Shown here piece by piece: positions 1 through 64,000 of a DNA stretch of 64,000 nucleotides. Position numbers and translations under genes: made by a program. The DNA is from Halieaceae bacterium (GTDB lineage Bacteria; Pseudomonadota; Gammaproteobacteria; Pseudomonadales; Halieaceae). The notes beneath the pieces were generated by a model. It was given only the letters and a program-made list of their open reading frames with translations. It did not search any database and had not been told where the DNA came from. Where the stretch lies: the NCBI GenBank assembly GCA_902547755.1, contig CACCPA010000001.1:124001-188000 (forward strand), given 5' to 3'. Positions within the stretch are counted from its first letter, which is position 1. Every line of letters starts with the position of its first letter.

Positions 1-1517
1 GGGTGTCTCGCGACTCGGGTCAGGCCAAAACCACTGAAGACTATTTTCTCGCAGGAAGATCCTTGCCGTGGTGGGCAATTGGCGCCTCGTTGATAGCAGC
101 CAACATCTCAGCAGAGCAGATTATCGGGCAGTCGGGTCAGGGCTACGTGGTCGGTTTGGCGATCGCCGCCTATGAATGGCAGGCGGCTATCGTGTTACTG
201 GTGGTTGCTAAGTACTTTTTGCCTATATTTTTGAAGCGCGAAATTTACACCATGCCGCAGTTCCTGCAGACCCGATATGGCACAGGGGTGAAGTCCTTGA
301 TGTCTTTCTACTGGATCGTGCTCTATACCGCGGTCAATCTAACGGCTGTGCTGTGGTTAGGCGGTCTGGCAATTGAGAGCCTGACAGGTGTCAGCGTGAT
401 GCCCGCCATGATGGCGCTTGCTGCTTTCGCGGTGCTGTACTCGCTTTACGGCGGTTTGAAGGCCGTTGCTCTGACGGACATCATTCAGGTTGTGATTCTC
501 ATTATGGGCGGATTTGCCATTACATGGCTCGCGTTGGATGCTGTCGGGGCAGGTCAGGGCGCCTTTTCAGGATTGGCTCGGCTCGGTGAAGAAGTGCCGG
601 GTCACTTCACAATGATTCTCGATGAAGCACATCCTAACTACAGCGATCTTCCCGGCATCTGGACGCTTCTGGGCGGTCTTTGGGTGCTGCATTTCTCCTA
701 TTGGGGTTTTAACCAATACATCATTCAACGCGCCCTGGGTGCCGAAAGTCTCGCTGAGGCCCAGAAGGGCCTCGTATTCGCCGCGTTTTTGAAGCTACTA
801 ATCCCCGTCATCGTGGTTGTGCCGGGCATTGCGGCCCTTGTGCTCGCACAGGATGGCGCTTTGGCGGCCGAGGTGCTTAATGACAAATCGGACCGGACCT
901 ATGGCGAGCTGATGAAACTGGCACCGGCAGGCTTGCGGGGTCTTGTCTTTGCGGCTTTGATAGCGGCGATTGTGTCCTCGTTAGCATCGATGATGAATTC
1001 TATTGCCACCATCTTCACCATGGACATCTACCGCCAATACGCGGGTCGTGAACGTGATGAGTCGCATTATGTGATGGTTGGACGGGTCGTCGCATTCGCC
1101 GCCATGTTGATTGCTCTCGTGCTTGCTAGACCGTTTTTGGGTGGTATGGAGAGTGCCTTTCAAACCATTCAGGAATACACCGGCTTTATTGCCCCAGGTG
1201 TGGTGACGATTTTCCTCCTGGGCTTCTTCTACCAACGAGCCAATGAGGCCAGTGCCTATGCAGTTTTGATTGGCTCGGTGATCGCGAGTCTTATTCTCAA
1301 GGTGATGATGCCGGATATGCCCTTTGTTTTAAGGATATGGCTCGTTTTCCTCGCCAACATTGTTCTGGGTGTTTTGGTTGCAAAGCTGACTCGAGAGCCT
1401 CAGGCTGGACAGCCGGTATTGCTCAGCGATATTGGATTTGGCACGACCCAGGGATTTAATGTGGCGGCTATTGCTGTGGCGCTTATTCTCGTCTTGATTT
1501 ACGCCGCTTTTTGGTAG
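1..1517 (+). CDS. Sodium/solute symporter (SSS family, vSGLT-like), 5' end cut by window
   Basis: An inner-membrane sodium-coupled transporter of the SSS/SglT family, probably for a sugar. The visible 504 residues begin just before DYFLAGRSLPWW, the conserved start of TM1 in SglT-type proteins. ISAEQIIGQSGQGY follows, as in vSGLT, and then about a dozen hydrophobic helices up to the C-terminus. Family members usually have a further 20-30 residues before this point, so the true start lies left of the window and the GTG at base 3 is probably internal. The gene ends in TAG and is followed by a strong bidirectional terminator. Substrate is inferred from family resemblance only: galactose/glucose-type sugars are the best guess, but polyols or sialic acid cannot be excluded. 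Confidence 0.88.
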   Translation, partial: VSRDSGQAKTTEDYFLAGRSLPWWAIGASLIAANISAEQIIGQSGQGYVVGLAIAAYEWQAAIVLLVVAKYFLPIFLKREIYTMPQFLQTRYGTGVKSLMSFYWIVLYTAVNLTAVLWLGGLAIESLTGVSVMPAMMALAAFAVLYSLYGGLKAVALTDIIQVVILIMGGFAITWLALDAVGAGQGAFSGLARLGEEVPGHFTMILDEAHPNYSDLPGIWTLLGGLWVLHFSYWGFNQYIIQRALGAESLAEAQKGLVFAAFLKLLIPVIVVVPGIAALVLAQDGALAAEVLNDKSDRTYGELMKLAPAGLRGLVFAALIAAIVSSLASMMNSIATIFTMDIYRQYAGRERDESHYVMVGRVVAFAAMLIALVLARPFLGGMESAFQTIQEYTGFIAPGVVTIFLLGFFYQRANEASAYAVLIGSVIASLILKVMMPDMPFVLRIWLVFLANIVLGVLVAKLTREPQAGQPVLLSDIGFGTTQGFNVAAIAVALILVLIYAAFW

Positions 1518-1534
1518 GCGTGCGGGTACGGAAT

Positions 1535-1562
1535 AAAAAAGGCCCCGTACGGGGCCTTTTTT
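1535..1562. terminator. Bidirectional rho-independent terminator
   Basis: GGCCCC-GTAC-GGGGCC flanked by A6 on the left and T6 on the right. The symmetrical A/T tracts let it work for both converging genes: the symporter on the plus strand and the aldehyde dehydrogenase on the minus strand. Confidence 0.9.
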
Positions 1563-1590
1563 GTGTCTTACTTTATCGTTCGTCTGAACC

Positions 1591-3060
1591 TTACTTTAAG
1601 CTCTTTTTGGTCAGCGCACGATAAACTTTATCTTTCCAGCCTGTGTAAGGTGGAGCCAGATACTTGTTCATCGTGAAGTTCGCCTGATGGAACACAGGAC
1701 GCATTTTCGAGCAGGAGTTGAAGCCCTCTTTGCCATGATAATGGCCCATTCCACTGCCACCCACACCACCAAAGGGCAGATCGTGCTGTGACACGTGCAG
1801 TAGCGCATCATTAATCGAGACACCACCCGACATAATGTGGTCGATGTAAAGATTAGATAGCTTCTTGTTTCGCGTGAAGGGGTACATAGCCAGCGGTCGG
1901 TCACCCGAGTTCACATGCTCAATCACCTCTTCCGGAGTCTCATAGGTGATGACCATCAAGAGGGGACCAAAGGTTTCTCGGTTTCGGATGATCATCTCGG
2001 GAGACGTATCGATCAGCAACTGTACTGGGACTTTACGAGTATGAGGATTAGGTTCTTCACCCGTCGGATTGATAATCTTTGCGCCGTAACTCTTTGCGTC
2101 GTCAAGCGTAGCCATCATTCGGTCGAAGGCACGCTGATCGATCATGGACGTGTAGTCATCGCTGTCGATCGTTGGGACGTTGGCTTTCAACCAGTAGCCG
2201 CAGAGCTCGATGAACTCGTCTAGCTGCGATTTGTGCACCATTACGTAATCAACATTCACGCAGATTTGGCCGGCATTGAACTGTTTGGCAAACATGATGC
2301 GTTCAACCGCTTTGGCTAAGTCGTAGTCGGGGTCAATGATGGCAGGCGACTTTCCCCCCAGCTCTAGAATAACTGGGGTCAAGTTCTCTGCCGCTGACGC
2401 CATGACCTTTTTGCCAGTTGCACCAGAGCCAGTGAAAATAATGAGATCAAAGGCGAGCTTTGAGAATTCGATGCCAACGCCACCAGTCTCCTCAATGAAG
2501 AACAGCTTATCTTCAGGCAGGTAGCTGGGTGACAGCTCCTTGAGTAAGCGGGTGAGGTGTCGACTGTTTTCCGACATCTTCACCATCGCGCGATTTCCCG
2601 CGGCAAAGGCGATCGCGATTTGAGAAACGGCCAGAAATACTGGGAAGTTCCAGGGAACGATTAGCCCCATGACACCCAGTGGTTGTGCCTTTACGGTGTT
2701 TTTTGCAAACGGGAACATGGTTGCATCGATATGGCGCTTCTCTTCCTTCATCCACTTTCGAAGATTTTTTACGATGTCGTCGATGGATCCGCCGGTGCCA
2801 ATAAATTCCGCAAACATGGTTTCGTGTTCGGAACGGTGTCCGTAATCCATCGAAATCGCTTTTGAGATTGCTTCGGTGTTTTCACCGATGAGCCGCTTGA
2901 GTTGTTTAAGGTCGTGCTTGCGCTCATCACAGCTTGGATAGGGCGCTTTGTGGTAGGCGCGACGCATATCGTCTAGCTTCATCTGCATGGAGGTTCTGAT
3001 GGCCTCGGCTTGTTCGACGGATTCGGCGATGGACGGATTGATTTCTGCGATCGAGTTCAT
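1591..3060 (-). CDS. Aldehyde dehydrogenase, coniferyl-aldehyde dehydrogenase type
   Basis: NAD(P)-dependent aldehyde dehydrogenase of 489 residues, cytosolic. LELGGKSPA carries the general-base Glu (about residue 233) and FNAGQICVN the catalytic Cys (about 267). PWNFP and FTGSGATGKKV of the nucleotide-binding domain are also present. The short N-terminus and C-terminal tail resemble the CalB/coniferyl aldehyde dehydrogenase group, which oxidises aromatic or medium-chain aldehydes. An ATG 60 bases further upstream is in frame, but I chose the internal ATG at 3060. It has GAGG five bases before it and starts the conserved part (MNSIAEINPS). The gene converges on the symporter and is divergent from a crotonase. 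Exact substrate is unknown. Confidence 0.85.
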   Translation of the reverse strand: MNSIAEINPSIAESVEQAEAIRTSMQMKLDDMRRAYHKAPYPSCDERKHDLKQLKRLIGENTEAISKAISMDYGHRSEHETMFAEFIGTGGSIDDIVKNLRKWMKEEKRHIDATMFPFAKNTVKAQPLGVMGLIVPWNFPVFLAVSQIAIAFAAGNRAMVKMSENSRHLTRLLKELSPSYLPEDKLFFIEETGGVGIEFSKLAFDLIIFTGSGATGKKVMASAAENLTPVILELGGKSPAIIDPDYDLAKAVERIMFAKQFNAGQICVNVDYVMVHKSQLDEFIELCGYWLKANVPTIDSDDYTSMIDQRAFDRMMATLDDAKSYGAKIINPTGEEPNPHTRKVPVQLLIDTSPEMIIRNRETFGPLLMVITYETPEEVIEHVNSGDRPLAMYPFTRNKKLSNLYIDHIMSGGVSINDALLHVSQHDLPFGGVGGSGMGHYHGKEGFNSCSKMRPVFHQANFTMNKYLAPPYTGWKDKVYRALTKKSLK

Positions 3061-3275
3061 GATGGCCTCGTTATTGTTTGTGTAGCCGAAAACAGTAACG
3101 CCGTGGGGACGCCAATGCAATGGACTTTTGCTGGTCTAGTGCGGCCTACTATGTACCTTTTTAGTGGGATATGAGGACCTTTTCCGTCGCAGACCGAGTT
3201 GACCACCGACACGTGATTGCCCCGTTGCGGTGAGGTCGTTATGCTTGGGCGAAAACGACAAGAGCGAGCTTTGGA

Positions 3276-4058
3276 ATGAACGACCGAGTATTGATGTCTA
3301 CTGATGGGGGTATATGTCACGTCCGTTTGAATCGGCCTGACAAAATGAATGCACTTGATCCTGCCATGTTCGAGGGCATCACAACGGCACTCGCCGAGCT
3401 TGCAGATGACGCGAGCATTCGCGTGATTGTCTTGAGTGGTGAGGGAAAGGCGTTTTGTGCAGGGCTTGATCTTGGGAGTTTTGGCCTCAGTGATGATGCG
3501 CCCACCGACCTAGTACCCCGAACGCACGGTAAGGCAAATGGGGTTCAGCACCTAGGGTGGGGCTGGCGACAGTTATCCGTCCCCGTGATCTCGGCAGTTC
3601 ACGGTGTTTGCCTCGGTGGCGGGATGCAGCTGATGGCTGGCTCGGATATTAGGATCATTCATCCAGAGACCCGTTGTGCAGTCATGGAAATGCGATGGGG
3701 ACTGGTGCCCGATATGTCCGGTTATCCACTCTGGAGAGGGAACGTTCGTGACGATATTCTTCGCCGGCTTGTCTACACCAACGAAATGTTTTCGGGTGCT
3801 GAGGCTCAGGGTTTTGGATTTGCCACGGAAGTCAATGACGATCCGCTCAGTCGCGCATTGGCGCTAGCGCATGAGATAGCGGGCAAGAATCCGGAGGCGA
3901 TTCGCGCCGCCAAGCGCATCTCAAACAGCATGGGTGATGCGACCGATGCCGAGTTATTGCTGGCGGAATCGGTTGAGCAAACCGAGATCATCTACAAGCC
4001 AAATCAACTGGAAGCCGTTGCCGCCTATTTTGAAAAACGGGCGGCTAACTATAAGTAG
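3276..4058 (+). CDS. Crotonase / enoyl-CoA hydratase-isomerase family protein
   Basis: A 260-residue crotonase-fold protein. The first oxyanion-hole segment reads FCAGLDLGSFG and the second HGVCLGGGMQLMAGSDIRI. The usual catalytic pair of enoyl-CoA hydratase (two Glu) is only partly conserved: one Glu is in VMEMRWGLVPD, and an Asp-Met stands where many hydratases have the second Glu region. Hydration is therefore not certain, and isomerase or another CoA-thioester chemistry is possible. It is followed by its own strong terminator, so it is probably monocistronic. A second in-frame ATG lies 18 bases downstream, and neither start has a good ribosome site. Confidence 0.8.
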   Translation: MNDRVLMSTDGGICHVRLNRPDKMNALDPAMFEGITTALAELADDASIRVIVLSGEGKAFCAGLDLGSFGLSDDAPTDLVPRTHGKANGVQHLGWGWRQLSVPVISAVHGVCLGGGMQLMAGSDIRIIHPETRCAVMEMRWGLVPDMSGYPLWRGNVRDDILRRLVYTNEMFSGAEAQGFGFATEVNDDPLSRALALAHEIAGKNPEAIRAAKRISNSMGDATDAELLLAESVEQTEIIYKPNQLEAVAAYFEKRAANYK

Positions 4059-4092
4059 TCATTGGTTCCCCTTTAGAAACTCAATAACCCAC

Positions 4093-4122
4093 AAAAAAAA
4101 GCGCCTTACGGCGCTTTTTTTT
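4093..4122. terminator. Bidirectional rho-independent terminator
   Basis: Stem GCGCC-TTAC-GGCGC preceded by A8 and followed by T8, between the crotonase gene and the converging transaldolase gene. It can serve both directions. Confidence 0.9.
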
Positions 4123-4204
4123 GGTGGAAGTTTTTACTGAGAGCTTTTATTTGAGCCCTCTAGTAGAGCGATGTAAACGACTCTGCCCACCGCGCGAGTG
4201 CAGA

Positions 4205-5110
4205 CTAGGCTAGGGCGTCCTCAAGTTTTCGCTGATCAACAACAAATCTGCGAATACCGTCTGCGAGTTTTTCACTCGCCATCGCGCTCTCGTTATGCTC
4301 AAACCGAAACGCAGCCTCTGCAATGGGGGCTGGGGGAGCCACTCGTTCGCTGGTGCTCACCAGGGCTTGGGGCAAATTACCGTCACTTTGACCCAGTTCA
4401 TTGAGTAAGTCAGGTGCGATGGTCAGGCGATCGCAACCTGCCAGCGCCTCAATTTGACCGGTATTGCGGAAACTGGCACCCATGACGACGGTTTCGTATC
4501 CATGCGTTTTATAATAGGTGTAAATGCGCCGAACCGACTGGACGCCCGGATCTTGCTCTGGACTGTCGATGCTGATGTCGGTATTCGCCTTGTACCAGTC
4601 CGTGATGCGACCCACAAAGGGGGAAATCAGGAAAACACCTGCATCGGCGCAGGCTCGCGCTTGCTCAAAGCCAAAGAGCAGGGTGAGGTTGCAGTGAATA
4701 CCTCGCTTCTCCAGTTCGGCTGCGGCACGAATCCCTTCCCAGGTGGATGCAATTTTGATGAGTACGCGGCTGGAATGAACGCCAACCTTGGCGTATTGGT
4801 CAATCAAGCTCTCGGCTTTTGCAATGGTCTGGTCAGTATCAAACGACAGTCGAGCATCGACCTCTGTACTGATGACACCCGGCACTAGCTGAACAATTTG
4901 AGAGCCAATACGAACAGCGAACTCGTCGGCGGCGTTTTGCGATCCCTTCAACGCACTGACATCGTCAGCAAATCGCTTCAGACCGGTCGCTTTCAGCAGG
5001 AGCGAGGGGTTCGTCGTAGCGTCAACGGGCTTGAGTTGAGCGATAGCGTCGATATCTCCAGTGTCAGCAACTACCGTACTCATCGCTGCGAGTTGATCAA
5101 GTTTCGTCAT
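4205..5110 (-). CDS. tal: Transaldolase
   Basis: Transaldolase of the non-oxidative pentose phosphate pathway, transferring a dihydroxyacetone unit from sedoheptulose 7-phosphate to glyceraldehyde 3-phosphate. At 301 residues it fits the TalA/TalB-type subfamily. Visible motifs are [12 protein letters not shown] near the N-terminus, the Schiff-base lysine in [46 protein letters not shown] and the C-terminal [15 protein letters not shown] start at 5110. It stands alone, divergent from a crotonase with about 100 bases between them. Confidence 0.95.
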
Positions 5111-5214
5111 TTAAATTCCAGCCGGGTTTAGCTCCAGTTAGGGCCAGAGGTTATCTTATTACCCTCCAACTCCTGTAGTATTTGCGGCTATATTGCCATT
5201 TTGAGAGACGTACG

Positions 5215-5880
5215 ATGCCCACTATCCACCGACATAGGTTTGAAGGCGAGGGCCGCTTCAATCCAGTGACCTTGGGTCAATTTGATGATGCCATCTCCGA
5301 GGCGATCGCAGATGACGAGTGCCAGGTTTTACTGCTCTCGGGTGAAGGCAAGAACTTCAGTCAAGGACTTGATCTCGAGTACCTGATGGCGAACGAGGAT
5401 AAGCAGTTCACCGAGTTGTGCATGCGCGTGCTGGCAAGATTGTTGGACGCGCCTTTTCCAGTCGTCTCGCTCGTGACCGGGCACGCGTTCGGTCTCGGCG
5501 CGATGATTGTGCTCGCCTCCGACTACAGCGTTATGCGGTCCGATAGAGGTTTTTTCTGTTTGCCAGAGGTCGATCTCAATATGACCTTGACCGTGCGAAT
5601 GAACGAGTTGGTCTGCAGCAAACTAAGTCCAAAAGCAATTAGGGCTAGCTTGTTGACGGGCGAGCGTTTGACCGCCGAGCGGGCACTCGAGCTAGAGGTA
5701 GTGGACGGAGTCGCCGCATTAGAGGAGTTGGAGGAGCTGGGGCTCGCGACAGCGGCAGCCATGATGGGTAAGAATCGACGCTCTTTAGCAGGACTAAAGC
5801 GAGGCTTTAACCAACCCATTATTGAGCTTATCGAGTCAGACGAAAGCGATGGTCCGATTGTCGCTCCTGATTTTGCCTGA
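5215..5880 (+). CDS. Crotonase-fold protein, enoyl-CoA hydratase/isomerase-like
   Basis: A 221-residue, rather short crotonase. NFSQGLDLEYL gives the first oxyanion-hole strand and TGHAFGLGAMIVLASDY the second. FCLPEVDLNMTLTVRMNELVCSKL resembles short peroxisomal-type delta3,delta2-enoyl-CoA isomerases and lacks the classical second catalytic Glu. Isomerase activity is therefore more likely than hydratase, but this is inference. An in-frame ATG exists at 5182. I prefer 5215 because the conserved protein starts at MPTIHRHRF and a GAGAG sequence precedes it. No clear operon partner. Confidence 0.72.
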   Translation: MPTIHRHRFEGEGRFNPVTLGQFDDAISEAIADDECQVLLLSGEGKNFSQGLDLEYLMANEDKQFTELCMRVLARLLDAPFPVVSLVTGHAFGLGAMIVLASDYSVMRSDRGFFCLPEVDLNMTLTVRMNELVCSKLSPKAIRASLLTGERLTAERALELEVVDGVAALEELEELGLATAAAMMGKNRRSLAGLKRGFNQPIIELIESDESDGPIVAPDFA

Positions 5881-6033
5881 CGACGGCGCTGGGTGCTTTG
5901 ACAGTTGGGGCAGACGTGCGGAGCAATCTGGCGATAGCTCAGTGGTTAACTCATTGTTTGAATCAGTTGGCCGAAGTCTGCGGTTTGCGTATAAAAATCA
6001 GTCGCGATAGCTGATTCCGCAACCAGGTAAGTG

Positions 6034-7080
6034 TCAACCGTTGGCCAATGTGTCCAGAAGCATTTCGCTGTCTGCCCATCCCAAACAGGCGTCGGTAATA
6101 CTTTGGCCGTAGGTGAGCATGTCAGGCGCTGCGATGGCTTGATTGCCTCCAACTAGGTTGCTTTCAATCATCACTCCTCGGATGGGAGAGTCTCGAGAGC
6201 GACGTTGATCAACAATGCTTTGACACACGCTAATCTGTTTCGCGTGGTCCTTCTGACTGTTGGCATGACTACAGTCGACCATGAGACCCGTGTTCAGGCC
6301 CGCATTTTCTAGGAGGAGCTCCGCCTCGCGGACGCTTGCGGTGTCGTAGTTCGGTTTAAGACCACCGCGCAAAATGAGATGGCAGTCGGCATTGCCCGTA
6401 GTTTTCACGATGGCTGCTGCACCTGTCTTTGTTACCGAAAGAAAGTGGTGGCTGGCCGCCGCTGCTCTAATGGCATCGACGGCAATCTGGACGTTGCCTT
6501 CAGTGCCATTTTTAAAGCCAACGGGGCAGGACACGCCTGATGCAAATTGCCGGTGGTTTTGACTTTCTGTCGTTCGAGCACCGATGGCGCCCCATGACAT
6601 TAAATCAGCAATATATTGAGGAGAAACGGCGTCTAATAGCTCCCCGGCTGTGGGCAATCCCATGTTGTTGATTTCGAGCAATAGCCCGCGGGCTAGCGCC
6701 AAGCCCTCGTTGATCCTAAAACTTCCATCAAGGTAGGGATCATTGATGTAACCCTTCCAGCCCAAGCTCGTCCTTGGCTTTTCGAAATAAGCTCGCATCA
6801 CGATCTCAAGCTTGTTTGCGTATTTCTCGCGCAAGCGCATGAGTTTTGCCGCATATTCACGAGCAGCACCGGCATCGTGAATAGAGCAGGGGCCAATCAC
6901 CACAAGCATTCGCTCATCGTCGCCCCGCATGATGTTGGCGATTTTGGCGCGGGTTGTCTTAATCAGCGTGGTTACGGTTTCTGAAGCCGGGAAGCGTGCG
7001 ATAACCGTATCGGGCGCGACAAGGCTATCGATACTTTCGATTCTGACGTCGTCGATATCACACACGTGTGTGGGGGGCAC
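6034..7080 (-). CDS. 3-deoxy-7-phosphoheptulonate (DAHP) synthase, class I, copy 1
   Basis: First enzyme of the shikimate pathway, condensing phosphoenolpyruvate and erythrose 4-phosphate. It has 348 residues, the normal length of AroF/G/H enzymes. Motifs are VIGPCSIHD, EKPRTSLGWKGYINDP, ARTTESQNHRQFASG, GFKNGTEGN, HLILRGG and MVDCSHANSQKDH, including metal-binding Cys, His and Asp residues. Start is GTG at 7080 with AAGGAG seven bases upstream. It is the downstream member of a tandem pair, and the two proteins look identical over long stretches. Which amino acid inhibits it cannot be read from sequence with confidence. The 121-base gap to copy 2 shows no clear terminator. Confidence 0.93.
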   Translation of the reverse strand: MPPTHVCDIDDVRIESIDSLVAPDTVIARFPASETVTTLIKTTRAKIANIMRGDDERMLVVIGPCSIHDAGAAREYAAKLMRLREKYANKLEIVMRAYFEKPRTSLGWKGYINDPYLDGSFRINEGLALARGLLLEINNMGLPTAGELLDAVSPQYIADLMSWGAIGARTTESQNHRQFASGVSCPVGFKNGTEGNVQIAVDAIRAAAASHHFLSVTKTGAAAIVKTTGNADCHLILRGGLKPNYDTASVREAELLLENAGLNTGLMVDCSHANSQKDHAKQISVCQSIVDQRRSRDSPIRGVMIESNLVGGNQAIAAPDMLTYGQSITDACLGWADSEMLLDTLANG

Positions 7081-7201
7081 GGCGGCTCCTTAAAGATTGC
7101 TGAAAGGCCTGTTGTGTCCCGATAGTACTGTCTTTACACGGTGCCTGTCCGCTCGAAACTTGGGAAGCTTGGCTATGGCTGCAGAGGACGTGGTGGTCCG
7201 A

Positions 7202-8248
7202 TCACCCTTCGGCGAGCGCACTTAACAGCATCTCACTATCTGCCCAGCCGAGGCAGGCGTCGGTAATGCTCTTACCATAGGTAAGCTCATCACGCGCCGC
7301 GATGGCTTGGTTGCCCCCAACGAGGTGACTTTCAATCATCACTCCGCGAATGGGTGAGTTCCCCTCGCGTCGTTGATCCACGATGCTTTGACACACACCA
7401 ATTTGCTTAGCATGGTCTTTCTGGCTGTTGGCGTGACTACAGTCGACCATAAGGCCTGCATTTAAACCTGCATTTTCCAAGAGAAGCTCGGCTTCTCGGA
7501 CACTGGCTGCGTCGTAGTTGGGCTTCAGCCCACCGCGCAAAATAAGGTGGCAGTCTGCATTTCCAGTCGTTTTTACAATCGCCGCTGAGCCGGTCTTGGT
7601 CACGGACAGGAAGTGATGGCTAGCGCCAGCCGCTCGAATGGCGTCTACCGCAATCTGAACATTGCCCTCGGTCCCATTTTTAAATCCGACCGGACAGGAA
7701 AGCCCCGATGCTAGCTGTCGATGATTTTGGCTTTCTGTGGTTCGGGCGCCAATGGCTCCCCAGGACATCAGGTCGGCCACATATTGCGGTGTAATGGTGT
7801 CCAGAAATTCACCCGCCGTGGGCATGCCCATGTCATTAATGGTCAGCAGCAACTCACGAGCTAGCGCCAAGCCTTGGTTGATCTCAAAGCTGCCGTCAAT
7901 GTGAGGGTCGTTGATGTATCCCTTCCAGCCCAAGCTTGTTCTGGGCTTCTCAAAGTAGGTTCGCATGACAATTTCGAGTTTGTCAGCGTATTGCTCACGG
8001 ACGTGCATCAATCGCGTCGCGTACTCGAGCGCAGCCTCAGAATCATGGATGGAGCAAGGGCCTATGACCACGAGAAGACGTTCATCATTGCCGCGCATGA
8101 TTGCTGCGATTTTGCCTCGCGTCGATCTGATTAACGAAGTCGTCGTCTCCGAAACGGGATAGCGACTGATAATTTCGTTGGGGGCAACGAGGTCATTGAT
8201 GCCATCGATTCGAACATCGTCGATGGCAGACACGTCTGTGGGGGACAC
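7202..8248 (-). CDS. 3-deoxy-7-phosphoheptulonate (DAHP) synthase, class I, copy 2
   Basis: Second class I DAHP synthase, also 348 residues, with the same motifs (VIGPCSIHD, EKPRTSLGWKGYINDP, GFKNGTEGN, HLILRGG, MVDCSHANSQKDH). Like copy 1 it uses a GTG start, at 8248, with AAGGAG upstream. The start lies only nine bases past the stop of the glutaryl-CoA dehydrogenase gene, so the two are probably on one message. Differences from copy 1 are scattered through the N-terminal third, the region that carries feedback-inhibitor contacts in the family, and at the C-terminus. The simplest reading is a tandem duplication followed by divergence in regulation. Confidence 0.93.
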   Translation of the reverse strand: MSPTDVSAIDDVRIDGINDLVAPNEIISRYPVSETTTSLIRSTRGKIAAIMRGNDERLLVVIGPCSIHDSEAALEYATRLMHVREQYADKLEIVMRTYFEKPRTSLGWKGYINDPHIDGSFEINQGLALARELLLTINDMGMPTAGEFLDTITPQYVADLMSWGAIGARTTESQNHRQLASGLSCPVGFKNGTEGNVQIAVDAIRAAGASHHFLSVTKTGSAAIVKTTGNADCHLILRGGLKPNYDAASVREAELLLENAGLNAGLMVDCSHANSQKDHAKQIGVCQSIVDQRREGNSPIRGVMIESHLVGGNQAIAARDELTYGKSITDACLGWADSEMLLSALAEG

Positions 8249-8257
8249 AACAACTCC

Positions 8258-9442
8258 TTAAAAGGCGGATATGCCGGTTTGACTACGTCCCAATATTAAC
8301 GCATGAACGTCATGAGTGCCCTCGTAGGTATTCACAACTTCCAGGTTCAACATGTGCCGTATGACGGGAAAATCGCCAGAAATACCGTTTCCACCGAGCA
8401 TGTCTCTGGCATCCCGAGCAATTTGCAGTGCTTTACCGCAGGAATTTCGCTTAATCAGACTGATGAGGTCCGGTGATATTGCTCCGTCGCTCATCAAGAC
8501 GCCCGCTCGATGACAGGCCTGAAGGCCTATACCGATTTCAGTCTGCATGTTGGCAAGTTTGAGCTGTATCAACTGCTTGCTCGCGAGCGGCACATCAAAT
8601 TGCTGCCGATCCAATGTGTACTGCCGCGCAGTTTGCCAGCAGTTCTCTGCGGCGCCTAGCGCACCCCACGCGATCCCGTAACGGGCATTATTCAGACACC
8701 CAAACGGACCCTTTAGCCCCTCGACATTGGGGAGGTGATTTTCAGCAGGCACAAACACATCGTTCATGACGATTTCGCCGGTGATTGACGCTCGAAGTGC
8801 GAGTTTGCCTTCGATCTTCGGTGCACTGAGGCCTTCCATGCCTTTTTCCAGGATAAAGCCCCGAATGATGCTGTCGTCAGTCTTAGCCCAAACGACGAAG
8901 ACGTCGGCAATGGGACTGTTGCTAATCCACATTTTGGACCCAGTCAGCCGATAGCCGCCATCGACGGACTTAGCGCGTGTCTTCATGCCACCGGGATCGG
9001 AGCCGTGATCGGGTTCAGTTAGCCCAAAGCAGCCAATCAATTCGCCCGTGGCGAGACGCGGGAGGTACTTTTCTCGTTGCGCCTCGGTTCCGTAGGCGTA
9101 GATCGGATACATAACGAGAGATGACTGAACGCTCATCATGGATCGGTACCCTGAATCTACGCGTTCAATTTCTCGTGCAACCAGTCCGTAGCAGACGTAG
9201 TCGACACCGGGACAGCCGTATCCTGAGATGGTAGATCCAAGTAAGCCAACTTCACCCATCTCGCGGAAGATTTCGGCATCCATACGTTCCGTCGCAAAGG
9301 CTGAAGTCACCCGCGGAGCCAGCTGGCCTTGCGCGTACTCTCTCGCCGATGCTTGCACCATGCGTTGCGTGTCTGTGAGTTCAGCGTCCAACTCAAAAGG
9401 GTCTTCCCAATTGAGTTTGGTCCAGCGAGTATTGCTACCCAT
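8258..9442 (-). CDS. gcdH: Glutaryl-CoA dehydrogenase
   Basis: FAD enzyme of 394 residues that oxidises and decarboxylates glutaryl-CoA to crotonyl-CoA in lysine/tryptophan-type degradation. The catalytic Glu is in [16 protein letters not shown] (about residue 374), the characteristic GcdH C-terminus. FAD/substrate segments [16 protein letters not shown] and SKMWISNSP are also visible, as is [14 protein letters not shown]. The gene lies 105 bases downstream of ivd on the same strand. That gap has a GC-rich inverted repeat (CCCCC-TATCGT-GGGGG, 9523-9538) with no T-run. It directly precedes a DAHP synthase gene, an unusual neighbour. Confidence 0.93.
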
Positions 9443-9547
9443 GGTATTCCCCCAGCTAGTTGTATCCTTGATAAAAGGTCCCTACGTGTTCAAGAGTAGA
9501 GGGCCTGAGGCGGGGCAGCAATCCCCCTATCGTGGGGGCTAGGGTAG

Positions 9548-10717
9548 CTACGCCGTCTCTTGGAAAATCTCTCGACCGATCAGCATGCGTCTAACTTCTG
9601 AGGTCCCGGCACCGATTTCGTAGAGCTTGGCATCGCGAAGGAAACGCCCGGTCGGATAATCCATGGTGTAGCCATTGCCGCCCAGAACCTGGATGGCATC
9701 CAGCGCGGCCTTGGTCGCTGCCTCGGCAGTGTAAAGAATCACTGCAGCGGCATCCTTGCGACTGTCTTCACCACGATCGAGCGCGCGACCGACCTCGTAG
9801 AGATAGGCGCGGCAGGCAGCGATCGACGCGTACATATCGGCCAATTTGCCTTGGATGAGCTGAAATTCACCAATAGGTTGATCAAACTGCTTTCGCTCAT
9901 GGACATAGGGAACAACGGCGTCCAGACAGGCTTGCATAATGCCTACGGGACCCGCCGACAAAACAGCGCGTTCGTAATCGAGGCCCGACATCAATACGGC
10001 GACACCGGAATTAACCCCCCCGAGCACGTTTTCGACGGGGACAGGGCAGTCCGTAAATATCAGCTCTGCCGTATTCGAGCCGCGCATTCCCAGTTTGTCG
10101 AGCTTCTTACCTTGCGTGAAGCCCGGGAAATCCCGCTCAACGATGAATGCGGTGATCCCTCGAGAGCCCGCATCGGGCGCTGTTTTGGCGTAAATCACGT
10201 AGGTATCTGCGTCAGGTCCGTTGGTGATCCACATTTTATTGCCATTGAGTACGTAGTGATCGCCTTTGAGGTCTGCGCGTAGCTTCATGCTCACAACGTC
10301 TGAACCTGCATTTGGCTCACTCATGGCTAACGCGCCCACCTTTTTGCCGGAGCAAAGATCGGGTAGGTATTTCTCTCTCTGACTTTCCGATCCGTTTCGC
10401 TGAATCTGATTGAGGCAGAGATTGGAGTGCGCACCATAGGACAGCCCGACTGAGGCGGACGCTCTGCTGATCTCCTCGAGCACAATGATATGTGCCAGGT
10501 AGCCCATGGCGGAGCCGCCATAACGTTCATCGACCGTAATGCCCAAAAGGCCAAGATCGCCCATCTTTTGCCACAAGTGGTGAGGGAAATCGTTGTCCCG
10601 GTCGATGGCATCGGCAATGGGAGCGAGCTCTTTCTCAACAAACTGGCGCGTTGTTTCACGCAGTATCGTGAGCTCTTCACCCAGCCCATGATTCAAGCTG
10701 CTCAGCGGGTTAGTCAT
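9548..10717 (-). CDS. ivd: Isovaleryl-CoA dehydrogenase
   Basis: Acyl-CoA dehydrogenase of 389 residues acting in leucine breakdown (isovaleryl-CoA to 3-methylcrotonyl-CoA). It carries the IVD-type catalytic Glu in [14 protein letters not shown] (E249) instead of the C-terminal position used by other acyl-CoA dehydrogenases; the C-terminal loop reads [35 protein letters not shown] and QVLGGNGYT are standard family segments. ATG at 10717 has GGAG eight bases upstream. The methylcrotonyl-CoA carboxylase genes that often follow ivd are absent here. A gcdH gene follows instead, so this may be a broader acyl-CoA dehydrogenase operon. Confidence 0.92.
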
Positions 10718-10967
10718 GACAATGTCTCCTCGGAATTACTACCACGTCGTTCGTTATTTGGCATTGGTTGTCATACGGCGTAGAAGGCTAGCAGTATAAC
10801 TGATAGTCTCCGCGACCCTGCCGTTTTGTTGATTTGAACTCTTTACTATTTGGCAAGCCGTTGCGGGTTCTATTAGCCCGTCTGGACGATGCTTTGATTA
10901 CCCCAAAAGGACGCGCAGTGAGTTGGCCGCTAATGGTAGTCTGCCTTCAAGAATATAGGGATACGTT

Positions 10968-11435
10968 TTGGACACACGCGCGCTACGAAATACGCTGGGA
11001 CAGTTCGCCACTGGGGTGTGCGTCTTGACGACTAATGATCCCGATCGTGGTGCGATTGGGATGACGGTTAATTCTTTTGCTGCGGTATCCCTTGAGCCTG
11101 CACTGGTGCTTTGGAGCATCCAGAACAACTCCGAGTGCTTTACCGAGTTCACCGAGTGCGATCGATATGGAATATCGGTCTTGCGGCACTCGCAGGAAGC
11201 CTTATCAAACCGTTACGCGCGCTCGTTAGAGCACATGGTTGATGACGGCGATTGCTTTGTTGACTCACACGGAGTGCCTTTGATTCAGGGCGCGCTGGCG
11301 ACATTCTCGTGCAAGATGACGGCACTTTATCCGGGAGGCGACCATCATATTATCGTTGGTGAGGTCGTTGATTTTGAAAGCTACTCAGGTGACCCACTTG
11401 TCTTTTTCGGTGGCGCCTACAGCCGTTTGGGCTAA
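10968..11435 (+). CDS. Flavin reductase-like FMN-binding protein (HpaC/DIM6 family)
   Basis: A 155-residue protein of the flavin reductase domain family, which supplies reduced flavin to two-component monooxygenases. Typical segments are LRNTLGQFATGVCVLTT near the N-terminus, GMTVNSFAAVSLEPALVLWSI, FGISV-like YGISVL and HHIIVGEVVDF near the C-terminus. The start must be the TTG at 10968: an in-frame TAG lies 12 bases upstream, no other start codon lies between, and the conserved N-terminus begins here. TAGGGA precedes it. It ends one base before the converging FMN reductase gene. No monooxygenase partner is visible nearby. Confidence 0.82.
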   Translation: MDTRALRNTLGQFATGVCVLTTNDPDRGAIGMTVNSFAAVSLEPALVLWSIQNNSECFTEFTECDRYGISVLRHSQEALSNRYARSLEHMVDDGDCFVDSHGVPLIQGALATFSCKMTALYPGGDHHIIVGEVVDFESYSGDPLVFFGGAYSRLG

Positions 11436-11436
11436 C

Positions 11437-12045
11437 TTACATCCCGTTAGGATAGGGCGTTAGGTCGGCGGCTCCCGATGCGCGGACCTTCGCTAGCGCA
11501 TCCGCATAGGCAATAAGCTGTTTCGTGCAGTACAAGCTGCGTTCCGAAATGTAGCTATGCTCGCCTTCGTCGTTTTCTGACGCGTCCTCGTTCATGACCA
11601 ACATGCAGTTTCGCACGATCAGATGTTCTGGCAGGTAACAGAGGCGATTGTTCTTGTAGCTGCTCGTTCGAAGCTCATTGATGGGATAGGTTCCGCCGGG
11701 ACCGACGGACACCCCCACGGGAAGCGCTGGTTTATGCGCAAAGGATGCACCGCCGCTGACCAAAAAGAAGTTCTTGAGAGCGGCTGGGACCATCCCATGC
11801 CACTCGGGCGCAATCATTATGAAGGCATCGGCTGCATCGATTTTTTCTGTTAGAGCTTTTAGATCACTCCATTGAGGCGCATCACTGCCAATTTCCTCGT
11901 CCCAGAGCGGCAAGGGATCTTTTCCAAGGTCACAAATCCAGTAGCTATGCGCTCCAAGGCTCATTAGCTGACTTGCCAGGAAGCGCGCTACCTTAGCGCT
12001 CTGAGAGTCCTTCCGGTGGCTTCCGACAATGATGGCAATTTGCAT
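11437..12045 (-). CDS. NAD(P)H-dependent FMN reductase family protein (flavodoxin-like fold)
   Basis: A 202-residue flavodoxin-like quinone/FMN reductase. The N-terminal IAIIVGSHRKDSQSAKVA is the phosphate-binding loop of FMN. The active-site strand reads APEWHGMVPAALKNFF, where many relatives have PEYN; the substitution WHG is noteworthy. GPGGTYPINELR follows. The gene lies 46 bases downstream of the LysR-type regulator and is probably cotranscribed with it, so it may belong to the same regulon. Its substrate could be FMN, a quinone or an azo/nitro compound; the sequence does not decide. Confidence 0.78.
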   Translation of the reverse strand: MQIAIIVGSHRKDSQSAKVARFLASQLMSLGAHSYWICDLGKDPLPLWDEEIGSDAPQWSDLKALTEKIDAADAFIMIAPEWHGMVPAALKNFFLVSGGASFAHKPALPVGVSVGPGGTYPINELRTSSYKNNRLCYLPEHLIVRNCMLVMNEDASENDEGEHSYISERSLYCTKQLIAYADALAKVRASGAADLTPYPNGM

Positions 12046-12091
12046 TAGAGGTTCTCGCGTGCTGATAGTATCGTCGATGATACTGATGGCA

Positions 12092-12976
12092 TTAGTGCAT
12101 GACTAGGCACTGCTGCCAAAACATCAGCGCTGCGGGTGTTAGTTGAGTGGCGTGCCGTCTTATTAGGTAAAAGCGACGCGCCATTCTTGCCGGAGGCGGG
12201 GTGTCAATTTCGATGAGCGTAGCGTCGGCCAATTCTCTCTCTACGACTCGTCGCGACAGGCAGCCAATGCCAACGGTCCTCGCAACAGCCCGTTTGATGG
12301 GTTCGTTATGTCGAAACTCCATGGCGATATCAATATCATTTAAGTGAGCTGAAAAAGTGTCGTTGAACATCGTTCTAGCGCCTGAACCTCTCTCCCGGAG
12401 TACCCACGGTGTGGTTACGAGATCCGCCATTGATACTTTGGTTTTTGTCGACAGTGGATGATCCGGACTTGCAAATACGACTAGTTCGTCCTCGAGCCAC
12501 GGTTCGCAAAAGATGGCGGGATCTGTGACAGGGGATTCAATCAACCCAAAGTCTAGGTCACCACTGTTAAGTCGATCTGTGATACCGGGTGAGTTGTCAC
12601 TAGTAATTCGTATTTCAACGCTGGGGTGTTGTTTTTGAAAATCGACCATAGGGTCTACGATGACGTGGTTAGCAATCGTAAAGCTCGCACCGATTTCAAT
12701 GACACCACCGATGGCATTACCCATGAACTGTTGATCGAGCTCTGCCGCTTGATCAAGCAGCGATGCAATATTGGGTAAAAGCGATTGTCCAAAACGGTTT
12801 AGAACCAACTGACGGCCAACACGCTCAAAAAGCTGCTGTCCAATATTCTCCTCTAGTTGCTGTAATGAGGAGCTGATGGCTGACTGCGACAAAGCGAGTG
12901 CCTGACCGGCGGCCGTTGTCGATCCAAGCTCATCGATGGCCCGAAATACACGTAGTTGTTTTAGTGTGAATTGCAT
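12092..12976 (-). CDS. LysR-family transcriptional regulator, YeiE/CysB-like
   Basis: A 294-residue LysR regulator. The N-terminal winged helix-turn-helix is MQFTLKQLRVFRAIDELGSTTAAGQALALSQSAISSSLQQLEENIGQQLFER, and the effector-binding domain begins around residue 90 (VIEIGASFTIANHVI). The overall pattern resembles YeiE-type regulators, some of which act in sulfite/sulfur metabolism. It is divergent from cysC-sat, with nested inverted repeats between the two starts. A role in controlling sulfate activation, with a sulfur metabolite as effector, is therefore a reasonable inference. The FMN reductase gene follows on the same strand. Confidence 0.88.
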   Translation of the reverse strand: MQFTLKQLRVFRAIDELGSTTAAGQALALSQSAISSSLQQLEENIGQQLFERVGRQLVLNRFGQSLLPNIASLLDQAAELDQQFMGNAIGGVIEIGASFTIANHVIVDPMVDFQKQHPSVEIRITSDNSPGITDRLNSGDLDFGLIESPVTDPAIFCEPWLEDELVVFASPDHPLSTKTKVSMADLVTTPWVLRERGSGARTMFNDTFSAHLNDIDIAMEFRHNEPIKRAVARTVGIGCLSRRVVERELADATLIEIDTPPPARMARRFYLIRRHATQLTPAALMFWQQCLVMH

Positions 12977-13010
12977 GGCGACATGCCTACTCTCAAGTCA
13001 ACCGCTAATC

Positions 13011-13040
13011 TACCAATTTAATCGATTGGTATTAACCAAT
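13011..13040. promoter_or_regulatory. Nested inverted repeats, probable LysR operator for cysC-sat and the regulator
   Basis: TACCAAT at 13011-13017 pairs perfectly with ATTGGTA at 13025-13031. ATTGGT at 13025-13030 then pairs again with ACCAAT at 13035-13040. Three alternating half-sites in an AT-rich divergent intergenic region fit the imperfect dyads bound by LysR regulators. Binding itself is inferred. Confidence 0.6.
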
Positions 13041-13103
13041 TAAACAATTTTTATTAGTAAATTAAATCGAATACAGTCTCGGGCCTACGCTAGGGGGAAA
13101 ATT

Positions 13104-13724
13104 ATGGCTGAGCAAAAAGCAACCAATATCCATTGGCACGAAGGTGACATCACGCGCAAGGAGCGAGGTGATCTGTTAGGTCATGGTGGCGCAACATTAT
13201 GGTTCACGGGACTATCAGGTTCCGGGAAGAGCACCGTTGCCGTGGCGCTAGAGGGCGTCCTTCACGGTATGGGGGTGCTTTGTTACCGCTTGGATGGTGA
13301 CAATGTGCGCTTCGGTATTAACAAGAACCTCGGTTTCAGCGAGGACGACCGCGCGGAAAACATTCGTCGCGTTGGCGAGATCTCGAAGCTCTTTGTTGAC
13401 TCCGGAGTGTTGGTACTCTCGAGCTTCATCTCTCCGTATGTGCGAGATCGTGACTTGGTACGCCAGGTTCATGAGGAAGCCGGCATGGATTTTATTGAGG
13501 TCTATGTCGATTGCAGTCTTGAAGCGGCGGAGTGCCGCGATCCAAAGGGGCTTTACAAAAAAGCCCGAGCTGGCGAGATCAAGAATTTCACCGGTATTGA
13601 TGACCCCTATGAGGCGCCTTCAGCACCTGAAATTCACCTGCACACTGACCAGCAAACCTTAGAGGAAGAAGTCGCACAAATTATTGATGTGCTGAAGGCC
13701 CGCAGCCTCATCAGTGCTACGTAA
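13104..13724 (+). CDS. cysC: Adenylylsulfate (APS) kinase
   Basis: Cytosolic kinase making PAPS from APS and ATP, 206 residues. The P-loop GLSGSGKST is at residues 36-44. It is followed by YRLDGDNVRFGINKNLGFSEDDRAENIRRV, SSFISPYVRDRD and the lid segment DPKGLYKKARAGEIKNFTGIDDPYEAP, all typical CysC. Next gene is sat, 15 bases downstream with its own GGGAGA ribosome site. The pair covers the two steps from sulfate to PAPS. A LysR regulator is divergent and probably controls the pair. Confidence 0.95.
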   Translation: MAEQKATNIHWHEGDITRKERGDLLGHGGATLWFTGLSGSGKSTVAVALEGVLHGMGVLCYRLDGDNVRFGINKNLGFSEDDRAENIRRVGEISKLFVDSGVLVLSSFISPYVRDRDLVRQVHEEAGMDFIEVYVDCSLEAAECRDPKGLYKKARAGEIKNFTGIDDPYEAPSAPEIHLHTDQQTLEEEVAQIIDVLKARSLISAT

Positions 13725-13739
13725 GGGAGAATCGAGAAT

Positions 13740-14930
13740 ATGAGTTTAATTACACCTCACGGGGCGGCATCGCTGACACCACTCATCGCATCGGGCCAAC
13801 GGTTGGCTGAACTTGAAGCAGAGTCAGCGGCGCTGCCGTCTATTACAGTGTCGTCTGCTGCAGCCGCTAACGCCGTTATGTTGGGTGCGGGCTATTTCAC
13901 GCCGCTTACGGGCTACATGAATCGCGCCGACGCAATGAGTGTGGCGACCGATTTAAAAACCACCGACGATCTCTTTTGGCCAGTTCCTGTGCTCAATATG
14001 GTTGAGCGTTTTGATGGCAACGCAGGCGATCGTATTGCGCTGCGTGACCCCAACGTTGATGGTGCTCCTGTCATCGCGGTTATGGATGTAACTGCTATCG
14101 AATGTCTTTCGGATGACGATATGGCGTTGATGACGAGCGAGGTATTTGGAACCGATGATCCAAATCATCCGGGTGTCGCAACCTTCAATTCTCAAGGCGA
14201 AGTTTTGCTGTCAGGGCCCATTGAGGTTCTGAACTTTTCCTATTTTCAATCGGACTTTCCCGGCACGTTTAGAACAGCCATGGAAATACGGGATGAAATT
14301 GAGTCACGTGGCTGGAAGCGCGTTGTTGCTTTCCAAACCCGTAATCCGATGCACCGCGCGCACGAGGAACTTTGTCGCATGGCAATGAGTGACCTGAACG
14401 CGGATGGCATCTTGATTCATATGCTCCTTGGTAAGCTCAAGGCAGGCGATATTCCCGCCGATGTACGTGACAATTCGATCAGAACGATGGTTGACCACTA
14501 CTTCCCTGAGAATACGGTCATGGTGACGGGCTATGGCTTCGACATGCTGTACGCCGGGCCCAGAGAAGCAGTACTGCATGCTGTGTTTAGACAAAACGCC
14601 GGCTGTACTGAGTTGATCGTAGGTCGCGACCATGCAGGTGTGGGCGATTATTACGGTGGATTCGATGCGCAAACTATTTTTGATGAGCGCGTACCCGAGG
14701 GTGCACTCGAAATTGATATCTACCGAGCGGATCACACGGCTTACAGTAAAAAACTTGATCGGGTCGTCATGATGAAGGACGCACCTGATCACTCCAAGGA
14801 AGACTTTGTGCTGCTCTCAGGAACGGCCGTAAGGGAAATGCTGGGGCAGGGTATTGCGCCGCCTCCGGAGTTCTCTCGTCCTGAAGTCGCTAAGATCTTG
14901 ATGGATTATTATCAGTCGCTAGACCAGTAA
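13740..14930 (+). CDS. sat: Sulfate adenylyltransferase (homo-oligomeric ATP sulfurylase)
   Basis: Makes APS from sulfate and ATP. This 396-residue enzyme is the single-subunit Sat type, not the CysDN GTP-dependent type of enteric bacteria. The nucleotide-binding QTRNPMHRAHEEL lies near residue 199 and GRDHAGVGDYYGGFDAQ near 295. The C-terminal LSGTAVREML is also conserved. It forms a two-gene operon with cysC. No reductase or sulfate transporter genes are visible in the window. It ends 11 bases before the converging aminotransferase gene with no recognisable terminator between. Confidence 0.95.
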   Translation: MSLITPHGAASLTPLIASGQRLAELEAESAALPSITVSSAAAANAVMLGAGYFTPLTGYMNRADAMSVATDLKTTDDLFWPVPVLNMVERFDGNAGDRIALRDPNVDGAPVIAVMDVTAIECLSDDDMALMTSEVFGTDDPNHPGVATFNSQGEVLLSGPIEVLNFSYFQSDFPGTFRTAMEIRDEIESRGWKRVVAFQTRNPMHRAHEELCRMAMSDLNADGILIHMLLGKLKAGDIPADVRDNSIRTMVDHYFPENTVMVTGYGFDMLYAGPREAVLHAVFRQNAGCTELIVGRDHAGVGDYYGGFDAQTIFDERVPEGALEIDIYRADHTAYSKKLDRVVMMKDAPDHSKEDFVLLSGTAVREMLGQGIAPPPEFSRPEVAKILMDYYQSLDQ

Positions 14931-14941
14931 TCCTGTACCGA

Positions 14942-16204
14942 CTACTTCTCGAGGTATTGCTGTCGGGCAACGGCCACTAAGCGTTCGATGCCCTGCCTGA
15001 CAGTATTCTCATCTCCCGCGTAGTTGAGTCGGAGACACTCGTTGGCGTGCTGCCACGTCGCATCCAAACCCTGGAAAAAATGACGCCCTGAGACGGTAAC
15101 AACGCCTTCAAGTGCAGCTCGTCTATAGAGCTCGTCTGCGCCGCCTGGCAGGTATTCAAACCATGTCCAAAGGAACATAGCGCCATTGGGTTGATGAATC
15201 CTGACCGGTAAATCGTGCGCCGCAGCGATCATTACTTCAATAGCCAACTGCTGCTTGCGCAGGTAGTGCGGTTTTATGACCTGCTCAGATAGTTCAGATA
15301 ATCGATGGTTCATGAGTAGAGGAAGTACTAATTCGGGGCCGGTTCTTGCGGGTGCCAGCCCATTGATCGCATTGGCATTGCTGATCAGCTTTGTTACTTC
15401 GGGTGGTCCAACGACGATTCCCGTCCGCACGCCGGGCAACCCGAACTTGGACAGACTGAGGCAGAGAATCGTGTTGTCGTCCCAGAACGGGGTGGCGTCA
15501 GTATAAATCATACCGGGAAAGGGCAGGCCGTATGCACCGTCGATGATAAGTGGAACCCCCGCAGCCTTGCATCGCGATGCGACTTGAGACAATTCCTCAT
15601 CAGAGACCACGTTGCCCGAGGGGTTGGTGGGGCGTGACAGACAAACGGCGCCGGTTGTCTCCGAGTCCACGGAGAACTCTTTCAGGTCGACGCCATATTT
15701 GAATTGCCGATCTGGAAGTAAATCAATCCTGGCTGCAGTCGACTTTAGAATGGGCCCATCCTGACGGGACATGTCGTTGTAACCTATGTACTCGGGGGCT
15801 ATGGGAAGGGCGATCTGCTTCCAACTTCCGTCGCTAAATTGGCCTGAAAAGGCATTGAACAGAATTTCGAAACTGGCCTGACTTCCGTTAGTTATGGCGA
15901 TGCGCTCGGCTGAAATTTTGGCGCCAAATAGCGACGAGAGCTGATCGGCTAGGCACGCTCGGAAGATTTCATGCCCTTGCGGCGCGTCGTAGTCTCCAAT
16001 CATTCTTGCGAATCGATCGGCGTCGGCGATCAGTTCTGCCGCGCTGTCTCTGATAGCATCTTGGACCTCCTGAATGTGAGCCGGATTACCTCCACCGAGG
16101 GGATAGAGTGCGGTGCCCTCAGGTGCTGCAATGCTCAAATCCTCCATTAGCTGGACGATGCCGCTTTGGCTACTGTAATGTTCAGCGTAATTCGAAAAAT
16201 TCAC
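14942..16204 (-). CDS. avtA: Valine-pyruvate aminotransferase (AvtA type)
   Basis: PLP-dependent fold-type I aminotransferase of 420 residues, almost the length of E. coli AvtA. Features include YPLGGGNPAHI near residue 38, ITNGSQASFEI (PLP phosphate site), RPTNPSGNVVSDEEL, and IIDGAYGLPFPG. The Schiff-base lysine is in LSLSKFGLPGVRTGIV, and this SKFGLPGVRTG stretch is typical of AvtA. It probably makes alanine, valine or 2-aminobutyrate from the 2-oxo acids with alanine or valine as donor. Divergent from tpiA. Confidence 0.87.
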   Translation of the reverse strand: MNFSNYAEHYSSQSGIVQLMEDLSIAAPEGTALYPLGGGNPAHIQEVQDAIRDSAAELIADADRFARMIGDYDAPQGHEIFRACLADQLSSLFGAKISAERIAITNGSQASFEILFNAFSGQFSDGSWKQIALPIAPEYIGYNDMSRQDGPILKSTAARIDLLPDRQFKYGVDLKEFSVDSETTGAVCLSRPTNPSGNVVSDEELSQVASRCKAAGVPLIIDGAYGLPFPGMIYTDATPFWDDNTILCLSLSKFGLPGVRTGIVVGPPEVTKLISNANAINGLAPARTGPELVLPLLMNHRLSELSEQVIKPHYLRKQQLAIEVMIAAAHDLPVRIHQPNGAMFLWTWFEYLPGGADELYRRAALEGVVTVSGRHFFQGLDATWQHANECLRLNYAGDENTVRQGIERLVAVARQQYLEK

Positions 16205-16287
16205 GTCTTGCGTACACCTTCGGGTCCGATCAACTCACACTCTGGCTGTGGCCAGGCGGTCGATATCGTGGTTAAGAGACAGATAGA

Positions 16288-17013
16288 ATGATAACACCGC
16301 TAATCATTGCGAACTGGAAAATGGCCATCGATGCCGATGGCGTTGAGGCGTTCAAAGCGACATGGAATGCGAAGCCATCGATTCACGGTATCGAGGCCGT
16401 TGTCGCACCGCCAGCACCTTACTTACCGCTCGTTCAGGGGCTTAGCCAACTCTCGTTATGTGCTCAAAACGTATCAGAGAATGAGCAGGGCGCTCACACG
16501 GGTGAAGTTGCCGCATCAATGCTCACAGACTTTGGTTGTCAGTATGTGCTCGTCGGACACTCCGAGCGACGCCAAAACCAGGGGGAGACTAATGCCATCG
16601 TGGCGCAGAAGGCGAAGCGCACCCAGGCAGCGGGCTTAATTCCCGTGGTCTGTGTTGGTGAGCCCAGCCACATCCGCAGTGAGGGTCATGCAACCTCGTA
16701 TGTGAGAGATCAGGTGTTGAGCAGTTGTGAGGACCTAGCAGAGGATCTTGTTATTGCCTACGAGCCTGTGTGGGCTATCGGCTCAGGCGAGGCAGCCTCT
16801 GCCCAAGTCGCCAGTGAGATGCATCTCGACATCAAAGCGGTGCTTGCAGATCGATATCCTGAACTCCGCGTTCTTTACGGCGGTAGCGTCAAACCCGATA
16901 ACTGTGCCGCATTTACTATGGCGACGGGGATCGATGGACTCTTAGTGGGTGGGGCGTCGCTGTCCGCCGAGTCCTTTTGGAATATATGTGCATCGGCCAA
17001 AGGAGCTGAGTAA
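16288..17013 (+). CDS. tpiA: Triosephosphate isomerase
   Basis: Glycolytic/gluconeogenic isomerase of 241 residues. IANWKM at the N-terminus carries the catalytic Lys, VLVGHSERR the His electrophile, AYEPVWAIGSG the catalytic Glu, and YGGSVKPDN the phosphate-binding loop. Its stop codon overlaps the start of the next gene as TAATG, so translation of the thiolase-like gene is likely coupled. This is an unusual neighbour: in many gammaproteobacteria tpiA is followed by secG. Confidence 0.97.
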   Translation: MITPLIIANWKMAIDADGVEAFKATWNAKPSIHGIEAVVAPPAPYLPLVQGLSQLSLCAQNVSENEQGAHTGEVAASMLTDFGCQYVLVGHSERRQNQGETNAIVAQKAKRTQAAGLIPVVCVGEPSHIRSEGHATSYVRDQVLSSCEDLAEDLVIAYEPVWAIGSGEAASAQVASEMHLDIKAVLADRYPELRVLYGGSVKPDNCAAFTMATGIDGLLVGGASLSAESFWNICASAKGAE

Positions 17014-18548
17014 TGGAAGTAGCAGGTAATACACCTGTCTTGGTATCGGCCAGCCAAGTTGTTGATCGATTGGATGAAAATTGGGAAAAGCTGGGGCCGG
17101 CAGACATGGCCGCCAAGGCGGTGTCCCAGATGCTTGCATCGACAACCGTTGCGGATATTGACTCATATGTTGACCGAGTCATAGTCATGCGCACCTTTGT
17201 TGACTCGGTGCCTGACCGAATTAAACCTTTGCTCGCGCCCTTCGGGTTTAGCACCAAGTTTGCTCGATCAGTCGCGGCTCGAGCAGGTCTCGACCATGCC
17301 GCCGCACACTACGCCACGGCTGGAGGTCAGAGCCCTCAGCAATACACAGCTAGGGCTTGCCGTGCGGTTGCCAGCGGTGAAGCACGCGCGATCGTTCTCT
17401 GCGGTGCAGAAGCTATCGGCACCATGCGCGCTCATCAACGCTCAGGCGAAACCTTGGATTGGTCAGAGAACCCAGAGGGAGATCAATCCGATGACGGTAT
17501 GGGCCTGGAAGATCAATTCGTACCAGCCTTAGCGGCCCACAAGGTCATAGCTCCCATTGATATCTACCCTTTGATGGAGCACCGCAAACGAATGGTTCGC
17601 GGCATGTCACGCCCCGATTACCTCACGTATCTTGGTGAAGTCTTAACGCCTTTGTCGAACGCGGCGAGGGTCAACCCTTTTACGATGTTCGAGAATGTGC
17701 CGCAGCCAGATGAAATTACCCTGGTTTCTGGACGTAATCGTATGGTGGGGGATCCCCATTTGAAGTCGATGGTGGCGAAGGATGGGGTGAATCAATCAGC
17801 TGCTGTCTTGGTGATGAGTTTCGATTTGGCGTCGGAATTGGGGCTTGCAGACAAGGGTGTATTTCTTCGGGGCTTTGCGGAGGCCTCAGAGCAAACACTG
17901 CTCGAACGCGCGGATTTATCGATCTCGCCAGCGCTAAGATGGACTTACGATAATGCCATAGCATCCTCGGGGCTATCGGTCAGCGATATCGAAGCCTTCG
18001 ATTTATATAGCTGTTTTCCCGTTGCTGTTATAGAGGCGATGGAAGCTCTGGGAATCGATACTGACGACCACCGCCCAACGAGTTTGACGGGCGGTCTGCC
18101 TTTCTTCGGTGGACCCGGAAACAACTATTCTATGCACGGTATTGCCTCTGCAGTTTCGGCTATTCAGAAAGGCCGTTACAGCGATGTGCTTGTGGGAGCG
18201 CTAGGCGGTCACATGTCAAAGCATGCCGTCGGCGTCTACAGTCGTACTCCCGGTAGTGGTGACTGGCTGTCCTCCCAAAAACCGTTTGAAGAAGCTGGAA
18301 ATAGCGCCTCGCTTGCCTCAGAATTCAGCGGCTCCGCCGTAGTTGAGACCTTTACTGTCAAAATGATTCCAGAGGGACAGTGGCTTGCTGTACTCGCGAT
18401 CAATGACGAAGGTGAGCGTGTCATCGCGGCGTCGTTGCTCGAGCCGGGTGAACTTCATGACAAGTTCACCCAGGGAGAGCCCATAGGGGAGAGGATTGCG
18501 ATCGAGCCCTCCAGTGAAAACACCCATCGTGTCGTTGGACTTGTCTGA
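17013..18548 (+). CDS. Thiolase-like protein (TLP1/acetyl-CoA acetyltransferase family) lacking the usual nucleophile Cys
   Basis: A 511-residue thiolase-fold protein with an extra C-terminal domain, resembling the thiolase-like protein type 1 group. The place where thiolases carry the acyl-accepting Cys (usually a CSSG- or CASG-like stretch) reads TAGGQSPQQYTARA, with no Cys. The C-terminal GGLPFFGGPGNNYSMHGIA keeps the conserved His, and DLYSCFPVAVIEA is present. Residues after about 420 form the added beta-rich domain. The neighbours are a short-chain dehydrogenase and a crotonase, so a CoA-thioester role in an oxidation pathway is likely, but standard thiolysis is doubtful. It may bind acyl-CoA or use another mechanism. 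Confidence 0.8.
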   Translation: MEVAGNTPVLVSASQVVDRLDENWEKLGPADMAAKAVSQMLASTTVADIDSYVDRVIVMRTFVDSVPDRIKPLLAPFGFSTKFARSVAARAGLDHAAAHYATAGGQSPQQYTARACRAVASGEARAIVLCGAEAIGTMRAHQRSGETLDWSENPEGDQSDDGMGLEDQFVPALAAHKVIAPIDIYPLMEHRKRMVRGMSRPDYLTYLGEVLTPLSNAARVNPFTMFENVPQPDEITLVSGRNRMVGDPHLKSMVAKDGVNQSAAVLVMSFDLASELGLADKGVFLRGFAEASEQTLLERADLSISPALRWTYDNAIASSGLSVSDIEAFDLYSCFPVAVIEAMEALGIDTDDHRPTSLTGGLPFFGGPGNNYSMHGIASAVSAIQKGRYSDVLVGALGGHMSKHAVGVYSRTPGSGDWLSSQKPFEEAGNSASLASEFSGSAVVETFTVKMIPEGQWLAVLAINDEGERVIAASLLEPGELHDKFTQGEPIGERIAIEPSSENTHRVVGLV

Positions 18549-18575
18549 CGAGCACAGAGTAAACAGAGGAAAATT

Positions 18576-19349
18576 ATGGATATTTCAGGAAGAGCCGCCG
18601 TTGTTACCGGTGGTGCATCGGGAATCGGACAAGCGGTTGCGCGGCGCATTTTTGCTGACGGTGGCAATGTCATTATCTTTGATCTCAACGCCGAGGCCGG
18701 CGCTGCGATGGTCGAGGAAATGGGCGCCGATCGTTGTCTTTTTACCGAGGTCAACGTCGCCGACGAAGTTTCCGTGGAAGCTGGCATTGATGCGGCTATC
18801 GAGAAGTTTGGTGCCATCTATGCTGTCGTTAACTGTGCCGGCATCGCCAATGCGTCGCGCACGGTAGGTCGTGATGGTGCTTTCCCACTTGCACTCTGGG
18901 ACAAGGTCATTGCCGTCAATTTGACAGGAACCTTCAACGTGATCCGTCTTTGCGCGGTCCGCATGCAGCACAACGAGCCCGTGGATCAATACATGGGCCG
19001 CGGTGTCATCATCAATACAGCGTCTGTCGCAGCTTTTGAAGGACAGATGGGACAGGCGGCTTACAGCGCTACCAAGGGCGGAATCGTCGGTATGACACTG
19101 CCAATCGCGCGTGACCTGTCCAAGATCGGTATTCGTGTAAACACGATTGCACCCGGTATGATTAATACGCCACTCTTTGCAGGCCTGCCGCAGGATTCGA
19201 TTGATTCACTATCAGCTGCGGTGTTGTACCCACAGCGATTGGGCACACCGGAAGAAATCGGTAAGCTGGCTGCAGCGATTATCGATAACGATTACATTAA
19301 CGGCGAGACGATTCGTATGGATGGTGGCATCCGTATGCAGCCTCGCTAA
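18576..19349 (+). CDS. Short-chain dehydrogenase, 3-hydroxyacyl-CoA dehydrogenase type
   Basis: A 257-residue SDR. TGGASGIGQAVARRI is the NAD-binding loop near residue 12, VVNCAGIA the NAG-like motif, and the catalytic residues are Ser in INTASVAAF with Tyr and Lys in YSATKGG. The long insert before the Ser (RMQHNEPVDQYMGRGVIINTAS) resembles mammalian HSD17B10-type 3-hydroxyacyl-CoA dehydrogenases. The gene lies between the thiolase-like and crotonase genes with short gaps, completing a beta-oxidation-like trio. A typical AGAGGAAA ribosome site precedes the ATG. Confidence 0.88.
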   Translation: MDISGRAAVVTGGASGIGQAVARRIFADGGNVIIFDLNAEAGAAMVEEMGADRCLFTEVNVADEVSVEAGIDAAIEKFGAIYAVVNCAGIANASRTVGRDGAFPLALWDKVIAVNLTGTFNVIRLCAVRMQHNEPVDQYMGRGVIINTASVAAFEGQMGQAAYSATKGGIVGMTLPIARDLSKIGIRVNTIAPGMINTPLFAGLPQDSIDSLSAAVLYPQRLGTPEEIGKLAAAIIDNDYINGETIRMDGGIRMQPR

Positions 19350-19379
19350 TAAAAAAGCGGCCACATAAGGAGAAAGATA

Positions 19380-20147
19380 ATGAGTGAACCAGCTGTTTTA
19401 ACGGAAGTTGCCGATGGCGTCATGATCATTACGATCAACCGTCCTCAGGCAAAGAATGCGGTGAATAAAGACGTTGCTGTAGGCATTGCGGCAGCGCTCG
19501 ACGCACTGGACGCAGACGACAATACCCACGTAGTCATCCTCACTGGCGCGGGCGGCACGTTCTGCTCGGGTATGGACCTCAAGGCCTTCGTAACAGGGGA
19601 GACTCCCTATGTTGAAGGACGCGGGTTCGCAGGCATGGTCCAGCGGTCTACCGATAAGCCATTGATTGCCGCGGTTGAGGGCTACGCCTTGGCAGGTGGC
19701 TGTGAATTGGCTATCACCTGTGACCTGATTGTTGCGGCGGACAATTCGAACTTCGGCATTCCCGAAGTAAAACGTGGGCTGGCGGCTGCGGCCGGTGGTT
19801 TGGTGAGATTACCTCGTCAGATTCCAAGCCGCGTTGCGATGGAAATGGCGTTGACCGGTGATTTCATGGATGCCGATCGTGCCTTGAGTCTGGGCCTCAT
19901 TAACCAGATCGCACCCGCGGGTGAGGCGCTCGCTCAAGCCAAGGCGCTCGCAGCAAAGATTGCGGAAAATGGTCCGCTTGCGGTTAAACGCAGTAAGCAA
20001 GTGATCAAGGAGTCGATTGACTGGTCGCAGGACGACATGTTCGACAAGCAACAGGCTATTGTTAACCCTGTCTTCTCGAGCGAGGATGCGATCGAAGGCG
20101 CGACGGCGTTTGCGGAAAAGCGTAAGCCCAACTGGAAAGGCCGTTAA
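19380..20147 (+). CDS. Enoyl-CoA hydratase/isomerase (crotonase family)
   Basis: A 255-residue crotonase. FCSGMDLKAFV and VEGYALAGGCELAITCDLI form the oxyanion hole, and FGIPEVKRGLAAAAGGLVRLPRQI carries one catalytic Glu while the second is replaced by Ala/Gly in the AAAAGG stretch. Relatives with this pattern include several enoyl-CoA hydratases of degradative pathways. It is last in the probable operon tpiA, thiolase-like, SDR, crotonase, and a strong terminator follows 16 bases after the stop. Confidence 0.86.
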   Translation: MSEPAVLTEVADGVMIITINRPQAKNAVNKDVAVGIAAALDALDADDNTHVVILTGAGGTFCSGMDLKAFVTGETPYVEGRGFAGMVQRSTDKPLIAAVEGYALAGGCELAITCDLIVAADNSNFGIPEVKRGLAAAAGGLVRLPRQIPSRVAMEMALTGDFMDADRALSLGLINQIAPAGEALAQAKALAAKIAENGPLAVKRSKQVIKESIDWSQDDMFDKQQAIVNPVFSSEDAIEGATAFAEKRKPNWKGR

Positions 20148-20163
20148 AGCGACGTGTTAGAAC

Positions 20164-20190
20164 GACCCGGCAACGCCGGGTCTTTTTTTT
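20164..20190 (+). terminator. Rho-independent terminator after the beta-oxidation-like operon
   Basis: Perfect stem GACCCGGC-AAC-GCCGGGTC followed by T8. Confidence 0.92.
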
Positions 20191-20210
20191 GAGGGGCATT
20201 TTTTAGGGGC

Positions 20211-21995
20211 ATGTTGTTCACGGACAGGGTTATGCGGTTATTCACTTTATCCATTGTCATTGTGTTGGCGGGCTGTGCGTCGCCGGCGCAGAAAATAGCC
20301 GACAGCGCGCCGGTAGTCACCGATACCGGGCCGGTTCAGGCCTACGTCGCGGAGAGTGACGTACTTCAGTGGTATGACATCCCATTTGCTAAACCGCCCG
20401 TTGGTGACCTTCGTTGGCGAGCGCCCGAACCCCTTGATGCAAGGCCTCAGTTAATTTCACGACGAGTCGAACCTGCAATCTGCCCTCAGCAAGCAGGCAG
20501 TGTAAGTGGGGTGGAGGGTGATGCGGCCATCGGTGCCGAAGACTGTCTTTACCTCGACGTCACGGCACCCGCATCCGGTACCGACCCCTTACCCGTCATG
20601 GTTTGGATCCATGGGGGTGGAAATACCACTGGGCATAAGAACACCTATGATTTTTCTCGCTTTGTCGCTGAGCAACAGGTGATCGTGGTTACGATCAACT
20701 ATCGATTGGGGCCACTCGGGTGGTTCGCACACCCCGCCTTAGGGTACGGCCCGGGCACAATTGCTAACTTCGGCACGCTGGACATCATTGCTGCCCTTGG
20801 CTGGGTGAAGCGCAATATCGGCGCCTTTGGTGGCGACGCCGATAACGTCACAATTTTTGGTGAGAGTGCGGGTGGGCACAACGTGTTCACGTTGCTTGCA
20901 AGCCCCTTGTCCGAGGGGCTGTTTCACAAAGCTATCTCTCAATCAGGTTATGTGCGCAGTCTAAGCCCCAGACAAGCCCACAACCGAGAGCGAGAGTTCG
21001 CTGAAATCGACCGAGGTAGCTGGGAGTTTACCCAGGCACTTGGATTGTCCAATGATTCGGTGACTGCTGAGTCATTACGTGGTGTCAGCGCCGATGACAT
21101 TATTACGACGTTCTATGATCTTTCGTCTGACCACAGCTCCCCCGGTATCATTAACGACGGGGTCGTCATCCCGACCGAAGGCTTTGCAGCTGCCTTGGGT
21201 AACCCTAAATATGCCAAACCTTCAGTGCCTGTCATGGCGGGCGCAAATAACGAGGAGGTGACGCTGTGGATTGGGTTGAACCGCTATTTCGTTGACGCCT
21301 CATATCCGCTAACCAAATGGCTACCGCCTAAGGTGACATTAAAGAATCCGGACATGTACAAATTCTGGGTCCGTCAGCGATCAGAGGGTTGGAAAGCGCA
21401 AGGTGTGGATCGACCGCTGATGTCACTCGAGGCCGCTGGCTATAAGTCCTTGTATGCCTATCGCTATGACTGGAATGATCAGAAAGACAGTTTTCTGATC
21501 AACTTTTCGGAGGTGTTAGGGGCAGCGCACGCGAGCGAGATCTCATTTATCCAAGGTAAGGCCATGTATGGACCGATAGGCTCTTACATGTATCCCGATA
21601 CGGATTCTGCAAGAGATATGACGGATATTATGATGACCGCGTGGGCAAATTTTGCACGTGACGGTGCACCGGGAGATGTGAAAGGCGATGCATGGGCGCC
21701 GTTTAGCGCTATGGCCCCACATTTCATGGTGCTGGATTCGTTAGGTCAGCATCGACTCGAGGCCGACGTAGCGAGTATCAATGAAATTCTGAACGAGGTG
21801 GCTGACAGCGTGCTGCTCACCTCCGAGGAGCGATGCATATTGGCCTGGGAGCTCTCGACTGCACTGGGTGACCCTTCTTATGGCACCTACCGACGTTGGA
21901 ATGGCGGGGAATGTGCAGCAACGGATGTGCGTGCGTTGAGGAAGACAATACGTGAAGCGCTGGAAAATGAATTCGGTAGCGCGTCTGTTTTGTAG
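20211..21995 (+). CDS. Carboxylesterase type B family lipoprotein
   Basis: A 594-residue serine esterase of the cholinesterase/carboxylesterase B family with a lipoprotein signal. VIVLAGC provides the lipobox, so it should be anchored in the envelope, probably the outer membrane. The nucleophile is in FGESAGGHNV (about residue 220). PFAKPPVGDLRWRAPEP, EDCLYLDV and VMVWIHGGG are classic family motifs near the N-terminus. The start could be the ATG at 20211 or the in-frame ATG at 20232, giving a shorter 15-residue signal. AGGG sequences precede both. It stands alone downstream of a terminator. Substrate unknown. Confidence 0.86.
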   Translation: MLFTDRVMRLFTLSIVIVLAGCASPAQKIADSAPVVTDTGPVQAYVAESDVLQWYDIPFAKPPVGDLRWRAPEPLDARPQLISRRVEPAICPQQAGSVSGVEGDAAIGAEDCLYLDVTAPASGTDPLPVMVWIHGGGNTTGHKNTYDFSRFVAEQQVIVVTINYRLGPLGWFAHPALGYGPGTIANFGTLDIIAALGWVKRNIGAFGGDADNVTIFGESAGGHNVFTLLASPLSEGLFHKAISQSGYVRSLSPRQAHNREREFAEIDRGSWEFTQALGLSNDSVTAESLRGVSADDIITTFYDLSSDHSSPGIINDGVVIPTEGFAAALGNPKYAKPSVPVMAGANNEEVTLWIGLNRYFVDASYPLTKWLPPKVTLKNPDMYKFWVRQRSEGWKAQGVDRPLMSLEAAGYKSLYAYRYDWNDQKDSFLINFSEVLGAAHASEISFIQGKAMYGPIGSYMYPDTDSARDMTDIMMTAWANFARDGAPGDVKGDAWAPFSAMAPHFMVLDSLGQHRLEADVASINEILNEVADSVLLTSEERCILAWELSTALGDPSYGTYRRWNGGECAATDVRALRKTIREALENEFGSASVL

Positions 21996-22105
21996 GCAGC
22001 TATTTTTAGGCAGCTAATGGGCATCGCTAAGACGTTATGAATAAAGAACCGAATGAAGAGGGTATGTAGTCTTCATTTGAGTATGATCCGGGGAACCACA
22101 CTACA

Positions 22106-22714
22106 GTGTCGATTGTCGTAGCGATTCTAGGGGCGTCTGGCAGCGGTAAATCGTATCTAGTGGCGTCTCTGGCGCCCGAGATATTGGATGCAACTGTCGC
22201 TTTCTTACGTGTTGACGACTATTACCGTGACTTGGCGCATCTGAGCTTCGAGGACCGGGAAACTATCAATTTTGATCACCCTGATGCGATCGAGTTTGAG
22301 CGTTTAGTCGACGACCTTGCAACGCTAAAGTCGGGCGAAGAGGTTCAGACGCCTGTTTACGACTTCACCCAGCACACGCGCTCAGCGCTCAGTCAATCGG
22401 TGCCGCCAGCCGATATCATTCTTCTCGAGGGTGTTCTCGCAATGTCTGACTCTGCGACGCGCAAACTTGTCGATTACACGATTTTTGTCGATACCCCGCT
22501 CGAACTCTGTCTCGCTCGACGTATTGAACGAGATGCTCTTCAGAGACGCCGCTCAGAGGCCTCTGTGCGCGATTTCTGGGAAACTCGAGCTGAGCCTATG
22601 TTTGCGCAGTTTGTAGCGCCATGGCGTTCTGAGGCCAATCTGGTGATTGATGGTAGTCAAACGATCGACGTTGAGCTCTCTCGCGTCGGCGACTGGTTGC
22701 AGGCACGAATTTAG
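22106..22714 (+). CDS. Uridine kinase-like P-loop kinase
   Basis: A 202-residue protein like bacterial uridine kinases (Udk), which phosphorylate uridine/cytidine. The P-loop is ILGASGSGKSYL at residues 7-18. It is followed by LRVDDYYRDLAHL, NFDHPDAIEF and PVYDFTQHTR, all close to Udk motifs, and by LLEGVLAM and RRIERDALQRRRS (lid). The start is a GTG at 22106 with CGGGGAA about ten bases upstream. It faces the HNH gene tail to tail. The gap between them holds an 8-bp hairpin (22766-22788, one G-U pair) with no T-run. Another nucleoside or phosphoribulokinase-type substrate is possible. Confidence 0.8.
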   Translation: MSIVVAILGASGSGKSYLVASLAPEILDATVAFLRVDDYYRDLAHLSFEDRETINFDHPDAIEFERLVDDLATLKSGEEVQTPVYDFTQHTRSALSQSVPPADIILLEGVLAMSDSATRKLVDYTIFVDTPLELCLARRIERDALQRRRSEASVRDFWETRAEPMFAQFVAPWRSEANLVIDGSQTIDVELSRVGDWLQARI

Positions 22715-22825
22715 GATCATCAGTCGTTGCAACAGTTCGGGCAGTCAACGGTCCACACCGGCCTTTACCTGAGTTCAAACCTTAGGTAGGGGAGCAACCA
22801 AAAAATGCGCTCGAGCTCTCCCTGA

Positions 22826-23119
22826 TTACAGAGTCTCTCGCTGTTTAGCCACCCATCTGAAGTGACCGGAAAGTGTGTCATCGCTCAGCAATAACTCGAG
22901 ATTATAAAAGCGGGTTGCGAGGGTTAGTTCATCGTATAGCGCATGAATACCGCGATGGCATTTTCGGCACACGTGGACACCGGTATTGAGTTCTTCCTTG
23001 CTTAAACGCCGACGGAAGCCCTTGCGGCGGTGCATTTTGCGGGGAATAAGGTGATGAAAACTAAGAGGCACCAACCGATGGCAGCAAGCGCAGGGGGATG
23101 CCTCTTTATGCTTTCGCAC
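22826..23119 (-). CDS. Small HNH nuclease-like protein
   Basis: A 97-residue basic protein with an HNH fold. A CACC knuckle is followed by the core FHHLIPRKMH, then LNTGVHVCRKCHRGIHALY with the second CxxC and last His. These give zinc knuckles plus the ββα-metal active site expected of HNH enzymes. The start is GTG at 23119, ten bases after the stop of the glutathione peroxidase gene. The ribosome site GGGGAG lies inside the end of that gene, so the two are probably cotranscribed. Its role is unknown. No toxin, intron or phage genes adjoin it. Confidence 0.75.
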   Translation of the reverse strand: MRKHKEASPCACCHRLVPLSFHHLIPRKMHRRKGFRRRLSKEELNTGVHVCRKCHRGIHALYDELTLATRFYNLELLLSDDTLSGHFRWVAKQRETL

Positions 23120-23129
23120 GGAGCGTTAG

Positions 23130-23672
23130 TTACTCCCCGCCGACGGTTACCTGGTCGATGAGGTTGCGCAACTCGTCGCTGTCGGGACCTACACTTGATC
23201 CAAATTTAGCGACTACTTCACCGTCTCCTGAGACTACGTACTTGTTGAAGTTCCAACGTGGGTAACCCTGTGCTTCTCCCAGACCCTTGAAGACAGGGTT
23301 TGCATTGCCGCCGCGCACCGACGTCGTTGCCATGACTGGGAATGAGACGTCGTACTTCTCAAAACACACGGTTGCCGCATCAGCCTCGTCGTTTTCTTCT
23401 TGGAAGAAATCGTCCGACGAAAAGCCAACCACAGCAAGACCTTTGTCCTTGTACTCTTGATGCAGGGATTCAAGGCCGGAAAACTGAGATGTGTAGCCGC
23501 AGTTACTGGCTGTATTCACGATCAGCATCGGCTTGCCAGCATAGCTTTCGCAAAAATTGATGGTCTCTTTAGAGCTCAGCTTGCGCATCTCCGTATCGAG
23601 AAACTCGGGGCATGCGACGGCTCCGCTCGAGAGACCGAGACCTGCGATGAGTGCAATAACGTTGTTTTTCAT
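23130..23672 (-). CDS. Glutathione peroxidase family protein, exported
   Basis: A 180-residue thiol peroxidase of the GPx family, reducing hydrogen peroxide or lipid peroxides. MKNNVIALIAGLGLSSGAVAC is a signal sequence, so the enzyme is probably periplasmic. The peroxidatic Cys is in VNTASNCGYTSQF, followed by GFSSDDFFQEE in place of the usual CNQF and by the WNFNKYVV motif. An upstream in-frame ATG at 23696 would add eight residues, but ATG 23672 gives a normal signal peptide. Since Cys replaces selenocysteine, thioredoxin is a more likely reductant than glutathione (family knowledge). Confidence 0.88.
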   Translation of the reverse strand: MKNNVIALIAGLGLSSGAVACPEFLDTEMRKLSSKETINFCESYAGKPMLIVNTASNCGYTSQFSGLESLHQEYKDKGLAVVGFSSDDFFQEENDEADAATVCFEKYDVSFPVMATTSVRGGNANPVFKGLGEAQGYPRWNFNKYVVSGDGEVVAKFGSSVGPDSDELRNLIDQVTVGGE

Positions 23673-23781
23673 GGGGGACCCCCTTAGTGATGTCAAAGAA
23701 GTATAAGCAAAATACTGAACTTTGGATTAATCGCACGGGAGAGCGTCGCGTAGCTGTCCACCTAGCATGCAGTGCAGGACT

Positions 23782-24702
23782 CTAACGCAGCCGCGCAATT
23801 AGGTTTTGGACTTGCTCAATCGTCCAGTCGGGGTGGCAATGGAACGAAGACGCGTGCGTTCCCCAGCGTCCCTTATCAGCCATGCATGGGGCGTTTGTGT
23901 TTATGCGGGGCACGAACGCAATCGTGGCGGAGTCAGAGGCATCGGCTAGTTTTTCGCTCCAGATTGACCGTGTAATAGGGTCGGTTTTGTTCTGAACAAT
24001 GGCTAGCGGCAAATCCAGTGTCTTTGCTATCTCCAAAGCATCGGAGTCACCGTGGGGTAAACTCCAAAAAAGAGGCGCCAAGTACGCCATCGGCCGAAAT
24101 AGGATGGACGGGAGTCCATAACCAACCCAGCCCCCCCGTTCGAGCGAATCACGGGTATTGAGCATGGGATCGAACAGCAATAACCCGTCTGCCTGCATCC
24201 CACTGGCGAGCGCATAGATTGAAGTTGCGCCACCCATAGACAGACCACAAATAATCACTGGGGCGTCGTTATCCGTTCTTCCCTGCAACCACTCTCTTGC
24301 AGCAAGTACATCGCGGTATTCGGTTGCGCCCATGCGAAGGTAGCCATCGGTGTACTCCGAGTTGCCGTGGTTTCGTTGATCGAAGGTAAAGACAGACACT
24401 CCCGCTTTTTGAAGGCTGTCGTAAAATCCAAGCGTATTGAAAAAGGGCGAGACGCGGCTCGATCCCGCACCATGAACAAAGAGTAGCGTGGCGCGTGGAT
24501 TCTCCGCCGGCATCCACCAACCCTCGAGCTGGAGCTTGTCGCTCTCAAAGATAACGTGCTCGACGTTGTTGCTGTGCGGTGAATCGACAACGGGCTCAGA
24601 TCCTGATTTGAGGCCCAGCCAAGGCATGGCGATACCGAAGATCAAGACCAGACTGAGAAATAGAAGGATGGTCATGCGGTGTCCAGTGAATTTACTGCTC
24701 AT
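23782..24702 (-). CDS. Alpha/beta hydrolase with N-terminal membrane anchor
   Basis: A 306-residue hydrolase. One hydrophobic segment near the N-terminus (TILLFLSLVLIFGIAMPWLGL) can act as an uncleaved anchor or signal. LLFVHGAGSSR supplies the oxyanion-hole HG, CGLSMGGATSIYAL the nucleophile Ser, and HASSFHCHPDW near the end a candidate His. FDQRNHGNSEY is typical of the BEM46/FrsA-like group. The start ATG at 24702 lies 16 bases after the stop of the upstream HAD gene, so the two are probably one unit. The in-frame extension to 24777 would run into that gene and is less likely. Substrate unknown. Confidence 0.8.
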   Translation of the reverse strand: MSSKFTGHRMTILLFLSLVLIFGIAMPWLGLKSGSEPVVDSPHSNNVEHVIFESDKLQLEGWWMPAENPRATLLFVHGAGSSRVSPFFNTLGFYDSLQKAGVSVFTFDQRNHGNSEYTDGYLRMGATEYRDVLAAREWLQGRTDNDAPVIICGLSMGGATSIYALASGMQADGLLLFDPMLNTRDSLERGGWVGYGLPSILFRPMAYLAPLFWSLPHGDSDALEIAKTLDLPLAIVQNKTDPITRSIWSEKLADASDSATIAFVPRINTNAPCMADKGRWGTHASSFHCHPDWTIEQVQNLIARLR

Positions 24703-24718
24703 ACTATTGGGCTTCGGC

Positions 24719-25540
24719 TCAGAGGTTGAATCTATCTCGGAGGAAGCGGGCCACACCATCCTTGTCGTGATGGCCAATGACCTGAGTGGCTATATCTTTC
24801 AGTTCCTCGTCGGCATTGTCCATCGCGTAGGATTCAGTTGCGAACTCAAACAGGCTGATGTCATTGTCACCATCACCAAACGCAATGACTTCGTCAAAGC
24901 CACTGCGCTCAGCCACGTGCTTCACACCATTGGCCTTTGATCCTTGACTGTGGTGGACATCGAGCCACGCGAGCCCCTTGTCGCGAATCGCTATTCCTGA
25001 GTAGGCCACCAAATGTGGTTGGTGCGACACGAAGTCAATGACAGGCTCAATCTGCTCAAGCGGACCCATAGCTGACACATTGATGACGTGTGCGTTAGCG
25101 GGCATAGTTGTCAGTGGCTGCAATGGCAGCTCGCGCTCACTCTCGAATAAATTGGCGAGCTTTTTTTCAAAGTCATCTCGGAGTGGTGCGTGGTAGACCG
25201 AGTGGTGATCGCCGTCCTCGAGAGAGAAGACAAAGGGCGTAAGGTCCTGGGCGACAAACGCGCCAAGTACATCGCTGACCTCAGTTGGGGTCAGCAAGTG
25301 ATGATGACTGTAGCTTTGTATTGTGGGCTCCCAGATGACCGCGCCGTTCTTCAGGACGAGCGAGCGGTTGAAGTTGTCGTCTGCGAGGGGTGACAGTGCG
25401 GCTTGCAGTGTGCGTCCTGTGGCCACGGTGTAGGCAATGCCGTTCCAGCGCATGAGCGACAGGGTTTCACTGGTAAAGGGCGAAATCTTCGACTGGGCAT
25501 CGAGTAGTGTTCCATCCATGTCAAATACAACAAGTGTCAT
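24719..25540 (-). CDS. Cof-type HAD phosphatase
   Basis: A 273-residue HAD-superfamily phosphatase with a Cof (C2B) cap, acting in the cytosol on sugar phosphates, nucleotides or cofactors. Motif I is VVFDMDGTLLD right at the N-terminus, motif II is in YTVATGRT, the conserved Lys is in SKANGVKHV, and motif III/IV is IAFGDGDNDISLFEF. ATG 25540 is chosen because the HAD fold begins immediately. An in-frame extension upstream has no recognisable content. It precedes the membrane-anchored hydrolase gene on the same strand. Confidence 0.87.
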   Translation of the reverse strand: MTLVVFDMDGTLLDAQSKISPFTSETLSLMRWNGIAYTVATGRTLQAALSPLADDNFNRSLVLKNGAVIWEPTIQSYSHHHLLTPTEVSDVLGAFVAQDLTPFVFSLEDGDHHSVYHAPLRDDFEKKLANLFESERELPLQPLTTMPANAHVINVSAMGPLEQIEPVIDFVSHQPHLVAYSGIAIRDKGLAWLDVHHSQGSKANGVKHVAERSGFDEVIAFGDGDNDISLFEFATESYAMDNADEELKDIATQVIGHHDKDGVARFLRDRFNL

Positions 25541-25732
25541 GGCAAAGGGCCTCTCGACTGGGGAGGCACAGGGTAGCGCAATCGCCGGACTCATCGCTAG
25601 ATCATCCGATTGTGCGATTAACTGCTGTCCAGTTTTCTGGCAACGTATTCGAATATTGAAATGAAACACCGAGATTTCGAATTTCGTGCTACCGGGCGGG
25701 AAGGTTGGGCGATGTAACTGTGTAGCTGCCAG

Positions 25733-27037
25733 ATGCAGCGTAACAAGCTAAGTATTGAAAATATGAGCAGTAAAAACGGGGGTGCAGTGCAAAATTCAAA
25801 GGGCTTTAATCGACGGCGCTTTAATCAGTGGTTGGCTGGCTCATCTATCGCTGGTGCATCAGCCGCTGTTTTTGGAAAACAAAGAGGCGACAACAACCAC
25901 GTGGCAGTTATCGGTGCGGGAATTGTCGGAAGCTCAATTGCCTACCATTTATCAAAGCTCGGTGTGCAGGTAACACTCATAGAGCGAGAGACAGTGGCAA
26001 GTGGTGCTAGTCATGGCACCTTCGCATGGATTAACGCGACATGGGCCAAGCAGCCGAGGCACTACCATACGTTTTCCCAGCAAGGTGTGAACAGTTGGCA
26101 TCGACTACAGGAAGAACTAGACCTACCCATAGTCTGGGGAGGCTCTCTCGAGTGGTTTGCTAGCGATAGCCGGCAGGCTCGCCTTGCCAGTGACATTGCC
26201 GAGCAGCAAGCGTGGGGAGAGCCCGCGCGAATGCTTACGAGTGCTGAGGCACAAGCACGTGAACCCGCAGTTAATTTTAATGGAGCGACTCAGGTTGCGT
26301 CTTCCCCGCGTGATGGCGCAATCGATCCAGTGCTCGTATCGAAGGCCTTGGTGGCTGCTGCGATTCAGCAGGGTGCTCAAGTCCTAGAGCGTTGCGAGGT
26401 GCTGTGTGTTAAGCATTCCAGTGATCACAAAGGGAAGTTACTCCGAACGAGTTGTGGCCCCATTGAAGCAGATCGCGTCGTACTCGCGACAGGTCCAGAC
26501 CCAGCAGCCGTCAAGCGCTTTGGTGGGTTTGATCTGCCGCAGCGATCAACCCCTGGGGTCATCGTGGTGACGCGTCCTGTAAAACCGCTATTGCGCGGAA
26601 TACTCGTCGCACCGGGTATCCATATCCATCAGAGGGTGGATGGAAGACTGATCATTGGTGAGCAGGAAGGTGCACCCGATAACGCAGCACATGCTGCGCG
26701 ACTGGCTGACCGACCCAAACGCTTTCCTAATGACTCGGTGGCAGACCAGCATGCTCAGCGCTTACTCTCCACGACCCGAGACTATGTGCCGAGCATAGAG
26801 GAGACAGAGGTCGATGAAGTCATTATTGGGTGGCGACCATTACCTGTGGATGGTCACCCTGTCATCGGTCCCAGCCCTGCGGATGACCGCGTATACGTGG
26901 CCATCATGCACAGCGGTGTGTCACTGGCGGCCATTACGGGCGATTTGGTCGCTCGCGAATTGGCAGCCGGAGTCGAGATGGCCTTACTTCAGCCCTTTCG
27001 CGCCGATAGGGTGTTTGATACAAAGAATCGATATTGA
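25733..27037 (+). CDS. FAD-dependent D-amino-acid/glycine oxidoreductase family protein, probable Tat substrate
   Basis: A 434-residue DAO-family flavoprotein. The Rossmann motif VAVIGAGIVGSSIAYHLSKLG starts near residue 57. FAWINATW, SSPRDGAIDP, LATGPDPAAV and the C-terminal GWRPLPVDGHPVIGPS follow, as in DadA-like enzymes. Before the Rossmann fold is a twin-arginine stretch NRRRFNQWLAG with a following Ala/Ser/Gly-rich hydrophobic segment, so Tat export to the periplasm is likely. Starts at 25733 and 25763 are both possible and neither has a good ribosome site. It ends before a bidirectional terminator. Substrate unknown. Confidence 0.82.
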   Translation: MQRNKLSIENMSSKNGGAVQNSKGFNRRRFNQWLAGSSIAGASAAVFGKQRGDNNHVAVIGAGIVGSSIAYHLSKLGVQVTLIERETVASGASHGTFAWINATWAKQPRHYHTFSQQGVNSWHRLQEELDLPIVWGGSLEWFASDSRQARLASDIAEQQAWGEPARMLTSAEAQAREPAVNFNGATQVASSPRDGAIDPVLVSKALVAAAIQQGAQVLERCEVLCVKHSSDHKGKLLRTSCGPIEADRVVLATGPDPAAVKRFGGFDLPQRSTPGVIVVTRPVKPLLRGILVAPGIHIHQRVDGRLIIGEQEGAPDNAAHAARLADRPKRFPNDSVADQHAQRLLSTTRDYVPSIEETEVDEVIIGWRPLPVDGHPVIGPSPADDRVYVAIMHSGVSLAAITGDLVARELAAGVEMALLQPFRADRVFDTKNRY

Positions 27038-27158
27038 GTCTATAGCGTTGTTGATCGGCGTCGGGCGGTAGAACAGACCGTTTTTTTAATCGGCTCCATT
27101 GGGGCCGTCGCGCGAAGCTGTTACTGGGGAGGCATGGCACCTGGAAAAGCGGGCGCAA

Positions 27159-27185
27159 AAAAAGAGGCGCGAGGCGCCTCTTTTT
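27159..27185. terminator. Bidirectional rho-independent terminator
   Basis: Stem GAGGCGC-GAG-GCGCCTC with an A-tract on the left and T5 on the right, between the plus-strand FAD oxidoreductase gene and the minus-strand DUF3501 gene. Confidence 0.9.
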
Positions 27186-27207
27186 ACTTTCACTGACCTC
27201 GACGATT

Positions 27208-27804
27208 TCAGTGAGATACGAGAACTAAGTCCTTGGTCAACGCATCGCGTGTTGTCTGAGCTACTTCAAAACGTGCGATTGGGTATGCCGCGTGCTCGAT
27301 GCTCGCAAAAAGCTTGGCACCGTCTTTCAGAGCTGCGATTTGCTCACCGGATAGCTCGAATCGCATGAAGTGGACGGCCGAGGTTTTTTCCTCGGTTTCG
27401 CGCTCCAAGTCTTCGTCGGCAATGACTTGCGCGACGCCATGACCCTCGATTTCGAGGTTGATGCAGTTCTCTATGCCACGCATTTCGCGGAGCCGCTCGG
27501 CTCTCACTACAGGATCGCCGAACTCGATCATGAACGTCGCTTTCCAATTGGTTCCATCTGGAATTAGAGGATTGTATGCGGCGAGCTCCTCCTCAATACC
27601 AGCGACATCGAATACCTTCTCGATACGGAGCATTTCCTGAATCTGGTAGCGAATCGTGAGCGCATCTTCGAAATAGATGCGTGCATTGTCGCCCAGCGAT
27701 AGCTGGCGATTCTTCTTATGCGCAAGTACCTCAGCACGAAAGTTATCGCGTTGCTCTGAGTATTGCTCTAACGACCAGAGGTCGCTTCGGGTCAGATGTG
27801 ACAT
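27208..27804 (-). CDS. DUF3501 family protein
   Basis: A 198-residue soluble protein recognised as DUF3501 by its N-terminal SDLWSLEQYSEQRDNFRAEV and the MRFELSGEQIAALKDGAKL stretch near the C-terminus. No catalytic motif, signal peptide or membrane helix is visible, and there are several conserved acidic patches. It lies 13 bases downstream of the Fe-S protein gene and is the last gene of the rubrerythrin cassette. In other proteobacteria DUF3501 genes also accompany this Fe-S protein and rubrerythrin (established association). A role in the same peroxide-related electron pathway is inferred; its biochemistry is unknown. Confidence 0.88.
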   Translation of the reverse strand: MSHLTRSDLWSLEQYSEQRDNFRAEVLAHKKNRQLSLGDNARIYFEDALTIRYQIQEMLRIEKVFDVAGIEEELAAYNPLIPDGTNWKATFMIEFGDPVVRAERLREMRGIENCINLEIEGHGVAQVIADEDLERETEEKTSAVHFMRFELSGEQIAALKDGAKLFASIEHAAYPIARFEVAQTTRDALTKDLVLVSH

Positions 27805-27817
27805 GTCACTCTCCTTG

Positions 27818-29146
27818 TTATCTAAGGCCGTAAGCTATGCGCAGCAACGTCATGGGGTGTTGTGCACTGTCCACCCCGTCTGCGAGGTTGGCAATGTGTT
27901 CTCCGGCCATGGGGCAGTCTGAAATAAAATGATCGGGCTTCTGGTCGTTAACCTTCCGGACCGTTGGTCGCGCGATTTTAACGGACTTGTCGCGGGTTTC
28001 CTTTTTTACAGCATAGGTTCCGTCATGCCCCGAGCATCGCTCGTGTGCGACAATTGTTGTTTCTTCGATGAGCGAGAGAATATCGCGCGTTTTGAGCCCA
28101 ATGTTCTGAACTCGCTGATGGCAGGCCACTTGGTAGGCGATGTTGCCGAGACTCTCAGCGAAATTCGTTTTAAGTGCTGCGCCCTTGTGGCGCATCCATA
28201 GATACTCGAATGGATCATAAAAAGCGGCCTTGACCTTTTCCACATCCGGATCGTCTGGGAAGAGCAAAGGTAACTCCTGCTTATACATCAGTACACACGA
28301 AGGAATTGGCGCTGTGAGGTCGTATCCTTGATCTACCAGGCTTGCGAGCAGCGGGATATTGGCTTCCTTCAATGCTTCTACGGCGTCCAGATCACCTAGC
28401 TCGAGCTTTGGCATGCCACAACACTTCTCCTTAGGAATCACGTCAATGCTCACGTCGTTGTGCTGGAAGACCTTAATGAAATCTTCGCCGATAGAAGGAC
28501 TGCTGTAATTACCGTAGCAGGTCGCGTAGAGCGCAAGCTTGCCCTTGGTGGCGCCAACCGGTGTTGCTTCGATGTCCCTAATCAACTTTTTGGCCCGCTT
28601 GATTAACGTGTTTCGGTGAATCTCAGGTAAAGGTGCCTCGGCCGCGATATCGAACGTACTCTCTAAGGCCTTTCTAAAAGCCCCATTGTTGTTGAGTGCA
28701 TTCGCCGTTACGTCTACGAGTGGGATCATCGATATTCCGCTCATCAGCGCATCGGTTGATGTCAGGACCTTATCGCGGAGTTTTGCTCCTTTCGTTTTGA
28801 AGTTTTGAGCTTTTGCTCGCAGCATCAAGTGTGGGAAGTCGACGTTAAATTCGTGCGGTGGAACGTAGGGGCACTTTGTGAGGTAGCAAAGGTCGCACAT
28901 ATAGCACTGATCGACGACCTTGTCGTAATCGTCGAGTGCAACCCCATCGACCTCGAGCGTTTCAGACTCGTCGATAAGGTCAAACAGGGTAGGGAACGAG
29001 TCACATAGGCTGACACAACGTCTGCAGCCGTGACAGACATCGTAGACACGGGCAAGCTCATCATTGAGCGAGTCACGGTCCCAAAACGCTTCCGTTTTCC
29101 ATTCTATCGGGTGACGAGTGGGTGCGTCGACGCTACCTTCGCGCAT
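27818..29146 (-). CDS. HdrD/GlpC-like Fe-S electron-transfer protein
   Basis: A 442-residue Fe-S protein. The N-terminal part has two ferredoxin-like [4Fe-4S] sites: C38, C41, C44, C48 in CHGCRRCVSLC, and C81, C84, C87, C92 in CYMCDLCYLTKCP. The second has four residues, not three, before the last Cys. The C-terminal half has two CCG-type domains: one with CYGNY and EKCCGMPKLELGD, the other with ACHQRV and ERCSGHDGTY, where CSG replaces CCG. No membrane segment is obvious. It sits between rubrerythrin (about 80 bases upstream) and DUF3501. An electron-transfer role toward rubrerythrin is plausible; its donor is not visible here. Confidence 0.87.
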   Translation of the reverse strand: MREGSVDAPTRHPIEWKTEAFWDRDSLNDELARVYDVCHGCRRCVSLCDSFPTLFDLIDESETLEVDGVALDDYDKVVDQCYMCDLCYLTKCPYVPPHEFNVDFPHLMLRAKAQNFKTKGAKLRDKVLTSTDALMSGISMIPLVDVTANALNNNGAFRKALESTFDIAAEAPLPEIHRNTLIKRAKKLIRDIEATPVGATKGKLALYATCYGNYSSPSIGEDFIKVFQHNDVSIDVIPKEKCCGMPKLELGDLDAVEALKEANIPLLASLVDQGYDLTAPIPSCVLMYKQELPLLFPDDPDVEKVKAAFYDPFEYLWMRHKGAALKTNFAESLGNIAYQVACHQRVQNIGLKTRDILSLIEETTIVAHERCSGHDGTYAVKKETRDKSVKIARPTVRKVNDQKPDHFISDCPMAGEHIANLADGVDSAQHPMTLLRIAYGLR

Positions 29147-29225
29147 GTGCTATTGCCTCTGCTTAAAGTGGTTTGAACCAAAAGGGGGGACCAAAAGTCC
29201 CCCCAGAACTCAAGTAGACCCGGAC

Positions 29226-29645
29226 TTAGGCGTCGAGATTGTCGAGTGCTTTCTGGAAACGATTCGCGTGGCTACGCTCTGCTTTTGCCAGTGTTTCGAA
29301 CCAATCTGCGATTTCATCAAAATCTTCGTCGCGCGCTGTTTTGGCCATGCCTGGGTACATGTCAGTGTACTCGTGGGTCTCGCCAGCGATTGATGCTTCA
29401 AGGTTCTTAACAGTGTCGCCCATTGGTAAGCCAGTGGCAGGATCGCCTACAGCTTCAAGGTACTCAAGGTGGCCATGAGCGTGGCCAGTCTCACCTTCCG
29501 CCGTTGAGCGGAAAACGGCTGCTACGTCGTTATAGCCTTCTACGTCAGCCTTTGAGGCGAAGTAGAGGTAACGGCGATTTGCTTGAGACTCACCTGCAAA
29601 GGCGTCCTTCAGGTTCTGTTCGGTTTGGCTACCTTTCAGTTCCAT
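29226..29645 (-). CDS. Rubrerythrin without a rubredoxin domain
   Basis: A 139-residue ferritin-like diiron protein. Iron ligands are recognisable in [41 protein letters not shown] and [12 protein letters not shown]. The C-terminal rubredoxin domain of classical rubrerythrins, which brings electrons to the diiron site, is absent: the protein ends at KALDNLDA. A separate electron donor is therefore needed, and the Fe-S protein encoded next is the obvious candidate. It should act as a cytosolic hydrogen peroxide reductase. It is divergent from an OxyR gene, so peroxide induction is likely. First gene of a three-gene operon. Confidence 0.92.
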
Positions 29646-29815
29646 TGCTTATTACTCCATTGTTGATCGTATGACATCATGACGCCGCCGACTCACCGGC
29701 AGCACATATACTATACCGTCTTCGTGTAAGAATGGTTCCAAAAAAAGCTGGCAAAACCAATCGATTTTTCCGATCGTATATAAGACAAATATGCGACAAG
29801 ATCGATGGAGCCGCT

Positions 29816-30715
29816 GTGTCACGCCAACCCACCTTAAAACAGCTGAAGTACCTGTGTGCTGTTGCGGAGCATCAGCATTTTGGGCAAGCGGCCAAGGCAT
29901 GCCATGTCAGTCAGAGCACCTTAAGTGCCTCGATTGTTGAGCTGGAGGATGTCCTTTCGGCGAGCCTCGTTGAGCGGAATAATCGCTCGGTACTGCTGAC
30001 AGCTCTCGGAAACGAGGTGGTGGCACGTGCTCGTGCAGTTCTGACCGACGTAGACGACGTGGTCGCTCTGTGTGAGGCTTCCAGAGAACCCTTTCAGGGG
30101 ACCATCCGACTGGGTGTAATCCCCACGATTGCCCCCTTTGTGCTTCCGAAGATGTTAAAAGCGCTGCGCACGGAACATCCAATTTGTAAGATGTTTGTGC
30201 GAGAGGACCTTTCTCACGCGCTGGTTAACGCGCTACAACTCGGAGAGCTCGATGTACTGTTACTGGCCTTACCTTTTCCTACAGAACACACCGATACCAT
30301 TGCATTGTTCGAAGATCCGTTTTATCTCGCGACACTCCCTAACTCGAGGCTGGCTCTCAGTCAAAAGCTAAGGACGAAAGATCTTCATCGTGCTGAGATG
30401 TTGCTTCTGGAAGAGGGGCACTGCCTTCGGGATCATGCACTTGAGGCCTGCAAGCTGAGGGAGAAAGATGTCATCGTGCCGTATCAAGCGACCAGTCTTA
30501 CAACGATTGTACAAATGGTTGCCAATGGCATCGGCACCACGTTGCTGCCCAAGATGGCAACCGATGCGGGCATTGCCGAAGGTACGGATCTAGTGCTTCG
30601 TCCGTTTGATGAGCCCGATGTGGGGCGACAGATAGGTTTGATGTGGCGAAAAAAAACGCCCCGGAAGCATGAGTTCAATTTGCTCGGAGCGTTTATTCAG
30701 TCTTGCCTGAATTAA
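29816..30715 (+). CDS. oxyR: OxyR hydrogen-peroxide-sensing LysR regulator
   Basis: A 299-residue LysR regulator. LKQLKYLCAVAEHQHFGQAAKACHVSQSTLSASI is the helix-turn-helix. The redox switch is preserved: EEGHCLRDHALEAC has the two Cys nine residues apart (C203, C212), as in E. coli C199/C208. GTTLLPKMA near the end also matches OxyR. Start GTG 29816 has GGAG five bases upstream. An in-frame ATG at 29732 would add 28 residues with no family counterpart, so I reject it. Divergent from rubrerythrin. No full OxyR box could be picked out by eye in the shared promoter region. Confidence 0.92.
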   Translation: MSRQPTLKQLKYLCAVAEHQHFGQAAKACHVSQSTLSASIVELEDVLSASLVERNNRSVLLTALGNEVVARARAVLTDVDDVVALCEASREPFQGTIRLGVIPTIAPFVLPKMLKALRTEHPICKMFVREDLSHALVNALQLGELDVLLLALPFPTEHTDTIALFEDPFYLATLPNSRLALSQKLRTKDLHRAEMLLLEEGHCLRDHALEACKLREKDVIVPYQATSLTTIVQMVANGIGTTLLPKMATDAGIAEGTDLVLRPFDEPDVGRQIGLMWRKKTPRKHEFNLLGAFIQSCLN

Positions 30716-30724
30716 TCAGGCAAG
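30702..30724. terminator. Hairpin over the oxyR stop codon, possible terminator without T-run
   Basis: Perfect nine-base stem CTTGCCTGA-ATTAA-TCAGGCAAG spanning the oxyR stop and lying between two convergent genes. No T-run follows on either strand, so intrinsic termination is uncertain. It could instead protect the 3' ends. Confidence 0.45.
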
Positions 30725-30730
30725 CGTAGT

Positions 30731-33286
30731 TTAGAAGTTACGTCGCAGCGAAGCACCGTAAGTTCGGGGTTGGTTTGGGTAACCGGTGAGGCTGCCCGTC
30801 TGAGCCACCGCAGGGAACCAGGTGATGAGCCATTCGTCATTGGTCAGGTTGCGGCCCCAGATCCGCAGATCCCAATCACCGCGCGTGAGACCGAAGCTCG
30901 CATTGACCATACCTACTTCACGTGTGCGGAAGCCCCGCTCATCGAGAGCGAGGTTGTTTAGTGAGATATCACCACCCCCGTTGATGTCGACGGCACTGTC
31001 ATATTGATAGTCAGCTTGTACGAAGCCATTCATGCCACCCAGCATAAAGTTATAAGTGGCAATGGCACTAATACTGCGCTTGTGAATTCCTGCCGGCGTG
31101 AGTCCGGTGAAGTCAGCAGGCTGACCGTTCAGCTGGGCTCCGGTGAAGTCATCGTAAATAGGGTCGAGGAACGTTCCAGAGACCGCGAGCGTCATTGCTT
31201 CAGAGGCCTGAAGAACCAGGTCGAATTCAACGCCTTTGGTTGACTGCTTACCTGCGTTGGTTAACACGAAGCCTGTGCCCAGGAAGGCGTTTGACTGGAA
31301 TCCCTCGATGCTCTGTTCAAAGATCGCGGCATTAAGCGTTCCCCAGTCGGCAGCGTATTTGACGCCAAATTCCAGCGTTGTTGCCTCCTCGGGACCAGCA
31401 AGGCGTGTTCCAAGAGTGAGGTTATTTGGCAAGGCAAACCCAGATGCGGCGAGCCCGTCTCTCTCTCCTGCAGTCGGTCGAGAATCTCTCGAAAGGTTCC
31501 ATGAGGTACCCTTGAAGCCCGTGCCGTAAGTCAGATAAATGTTCAGGGCATCACTGTAAGCGTGCGAAAGGCTGGCCGTATAGGTCGTCTTGCTATCGGT
31601 GGATGTTCCTGGTTGGGATGGGTTAGGAATACCCAATAACTGCGGCAAGAACTGCAGCGACTCAAATGCTACAAACGGGTTGTCGTCGGTCGGCGCTATG
31701 GCTCCAACGGTCGCTGCAACGGTCTGGATATAACCGGGGACCGCCCCCGGAGGAATCGCTGTGATAGCGGGAATGCCCAAGCCCGCGAATCCTCCGGTGT
31801 AGGCGAGGTTCGTTAGCGCTGTGACTCCATCTGCACCACGAATATCGAGTTTTGAGAAAACATCATTATTTTCTTGGCTGAGCGTGATGCTTTTGTCGTC
31901 GTTGAGATAGTTCAAACCTACTGTGAAATCTGTTTTTTCAGACAGCGGGAACGTCATTTGGCCAAAAATCGAGTAAGACTCGTTGTCTTGAGTCGCCGTC
32001 TCAATGACGCCATCCCCGTCGGCAAAAAATGTACCGGGAGCTAGCCCGAGTAAGGCCTCGAATCCACCCGTCGATGCAGCTCCAGCTGCGATGTCACCGT
32101 CGCCCACCAGTAGATTGATGTAGTTGCGCCACTGCGCACCAAATTCGATGCTATTTTCGAAATCAATGGACTCATCGAAGTAAAAACCACCGACCAGCCA
32201 GTCCGCATTGCCTGCGGTGCCTGTCAGGCGTATTTCTTGGGTGAAGGTTTTAATTTCGGTCTCACCCGTACTGTTACCAATCGCGTCTGCCGCAGTGAAG
32301 TCAACGTCACCCTGCGGTTGGTCGAAATATGAATCCCGATAAGCGGTGATTGAGCGGACATCGATATCACCGAATGACGTCTGGTAGTCAACGGTGATGC
32401 CTTTATTCTCACCACGGTTGATGGTGTCGAAGTTACCGTAATGGCGGAAATTAAATCCGTCCTCGGGGATGTAAGCCTGTCCTGGTACGACGGATAATGC
32501 CGATAGTGCAAAGCCTGCGGGACCGTTCACCAAGTTGGCCGTACCACAACACACCTCGTCTATCTCGTCGTAGTCGAGGATGACGCGAAGCTCGCTTGTT
32601 TCATTGAGTTCAGCAAGGAAGTCAGCGCGCGTGTTCCAGCGGTTACGATTGTTGAAGTCAGTGCCCGTGGGTACGTTATCGAAATAACCGTCCCGCTCGA
32701 GCATGCTTCCGCTCAAACTGAAGGCCACCGAGTCGGACATGGGGCCGGTGTAGAATGCTCTGATCGACTGCTGACTGTAGTTTCCTACACCGAGCTCCAG
32801 AGAACCTCTGCTTTCGAATTCGGGCGCTTTCGTAGTCACCGAAATCACGCCAGCAGACGCGTTCTTTCCGTAAAGCGTGCTCTGAGGGCCCTTCAGCACC
32901 TCGATCTGTTGAATGTTTGGCAGATCTGAAATTCGAGCCTGCGAGCGCGAGAGATACACCCCATCAACAAAAACGGCTACCGAGGGTTCAATGCCGGGGT
33001 TGTTTGCGCCATTTCCAAAGCCACGAATGACGAAGTTGGTTTGGATAGAGTTCTGGAATTGCGGTACGCGCAGTGAGGGGACGACCGACTGCAAATCCAA
33101 TAGATCTCGTACTTCGGCGCGCTCGATGACCTCGCCGGTAATAACACTGACTGACAGCGGAACATCTTGAATTGACTCTGATCTCTTTGTGGCCGTAACT
33201 ACGACCTCTTCTAACAATTGTGCAAATGACGGTGTGCTGATTGCGCCAACCACGACCATGGTTAAGAACCTTGATATGAATCCCAT
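30731..33286 (-). CDS. TonB-dependent outer-membrane receptor
   Basis: An 851-residue receptor. The N-terminal signal peptide ends at PSFAQ, the TonB box follows as LEEVVVTATKR, and the plug domain includes DLLDLQSVVPSLRVPQ, VDGVYLSRSQA, and QIEVLKGPQSTLYGKNASAGVISV. The rest is the 22-strand barrel ending in the aromatic RRNF. The plug and the QSTLYGKNA motif match the large marine gammaproteobacterial group of TonB receptors with unknown or varied ligands. No siderophore, sugar or cobalamin genes adjoin it, so the ligand cannot be assigned. An AGGTGG ribosome site precedes the ATG. It faces oxyR tail to tail. Confidence 0.92.
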   Translation of the reverse strand: MGFISRFLTMVVVGAISTPSFAQLLEEVVVTATKRSESIQDVPLSVSVITGEVIERAEVRDLLDLQSVVPSLRVPQFQNSIQTNFVIRGFGNGANNPGIEPSVAVFVDGVYLSRSQARISDLPNIQQIEVLKGPQSTLYGKNASAGVISVTTKAPEFESRGSLELGVGNYSQQSIRAFYTGPMSDSVAFSLSGSMLERDGYFDNVPTGTDFNNRNRWNTRADFLAELNETSELRVILDYDEIDEVCCGTANLVNGPAGFALSALSVVPGQAYIPEDGFNFRHYGNFDTINRGENKGITVDYQTSFGDIDVRSITAYRDSYFDQPQGDVDFTAADAIGNSTGETEIKTFTQEIRLTGTAGNADWLVGGFYFDESIDFENSIEFGAQWRNYINLLVGDGDIAAGAASTGGFEALLGLAPGTFFADGDGVIETATQDNESYSIFGQMTFPLSEKTDFTVGLNYLNDDKSITLSQENNDVFSKLDIRGADGVTALTNLAYTGGFAGLGIPAITAIPPGAVPGYIQTVAATVGAIAPTDDNPFVAFESLQFLPQLLGIPNPSQPGTSTDSKTTYTASLSHAYSDALNIYLTYGTGFKGTSWNLSRDSRPTAGERDGLAASGFALPNNLTLGTRLAGPEEATTLEFGVKYAADWGTLNAAIFEQSIEGFQSNAFLGTGFVLTNAGKQSTKGVEFDLVLQASEAMTLAVSGTFLDPIYDDFTGAQLNGQPADFTGLTPAGIHKRSISAIATYNFMLGGMNGFVQADYQYDSAVDINGGGDISLNNLALDERGFRTREVGMVNASFGLTRGDWDLRIWGRNLTNDEWLITWFPAVAQTGSLTGYPNQPRTYGASLRRNF

Positions 33287-33390
33287 TAGACCACCTATTA
33301 CTTATTTATTTTATTTAAGGAGGTTTAAGTTAGCAGTATTTTTCAAATATGGCTAAAAACTAAAGCGGTTGCTGCGATTTTGGCCGAAAA

Positions 33391-33515
33391 TGATCGGAGA
33401 CCAGTTTCGCATGGCGGCCCAGCCGTGTTTACAGATCCTCTAGCTTGCAGGTGCCACTGAGAACTAGGGCGCAACTGGCCTGCGGAATACTGGACAGCAG
33501 ACAGGTCTCCGATCA
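33391..33515. repeat. 12-bp perfect inverted repeat bracketing 101 bases
   Basis: TGATCGGAGACC at 33391-33402 and GGTCTCCGATCA at 33504-33515 are perfect complements. The right arm includes the ygiQ stop. A small internal hairpin CGGC-CCA-GCCG lies between. Read on the minus strand the distal arm is followed by TTTT, so it might act after ygiQ. A chance origin is not excluded. Confidence 0.4.
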
Positions 33516-35621
33516 GAACTGCTTGGTATGTTTGGTTCGGAAGGGCGTGGTGCCTTTGGTGTGCTTGACCACGCGATGCCTTTTTGGCGGCTGGCGAGTC
33601 GGGACCAAATGCATGGGGCCATTGCCAATGAGATCACGACGGCCAATCTTCTTGAGCGCCTCACGCAATGCAGGCCAGTTATCGGGGTCGTGGTATCGCA
33701 GAAATGCCTTGTGGAGTCGGCGCTGTTTAATGCTTCTGACAGAAGGAACCCGTTTGCTGTCGCGACCCACTTTTTTGAGTGGATTCTTCTCGCTGTGATA
33801 CATCGCTGTCGCTAAGGCCATTGGCGATGGGTAGAAGGTCTGCACCTGATCGGCGCGGAACTTGTTGCGCTTGAGCCACAGGGCCAGGTTCACCATGTCA
33901 TTGTCGGTAGTTCCCGGGTGTGCAGCGATGAAGTAGGGGATTAGATACTGCTTTTTATTGGCAGCCTTGGAGTATTTGTCAAACAGCTCTTTGAAGTTGT
34001 CGTAGGTCCCAATTCCAGGCTTCATCATCTGGTCAAGCGGGCCATCCTCAGTATGCTCCGGTGCGATCTTGAGGTAGCCACCTACGTGATGCGTCACTAG
34101 TTCTTTCACGTATTCCGGTGTTTCAACCGCTACGTCGTAGCGCAATCCCGATGCGATCAATACTTTTTTAACCCCGGGCACTGCACGCGCACGTCTGTAA
34201 AGGTGAATCAGCGGCGTCTGATCGGTATTGAGGTTTTTGCAAATGCCGGGGAAAACGCAGCTCAGCTTCCGACACTTCGCTTCGATTTCTTCGCTCTTGC
34301 AGGCTAGGCGCCACATATTAGCGGTGGGGCCACCGAGATCCGAGATGACACCCGTGAAGTTTGCGCTGGTGTCTCGAATCTTCTCGATTTCGCGGACAAT
34401 GGAATCCTCAGAGCGGTTTTGAATGATTCGTCCTTCATGCTCCGTAATGGAACAGAAGGTACAGCCACCAAAACAGCCGCGCATGATGTTTACCGAGTGT
34501 TGAATCATCTCCAACGCTGGGATTTTGGCATCCCCGTAGGTTGGGTGCGGACGACGTTGGTAGGGTTGTTCGAATACCCAATCGAGTTCCGGCGTCGACA
34601 GTGGGATTGCAGGGGGGTTAAACCACACCTCTCGATCACCATGCGCCTGAATGAGTGCCAGCGCGTTGTGTGGATTGGTCTCTTTGTGCATGACGCGTGC
34701 GGCATGCGCATAGAGAACCGGGTCATCTTTTACTTCCTCGAAGCCGGGAAGCCTGATGACATCACGATCGGGGCGGCTACTTGTCATCAACGAGACTGGC
34801 TGAGCCTGTTGAACGAGCGCGTCTCCGGCCGATGTTGATTCGCTGTCACAGACCTCGGGTTCCATCCCTTTGTAGGGATTGAGCATCGGCTCGACTTTTC
34901 CGGGCTCATCGACTGATGTTGAGTCAATGACACGATAACCGGGTAGCGGTTCTGAAACGAGAAAGGCTGTTCCTCGCAAATCACGCAGGTCAGCGATTTC
35001 TTTGCCACTGGCCAGGCCATGCGCTAAGTCAACGATGGCACGCTCCGCGTTGCCATACAACAGAATATCCGCCTTACTATCCACGAGAACCGAGCGCCTC
35101 ACGTTGTCGCTCCAGTAATCGTAATGGGCCATCCGACGAAGACTTGCTTCAATGCCTCCGATGACAATGGGTACATCGCGGTAAGCCTCACGGGCCCGTT
35201 GGCTATAAACCGTGACAGCGCGGTCAGGACGCTTGCCAGCTACATCACCGGCGGTGTAAGCGTCGTCATTACGGCGCTTTCTGTCGGCGGTGTAGTGATT
35301 GATCATGGAATCCATGTTGCCAGCGGCGATTCCAAAGAAGAGGTTGGGTTTGCCCAGCTTTTTGAATACGTCTGCGCTGCGCCAATCGGGCTGCGAGATA
35401 ATGCCCACGCGAAATCCTTGACCCTCCAGAACTCGCCCAACCACAGCCATACCGAAGCTCGGGTGGTCGACGTAGGCATCACCGGTCACGATGATGATGT
35501 CACAACTGTCCCAGCCAAGCGCATCCATTTCGGCACGCGACATGGGTAGCCAAGGTGCGGGTCCAAAGCACTCAGCCCAATATTTTCGGTGTGCAAAAAT
35601 GTCTGTCGGTTGTTCGTTCAC
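33513..35621 (-). CDS. YgiQ-type radical SAM protein
   Basis: A 702-residue member of the YgiQ family of radical S-adenosylmethionine proteins. [12 protein letters not shown] near residue 380 carries the CxxxCxxC cluster. [31 protein letters not shown] at the N-terminus and [23 protein letters not shown] are highly characteristic. [14 protein letters not shown] and the C-terminal QTFYPSP-type segment support it. The physiological reaction is unknown. Start GTG 35621 overlaps the stop of the potassium channel gene (GTGA), so translation is coupled. It is the last gene of a tesA-channel-ygiQ operon. Confidence 0.93.
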
Positions 35622-36481
35622 GGGAGTTGCGGCTTTTGCTCTCTCAGCTCGTCAGGGACCTCAAGATCCGCACCACAGTGTTTGCAGTGTTGCGCATCAG
35701 TTGCATGATCTGCGCCCGCACACACCGGGCAGTTCCATGCCAACGTTTGAGCGACTCGGCGCGATCCCAATCTTTCCCACAGTTTACTGGTTACGATCGC
35801 TGTAGGCACAGCCAAAATCGAATAACCAATCAAAATACCAATCGAGGCGACAAACCGCCCCATAGGCGTTCCCGGAACAACATCCCCGTACCCGACCGTC
35901 GTAATCGTGACGACTGCCCAGTAAATACTCATTGGAATACTGACAAAGCCGTGCTCAGGTCCGTCGATGACGTATAGCAGGCATCCAAATACGACCACTG
36001 TCACTATAACGATCGAGAAGAACACCATGATAGACCGAGCAGTAGCACGCATTAGTCCGATGATCTCGATGTATTCCTCGTGCAACTCGAAGAGGTGCAA
36101 TATTCGAAAGACGCGCAAAACGCGGAGCACCCTAATTACGATGAGCGATGAGGCTTCAGAAACAAACAGCGTAAGAAACGTTGGTAGGATGGCCAGAAGG
36201 TCGATAACGCCCCAAAAGCTGATGGCATAGGCCATGGGGTTGCGGAGGCACCAAAGTCGGACCAGGTATTCCACGGTGAAGACGAGTGTGAAGCCGATCT
36301 CCAAGGTCCGAAAGAGATCTCCGTAGACCGCATGGTAGACATCCATCGAGTCGAGCATCACTACCGTCACACTGGCGAGGATTGTGATGAGCAGTGCCAC
36401 ATCGAACAGGTTTCCACCCCGCGTTTCCGTGCCGAAGATCACGGTTTCCACGGCGTCTCTGATAGGTCTGGACTCACTCAT
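35618..36481 (-). CDS. Voltage-gated potassium channel with C-terminal zinc ribbon
   Basis: A 287-residue six-helix ion channel subunit in the inner membrane. S4 is arginine-rich ([19 protein letters not shown]), and the selectivity filter TTVGYGD sits between S5 and S6, so it is potassium-selective and probably voltage-gated. The cytosolic tail ends in a [23 protein letters not shown] zinc-ribbon-like element, two CxxC pairs, with little else. Its ATG overlaps the end of tesA by eight bases and its stop overlaps ygiQ. The zinc ribbon may serve tetramer assembly or metal/redox sensing; that is inference. Confidence 0.88.
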
Positions 36482-37133
36482 GGTCAGTCATTCCTAGCAA
36501 GCTGCTCAGCGTAGGCCATACCACGTTGAGTAGCAGTGGTTGCGCTGAAGCGTTCGGGTGCGTTCTATCGCTCTGCATGAGTTCGCTGGATAAGAAAATG
36601 CTCTCGACTATAAATGGGAGGACTACGACGCTCTCGCCATTCGCGAGCTGGCTGTAGGACTCGCGGAAAAGTGTGGTATAGCGCCTTCCCAAATTTGGTG
36701 GCGCTTCTGCCGCGAGCAACAGCACTTTTGCACCCTGTGCTAAGGATGCCTCAGTCATGGTTGTTAAGTTATTTCGCATCTGCTTTATCGGGTAGGCACG
36801 AAGCCCGTCGTTACCGCCGAGTTCGATAATCACAATGCTGGGCTCGTGTTGCTCGAGTAATGAGGGTAACCTTTGCGCGCCACCGCCCGTAGTATCACCC
36901 GAGATGCTCGCGTTGATAACGGAAGCGCCGGGTGATTGGTCTGATAGTTTCTCGGAAAGCAGATGAACCCAGCCCTGCTCCATGTCCATGCCATAAGCAG
37001 CGCTTAGGCTATCGCCTATCACAAGAACGGTTGGCGGTGTCTCAGCGGTTGCGGAATTGGGTAGTGCACAGGCCAAGAGTATAAATCCAGCAATCAGACG
37101 ATGTCGTAAGTGATGCCAGAGGTATAAATGCAT
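36474..37133 (-). CDS. tesA: Arylesterase / thioesterase I-like GDSL hydrolase (TesA type)
   Basis: A 219-residue SGNH/GDSL hydrolase with a signal peptide, expected in the periplasm as thioesterase I, protease I and lysophospholipase L1 activity. Block I is VIGDSLSAAYGM, block III GGNDGLRA, and block V DRTHPNA with the Asp-His pair. The ATG at 37133 is the first codon compatible with the signal sequence. It overlaps by two bases the opposite-strand ATG of ybbA. A longer frame upstream would cover the ybbA gene and is rejected. This tesA/ybbA/ybbP arrangement is conserved from E. coli. Confidence 0.9.
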   Translation of the reverse strand: MHLYLWHHLRHRLIAGFILLACALPNSATAETPPTVLVIGDSLSAAYGMDMEQGWVHLLSEKLSDQSPGASVINASISGDTTGGGAQRLPSLLEQHEPSIVIIELGGNDGLRAYPIKQMRNNLTTMTEASLAQGAKVLLLAAEAPPNLGRRYTTLFRESYSQLANGESVVVLPFIVESIFLSSELMQSDRTHPNASAQPLLLNVVWPTLSSLLGMTDHE

Positions 37134-37797
37134 GATCAAAACATCCCAGTTGATTAAACGAGTCAGCACGGCCGAGTCCGAGTTAGAAATCCTGCGAGGG
37201 ATCGACTTGGAAATCAAGCGTGGTGAGACGGCGGCTATTGTTGGTGCGTCGGGCTCTGGTAAGTCGACGTTACTTGGCCTGTTAGCCGGACTCGATGCGC
37301 CAAGCTCGGGCGAAATCACGTTAGACGGCACCAATATTGTCAATTTGGATGAGGACGAGCGCGCGACGCTTCGCAGTGAGAAGGTGGGTTTCGTGTTCCA
37401 GAATTTTCAGTTACTCCCGGCGCTCACGGCATTGGAGAATGTCATGCTGCCGCTTGAGTTGGCTGGGATCGACGAAGCACGCGAGAAATCCGAGGAGTTC
37501 TTATCACGTGTGGGCTTGGCAGAGCGTTTCCATCATTACCCGCGAACGCTGTCAGGTGGTGAACAGCAACGTGTTGCCATTGCGCGCGCCTTTGCATCGC
37601 AACCCGTCATCTTGTTTGCCGATGAGCCAACGGGGAATTTAGACACGACTACGGGAGCAACGGTCGTTGAACTGCTGTTTGGGCTCAACAAAGAAGAGGG
37701 GACTACCCTCGTACTGGTCACTCACGACAACACCCTTGCAGATCGCTGCCAGCGAAAGTTCACCATGACGGCGGGTCACCTCGAAGAGGCCTCATGA
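37132..37797 (+). CDS. ybbA: ABC transporter ATP-binding protein (YbbA type)
   Basis: A 221-residue ABC ATPase of the LolD/MacB-like class. Walker A GASGSGKST, Q-loop VFQNFQLLPALTALENV, signature LSGGEQQRVAIARAF and Walker B VILFADEPTGNLDT are all intact. It should energise the YbbP permease encoded next, with which it overlaps by four bases (ATGA). AGAGG lies nine bases before the ATG. The start codon overlaps tesA on the other strand. Family members act in lipid/protein export or mechanotransmission across the envelope; the exact cargo is unknown. Confidence 0.92.
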   Translation: MIKTSQLIKRVSTAESELEILRGIDLEIKRGETAAIVGASGSGKSTLLGLLAGLDAPSSGEITLDGTNIVNLDEDERATLRSEKVGFVFQNFQLLPALTALENVMLPLELAGIDEAREKSEEFLSRVGLAERFHHYPRTLSGGEQQRVAIARAFASQPVILFADEPTGNLDTTTGATVVELLFGLNKEEGTTLVLVTHDNTLADRCQRKFTMTAGHLEEAS

Positions 37798-40268
37798 CGT
37801 CCCCGGTGATCGCTTCAATTCGATTATTAATCCGTGACTGGCGGGGTGGCGAGTTAGGGGTGCTGTTCAGCGCACTGCTACTGGCGGTATCGGTTGTCGT
37901 TGCCATTAGCGGCTTCGTGAACCGACTACAATTCAACCTCGAGCGCGAGTCTGCCAGCTTTTTGGCCGCGGATTTGGTGGTATCTAGCTCGAAACCCATA
38001 CCGGCACCCTGGATGGATGAAGCAAGCGCCTCCGGATTGGCCCGGGGCGAAACCATCACCTTCTCCTCCATGGTGATCTCCGCGGATGACGACATGTTTC
38101 TCGCTTCGGTTAAAGCAGTGGGCGGTGCCTATCCGCTGCGTGGTGCACTGTCAGTCGACAACGGCTTGTCTCAAGCATCCACTGACATTCCCGAACCCGG
38201 GACAGTTTTTCTGGCGCCGCGGCTTGTTCAACAGTTGTCAGCCTCTTTAGGCGATGAGGTTTACGTAGGCGACGCAACGTTAACCTTTGCTGGCACGTTA
38301 TTGAGTGAGCCCGACTCAACAACGGGGTTTTTTGGCTACGGCCCGCGCCTCGTCATGAACACAGCGAATCTCGACGAGACAGGGGTAGTGCAACCGGGTA
38401 GTCGGGTGACCTACCGATTGTTAGTCGCCGGTGAATCAGATGATTTAACCGTTTTTAAAGAGTGGGTTGAGCCGCAGCTAGTACAGGGGCAACGACTGTC
38501 GAGTGTCGATGAGTCGCAGCCAGGTATTGGCGCCACGCTGGACCGCGCACGTGGCTTTTTACTACTAGCAGGCAGTCTCGGTGTCATGCTAGCGGCGGCA
38601 GCGATACTGGTCGCTGCACGTCGTTTTGGTGAACGACACACCGATCAGGTTGCGGTAATGAAAAGTTTGGGCGCCACGCGCGCAACAATCCGGCAGTTAT
38701 ATGCTTTCAGTCTGGCCTGGCTGGGTTTGATTTCAATTGGATTGGGTAGTGGGGTTGGTTGGCTAGCCCAAAGTGCGATGTTTAATGCGCTTGCAGGGCA
38801 ACTTCCCAGCGAAATCACCCGTATTGGCATTGCGCCCTATATCACGGGGGCCGTCACCGCCTTTGTGTGTATTGGGTTTTTTGCATGGCCACCACTGGCG
38901 CGTTTGGGTGGTGTATCGCCACTCAGAGTAATTCGCCGCGAAGAGACCATTGCGGACGCCACTCGTTCCACCGATTTGGTACTGGGAACCGCTTCCTTAG
39001 GGTTATTGATGCTCTGGTATAGCAGTGATTGGAAACTGACGGGTGCGCTAATAGGCTCGATAGCGATTACGGTCGGACTCGGGTTCTTCGTCGCTCAGAC
39101 GTTGTTGAAAGGTAGTCGACAGGTAGGGAGCAGTGCCGGCAGTGTCTGGCGGCTTGCCTTGGCTGGGATGCAACGACGGGGAACCTCCAGTGCATTTCAA
39201 GTGGTGATTTTCGGGATCGCCATAATGCTACTGCTGGTACTCACGTCGGTCAGAACTAGCCTGCTTGATCAGTGGCGGCTGCAGATTCCCGAGGGAACAC
39301 CAAATCATTTTATCCTCAACGTCGCACCAACAGATGAGTCATCGCTGCTCACCTTTTTCACTGACAGGGACATTGAAGTAGGGGAGTTGTATCCCGCCGC
39401 GAGAGGCCGAGTTATGGCGGTGAATGGCGAGCCTCTTCCGGATTGGGACAGATATGAAAAGGGTGCGCGTCAGCGGGAAGCCAACTTTACTTCCACCGAT
39501 ACAGCCCCTGAGGGCAATAAAATTGTTTCAGGCGCCTGGTGGGAGGTTGGAACAGAACAATCGTTAGTATCGCTCGAAGATGGCTTTGCTGAGGACATTG
39601 GTGCGAAGATGGGCGACATGCTCACACTGCGAATCGCTGCCGACGAATTTTCTGTCGAGGTTGCCAGTATCCGAGAGGTGAACTGGGAGTCCATGCAGCC
39701 CAACTTCTTCGTTATTTTCCCCGATAAGTTATTGGAGCGATTCCCCAATACCTTGTTCACAAGCTTTTATCTTGAACCAAATGAAAAGTACCGGGTGGGC
39801 GAGCTTCTCGATGTCATGCCGACGCTCACCATTATTGAGCTCGACGTCGCCATTCAGGAAATCAAGACGATCATTGATCAGGTGAGCCAGGCCATCGAGC
39901 TTGTTCTGCTCATCATATTGGTGGCAGGCGCGCTGGTTCTCATTGCGGGTGTGAGCTCGAGTGTTGATGAACGATTGCACGAGAGTGCCATTCTGAGGGC
40001 GCTCGGCGCAGGACGAGGAACGCTGTTGGGTGCAGTTGCCATCGAGTTCGCGACCATGGGGTCACTGGCTGGCATTCTCGCCATTCTAGGATCTGAGACC
40101 GCCGGATGGGTGTTGCAGACCCAAATGCTGGATCTGGAGTATCAGATTCAGTGGGTGCTATGGCCGATGGGTATCGCGCTCGGTGCGGTGATTATCGGAT
40201 CGTTGGGCACCTACGCGTGCCGCCGCGTCGTTTCTGTACCGCCGTTGCAGGTGTTGCGAGAGCTGTAA
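37794..40268 (+). CDS. ybbP: FtsX-like permease (YbbP type)
   Basis: An 824-residue permease with the FtsX/MacB-like layout duplicated: one helix near the N-terminus, a large periplasmic domain, three helices around residues 255-350, a further TM pair and periplasmic domain, and a last helix group near residues 700-820. Segments RRFGERHTDQVAVMKSLGA and DERLHESAILRALGAGRGTLLGAV are the two FtsX-domain cytosolic coupling regions. It pairs with YbbA through an ATGA overlap. The 71-base gap to mdh contains only a weak GTTCT-GTCG-AGAAC hairpin at 40321-40334. Confidence 0.9.
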   Translation: MTSPVIASIRLLIRDWRGGELGVLFSALLLAVSVVVAISGFVNRLQFNLERESASFLAADLVVSSSKPIPAPWMDEASASGLARGETITFSSMVISADDDMFLASVKAVGGAYPLRGALSVDNGLSQASTDIPEPGTVFLAPRLVQQLSASLGDEVYVGDATLTFAGTLLSEPDSTTGFFGYGPRLVMNTANLDETGVVQPGSRVTYRLLVAGESDDLTVFKEWVEPQLVQGQRLSSVDESQPGIGATLDRARGFLLLAGSLGVMLAAAAILVAARRFGERHTDQVAVMKSLGATRATIRQLYAFSLAWLGLISIGLGSGVGWLAQSAMFNALAGQLPSEITRIGIAPYITGAVTAFVCIGFFAWPPLARLGGVSPLRVIRREETIADATRSTDLVLGTASLGLLMLWYSSDWKLTGALIGSIAITVGLGFFVAQTLLKGSRQVGSSAGSVWRLALAGMQRRGTSSAFQVVIFGIAIMLLLVLTSVRTSLLDQWRLQIPEGTPNHFILNVAPTDESSLLTFFTDRDIEVGELYPAARGRVMAVNGEPLPDWDRYEKGARQREANFTSTDTAPEGNKIVSGAWWEVGTEQSLVSLEDGFAEDIGAKMGDMLTLRIAADEFSVEVASIREVNWESMQPNFFVIFPDKLLERFPNTLFTSFYLEPNEKYRVGELLDVMPTLTIIELDVAIQEIKTIIDQVSQAIELVLLIILVAGALVLIAGVSSSVDERLHESAILRALGAGRGTLLGAVAIEFATMGSLAGILAILGSETAGWVLQTQMLDLEYQIQWVLWPMGIALGAVIIGSLGTYACRRVVSVPPLQVLREL

Positions 40269-40339
40269 GCGCTCTCAAAGCGGCACCCGCAATATCGCAC
40301 AACTCACAAGCTCGCTTGAGGTTCTGTCGAGAACTTTCC

Positions 40340-41320
40340 TTAACCGAGTAGGTGACGCACAGCGTCACGCTCCTCGCTCAGCTCTTGAGCGGTTGCGTCC
40401 ATTTTTGCCCGACTAAAGTCACTTACCCCGGCGCCATCGACAACGGAATAGACGCCTCCCGCACAGGTGCAAGGGAATGAGTAGATCAGCCCCTCAGGAA
40501 CGCCATAGACACCGGTCGACAAAATACCCATCGAAGTCCAGTCTTTGTCCGCCGTACCCAGCGCCCAGGTACGCATGTGGTCGATCGCCGCGTTTGCTGC
40601 CGACGCCGCTGAGGATGCGCCTCGGGCTTTGATAATGGCTGCGCCTCGCTGTTGCACGGTGGGGATAAAGTCGTTCTCGTACCAGTCTTGACTCACAAGC
40701 TCGATCGCGGACTGCCCCTCAATACGCGTATTAAAGAGGTCGGGGTATTGTGTGGCGGAGTGGTTGCCCCAGATGGTCATGTTGCTGACGTCCGTGGTGG
40801 CAACACCGGTTTTCTGAGCAATCTGCGTAATAGCGCGGTTGTGATCCAAGCGCGTCATCGCCGTAAACTGGGTGCCCGCGATATCGGGTGCGTTGTGCAT
40901 CGCGATCAGCGCATTAGTGTTCGCCGGATTACCTACCACAAGTACCTTGATGTCTCTGCTCGCCACTGCATTCATCGCCTTACCCTGGGCCGAGAAAATC
41001 GCCGCATTGGCTTCAAGTAGATCTTTACGCTCCATACCTGGACCGCGAGGGCGCGCGCCAACCAGAAGCGCATAGTCACTGTCTGCAAACGCGACATTCG
41101 GGTCATCGCTACAAGTGATACCTGTGAGGAGAGGGAAGGCACAATCATCCAGCTCCATTCGCACACCCTCGAGCGCATCAAGCGCCGGCGTGATGTCGAG
41201 GAGGTTTAACTTCACCGGTTGGTCATTACCAAGCATCGCGCCTGAAGCGATGCGGAACAGAAGTGCGTAACCAATTTGACCGGCTGCGCCAGTAACAGTG
41301 ACCGTAACAGGTGTTTTCAT
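40340..41320 (-). CDS. mdh: Malate dehydrogenase (NAD-dependent, type 2)
   Basis: TCA-cycle enzyme converting malate and oxaloacetate, 326 residues. [17 protein letters not shown] is the NAD loop, [19 protein letters not shown] the substrate Arg loop, TRLDHNRA the Asp-bearing helix, and [12 protein letters not shown] the catalytic His. This pattern is the cytosolic-MDH-like type common in marine gammaproteobacteria and unlike the E. coli enzyme. Start ATG 41320 has GGAGA upstream. A longer frame to 41404 has no conserved sequence and is rejected. Divergent from ttcA. Confidence 0.95.
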
Positions 41321-41501
41321 GGGTTTCTCCTCAATGGGGGTGGTGAGTGTCTGGTTGGACAATAATTCGACGCGGATTTTCATCCTCTCGCACTCAAACT
41401 GCAAGTGAGTTTTCCGCTGGTATGCCCTCTATTCAGACGGTTAATTTTGATTCGGCCAGTAGGTGCCTCTATCATCGCGTTTTTTATTGTGTGGTCGGTA
41501 C

Positions 41502-42404
41502 ATGAGCCAAGCATCAGACACGGTAGAGGAGTTCGTTCCCGAGGCATCTCGGCAAACAGGCGTGGATAACCGAAATTCGTCCTACAATTACAACAAGCTG
41601 CGTAAGCGCTTGCGTCGACTCACAGCGCAGGCGATAGCCGACTACAACATGATTGAGGAGGGTGATCGGGTCATGGTCTGCCTATCAGGTGGAAAAGATT
41701 CCTACACCATGCTCGATATCTTGTTGCACCTTCAGCGCAGTGCACCTATCCAATTCGAGATTATCGCCGTCAACCTCGATCAGAAGCAGCCGGGCTTCCC
41801 CGAACATGTATTACCTGACTATTTGGAGTCACTGGGCGTTGCCTACTATGTGTTGGAGCGAGATACCTACAGTGTGGTGCGCTCAGTTATTCCCGAGGGG
41901 AAAACAACCTGCGGACTCTGCAGTAGGCTCCGGCGAGGGACGCTGTATGGTTTTGCCGAAGAGATTGGCGCCCAGAAAATAGCGCTAGGGCATCACCGCG
42001 ACGACATCGTTGAGACCCTATTTTTAAATCTTTTCTTCGGCGGCAAGTTGAAAGCCATGCCCCCGAAGCTACTTAGCGACGATAAGAAGAATGTTGTCAT
42101 CAGGCCACTCGCGTACTGCAAGGAAAGCGATATCAAGGCCTACGCCAACCAGGAAGCCTACCCAATCATTCCCTGTAACTTATGCGGTTCACAGGAAAAC
42201 TTGCAGCGAGTGGAGGTTAAGCGGATGCTTCGAAACTGGGAAAAGCAGTACCCGGGACGCACCGAGACAATTTTCAAGTCATTGGCGAACGTCTCGCCAT
42301 CACAGTTAGCTGATCGCGAGTTGTTCGATTTTGAGTCGTTAGTGGTGCAGCGTGACGAAAGCCAGGAACCCGAGTTGCCACTCATTAAGACGGTGTCGTT
42401 GTGA
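41502..42404 (+). CDS. ttcA: tRNA 2-thiocytidine biosynthesis protein TtcA
   Basis: A 300-residue ATP-dependent enzyme that thiolates cytidine 32 of some tRNAs. The PP-loop is [11 protein letters not shown], and the cluster-binding cysteines are in [18 protein letters not shown] (the CxxC), with [14 protein letters not shown] later. [22 protein letters not shown] is characteristic of TtcA. The ATG at 41502 begins the normal N-terminus; a GTG at 41463 is possible but adds 13 residues. Its stop overlaps the ccmA start as GTGA, so it leads into the cytochrome c maturation operon. Confidence 0.94.
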
Positions 42405-43003
42405 CCACGGCGCTGCTCGAAGCTCGTGATCTATCGATTCACAAGGGACTGAGGCAGCTGCTCAAGGATGTCACGCTGCGTGTAGAGCCCGGTGATCTCT
42501 GGCAGCTCGCGGGTGGAAACGGTATTGGTAAGACGTCGCTTCTGCGATCTTTCGCGCGCCTAGCCAGCATCGAGGTCTATGGCGATCTCTCACGATGTGA
42601 CGACGTCCTCTATATCGGCCACGCCGCCGCCTTAAAAGGCGCGATGACTCCGCGCCAGAACCTTAAGTATCACCCGTCGGGCCTATGCACGCCCACAGAC
42701 ACTGAGATTGATGAGGCTCTCGCCGCCGTCGGTCTTACCGGCTATGAAAATGCGCTGACGGCCCGTCTGTCGGCCGGACAAAAGCGTCGAGTGACGTTGG
42801 CGCGCTTGTTTCTTACGTCGGGTCGACTGTGGTTGCTCGATGAGCCCTTTACCGCACTCGATGTGGCAGGTGTGGCGGTCCTGGAGCAACGTTTCGCGGC
42901 GCATGCGCAAGCCGGCGGTGCCGTCGTATTTACGAGTCATCAGTCTGCCGATTTGGGTGGCTTGCTGAGCGTGTTTGACTTGGAGCAGTTTCGCGGTGAC
43001 TGA
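42401..43003 (+). CDS. ccmA: Heme exporter ATP-binding protein CcmA
   Basis: ATPase of the CcmABCD complex that releases holo-CcmE in System I cytochrome c maturation; 200 residues. Walker [10 protein letters not shown], signature [16 protein letters not shown] and Walker [13 protein letters not shown] are present. The start is the GTG at 42401, overlapping the ttcA stop. It overlaps ccmB by a few bases at its end. Cytosolic face of the inner membrane. Confidence 0.94.
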
Positions 43004-43691
43004 GGCGAGGGATATCGACATTTTGCACTACTGTCGCAGTCAGACGGCCCGGCACCTGATGCTCATGGTTCGATCACCAAGTGAAGTGGTGAATCCGCTG
43101 CTCTTTTTCTTACTCGTTATCCTTTTATTCCCGCTAGGTTTAGGTCCAGATCCAGAGCAGCTTTCTGTTCTTGCGCCCGGGATACTGTGGGTAGTGGCGT
43201 TGCTCTCCAACTTAATGATTTGTATGCGCCTTTTTGTGGATGACCTAGAGGACGGCAGCCTCGAACAGCTCGCAATGGCGCGTGTTCCACTATCGGTTGC
43301 GGTCTTACCGCAACTTCTGGCGTCTTGGTTGGCTAGCGGCTTGCTCCTGAGTTTGGTATCCCCCATCTTCGGATTGATGCTAGGCCTACCACTCGACGTT
43401 GCGCCTGTACTGGTCGCCAGTCTACTGATGGGTACCGCCATCATGTTGCTACTGGGCGCTGTGGGGGCTGCGCTGACTGTCGGGGTCCAGCGAGGAGGTA
43501 TTCTGTTAGCGCTGCTCATTTTACCCCTTTACGTCCCCATACTCATTGCAGGTACGCGTGCGTTGAACGAAGCTTTGCAGGGAGGAGATCCAACGGTAGC
43601 GCTCGCATTACTGGGTGCTGGTGTTACGGGTGGGTTACTGTTGGCGCCATTGGCCATCGCAGCGGGTGTTCGCGTCTCTCTTGAGCTGTAA
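42996..43691 (+). CDS. ccmB: Heme exporter permease CcmB
   Basis: A 231-residue integral membrane protein of the CcmABCD complex, with about six hydrophobic helices. VRSPSEVVNPLLFFLLVILLFPLG, LEDGSLEQLAMARVPLSV and the helix pairs after it are typical CcmB. I chose GTG 42996, which has GGAG about ten bases upstream and overlaps the end of ccmA, over a TTG start at 42975. Sits between ccmA and ccmC; 60 bases precede ccmC. Confidence 0.92.
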   Translation: MTEARDIDILHYCRSQTARHLMLMVRSPSEVVNPLLFFLLVILLFPLGLGPDPEQLSVLAPGILWVVALLSNLMICMRLFVDDLEDGSLEQLAMARVPLSVAVLPQLLASWLASGLLLSLVSPIFGLMLGLPLDVAPVLVASLLMGTAIMLLLGAVGAALTVGVQRGGILLALLILPLYVPILIAGTRALNEALQGGDPTVALALLGAGVTGGLLLAPLAIAAGVRVSLEL

Positions 43692-43751
43692 TGCGCTTGT
43701 AAAGCAGGGTGACAACCCCCACTTTTCTCGTTTACCGGATATACTTCCGAC

Positions 43752-44486
43752 ATGTGGCGAATAATTCATCAATTTGGTTCACCTCCTTGGGTTTACCGCT
43801 TCTGTGACAAGGTCATTCCCTGGTTGATGCCTATCACAATAGGGGCGCTGCTAGTGGGCAGTGTCTGGGGCCTTTTGTTCGCGCCAACCGACTATAAACA
43901 AGGCGACTCCTACCGCATTATCTATATTCATGTACCTGCAGCGGTTGTTGCGCTTGCTGGCTATTACGTGATGGCGCTGGCTGGCTTGGTCAGTTTGGTA
44001 TGGCGGGTAAAGCTGGCTGATACAGCAATGCGGGCTGCTGCGCCCATTGGTGCCGCGTACACCGCGATTGCTCTCATTACCGGGGCGATTTGGGGCAAAC
44101 CAACTTGGGGCGCCTGGTGGGTTTGGGATGCGCGGATCACTTCAATGCTGATCCTCTTCTTCCTTTATGTGGGCGTTATCGCCTTGTTCGAGGCCTATGA
44201 GAACAAGACGGTGGCGGCGCGCGCCTGCGCTATCTTAAGTTTGGTGGGAACTGTAAACATTCCCATCATCTACAAGTCGGTTGACTGGTGGTACTCGCTG
44301 CATCAACCTGCTTCAATCAAATTCACCGGAAGTTCCGCCATCGATGCGTCGATGCTATATCCGCTTCTCGGAATGATTATCACGTTCTACGCGCTGTTTG
44401 CCTTGCTAATGATGCTGAATCTAAAGCAGTCATTGACGGAGGAGTATGCTCAGTCCGCTTGGCTCAACAAGAGGCTAGCCGCTTAA
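43752..44486 (+). CDS. ccmC: Heme-handling protein CcmC
   Basis: A 244-residue six-helix membrane protein that places heme on CcmE. The WWD heme-binding motif is TWGAWWVWDARITSM. Conserved His residues flank it (IIYIHVPAAVVALAGYY and VDWWYSLHQPASI). It begins with ATG 43752 and ends two bases before ccmD. Inner membrane, heme site on the periplasmic side. Confidence 0.95.
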   Translation: MWRIIHQFGSPPWVYRFCDKVIPWLMPITIGALLVGSVWGLLFAPTDYKQGDSYRIIYIHVPAAVVALAGYYVMALAGLVSLVWRVKLADTAMRAAAPIGAAYTAIALITGAIWGKPTWGAWWVWDARITSMLILFFLYVGVIALFEAYENKTVAARACAILSLVGTVNIPIIYKSVDWWYSLHQPASIKFTGSSAIDASMLYPLLGMIITFYALFALLMMLNLKQSLTEEYAQSAWLNKRLAA

Positions 44487-44488
44487 TT

Positions 44489-44689
44489 ATGTATTTTGAT
44501 TCGATGGCTGATGCGCTGGCCATGGGCGGCCACGGAGTTTTTGTCTGGGGCGCCTACGGCATAAGCTTCGTGATTATTTTTTTTGTGTTGCTGCGTCCTG
44601 TAATGTCCATACGTACGCTGAATGCCGGCATTCGACAGGAAGTGCTGAGAAAACAAAGTGCACAGGTTGCACAAGAGAACGCGAGTTAA
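44489..44689 (+). CDS. ccmD: CcmD, small subunit of the heme-loading complex
   Basis: A 66-residue protein with a single hydrophobic helix (VFVWGAYGISFVIIFFVLL), preceded by the conserved FDSMADALAMGGHG stretch and followed by a charged cytosolic tail. This is the standard CcmD pattern, and its place between ccmC and ccmE confirms it. CcmD helps release holo-CcmE. A longer frame upstream in this register lies inside ccmC and is rejected. Confidence 0.88.
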   Translation: MYFDSMADALAMGGHGVFVWGAYGISFVIIFFVLLRPVMSIRTLNAGIRQEVLRKQSAQVAQENAS

Positions 44690-44691
44690 TC

Positions 44692-45135
44692 GTGCACCCA
44701 AAACGAAAACAACGTCTCATTGTCGCTCTAGTCATCGTGGTCCTATCCAGTGTGACCATTGCTCTGATTACCTATGCGCTACGCGGCAATATCAACCTGT
44801 TCTACTCTCCGTCAGAAGTTGCTGCGGGCAAGGCGCCGATTGATCGTCAGATTCGTGTTGGTGGCATGGTCGTCGAGGGAAGCGTTCGACGTGCCAGCGA
44901 TCGTCTGGAGACGCGCTTTAATGTAACCGACTTCGTCCACTCAGTCACCGTAACCTACGATGGTATCTTGCCCGATCTCTTCGCCGAGGGAGAAGGGGTG
45001 GTAGCGACCGGTAAACTCGGAGCGAATGGCGTTGTCACCGCGAGCGAAGTACTGGCGAAGCATGACGAAAACTACATGCCGCCAGAAGTAGCCGAGGCGT
45101 TGGAAAAGGCTAACGCGCAAGGGAGTATGCAGTGA
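44692..45135 (+). CDS. ccmE: Heme chaperone CcmE
   Basis: A 147-residue membrane-anchored periplasmic heme carrier. A single N-terminal helix is followed by an OB-fold. The covalent heme-binding His is in VLAKHDENYMPPEV (H124), with Tyr four residues later. GTG start at 44692, two bases after ccmD. Its stop overlaps the ccmF start as GTGA. Confidence 0.95.
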   Translation: MHPKRKQRLIVALVIVVLSSVTIALITYALRGNINLFYSPSEVAAGKAPIDRQIRVGGMVVEGSVRRASDRLETRFNVTDFVHSVTVTYDGILPDLFAEGEGVVATGKLGANGVVTASEVLAKHDENYMPPEVAEALEKANAQGSMQ

Positions 45136-47105
45136 TACCTGAAGCAGGGCAGATTGCGCTCATCATTGCACTGTGCTTATCCGTGCTGCTGGGCACTGTT
45201 CCCATGGTTGGGGCATGGCGAGGGCAGCGATGGGCAATGAATTTGGCACCGAGTCTTGCTGGGGGCGTCTTCGTTTTTCTCTCGATCGCCTTCGCCTGCT
45301 TAACGCTTGTTTTTCTTCAGGATGACTTTTCGGTCAAGGTAGTTGTAAGTAACTCGAATTCACTCCTGCCTCAGATGTACAAGTTTTCTGCCGTTTGGGG
45401 TAACCACGAAGGTTCGCTTTTGTTGTGGGTCTGGATCTTGGGAGCTTGGTCACTGGCGGTGGCCATTGCCAGCCGTGGTCTTCCGCTTGTTGTATTGTCG
45501 CGTGTCCTTGCGGTGCTTGGACTCATTGGTGTCGGATTTATCGCGTTTTCTTTGTTCACGTCCAACCCCTTTGAGCGCTTGCTACCCGGTGTGGCCGCTG
45601 AGGGTAATGACCTTAACCCGCTGCTTCAGGATCCCGGGCTGATCATTCATCCACCATTGCTATACATGGGGTATGTCGGGTTGGCAGTGCCCTTTGCCTT
45701 TGCCGTCGCGGCACTGATGGGTGGTCGACTTGATGCCTCATGGGCTAAATGGTCCCGACCATGGACAAACGTTGCATGGGCGTTCCTCACTCTTGGAATT
45801 ATGCTGGGTAGCTGGTGGGCTTATTATGAGCTCGGATGGGGTGGTTGGTGGTTCTGGGACCCCGTTGAAAACGCATCCTTTATGCCATGGCTGGTGGGCA
45901 CGGCCTTGATTCACAGCTTGGCCGTGACGGAAAAGCGCGGCCTGTTTAGATCTTGGACCGTATTGTTGGCGATTGCTGCGTTTTCGTTGTCTTTGCTTGG
46001 AACTTTCCTCGTTCGCTCCGGGGTTCTCACCTCAGTTCACGCCTTTGCGGCTGACCCAGAGCGCGGCTTGTTCATTTTAATTTTCCTCGTACTGGTAGTT
46101 GGTGGATCGCTGACGCTCTACGCCTTCAGAGCCCCAACGGTGGCGAGCCCGATCAGTTACGAGCTCGAGTCGCGCGAATCGCTCCTGTTGGCAAACAACC
46201 TAATCTTCGCAGTGTCAGCTATTGTTGTTTTGCTGGGCACCTTATTCCCGCTGCTGATGGACGCGCTGGGGCAAGGTAAATACTCCGTGGGACCACCCTA
46301 TTTCAACGCGGTCTTTGTGCCAGCCATGGCATTATTAGCGCCCTTTATGGCAGTAGGGCCGATTTCCCGTTGGAAGCAGGACAGTAGTAAACGATGGCTC
46401 AGCGAATTGGGCCTACCGGCTGTCGTCTGCGTTTTGGTTGCCATAGCGGCACCCTTGGTGGGTGTCGGCGAAGTGAACGCCTGGGCCTCTCTGTCCGTTC
46501 TGTTGGCGGCTTGGTTGGTGCTCGGTTTGTTACGAGATCTGCAGGTGCGGTTGCGCGGTGTAGCCTCGGGGTCGGCTGTGTTTGCACGTTTGACGCCATC
46601 TTACTTGGGTATGCTGATGGCGCATTTTGGCTTTGCGTTGACCCTGATTGGCGCGACGTTTGTGACTCAGTTTAGTGCTGAGCGGGACTTGCGCATGGAG
46701 GTTGGCGATACCGTAACACTCAATGGCTACGACTTTGTGCTCGATGAGCTTACCGTTGTTGAAGGGCCAAACTATGCGGCTGATCGCGGCATTTTCTCGG
46801 TGTCGGTCGATGCGCAATTATTTACGACGCTGATGCCCGAGAAAAGGCGCTATGTTGCCAGCGGGCAGATCATGACTGAGGCGGCTATCGATGCAGGCGC
46901 TATGCGAGATCTTTACATCGCCCTTGGCGAGCCATTGGGCGATGGTGCTTGGTCTGTTCGTGTGCAACACAAGCCATTGGTTCGTTGGATATGGTTTGGT
47001 GCACTAATGATTGGTATTGGCGGTTTGACCACGAGTTTCGATCGTCGGTACCGACGCGTCCGGCGCTCCCAGCAGCTTCAAGGAGTTGAGGGTGCAGCCG
47101 CTTAA
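45132..47105 (+). CDS. ccmF: Cytochrome c heme lyase subunit CcmF
   Basis: A 657-residue polytopic membrane protein that, with CcmH/CcmI, ligates heme to apocytochrome c. The WWD motif is GWGGWWFWDPVENASFMPW near residue 240. VWGNHEGSLLLWVWIL, the LQDPGLIIHPPLLYMGYVG segment and the His in GTALIHSLAVTEKRG are typical. Starts at GTG 45132 overlapping ccmE. The end overlaps the start of dsbE/ccmG by 14 bases. Confidence 0.96.
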   Translation: MIPEAGQIALIIALCLSVLLGTVPMVGAWRGQRWAMNLAPSLAGGVFVFLSIAFACLTLVFLQDDFSVKVVVSNSNSLLPQMYKFSAVWGNHEGSLLLWVWILGAWSLAVAIASRGLPLVVLSRVLAVLGLIGVGFIAFSLFTSNPFERLLPGVAAEGNDLNPLLQDPGLIIHPPLLYMGYVGLAVPFAFAVAALMGGRLDASWAKWSRPWTNVAWAFLTLGIMLGSWWAYYELGWGGWWFWDPVENASFMPWLVGTALIHSLAVTEKRGLFRSWTVLLAIAAFSLSLLGTFLVRSGVLTSVHAFAADPERGLFILIFLVLVVGGSLTLYAFRAPTVASPISYELESRESLLLANNLIFAVSAIVVLLGTLFPLLMDALGQGKYSVGPPYFNAVFVPAMALLAPFMAVGPISRWKQDSSKRWLSELGLPAVVCVLVAIAAPLVGVGEVNAWASLSVLLAAWLVLGLLRDLQVRLRGVASGSAVFARLTPSYLGMLMAHFGFALTLIGATFVTQFSAERDLRMEVGDTVTLNGYDFVLDELTVVEGPNYAADRGIFSVSVDAQLFTTLMPEKRRYVASGQIMTEAAIDAGAMRDLYIALGEPLGDGAWSVRVQHKPLVRWIWFGALMIGIGGLTTSFDRRYRRVRRSQQLQGVEGAAA

Positions 47106-47631
47106 GCGCTTCCTTCCATTAGCCGCATTCTTACTGCTGGTAGTGCTGTTGGTGCGAGGGTTGTCGCTCGATCCGACCGAGCTTCCATCTGCACGCTTAG
47201 GAGACTCACTGCCAGACTTCAACCTTCCTGTTTTGGGCGAGTCTGTCTCGCGTCAAGCAGAGGATTGGCAGGGCGAGCCGGCGCTCATCAACGTGTGGGC
47301 AACCTGGTGTTTTTCTTGCCGTGTCGAACACCCATATCTGCTGGAATTGGCTCAGAAAGGGGTCACTATCTATGGATTGAATTACAAGGATGACCCGGAG
47401 AAGGCACTTGTCTGGCTCGATGATCTGGGTAATCCCTACACAGAAACAGTGGTCGATAAAGACGGATTGTTTGGGTTGGATTTGGGTGTCTATGGTGCGC
47501 CAGAAACCTATGTGATTGATGGCTTGGGCGTCGTACGGCACCGTCATGTGGGTGTGGTCAATGAGCAGGTTTGGAATGAGCAACTCGCGCCGTATTTTGA
47601 AGCGGGAATAGCGGCCGGAGGGTCAGATTAA
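47092..47631 (+). CDS. ccmG: Periplasmic thiol:disulfide oxidoreductase CcmG/DsbE
   Basis: A 179-residue thioredoxin-like protein with an N-terminal membrane anchor, reducing apocytochrome c or CcmH. The active site is WATWCFSCRVEHP, where Phe stands in the CxxC in place of the Pro usual in the family; ETYVIDGLGVVRHRHVG is the CcmG C-terminal region. I chose GTG 47092, six bases after AGGAG, over TTG 47086. Its stop overlaps ccmH as TAATG. The Pro-to-Phe change may shift redox potential; this is inference. Confidence 0.93.
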   Translation: MQPLKRFLPLAAFLLLVVLLVRGLSLDPTELPSARLGDSLPDFNLPVLGESVSRQAEDWQGEPALINVWATWCFSCRVEHPYLLELAQKGVTIYGLNYKDDPEKALVWLDDLGNPYTETVVDKDGLFGLDLGVYGAPETYVIDGLGVVRHRHVGVVNEQVWNEQLAPYFEAGIAAGGSD

Positions 47632-48086
47632 TGGTTCGCCTATTACTCTCTCTGATGATTTTTTGGTCCGCTCAATCGCTGGCGGTAATTGAAACGTATG
47701 AGTTCAGTTCGACCGACCTCGAATTGCGTTATAAGGCCTTAAGTCAGGAGCTTCGTTGTCCCAAATGCCAAAATCAGAATATCGCTGACTCTAACGCACC
47801 GATCTCCCGAGACTTGCGCGCGATTGTGCACGAGCAGCTAGAAGCCGGCGCTACAGATGAAGAGATCATCGAATTCCTTGTGGACCGCTACGGTGAATTC
47901 GTGCGATACCGACCAGGCATGGATTCGAATACGTTGTGGTTGTGGTCGGCGCCAATCATTCTTCTCATCATGGCGGTAGCTGTTGTGGTGACCCAAATTC
48001 GAAAAGACAGGGATCGTCAAACCATCTCCTCTAACGCGGAACGCGCAAACAGGTTGAGGGAGAAGTTCGATGGGGATCCATCGTGA
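47631..48086 (+). CDS. ccmH: Cytochrome c maturation protein CcmH
   Basis: A 151-residue periplasmic protein with N-terminal signal and a C-terminal membrane helix (LWLWSAPIILLIMAVAVVV). The thiol motif LRCPKCQNQNIADSNAPI has C43 and C46 that bind the apocytochrome CxxCH. Start ATG overlaps the ccmG stop; stop overlaps ccmI (GTGA). Confidence 0.95.
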   Translation: MVRLLLSLMIFWSAQSLAVIETYEFSSTDLELRYKALSQELRCPKCQNQNIADSNAPISRDLRAIVHEQLEAGATDEEIIEFLVDRYGEFVRYRPGMDSNTLWLWSAPIILLIMAVAVVVTQIRKDRDRQTISSNAERANRLREKFDGDPS

Positions 48087-49264
48087 ACGATCTACTTCCG
48101 ATCGCCGCAGGTTTATGTGCCATCGCAGCGTTGTTTCTGACGGTATTGCCTGCGTTTTGGACCCGGCAACTTGAGGGTGATTCCCTGGATGATTGGTTGG
48201 CCGTTCGTAAAACGGAAACAGACGATGCCGAACTATTGAGTGATGCGCAGTTGCGAGTGTGGGATGACAAGGACAGTGAGCAAGCGGCACGAATGATTGG
48301 AGGAGGTACCTCCAGCTGGCGATACCAAGTTGTGTTGGTCCTCGCGCTGATCGCGGCCACGTTGGCGATTTACGACCGATTAGGTGCTTATGAAGATGTT
48401 CAAATTACTCGCGCTCTTGTCGATCTTGGTGCCGCTTCGCCCGAGGACGTGACTGAGCTTGTGACACGAATCGAGCAGCGGTCTAGTGAACGCCCAAAGA
48501 ATCTTGATTATCGGTCGCTGCTGGGCGAGTACTACATTTCTACAGGGCGTGCGTCTGAGGCGCTTGAAAACTTTGAGGCGATTCTAGAGGAGGCGCCTGA
48601 GGCGCCTGATGTCTTGGGGCGGGCTGCGCAAGCGGAGTTTATTGTCAACGGGCAGGCATTGAATACTCGAGCACGGCAACGCGCAGAGAGAGCCCTTGCG
48701 TCTGATCCAAGACAAAAATCGGCACTTGCGACTTTGGCTATGGGCGAGTTTGGTCAGGGTAACTACATTCAAGCTATTGGATATATGCGGGTGCTTCGAG
48801 ATTTGGAGGTCCCGGGCTCTGAAGCTCACGAGTTGATGAAGAGTGCGATTGCGGAGTCCGAATCCCGCATCGCTCAGGCGGGAACCCAGCAAGCGGCTCC
48901 ATCGGATAAGACATCGGCTGAGATGAGCGCCGGCGTTACAGTAATTGTCACGCTCGATGAAACGGTGGACGCCTCGGCTTACGATGGTCTGACAGCCTTT
49001 GTTATCGCGCGGCCGGCGGGAAGTCAGGTGCGTATGCCGACGGCGGTGAGTCGCAATGCCATCGGGGAATGGCCATTGATGGTAAGACTTAGCGATTCCA
49101 ATAGTATGGCTGGTCAATCGCTTTCAGCCTTGAGTGTGGTCGACCTTGAGGTGCAAGTATCGCGAAATGGACAGCCAGGTTTAGCGAATGCTGTGCTACG
49201 TGGATCCGCTAGTAACGTGACCTTGAGCGACGCAGCTGAAACCCTCGTGATACTAAGTCCCTGA
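48083..49264 (+). CDS. ccmI: Cytochrome c maturation protein CcmI (TPR)
   Basis: A 393-residue protein with two N-terminal membrane helices (near residues 3-25 and 80-100) and a periplasmic TPR region (YRSLLGEYYISTGRASEALENFEAIL and following repeats). The C-terminal domain after residue 270 is beta-rich, starting VTVIVTLDETVDASAYDGLTAFV. CcmI holds apocytochrome c for the CcmF/H heme lyase. GTG start overlaps ccmH. It is the last gene of the maturation cluster, followed by a palindromic region before smc. Confidence 0.9.
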   Translation: MNDLLPIAAGLCAIAALFLTVLPAFWTRQLEGDSLDDWLAVRKTETDDAELLSDAQLRVWDDKDSEQAARMIGGGTSSWRYQVVLVLALIAATLAIYDRLGAYEDVQITRALVDLGAASPEDVTELVTRIEQRSSERPKNLDYRSLLGEYYISTGRASEALENFEAILEEAPEAPDVLGRAAQAEFIVNGQALNTRARQRAERALASDPRQKSALATLAMGEFGQGNYIQAIGYMRVLRDLEVPGSEAHELMKSAIAESESRIAQAGTQQAAPSDKTSAEMSAGVTVIVTLDETVDASAYDGLTAFVIARPAGSQVRMPTAVSRNAIGEWPLMVRLSDSNSMAGQSLSALSVVDLEVQVSRNGQPGLANAVLRGSASNVTLSDAAETLVILSP

Positions 49265-49286
49265 GGTCTTTCGGCCTAATTAGATG

Positions 49287-49336
49287 GATTTACATATAGT
49301 GTTGGGATTCCTTTCTGGGTACACTATATGTAGTGT
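49287..49336 (+). promoter_or_regulatory. Probable NrdR boxes (pair) upstream of smc
   Basis: ACACTATATGTAGTGT at 49321-49336 matches the published NrdR-box consensus acaCwAtATaTwGtgt at 15 of 16 positions. A second, weaker site at 49287-49302 ends in ATATAGTGT and matches the right half. The centres are 34 bases apart, slightly more than the usual 31-32. The pair also forms a perfect 12-base inverted repeat (49291-49302 with 49321-49332). Confidence 0.6.
49302..49330 (+). promoter_or_regulatory. Possible sigma-70 promoter for smc
   Basis: TTGGGA (49302-49307) and TATATG (49325-49330) with a 17-base spacer, each matching four of six consensus positions. The -10 element lies inside the strong NrdR-like box, which is where a repressor site is expected. 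Start point unproven. Confidence 0.4.
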
Positions 49337-49380
49337 TTTGAATGGGATGTTGGCGGCATGTTTGCGCCGCTAGGGACTTA

Positions 49381-52300
49381 ATGCGCCTAAAGTCTATTTC
49401 ACTCTCCGGGTTCAAGTCGTTTGTGGACCCAACCAAGGTCACATTGCCGAGCAATATGTGCGCAGTGGTGGGTCCCAACGGCTGTGGTAAGTCGAATATC
49501 ATCGACGCTGTTCGTTGGGTGATGGGTGAGAGCTCTGCCAAGACCCTGCGCGGCGAGTCAATGACCGACGTCATCTTTAACGGGACCACGCATCGACAGC
49601 CGGTTGGACAAGCCGCGATCGAGCTCTTGTTTGATAACTCGACGGGTAAGGTGGGAGGCGAGTATGCCGCCTACAACGAAATATCGGTCAGGCGTCTGGT
49701 GACGCGTGAGGGCACGTCAGATTACTTTCTGAACGGGAATAAGTGTCGGCGCCGGGACATTACTGACCTCTTTTTAGGTACGGGTCTTGGGCCCCGCAGC
49801 TACGCCATTATCGAGCAGGGTATGATTTCCCGCTTGATTGAGTCCAAACCCGAAGACCTTCGGGTTTATATCGAAGAAGCGGCAGGGATCTCTAAGTACA
49901 AAGAGCGACGCCGAGAAACCGAAAACCGCATGCAGCGCACGCTGGATAATCTCGATCGCTTGACCGATCTTCGCGAGGAGTTAGAGCGAAATCTCAGCCA
50001 TTTAAAACGCCAAGCACAGGCTGCGGAGCGTTACGCCGAATACAAAGCAGAGGAACGAGAGCTCAAAGCGCAGCTGCTGGCGCTTCAACGAAGAGTTCAG
50101 GCTGGCGTCGCGTCGCGGGCTCAGAGGGAAATAGACGACTTTGCGACTGAGCGAGAGCGTTATCAGGCCCAAGTGTCATCGTCTGTCTCTGAAATCGAGT
50201 CGCTACGCCAGCAGATAACGGATGCCAACGCGGGTGCGAGTCAGTTGCAGGGAGATTTTTACTCTCTCGGTAGTGAAGTCAGCCGAATCGAACAGGCCAT
50301 GAACTTTGCGAAGCAGCGTCGTGAGACCTTAGCTCGTGATCTCGAGCAGACGTTGGAGGGTAAGCAACGGGAGTTGGGTCTGGTCGATTCCGACAGTCAG
50401 CGCCTGAATGAGCTTGCCGAGGCCCTAGCGTCGATTGAACCGACATTGACTCGCGAGCGTGAAGAGGTAATGCGAGTTGATCAGGCACTGGCGGAAGCAG
50501 AGAAGGTCGCGGCGACAGCTGATGGCGATTGGGATCATTTCACCCAGCGCGCAGCAGTTCCCAAGCAGCAAGTTGAAGTCCAGCAAGGGCGACAGGGTAA
50601 TGCAGAGAGGAACTTAGCTGCGCTCAACGAACGTCTTGTGCGGATCAAAGGTGAACTAGCTGGTTTGGGCGAATCGGTCGATGAGACAGATCTGGACACG
50701 GTCAGTAGTGAACTAGCCGATGCGGAGCAGGCGGTAGTCACCCAAAAGACCGCCCTGGACTCGTTGAAGGAAACGCTTCAATCCTCACGATCGGAACTTG
50801 AGGCTCTAAGGCAGAAGCAGGACGAGCTCCGACGGAAGATACAGGCGTTGACTGGTCAGCGGGCCTCTCTCGAGGCGCTTCAGTCTGATGCGCGAGCGCG
50901 CTCCTCAGTTGATTTTGTGAGCGAGTGGCTTGGCAATCATGGGATAGAGCAAACTGCTCCGCTCGTCGAGGCTATCGTCGTAGATGAGGGATTTGAGGCG
51001 GCCGCTGATGTGGTGCTCGGTGATTGGTTGGTCGCACTACAGGCGGAATTGACCTCGTTAAGTCCGAGTGCGGTTGTCCCACCAGCGGGCTTAACCTTGG
51101 TCGACGCAGAGCCGGGCGAGCGATCAACCGACCCACTGTTGCTATCGCATTACGTGCAACTGCCCCGAGGGCTAGAGTATCTGATGTCCGGCTTGCGTGT
51201 CGCAGACGATTGGCAGGCAGCCTTGGATGCACGAGCTAGTCTCTCTACCGATGAGTCGATTATTTCAAAAGATGGTCTCTGGGTTGCGAAACATTGGATG
51301 CGCTCCAGAGGCGAAACAGACGCGGAAGAGGGCATTATCGCTCGGCAGGCGCAGCTAAATGCCGTGAGTGAGGCCTTCGAGGTCGCTTCGAGTGCTCTTG
51401 AAGAGACCGATGGTTGTATCGAGGAGCTCCGTGCGAAGCGAACAGCGACCGAACGAACCATTGATGCCGGGCAAGAGGCGTTGCAAGGAGCGCAGCAAAC
51501 CTTGAGCCGCCTGGATACGCAGCGACGAGCACTCATTGCCGAGCGAGAGCAACGGCAGAATCGAGAGGCGCAGTTGCGTCAGGACTTGACTGACGCAGAA
51601 GCGCGAGCGGTAGAAGAGCAGACAGTAATCGATGAAGCAAAACAGATGCTTAATCGCGCTCAGCATCAGGTCGAGTCTGATGAAGGGGCACGAGAGACGC
51701 TGGAGACAGCAAGAACGCAGGCGAGAGAGCAAGTACGTCAATGTCGGCAGGAAAAGCAACAGGCAGACGTTGCGCTCAATTGCAGTGAAGTGCGACATCG
51801 GGAGTTATTGACGCAGCGCGAGGCACTTTCCCGCTCCATTGAGCGCGCGCGGGAGCAGGTGACCAGCTATGAGCAGCGCGAGGCGTCTATCCGAGGAGAG
51901 ATGCCAACAGAAGAGAATCCCGATCTCGCCGCTCAGCAGGAACTGAGTGAACTGCTCGAGCGCCGCCTCGTGGTGGAGTCGCAGCTGACCCAGGCAAGAC
52001 AAGGCCTGTCAGAGCTAGAGTCGGCGCTTCGCAGTAAAGAGCAATCTCGAATGGAAGCTGAGCAAGCGGTGGCCGGCGTACAGACGCGCAGCGAGGGCGC
52101 CCGCCTTAAGTTGGCGGAGACAGGGGTTCGGGTTGAGCAAATTGACGCGGCGCTTTCTGAGCTAGAAGTCACGCTTGAGGCAGTAGAGCAGAGTCTGCCG
52201 GAGGGCGCCGACGAGACAGAGTGGCAAGTCCGTGTGGAACGGATCGGTGCGAGAATTCACCGGCTCGGTCCCATCAACCTCGCCGCGATTGACGAGACAT

Positions 52301-52878
52301 CTCGTGCCGAGGAGCGCAAGGAGTACCTCGACGCTCAAGACGACGATCTGAGAACCGCGCTTGAAACCCTGCAGAACGCCATCAAGAAGATCGACAAGGA
52401 GACCCGGAGTCGCTTCAAGGACACGTTTGATACAGTCAATGCTGGCTTCGCCGAGCTGTTCCCTAAAGTATTTGGAGGCGGAACCGCGTGCCTAGAAATG
52501 ACAGGCGATGATTTGCTGGATACAGGTGTCGCCATTATGGCGCGCCCCCCCGGTAAGAAAAACAGCACAATTCATCTACTGTCCGGTGGTGAGAAAGCGA
52601 TGACAGCAATCGCCTTGGTTTTCTCGATATTCCAATTAAACCCCGCACCTTTTTGTATGCTCGATGAGGTCGATGCACCACTCGACGATGCGAATGTCGG
52701 GCGGTACGCGCGCCTGGTGTCTGAGATGTCAAAGAAGGTGCAGTTTGTTTTCATTACACACAATAAAATCACCATGGAATCGGCTGAGCAGCTTATGGGC
52801 GTGACTATGCACGAGCCAGGCGTATCGAGGTTGGTTACGGTCGATATTGAGAAAGCAGCGAGGCTGGCAGCAAGTTAG
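49381..52878 (+). CDS. smc: Chromosome condensation protein SMC
   Basis: A 1165-residue SMC ATPase that compacts and helps segregate chromosomes. The N-terminal head has GPNGCGKSNIIDAVRWVMGE (Walker A near residue 31). Long charged coiled-coil stretches span about residues 170-500 and 680-930, with a hinge near residues 520-670. The C-terminal head has LSGGEKAMTAIALVFSIFQ (signature near 1066) and FCMLDEVDAPLDDANVGRY (Walker B). A gammaproteobacterium with SMC rather than MukB is normal outside the enterics. It starts the smc-zipA-ligA operon. ATG 49381 begins the conserved RLKSISLSGFKSF. Confidence 0.96.
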   Translation: MRLKSISLSGFKSFVDPTKVTLPSNMCAVVGPNGCGKSNIIDAVRWVMGESSAKTLRGESMTDVIFNGTTHRQPVGQAAIELLFDNSTGKVGGEYAAYNEISVRRLVTREGTSDYFLNGNKCRRRDITDLFLGTGLGPRSYAIIEQGMISRLIESKPEDLRVYIEEAAGISKYKERRRETENRMQRTLDNLDRLTDLREELERNLSHLKRQAQAAERYAEYKAEERELKAQLLALQRRVQAGVASRAQREIDDFATERERYQAQVSSSVSEIESLRQQITDANAGASQLQGDFYSLGSEVSRIEQAMNFAKQRRETLARDLEQTLEGKQRELGLVDSDSQRLNELAEALASIEPTLTREREEVMRVDQALAEAEKVAATADGDWDHFTQRAAVPKQQVEVQQGRQGNAERNLAALNERLVRIKGELAGLGESVDETDLDTVSSELADAEQAVVTQKTALDSLKETLQSSRSELEALRQKQDELRRKIQALTGQRASLEALQSDARARSSVDFVSEWLGNHGIEQTAPLVEAIVVDEGFEAAADVVLGDWLVALQAELTSLSPSAVVPPAGLTLVDAEPGERSTDPLLLSHYVQLPRGLEYLMSGLRVADDWQAALDARASLSTDESIISKDGLWVAKHWMRSRGETDAEEGIIARQAQLNAVSEAFEVASSALEETDGCIEELRAKRTATERTIDAGQEALQGAQQTLSRLDTQRRALIAEREQRQNREAQLRQDLTDAEARAVEEQTVIDEAKQMLNRAQHQVESDEGARETLETARTQAREQVRQCRQEKQQADVALNCSEVRHRELLTQREALSRSIERAREQVTSYEQREASIRGEMPTEENPDLAAQQELSELLERRLVVESQLTQARQGLSELESALRSKEQSRMEAEQAVAGVQTRSEGARLKLAETGVRVEQIDAALSELEVTLEAVEQSLPEGADETEWQVRVERIGARIHRLGPINLAAIDETSRAEERKEYLDAQDDDLRTALETLQNAIKKIDKETRSRFKDTFDTVNAGFAELFPKVFGGGTACLEMTGDDLLDTGVAIMARPPGKKNSTIHLLSGGEKAMTAIALVFSIFQLNPAPFCMLDEVDAPLDDANVGRYARLVSEMSKKVQFVFITHNKITMESAEQLMGVTMHEPGVSRLVTVDIEKAARLAAS

Positions 52879-52889
52879 GGGAATAGGTA

Positions 52890-56445
<3,556 letters not shown>

Positions 56446-56449
56446 TCGT

Positions 56450-56505
56450 CGTCATTTTAATGTCACGTTAATGTCATTAAATTTTATTGTCATTTTAGTG
56501 TCATG
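56450..56505 (+). promoter_or_regulatory. Pho boxes upstream of phoB
   Basis: Five GTCAT/GTCAC half-sites start at 56451, 56462, 56473, 56489 and 56500. Spacings are 11, 11, 16 and 11 bases, so two arrays in the 11-base repeat phase of PhoB are separated by half a turn. Most carry the full TGTCAT. PhoB autoregulation of phoBR is established in related bacteria. Confidence 0.82.
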
Positions 56506-56535
56506 CCGCGGTGACGATGAGGAAGGTGGTTCTCG

Positions 56536-57246
56536 ATGGTGTCGAAAAAAGTACTGATTGTTGATGATGAATTCTCCATTCGCGACATGTTGCGAATGGC
56601 GCTTGAAATTGCTGACTTTGAATGCCTCGAAGCAGAGAATATTCAAGACGCGCATCGCCTTGTGGTGGACGAACGACCCGCGATCGTCTTGCTGGATTGG
56701 ATGCTTCCTGGCGGCAGCGGCCTTGAGCTGTTACGACGGCTAAAGAAAAACGACACCACCTCGGAAATACCGGTGATCATGTTAACCGCTAAGGTGGCCG
56801 AGGATAATGTCATTCAAGGCTTGGATGCGGGTGCGGATGACTACGTCACCAAACCGTTTGCCCCGCGTGAGCTGATTGCTCGAATCAAGGCGCTACTGCG
56901 TAGAAGCGTCGGAGGCGAACAGCGCGACCGGCTGGAGGTCGGCGAGCTAGTTCTCGATGTCGATAGCCGTCGTATTTTTGTGGCCAATTCGCCGATTGAA
57001 ATGGGCCCCACCGAATTTAATTTGCTTCAGTTCTTTATGTCCCACCCCGAGCGCGCCTATACGCGAAACCAGCTACTCGATCACGTATGGGGTGCCAACG
57101 TCTATGTCGAAGAACGCACAGTTGATGTGCACATCAGACGCCTGAGAAAGGCGCTTGATGGCGGCATTCACAACTACAGCGATCTCATTCAGACCGTCAG
57201 GGGCACGGGCTACCGTTTCTCGGCCAAGGGTGTGATCTCCGAGTGA
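56536..57246 (+). CDS. phoB: Phosphate response regulator PhoB
   Basis: A 236-residue OmpR-family response regulator activating phosphate-starvation genes. The receiver domain has the acidic pocket at D10/D11, the phosphorylation site D54 in VLLDWMLPG and the conserved Lys in YVTKPFAP. The C-terminal winged helix contains VYVEERTVDVHIRRLRKAL and TVRGTGYRF. Its gene sits directly behind five Pho-box half-sites and overlaps phoR by GTGA. Confidence 0.95.
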   Translation: MVSKKVLIVDDEFSIRDMLRMALEIADFECLEAENIQDAHRLVVDERPAIVLLDWMLPGGSGLELLRRLKKNDTTSEIPVIMLTAKVAEDNVIQGLDAGADDYVTKPFAPRELIARIKALLRRSVGGEQRDRLEVGELVLDVDSRRIFVANSPIEMGPTEFNLLQFFMSHPERAYTRNQLLDHVWGANVYVEERTVDVHIRRLRKALDGGIHNYSDLIQTVRGTGYRFSAKGVISE

Positions 57247-58547
57247 CCTTTCTCAGTCATTGGTGGCGAGCACTTATTGGTATCGTAGGTGTTCTCGGTT
57301 TTGGAGCTGCCACTGGATTGTATCTCGGTAGGCCTGCTACCGGCCTCGGCCTAGCAATTCTGCTCGTACTCGTCTTCTGGAGCTATCAGATGTTCCAGGT
57401 TGAGCGGTGGTTAACTAGCGTTTCTGGCGAGACCCCTCAAGCCGCTGGGGTTTGGGGTCTCCTGTTCGATTACATTCACCGTCTCCGAAAGCAGAGTGAG
57501 GAAGCGCAGGGGCGTCTAGAGTCTTCGTTGCACTACCTTCAGGACTCGCTCAAATCGATGCGTGATGCAGCGATCATTACTGATCCTTGGGGCAACATTG
57601 CATGGATGAACGATTCGGCGGGTAGTTTACTGGGAATTACTTTAGAGAGAGACGAGGGCAGACCGCTCGTCAGCAAAATGCATCTTCCTAACTTTTCTGA
57701 CTATTTGGCGGTGGGCGATTATCAGGTGCCGCTGCGTATTCCTCCGTCAAACGATCAGAGGCGATGCCTTCAGGTGGAGGTGTCCACCTTCGGCGGCGGC
57801 GATAAACTTATTTTTGTTAAGGACATTACCGAGCAGTACAAGCTTGAAATGATGCGTCGCGACTTTGTGGGTAACGTCTCCCACGAATTACGGACGCCTT
57901 TGACGGTGCTCAAAGGCTATGTTGAAAACCTTCAGTCGCTGGATTCGGAGCTGGTTTCAAAGATTCAGCGACCTTTGGTACAGATGGACATGCAGGTGGT
58001 TCGCATGGAGGTGCTTCTCAAGGATCTTTTGTGGCTGTCCCGGATTGAAACGATTGAAGGTGCCGATAAGACGCTGCCCATTAACATGGCAGATCTGGTT
58101 GCGGAGATCATAGAAGATCTGAGAGCCGCCTGGCCGGAGCGTAAAATCGATACGCATTTAGAGCACCACGATGTCATTTTGGGTGATGCAACCGAACTCC
58201 ATAGTGCGGTGAGCAATTTGGTTGTCAATGCGCTGAAGTACAGCGGTCATGACGATCTTGTCACTGTGGAGTGGAAGCTAGACGAGGGCTTTCCAACCCT
58301 GACCGTTCGGGATGAGGGAGAGGGGATTAAGCCACAGCATATTCCACGGTTAACCGAGCGCTTCTACCGGGTCGATAAGAGTCGAAGCCAGGCAACGGGA
58401 GGGACAGGGCTTGGATTAGCGATCGTGAAACACGTGGCCGTTAGCCACAACGCGGAGTTACTCATCGACAGTGTTCATGGACAGGGCTCGGTGTTTTCGA
58501 TGGTATTCAAGCCCCATCAGAAAAGAGCTAAAGCGGCCGTACAGTAG
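57243..58547 (+). CDS. phoR: Phosphate-sensing histidine kinase PhoR
   Basis: A 434-residue sensor kinase in the inner membrane. Two N-terminal hydrophobic helices (IGIVGVLGFGAATGLYL and GLGLAILLVLVFWSYQ) have almost no periplasmic loop. A PAS domain (about 95-190) follows, then the HisKA motif FVGNVSHELRTPL (H214) and the HATPase N, G1 and G2 boxes (NALKYSG, DEGEGI, GGTGLGLAI). This layout fits PhoR, which senses phosphate through the Pst/PhoU complex. GTG start overlaps phoB. Confidence 0.94.
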   Translation: MTFLSHWWRALIGIVGVLGFGAATGLYLGRPATGLGLAILLVLVFWSYQMFQVERWLTSVSGETPQAAGVWGLLFDYIHRLRKQSEEAQGRLESSLHYLQDSLKSMRDAAIITDPWGNIAWMNDSAGSLLGITLERDEGRPLVSKMHLPNFSDYLAVGDYQVPLRIPPSNDQRRCLQVEVSTFGGGDKLIFVKDITEQYKLEMMRRDFVGNVSHELRTPLTVLKGYVENLQSLDSELVSKIQRPLVQMDMQVVRMEVLLKDLLWLSRIETIEGADKTLPINMADLVAEIIEDLRAAWPERKIDTHLEHHDVILGDATELHSAVSNLVVNALKYSGHDDLVTVEWKLDEGFPTLTVRDEGEGIKPQHIPRLTERFYRVDKSRSQATGGTGLGLAIVKHVAVSHNAELLIDSVHGQGSVFSMVFKPHQKRAKAAVQ

Positions 58548-58841
58548 CCTAGTGCCGAGAGTTCAGTATTTACCCGACCAATACCCAAGGCCACTCCCTG
58601 CCTAGGGACCGATACCCGTTACCTCGAACCCCTGCTCTGAGTTGTGCTGAGACTGCCTATCGGCTGAGGATTTTTCGTTCATAAGTTCTTTTCTGGGCCC
58701 GGTACTGTTGGTAATCGCTTGGTGTTCGGTCCAAGCAAATGTACGAGGCTGTTTTTCGATATACTTGCGGCATAGCATCGCCTGCGGATCGCTGATATCG
58801 GTCGGCGACGGCCATCCACCATTTTTTTATTGGGGTCATAC
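58548..58841 (+). other. Intergenic region without recognised gene
   Basis: About 290 bases between phoR and the hisC-type gene. I see no long open frame, terminator with T-run or RNA gene. Only the GGGG ribosome site just before 58842 is recognisable. A phoR terminator and the hisC promoter may lie here but cannot be placed. Confidence 0.4.
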
Positions 58842-59906
58842 ATGCACCGCCTCTGGTCAGACACGTTGCAGCGTCTTTCGCCATACGCACCAGGTGAGCA
58901 GGCGCAGAACAGCGATGTTATCAAGCTAAATACCAATGAGCATGCGCTCGCACCCTCTTCAGGGGCGGTGACGGCTGGCCAGCAGTTAGATGTCGAGCGT
59001 TTGCGACGTTATCCGGATCCAACCTCGCGGCTTCTCACCGAGGCAATTGCCACAGCGAATAACGTTTCCTTTGATCAGGTATTGGTGACAAATGGCTCGG
59101 ATGAAGTATTGGCGTTTGCGTGGACAGCCTTCCTGTCCGATGCCCATAAAGTGCCTGCCGTGCCTGCCATGACTTACACCTTCTATCCGGTATGGGCCAA
59201 GTTGCTTGGGCAGGGATTACATCAGGTGACCATGAACTCTGATCTTTCGATTGATGTTGAAGCACTCAAGGCGTGGGATGGTCCCGTGGTGTTTCCCAAT
59301 CCGAATGCGCCAACGGGGTTGAGCTTGCCCCTAGAAACAATCGAGGGATTGGTGGCACATAATCCCAATCGTCTGGTGCTAATCGATGAGGCCTACTTTG
59401 GCTTTGGTGCAGCGTCCGCGGTTTCCCTCATCAACCAATACGATAATTTGCTGATCACCCGAAGCTTCTCCAAGAGTCATGCGCTTGCGGGCTTGCGCGT
59501 CGGTTATGCGCTTGCACACGCCAAGCTTGTCGAGGGACTCCGCCGAGTAAAGGACTCGTTTAACTCATATCCTGTTGACGCTTACGCCCAATGTGTCGCC
59601 ACTGCCGCGGTTTCAGACTCTGCTTGGTTCACGGAGGCGTCAGCGGCTGTGAAAGAAAATCGGGCCGAGCTGGCAGCAGGGCTCACGCAGCAGCGTTTCT
59701 CTGTTTTGCCGTCCGAGGCTAACTTTGTCCTCGCGTCGCACCCTGAACATACGGGCATAGTGCTAACCGAGTATCTAAAGACCCAAAATATTCTCGTTCG
59801 TAGCTGGTCTAGCGACGAGTTGCTGCCATGGGTCCGCATTACCGTGGGTACAAAAGACCAGCAGGCGCGGCTGTTGAGCGCACTTGCTGACTATTTAAAC
59901 GACTAG
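58842..59906 (+). CDS. hisC: Histidinol-phosphate aminotransferase (HisC type)
   Basis: A 354-residue PLP aminotransferase of the HisC group, converting imidazole-acetol phosphate to histidinol phosphate. [11 protein letters not shown] near the N-terminus, [41 protein letters not shown] and the Schiff-base lysine K211 in [19 protein letters not shown] are all visible. Some HisC homologues act on aromatic amino acids, so a broader role is possible; there are no other his genes nearby. Start ATG 58842 has GGGG six bases upstream. Its stop shares CTAG with the converging KAS gene. Confidence 0.85.
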
Positions 59907-61036
59907 ATGCGCTTCAGGACAATCGAGCCAATACTGTAGCCGGCGCCAAAAGAAGAGAGCACGCCTAGATCGCCGGGTTCGAAATCCTCGTTGTATTTCT
60001 TGAAGGCGATGACAGATCCCGCGGAAGACGTATTGGCATATTCGTCTAGGATAGTTGGTGATTCTTCATCGCTGGGCTCCCGGCCCAAGACCTTCTTCGC
60101 TATCAACTCATTCATGTTCTTATTGGCCTGGTGTAGCCATATGCGTTTTAGCGAGTCGGGCTCGATTTCCATTTTGGTAAGCTGCTGTGTGATCTGCTCA
60201 GCAACAGCAGGGCAAACTTCGCGGAAGACTTTGCGGCCTTCCTGCACAAATAACTTATCTACCTGACCCACGCCTTCTTCGGTTGCTCGGTTCAGGAATC
60301 CAAAGTTGTTGCGTATGTTGTTTGTGTAAATGGTTTGCAGCTTAGTGTCTAAAATCTCGAACGCATGGTCTGATCGGCAATGCTCGGCAGACTCAATCAC
60401 GACAGCTGTTGCGACATCGCCAAAGATGAAGTGCGAGTCACGATCGCGGAAGTTCAGGTGTCCGGTGCATATTTCTGGGTTGACCATCAAGACGCGGCGG
60501 GCATTACCTGACACGACCATGTCGTACGCTTGCTGAATGCCAAAGGTGGCAGAGGAGCAGGCGACGTTCATATCGAAGGCAAAGCCCTTAATGCCCAACT
60601 CCGCTTGTACCTCAATGGCCATTGCTGGGTAGGCGCGCTCCATGTTTGATGCAGCGACAAGTACAGCGTCAATATCATCGGCAATGACATTGGCCTGTTC
60701 CATGGCTTGTTTCGCCGCAGCCACACCAATTTCACACATAACCGAGGGTTCATCGTTAGAGCGAGGCTCCAGCCTTGGCATCATGCGCATGGGATCAACG
60801 ATGCCCGTTTTATTCATAACGAAGCGCGATTTAATGCCCGAAGCTTTTTCTATGAACTCGACGTTCGAGTGACCTTTAGGCTCCATCTCGCCTGCCGCGA
60901 TCGCGTCGGCATGCTCCGCATTGTAGTGGTCAACCCAGGCGTTGAAAGACTCTACGAGCTCCTGGTTGCTCACGCTCTCAGCAGGGGTAAACAGACCCGC
61001 CCCTGAAATGACTACCCGCGTGTTACCGGCTTGCAT
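59903..61036 (-). CDS. Beta-ketoacyl-ACP synthase III-like protein
   Basis: A 377-residue thiolase-fold condensing enzyme of the KAS III/FabH class. The nucleophile Cys is in [15 protein letters not shown], His in [10 protein letters not shown], and Asn in [10 protein letters not shown], so the Cys-His-Asn triad is intact. It is some 50 residues longer than ordinary FabH, with an insert near the N-terminus (ALEVHYNA-like region, then [21 protein letters not shown]). This resembles the Pseudomonas enzyme that uses medium-chain acyl-CoA from beta-oxidation to prime fatty acid synthesis, though that assignment is inferred. It is coupled to the citrate synthase gene through TAATG. Confidence 0.85.
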
Positions 61037-62331
61037 TATCGATTCTCAACAGGGACGAAATCGCGCGCTTCATAGCCAGTGTATAGCTGCCGCGGACGAC
61101 CGATACGGTAGCTGCCGCCAATCATTTCGTTCCAGTGCGCGACCCAACCCACGGTTCGACCGACAGCAAAGATCACGGTGAACATGGAAGTTGGAATTCC
61201 CAACGCCTTAAGGATGATGCCGGAGTAGAAATCAACGTTAGGATAGAGCTTCTTCTCGATGAAGTAGGGATCGCTGAGTGCAATTTCTTCAAGTCGTTTT
61301 GCGATTTCAAGGTTCTCATCCTGAATGCCTAGCTCAGCCAACACTTCGTCGGCAGCCTGCTTCATGACTTTCGCCCGCGGGTCGAAATTCTTATACACGC
61401 GGTGGCCAAAGCCCATCAAACGGAAGGGATCATTCTTGTCTTTTGCGCGGGCAACGAATTCATCAATTCTGGATACATCACCGATTTCGTCGAGCATCTT
61501 CACAACCGCCTCGTTGGCGCCGCCATGTGATGGGCCCCAGAGCGCTGCAATGCCTGCGGCAATACAAGCGAAGGGGTTTGCTTGCGACGAGCTTGCCAGT
61601 CGAACCGTTGATGTCGATGCATTTTGTTCGTGGTCCGCATGCAACAGAAAGATGCGGTCCATGGCACGCGCAAGGGTTGGCGAAATCACGCTGGGTTCGC
61701 AAGGGTTGCCGAACATCATGTGCAGGAAGTTAGCCGAGTAATCAAGGTCATTGCGCGGATACATGAAGGGCTGACCAATTGAAAACTTGTAACTCATCGC
61801 GGCAATGGTCGGCATTTTCGCAATCAGTCTGAACGCAGCAACCTCACGGTGGTAAGGGTCTGAGATGTCAGTCGAGTCGTGGTAGAACGCCGACAGCGCG
61901 CCTACGACGCCGCACATGATTGCCATGGGGTGTGCGTCACGACGAAACCCATTGAAGAACGTTCGAATTTGCTCATGCACCATGGTGTGGTTAGTCACCA
62001 TGTCCACGAAGGCTTTTTTCTCTCCCGTATTCGGCAGCTCGCCGTTAAGAAGTAGGTAGCAAGTCTCGAGGTAATCAGATTGCTCTGCGAGCTGCTCAAT
62101 AGGGTAGCCCCGGTGCAAAAGAACGCCTTTCTCGCCATCAATAAATGTAATTTTAGATTCGCAAGACGCGGTTGATGTAAAGCCGGGGTCAAAGGTGAAG
62201 TGGCCCTGAGACGTCAGCTTTGCCACATCGATAACGTCGGGCCCCAGTGAGCCTTCATAGACAGGTAAGTCGATGTCTAGCGTGCTGTTATCGCTTTGCG
62301 GAATGGAAAGCGTTGCTGTCTTGCCTGTCAT
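61036..62331 (-). CDS. gltA: Citrate synthase (type II)
   Basis: A 431-residue hexameric-type citrate synthase, the entry enzyme of the TCA cycle. [36 protein letters not shown] (His) and [20 protein letters not shown] (second His) are present, as is [16 protein letters not shown] with the catalytic Asp nearby. The gene is divergent from sdhC with about 190 bases between, as in many gammaproteobacteria. Its stop overlaps the start of the KAS III-like gene, which it probably carries on the same message. Confidence 0.96.
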
Positions 62332-62522
62332 TACGTGTCCCCCGACCTCGTTTTTTGTGGCGCTACTTTAACGGCGCCTTTTGAATCTCCTTATTTTACA
62401 ACATTGCGGAGATAAAACACGACAGATGGACACAGTTTGCGAGATGAATTTGTCAGTAGCGGAGTGACTACATATACTCACGCCTCGAATTCAGACCACT
62501 CGATTGCTCTGGGGGCTATTAA

Positions 62523-62912
62523 GTGAAACCACGCGGCAGCAAGGACAACCGTCCTGTCAATCTCGATATCAGTATCATCAAACTTCCAGTAACAGCGTAT
62601 GCCTCTATTTCGCATCGTGTCACCGGAGTTCTGTTGTTTGTGTCCAGCGTTTTTCTCGTCTGGGCGCTAGATGCCAGTCTCTCCTCGGAAGAGAGCTTCA
62701 ATCAATTGGGCACGCTACTCTCGAGCACAGGCGCTAAGGCCGCGCTGTGGGCGTTTCTCGTGATCTTCAGTTATCACGCGCTGGCAGGTATTCGCCATCT
62801 CATTATGGACATGGGCATCGGTGAAGACTTCAAAGGTGGTGCATTGGGCGCGCGCATCTTATTTGCTGCATCCGCTTTGGCTGCAGTCGCATGGGGGATT
62901 GTCTTGTGGTAA
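62523..62912 (+). CDS. sdhC: Succinate dehydrogenase cytochrome b556 subunit SdhC
   Basis: A 129-residue membrane anchor subunit of complex II with three helices. ISHRVTGVLLF carries the quinone-site residues and IFSYHALAGIRHLIMDMG the heme-ligand His. GTG start at 62523. It overlaps sdhD, whose GTG lies within its last codons. Confidence 0.93.
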   Translation: MKPRGSKDNRPVNLDISIIKLPVTAYASISHRVTGVLLFVSSVFLVWALDASLSSEESFNQLGTLLSSTGAKAALWAFLVIFSYHALAGIRHLIMDMGIGEDFKGGALGARILFAASALAAVAWGIVLW

Positions 62913-63265
62913 CTCAGGTCACTAGCTTTAGTCGCAATGGCTTATCTGACTGGCTGATACAGCGCGTTAGTTCGCTCATCCTGCTCGCATATTTTTTGTT
63001 TATTGGTGTCCAGATAGCCACTGGGATTGACTACAATTCGTGGCGTGCGCTTCACGACACGACGGCAATGAAGGTATTTACCTTGCTCGCGATCGGGGCA
63101 TACGTGTCGCACGCATGGATCGGTTTGTGGACTGTATTCACGGACTACCTGACCGAGTACATGCTCGGGTCCATCGGTAACGTCGTGCGTCCCGTGTTGC
63201 AAATTGCAGTCGTGCTGGCGCTTGTGGTCTACGCGATCTGGGTAATACAAGTAATTTGGGGTTAA
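62906..63265 (+). CDS. sdhD: Succinate dehydrogenase membrane anchor SdhD
   Basis: A 119-residue second anchor of complex II with three helices. FSRNGLSDWLIQRVSSLIL begins the protein and YVSHAWIGLWTVFTDYL carries the heme-ligand His. I chose GTG 62906 with GGGGG eight bases before it over an ATG at 62891. Thirty-six bases separate it from sdhA. Confidence 0.9.
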   Translation: MVTQVTSFSRNGLSDWLIQRVSSLILLAYFLFIGVQIATGIDYNSWRALHDTTAMKVFTLLAIGAYVSHAWIGLWTVFTDYLTEYMLGSIGNVVRPVLQIAVVLALVVYAIWVIQVIWG

Positions 63266-63301
63266 GCCTCGCGACAGCGAGGTGTTGGGAGAAACAAAGA
63301 G

Positions 63302-64000
63302 ATGCGAACTATCTCGTTTGATGGAGTCATCGTTGGTGGTGGTGGTGCAGGTATGCGTGCGGCACTCCAGCTGGCTCAGTCTGGTTATAAAACAGCCGTC
63401 ATTTCAAAGGTATTTCCGACGCGCTCACACACGGTGAGTGCGCAAGGCGGTATTACGTGTGCCATTGCAAGTTCTGATCCACAGGACGATTGGCGTTGGC
63501 ACATGTACGACACCGTAAAAGGCAGTGACTACATTGGTGATCAGGATGCCATCGAGTACATGTGCTCGGTTGGCCCAGAGGCGATCTTTGAGCTCGAGCA
63601 CATGGGGTTGCCGTTCTCGCGAACAGAGGAAGGTCGTATTTATCAGCGACCCTTCGGTGGGCAGTCAAAGAATTTCGGTGAAGGCGGCCAGGCGGCGCGA
63701 ACGTGTGCGGCGGCTGACCGTACCGGTCATGCATTGCTTCACACGCTTTATCAGAACAACGTCAAGAACGAGACCGTATTCTTCAATGAGTGGTTCGCGA
63801 CTGATCTTGTTAAGAATCAGGACGGTGCCGTAGTCGGTGTTATTGCGATCTGTATTGAGACCGGCGAGACCGTCTATGTGAAATCCAAAGCAACCGTTTT
63901 CGCTACGGGTGGTGCGGGCCGCATCTACGCGTCTACGACGAATGCACACATTAACACTGGTGATGGCGTGGGTATGGCCCTCAGAGCAGGCGTGCCGGTT
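63302..64000 (+). CDS. sdhA: Succinate dehydrogenase flavoprotein SdhA, 3' end cut by window
   Basis: The first 233 residues of the FAD subunit of complex II; the frame stays open to the last base of the window. [16 protein letters not shown] is the FAD-binding motif, and [10 protein letters not shown] holds the His (H43) to which FAD is covalently bound. [27 protein letters not shown] and [23 protein letters not shown] follow. It completes the sdhCDA order; sdhB probably lies just outside. Confidence 0.96.

Follow-up and report, generated by a model that had tools for sequence, protein, structure and literature searches.

A rubrerythrin, a GlpC-like Fe-S protein and a DUF3501 protein beside an OxyR-like regulator in Halieaceae: a probable peroxide reductase of the known aerobic type

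How the rubredoxin-less rubrerythrins of aerobes are supplied with electrons, and what the DUF3501 protein encoded beside them does, are questions that have been in print since 2016 (PMC5114695; this paper, like PMC3317640, PMC5720770, PMC7050145 and PMC7852563, is drawn on here in part). Cardenas, Quatrini and Holmes then described a rubrerythrin (RBR), an Fe-S protein (RFO) and a DUF3501 protein as the aerobic-type rubrerythrin system, and they proposed RFO as a substitute for the rubredoxin domain (PMC5114695). The same trio is encoded in some protists with predicted mitochondrial targeting (PMC7050145). The trio itself, the proposal of RFO as donor, one OxyR-linked case and the H2O2 induction of likely counterparts are already in print; what is added here are the all-or-none co-occurrence of the three families, the remodelling of the second CCG domain of RFO, the predicted fold of DUF3501 and its lack of conserved Cys, the local linkage to an OxyR-like gene with its ATCG palindrome, and the hairpins that follow rbr. 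The all-or-none pattern, the GlpC Cys missing from RFO and the lack of a conserved Cys in DUF3501 give the question defined targets: the type of cluster, the complex and the operator.

The window, a stretch of 64,000 nucleotides from a Halieaceae bacterium (contig CACCPA010000001.1, positions 124,001 to 188,000), contains one such locus. An earlier note on this DNA had described a three-gene row of rubredoxin-less RBR, Fe-S protein and DUF3501 divergent from an OxyR gene, and all four genes were confirmed; its remark that the association was known is equally sound, the trio having been published in 2016 (PMC5114695). The features, in coordinates of the window, are the following.

27164..27181, no strand assigned: inverted repeat rich in GC, with a run of T after it, 3' of the DUF3501 gene; the unit may end here (read from the sequence)
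27208..27804, minus strand: DUF3501 gene, 198 aa, proposed cofactor-free adaptor (PF12007, 219.6 bits, cut-off 25)
27818..29146, minus strand: gene of RFO, a GlpC-like Fe-S protein of 442 aa in which 15 Cys are conserved; candidate electron donor of RBR (PF02754; Cys table of 133 sequences)
29184..29204, minus strand: terminator-like hairpin in the rbr-RFO gap (terminator scan; counterparts in other loci)
29226..29645, minus strand: rbr, encoding an aerobic-type rubrerythrin of a single domain and 139 aa (PF02915 at 103.4 bits; rubredoxin domain absent)
29710..29715, minus strand: -10-like TATAGT of the inferred rbr promoter (read from the sequence; in the anchored promoters its position behind the operator is similar)
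29760..29774, no strand assigned: ATCG-N7-CGAT palindrome, at which the linked OxyR-like regulator is proposed to bind (found without mismatch in 17 of 23 linked loci)
29816..30715, plus strand: OxyR-like regulator of the LysR type, probably starting at GTG 29816 in a frame that is open from 29732 (PF00126 and PF03466)

The inverted repeat at 27164..27181 is absent from the sites listed by the terminator scan of the region. The trio unites a rubredoxin-less RBR with diiron ligand residues, an adjacent DUF3501 gene and an adjacent CCG-domain RFO nearest to GlpC, and has the same three families and the same co-localization as the aerobic-type system (PMC5114695). It differs from that system in its divergent OxyR-like regulator with a palindrome type of its own, and in a remodelling of the RFO Cys that the parts of that paper covered here do not mention (PMC5114695). 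The order RBR-RFO-DUF3501 recurs in 58 of 58 relatives' loci, an arrangement beyond chance, although in one of them (L063) the RFO gene is broken across two frames.

At E 0.001 the rbr product matched only Rubrerythrin (PF02915) and Ferritin (PF00210) in Pfam, which bears out the absence of a rubredoxin domain claimed earlier. Residues E19, E52, H55, E89, E92, E123 and H126, which we take to be the diiron ligands, are invariant among 17 RBR sequences. The nearest solved chains are 9ONM and 4DI0, followed by sulerythrin 1J30; the comparison gave 255 bits with Burkholderia 4DI0 versus 173 bits with 1J30, both of which are counted in the aerobic-type group (PMC5114695). The window's rbr is the sole RBR-profile match in its own genome. 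Two further PF02915 matches there were rejected as RBR: one (L117, 5704-6810) is presumably the AcsF-like enzyme of bacteriochlorophyll synthesis, as its sequence and a neighbour resembling geranylgeranyl reductase suggest, and the other (L118, 5830-6447) presumably MiaE-like.

A comparison of the three families across genomes, which the earlier note had proposed as a check, gave a stronger result than it had called for: all three occur together in 59 of 458 genomes, and exactly one or two of them in none. Within the family (Halieaceae), DUF3501, strong RBR and strong RFO coincide in the same 35 of 61 genomes, with carriers and non-carriers side by side in five genera. Across the phylum they coincide in the same 25 of 398 genomes, in profile searches that scored only part of the first-look candidates and one of which was restricted to E 1e-40. 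Four loci on continuing contigs are one gene short (L160, L172, L179 and L189, part of the sequence before RFO being masked in L172), and in 4/4 the absent gene lies elsewhere in the same genome. RFO and DUF3501 form a single fused protein in two of 80 loci, both in Nitrosomonas MAGs; such fusions had been reported before (PMC5114695). A mobile origin of the trio was rejected on searches of phage and plasmid records: DUF3501 was found in 0 of 50,697 phage records and in only 4 of 72,556 plasmid records, these being non-mobilizable Burkholderia entries of 2.4-3.5 Mb.

In its general plan the Fe-S protein resembles E. coli GlpC: both have two ferredoxin-type motifs of four Cys each and, after them, two CCG domains, the first with four Cys. 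The two proteins are 25% identical, and the second domain reads CCG with CxxC in GlpC and CSGH with CxxA in the window's RFO. The best-scoring NCBIfam models for RFO are those of GlpC, both below their cut-offs (PRK11168, 207.7 bits against 278; TIGR03379, 126.9 against 279.9). The eight ferredoxin-type Cys are retained in all 133 RFO sequences, and seven further Cys are invariant besides these two complete motifs. Pfam detects one CCG stretch alone (residues 205-287); the second is recognizable by alignment to GlpC and has lost Cys, two of those of GlpC being gone, so that the count is four in the first and three in the second in 133/133. In this second domain C342, H343, C371, G373, H374 and C411 are present in every sequence and S372 in 132. 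The earlier description of two ferredoxin sites plus two CCG domains hence stands for the ferredoxin sites and has to be amended for the second CCG domain. HdrD and HdrB possess two CCG motifs of five Cys each, for non-cubane clusters. RFO does not have this pair of five-Cys motifs, a fifth Cys in the first CCG being found in 0/133, and with the second remodelled to three Cys the label HdrD-like is abandoned. The structure model of RFO resembles LutA and HdrB, with LutA as the top match; RFO was folded alone instead of as an RFO-DUF3501 fusion, the alignment (A7) having apparently scattered DUF3501 rows across the RFO part. The parts covered of the literature on the aerobic-type rubrerythrin, DUF3501 and GlpC yielded no statement on this remodelling.

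For DUF3501, the AlphaFold2 model (pLDDT 93.1) has a sole PDB match at E 0.001, 3FJV, and Foldseek found no other close fold. The highest Cys column reaches 19.4% among 139 sequences; there is no conserved Cys. To call it an undescribed third component was too strong with respect to structure, a relative having been solved (3FJV), and fair with respect to function. Most likely, DUF3501 either holds RBR and RFO together or aids the assembly of RBR.

Clustering of the open reading frames from 138 loci gave, among the 40 largest clusters, none of ferredoxin, FNR or rubredoxin; the idea of a dedicated donor encoded nearby was rejected because these 40 contain no redox partner. The neighbours that recur are a pair we take to be ParE/ParC-like, other genes that are presumably housekeeping, and frames of non-coding appearance. 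A single locus without rbr (L179) has a presumably FNR-like gene and a GPx-like gene nearby. Rubredoxin matches occur in 61 of 61 family genomes and were rejected as a discriminator, so that ordinary rubredoxin may also serve as a donor.

We consider it fairly probable that RBR, RFO and DUF3501 are the three components of a peroxide reductase of the aerobic RBR type already known, with RFO as donor and DUF3501 as adaptor or assembly aid, and that the system is induced by peroxide. RBR would act as a diiron peroxidase that converts H2O2, and perhaps organic hydroperoxides too, to water. RFO would hand on electrons one at a time, by way of two [4Fe-4S] clusters and the remodelled CCG sites, to the diiron centre and would stand in for the missing rubredoxin domain; DUF3501, free of cofactors, would tether the two or assist the assembly of RBR. 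In air-living bacteria the trio probably serves to destroy hydrogen peroxide. The reductants of RFO may be NADPH by way of FNR or ferredoxin, rubredoxin, or the quinone pool. The Fe-S protein, which the earlier note named the natural candidate donor, is supported in that role and had been proposed for it in 2016 (PMC5114695); in the literature covered, neither electron transfer nor a complex had been put to a direct test.

A different division of labour, which we regard as rather unlikely, is that general carriers (FNR with NADPH, ferredoxin or rubredoxin) feed RBR, and that RFO and DUF3501 load the diiron site or rescue it after damage. The presence of rubredoxin throughout the family would suit it, as would the excess of RBR over RFO and DUF3501 that the hairpins after rbr suggest. 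A precedent is ferriperoxin (Fpx) of Hydrogenobacter thermophilus, single-domain like the window's RBR, a peroxidase whose role is needed for aerobic growth, the mutant failing to grow at 10% O2 (PMC3317640). An RBR that works fully without the Fe-S protein, which the earlier note would have held against RFO as donor, exists here in part, as Fpx runs in vitro on NADPH and FNR alone; its Km for H2O2 is, however, 1.6 mM (PMC3317640), so that its physiological partner may be a protein other than FNR. In Hydrogenobacter the RFO gene is separate from the other two, unlike in the window (PMC5114695), and the Thermoproteales have RBR and DUF3501 and lack RFO (PMC5114695). Since Fpx works without RFO and the Thermoproteales do without it, RFO is not needed everywhere. 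On the other hand, two complete ferredoxin-type motifs and seven more invariant Cys seem excessive for a loading factor. The all-or-none pattern fits a donor and an assembly or repair factor equally well.

GlpC is the respiratory subunit of the anaerobic glycerol-3-phosphate dehydrogenase, and the diiron potentials of RBR are high enough for reduction by quinol. Both points, together with the GlpC models that head the list for RFO and the lack of any recurrent NAD(P)H-handling neighbour in the 40 largest clusters, would agree with a version of the preferred reading in which RFO is a membrane-associated protein drawing on the quinone pool and the trio a quinol peroxidase; the RFO scores below the GlpC cut-offs speak against it, and we think this version unlikely. 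That RFO is a heterodisulfide-reductase-like thiol/disulfide enzyme with RBR merely as its protector is very improbable: a weak HdrB profile match (E 0.005) and fold matches to HdrB chains speak for it, but the invariably three-Cys second CCG, the first CCG without a fifth Cys and a top fold match to LutA speak against it. More speculatively, and with considerable doubt, RFO as donor can be pictured in finer detail: its second CCG might be a new terminal Fe-S site with a cluster bound by three Cys and one His, its potential raised to suit the RBR diiron centre. With DUF3501 as a cofactor-free docking part, RFO would then belong to a dedicated Fe-S peroxidase complex that quinol may feed, with a Halieaceae OxyR-like regulator of altered DNA specificity (ATCG-N7-CGAT) as its local switch.

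Under the preferred reading a peroxide sensor would turn the unit on, here probably the adjacent OxyR-like protein. Like OxyR of E. coli, to which it is 36% identical, this protein has the LysR fold and a redox Cys pair at equal spacing; it retains GHCLRDHALEAC, with two Cys 9 residues apart, and the redox cysteines are intact as earlier claimed. It is named OxyR-like because its score with the NCBIfam OxyR model PRK11151, 212.6 bits, falls below the cut-off of 329. The only in-frame start between 29732 and the HTH is GTG 29816, and aligned relatives such as L060 begin at the matching position; for this reason, and because the palindrome 29760-29774 falls in the extra stretch, 29816 is the more likely start. 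Linkage of the trio to such a gene holds for 21 of 35 family carriers but is not general, with 0 of 24 carriers outside the family, and the earlier epithet OxyR-linked is to be restricted accordingly. Sideroxydans lithotrophicus is a betaproteobacterium. Its OxyR gene is clustered with RBR, RFO-type and DUF3501 genes as in the window (PMC7852563).

OxyR binds the motif ATAG-N7-CTAT (PMC5720770). In the linked promoters its place is taken by ATCG-N7-CGAT, exact in 17 of 23 where shuffles lead one to expect 0.1, and WTAG-N7-CTAW occurs in 0/23. Among 103 unlinked promoters, 22 have ATAG-N7-CTAT and 32 have TTAG-N7-CTAA; a tandem OxyR score of at least 12/16 is reached by 0/23 linked and 32/103 other loci (1.6% of shuffles), these 103 including L195, whose upstream stretch is an indexing artefact and which a later count drops while taking in L085 (162 bases). 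Judged by these promoter sequences, the DNA signal recognized by the neighbouring regulator appears to deviate slightly from that of OxyR. It would act at the palindrome about 64 bases upstream of the expected rbr transcript start; the proposed -10, TATAGT, is not one of the two sigma-70-like sites of the region scan (2.4 expected). A search of three genomes of the genus with ATCGNWWWNNNCGAT gave 12 further ATCG-N7-CGAT sites with AT-rich spacers that were inspected; all 12 lie inside open frames, hence no wider regulon was found. The ATCG-type pattern had 16-22 matches per strand versus 1-4 for the control, an excess not counted as enrichment because the control read backwards contains TAG. 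The parts covered of the literature found by topic, on OxyR and rubrerythrin, gave no statement on an ATCG operator.

Induction by peroxide, also proposed earlier, is published for likely counterparts in Burkholderia, where H2O2 raised three adjacent genes, annotated hypothetical, ferredoxin and rubrerythrin, by fold changes of 3.37, 3.31 and 3.36, described there as log-transformed (PMC4175613). A sigma E mutant exposed to H2O2 expressed these genes less (-1.84, -1.79 and -1.68), so that OxyR is not the sole control there and the claim needs this qualification (PMC4175613).

The terminator scan of the region is not significant alone (5 sites versus 4.4 expected in shuffles), and the whole stretch that separates rbr from the RFO gene folds no better than its own shuffles (z -0.70). 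The evidence for the hairpin is the stem-plus-T count over 123 rbr-RFO gaps against mononucleotide shuffles, with a ParE comparison of 5 loci only: 33 of the 123 gaps have a terminator-like hairpin where 0.6 would be expected. Such a terminator, if leaky, would yield more RBR than RFO and DUF3501.

The single-domain rubrerythrin (RBR), the GlpC-like Fe-S protein (RFO) and the DUF3501 protein form a system that is already known, as is its main hypothesis (PMC5114695). What is new, as far as the literature was searched, is a fixed cysteine remodelling of RFO, the strict co-occurrence of the three families by whole-genome search, and a switch of regulator and palindrome in the Halieaceae. In the window, whose genome of 2.09 Mb is 72% complete, the trio stands in a row with an OxyR-like gene on the opposite strand, as the earlier note had described:

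27208-27804, minus strand: DUF3501 gene of the trio
27818-29146, minus strand: RFO gene of the trio
29184-29204: terminator-like hairpin after rbr
29226-29645, minus strand: rbr, the RBR gene of the trio
29732 (frame opens; likelier start GTG 29816), plus strand: OxyR-like gene

The GTG, judged a likelier start than the frame opening, would leave 170 bases between rbr and oxyR. The four-gene layout is repeated in a locus of Luminiphilus, also of the Halieaceae (L119).

Within the window's family, 35 of the 61 genomes carry DUF3501, and the identical 35 carry RBR at 285 bits or more (one extra weak match, of 130 bits, lies in G044) and RFO above 200 bits (next match 67 bits; in the carrier G040 the protein is divided between two frames). 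Carriers and non-carriers occur together within genera g2, g5, g6, g13 and g14, the non-carriers being 88% and 60% complete in g5 and 96% or more in the others. A sample of the phylum gave the same picture: DUF3501, RBR (at least 279 bits; next match 183) and RFO (at least 639 bits; next match 181) all mark the same 25 of 398 genomes. Since one genome (G000) is common to both samples, 59 of the 458 distinct genomes hold all three families and no genome holds a partial set, with bit-score limits for RBR and RFO that were chosen after the score gaps were known; the co-occurrence that the earlier note had proposed to check is thus borne out. In the published survey of 4461 genomes, 185 have all three families; the exceptions are 25 with RBR and DUF3501 only, Thermoproteales included, and two odd cases (PMC5114695). 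Here, G421, G307 and G417, all of one genus, have an RBR of intermediate score (179-183 bits, in open frames of 149-204 aa) and are absent from the phylum match lists of both DUF3501 and RFO.

The order RBR-RFO-DUF3501 is found in 58/58 loci from the 58 other carrier genomes. Among further genome-contig loci (the best 80 of at least 589) the trio is complete and ordered in 66, with RFO and DUF3501 fused in 2 of these; 10 end at a contig edge, 3 lack RBR and 1 lacks RFO, and in L172 part of the stretch ahead of RFO is masked. In all 4 loci lacking a gene it is located elsewhere in the same genome, so the parts of the trio travel together even when unlinked. One of these 4, L189 (2740-6582), holds OxyR-like, presumably catalase-like, RBR and DUF3501 genes but no RFO gene, with an RBR accompanied by RFO elsewhere in the genome. 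In 70 loci, 103 open frames cluster together; the example L171 2532-3203 (minus strand) lies opposite rbr, and the cluster is taken to be a side effect of the conserved coding strand rather than a gene.

The earlier note had called the cassette OxyR-linked, which holds for the window and for 21 of the 35 family carriers but for none of the 24 carriers from other families in the phylum sample. A divergent OxyR-like gene at most 600 bases from rbr was present in 23 of the 126 loci whose sequence includes the rbr start (L195 excluded), namely those 21, window included, together with L119 and L166. L079 has only a 35% relative, and six more of the 80 genome-contig loci (best 80 of at least 589) have a LysR relative, 34-42% alike, near the trio in other layouts. 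When the window's regulator is compared with four more members of its genus and two g27 genomes, the linked gene comes out first; second place at 1e-20 goes to proteins only 28-30% alike in the four and 40-41% alike in the two, and in G000 nothing else passes that limit.

A scan of all four-base palindromes with spacers of 3-11 gave a single strong signal in linked promoters, ATCG-N7-CGAT, found in 17 of 23 (0.1 expected from dinucleotide shuffles) or, with the window left out, in 16 of 22, where random windows drawn from these loci would give 0.43; four more have it with one mismatch. In the window its centre lies about 64 bases ahead of the start expected from TATAGT at 29710-29715, the usual place for a LysR activator. 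WTAG-N7-CTAW occurs in 0/23 linked promoters. In the 103 unlinked promoters (L195 dropped; expectations from random windows), ATAG-N7-CTAT, half of the published OxyR motif (PMC5720770), occurs in 22 against 0.18 expected, TTAG-N7-CTAA in 32 against 0.31, and ATCG-N7-CGAT in 5 against 1.38. Inside the family, the ATCG palindrome is present in 15/21 linked and 1/14 unlinked promoters (Fisher p 3e-4, relatedness ignored), the WTAG palindrome in 0/21 and 5/14. TTAG-N7-CTAA resembles a Fur-family PerR or Irr box, and a gene presumably for a Fur-family-like regulator is found near the trio in L108, L170 and L172; together these point to a further, putative operon switch that responds to peroxide or iron.

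Fifteen cysteines are invariant in the 133 RFO sequences of sufficient length, the window's included. Cys 38, 41, 44, 48 and 81, 84, 87, 92 make up two ferredoxin-type sites; the first CCG domain has 210, 242, 243 and 284, with residue 287 Met in 130 sequences and Gln in 3, and the second has 342, 371 and 411, with H343 and H374 in 133/133 and S372 in 132/133. The fifth cysteine of the first domain is missing from E. coli GlpC too, but GlpC's second domain keeps the CCG and CxxC that are remodelled in RFO. By this cysteine pattern RFO is GlpC-like with a second site remodelled to three cysteines, and not HdrD-like as had been claimed; that site, we infer, binds a three-Cys one-His cluster. The predicted model (pLDDT 89.5, pTM 0.90) has LutA as its top match (9A6L, which is also an integrative model), followed by six HdrB chains, with no other fold match at E 0.001.

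The first match of the DUF3501 model (pLDDT 93.1, pTM 0.87) is 3FJV, from a functionally uncharacterised protein of Burkholderia pseudomallei, with a TM of 0.86. The runner-up scores E 0.017 and TM 0.20; further down, two structures of a plant galactan synthase (8D3T and 8D3Z) reach a probability of 0.85-0.90 and a TM of at most 0.30. Across 139 sequences F45, E46, Q54, E57, E62, E73, R101, D132, R135 and K140 are invariant and no cysteine column exceeds 19.4%; a thiol or Fe-S role is unlikely. Because DUF3501 accompanies RBR even without RFO, as published (PMC5114695) and as L189 shows here, and because Nitrosomonas MAGs encode it as a fusion with RFO, the simplest reading is that it is an adaptor between the two.

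RBR has a median pairwise identity of 86.2% over 124 loci, against 59.3% for RFO and 56.0% for DUF3501; the 5 loci that have a ParE-like gene nearby give medians of 89.1 (RBR), 70.8 (ParE), 68.1 (RFO) and 61.3 (DUF3501). We take this conservation as a sign of probable contacts over much of the RBR surface. Terminator-like hairpins follow rbr in 33/123 gaps against 0.6 expected, which suggests that RBR may be made in excess of its partners. The adjacent B. pseudomallei genes bpss1837-1839, annotated as hypothetical, ferredoxin and rubrerythrin, are likely DUF3501, RFO and RBR from their order and annotation; PMC4175613 reports that 100 uM H2O2 induces all three together, to a level near that of katG (3.64), and that their expression is reduced in a sigma E mutant.

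A glutathione-peroxidase-like protein (PF00255) with a signal-peptide-like start is encoded at 23130-23696 (minus strand), 3.5 kb past the cassette, and relatives occur near the cassette in L088-L091, L119 and L179. On another contig of the window's genome (C3; L117 5704-8313) what are presumably an AcsF-like and a geranylgeranyl-reductase-like gene adjoin, a pair suggesting that the organism may synthesise bacteriochlorophyll aerobically, which would bring photo-oxidative stress.
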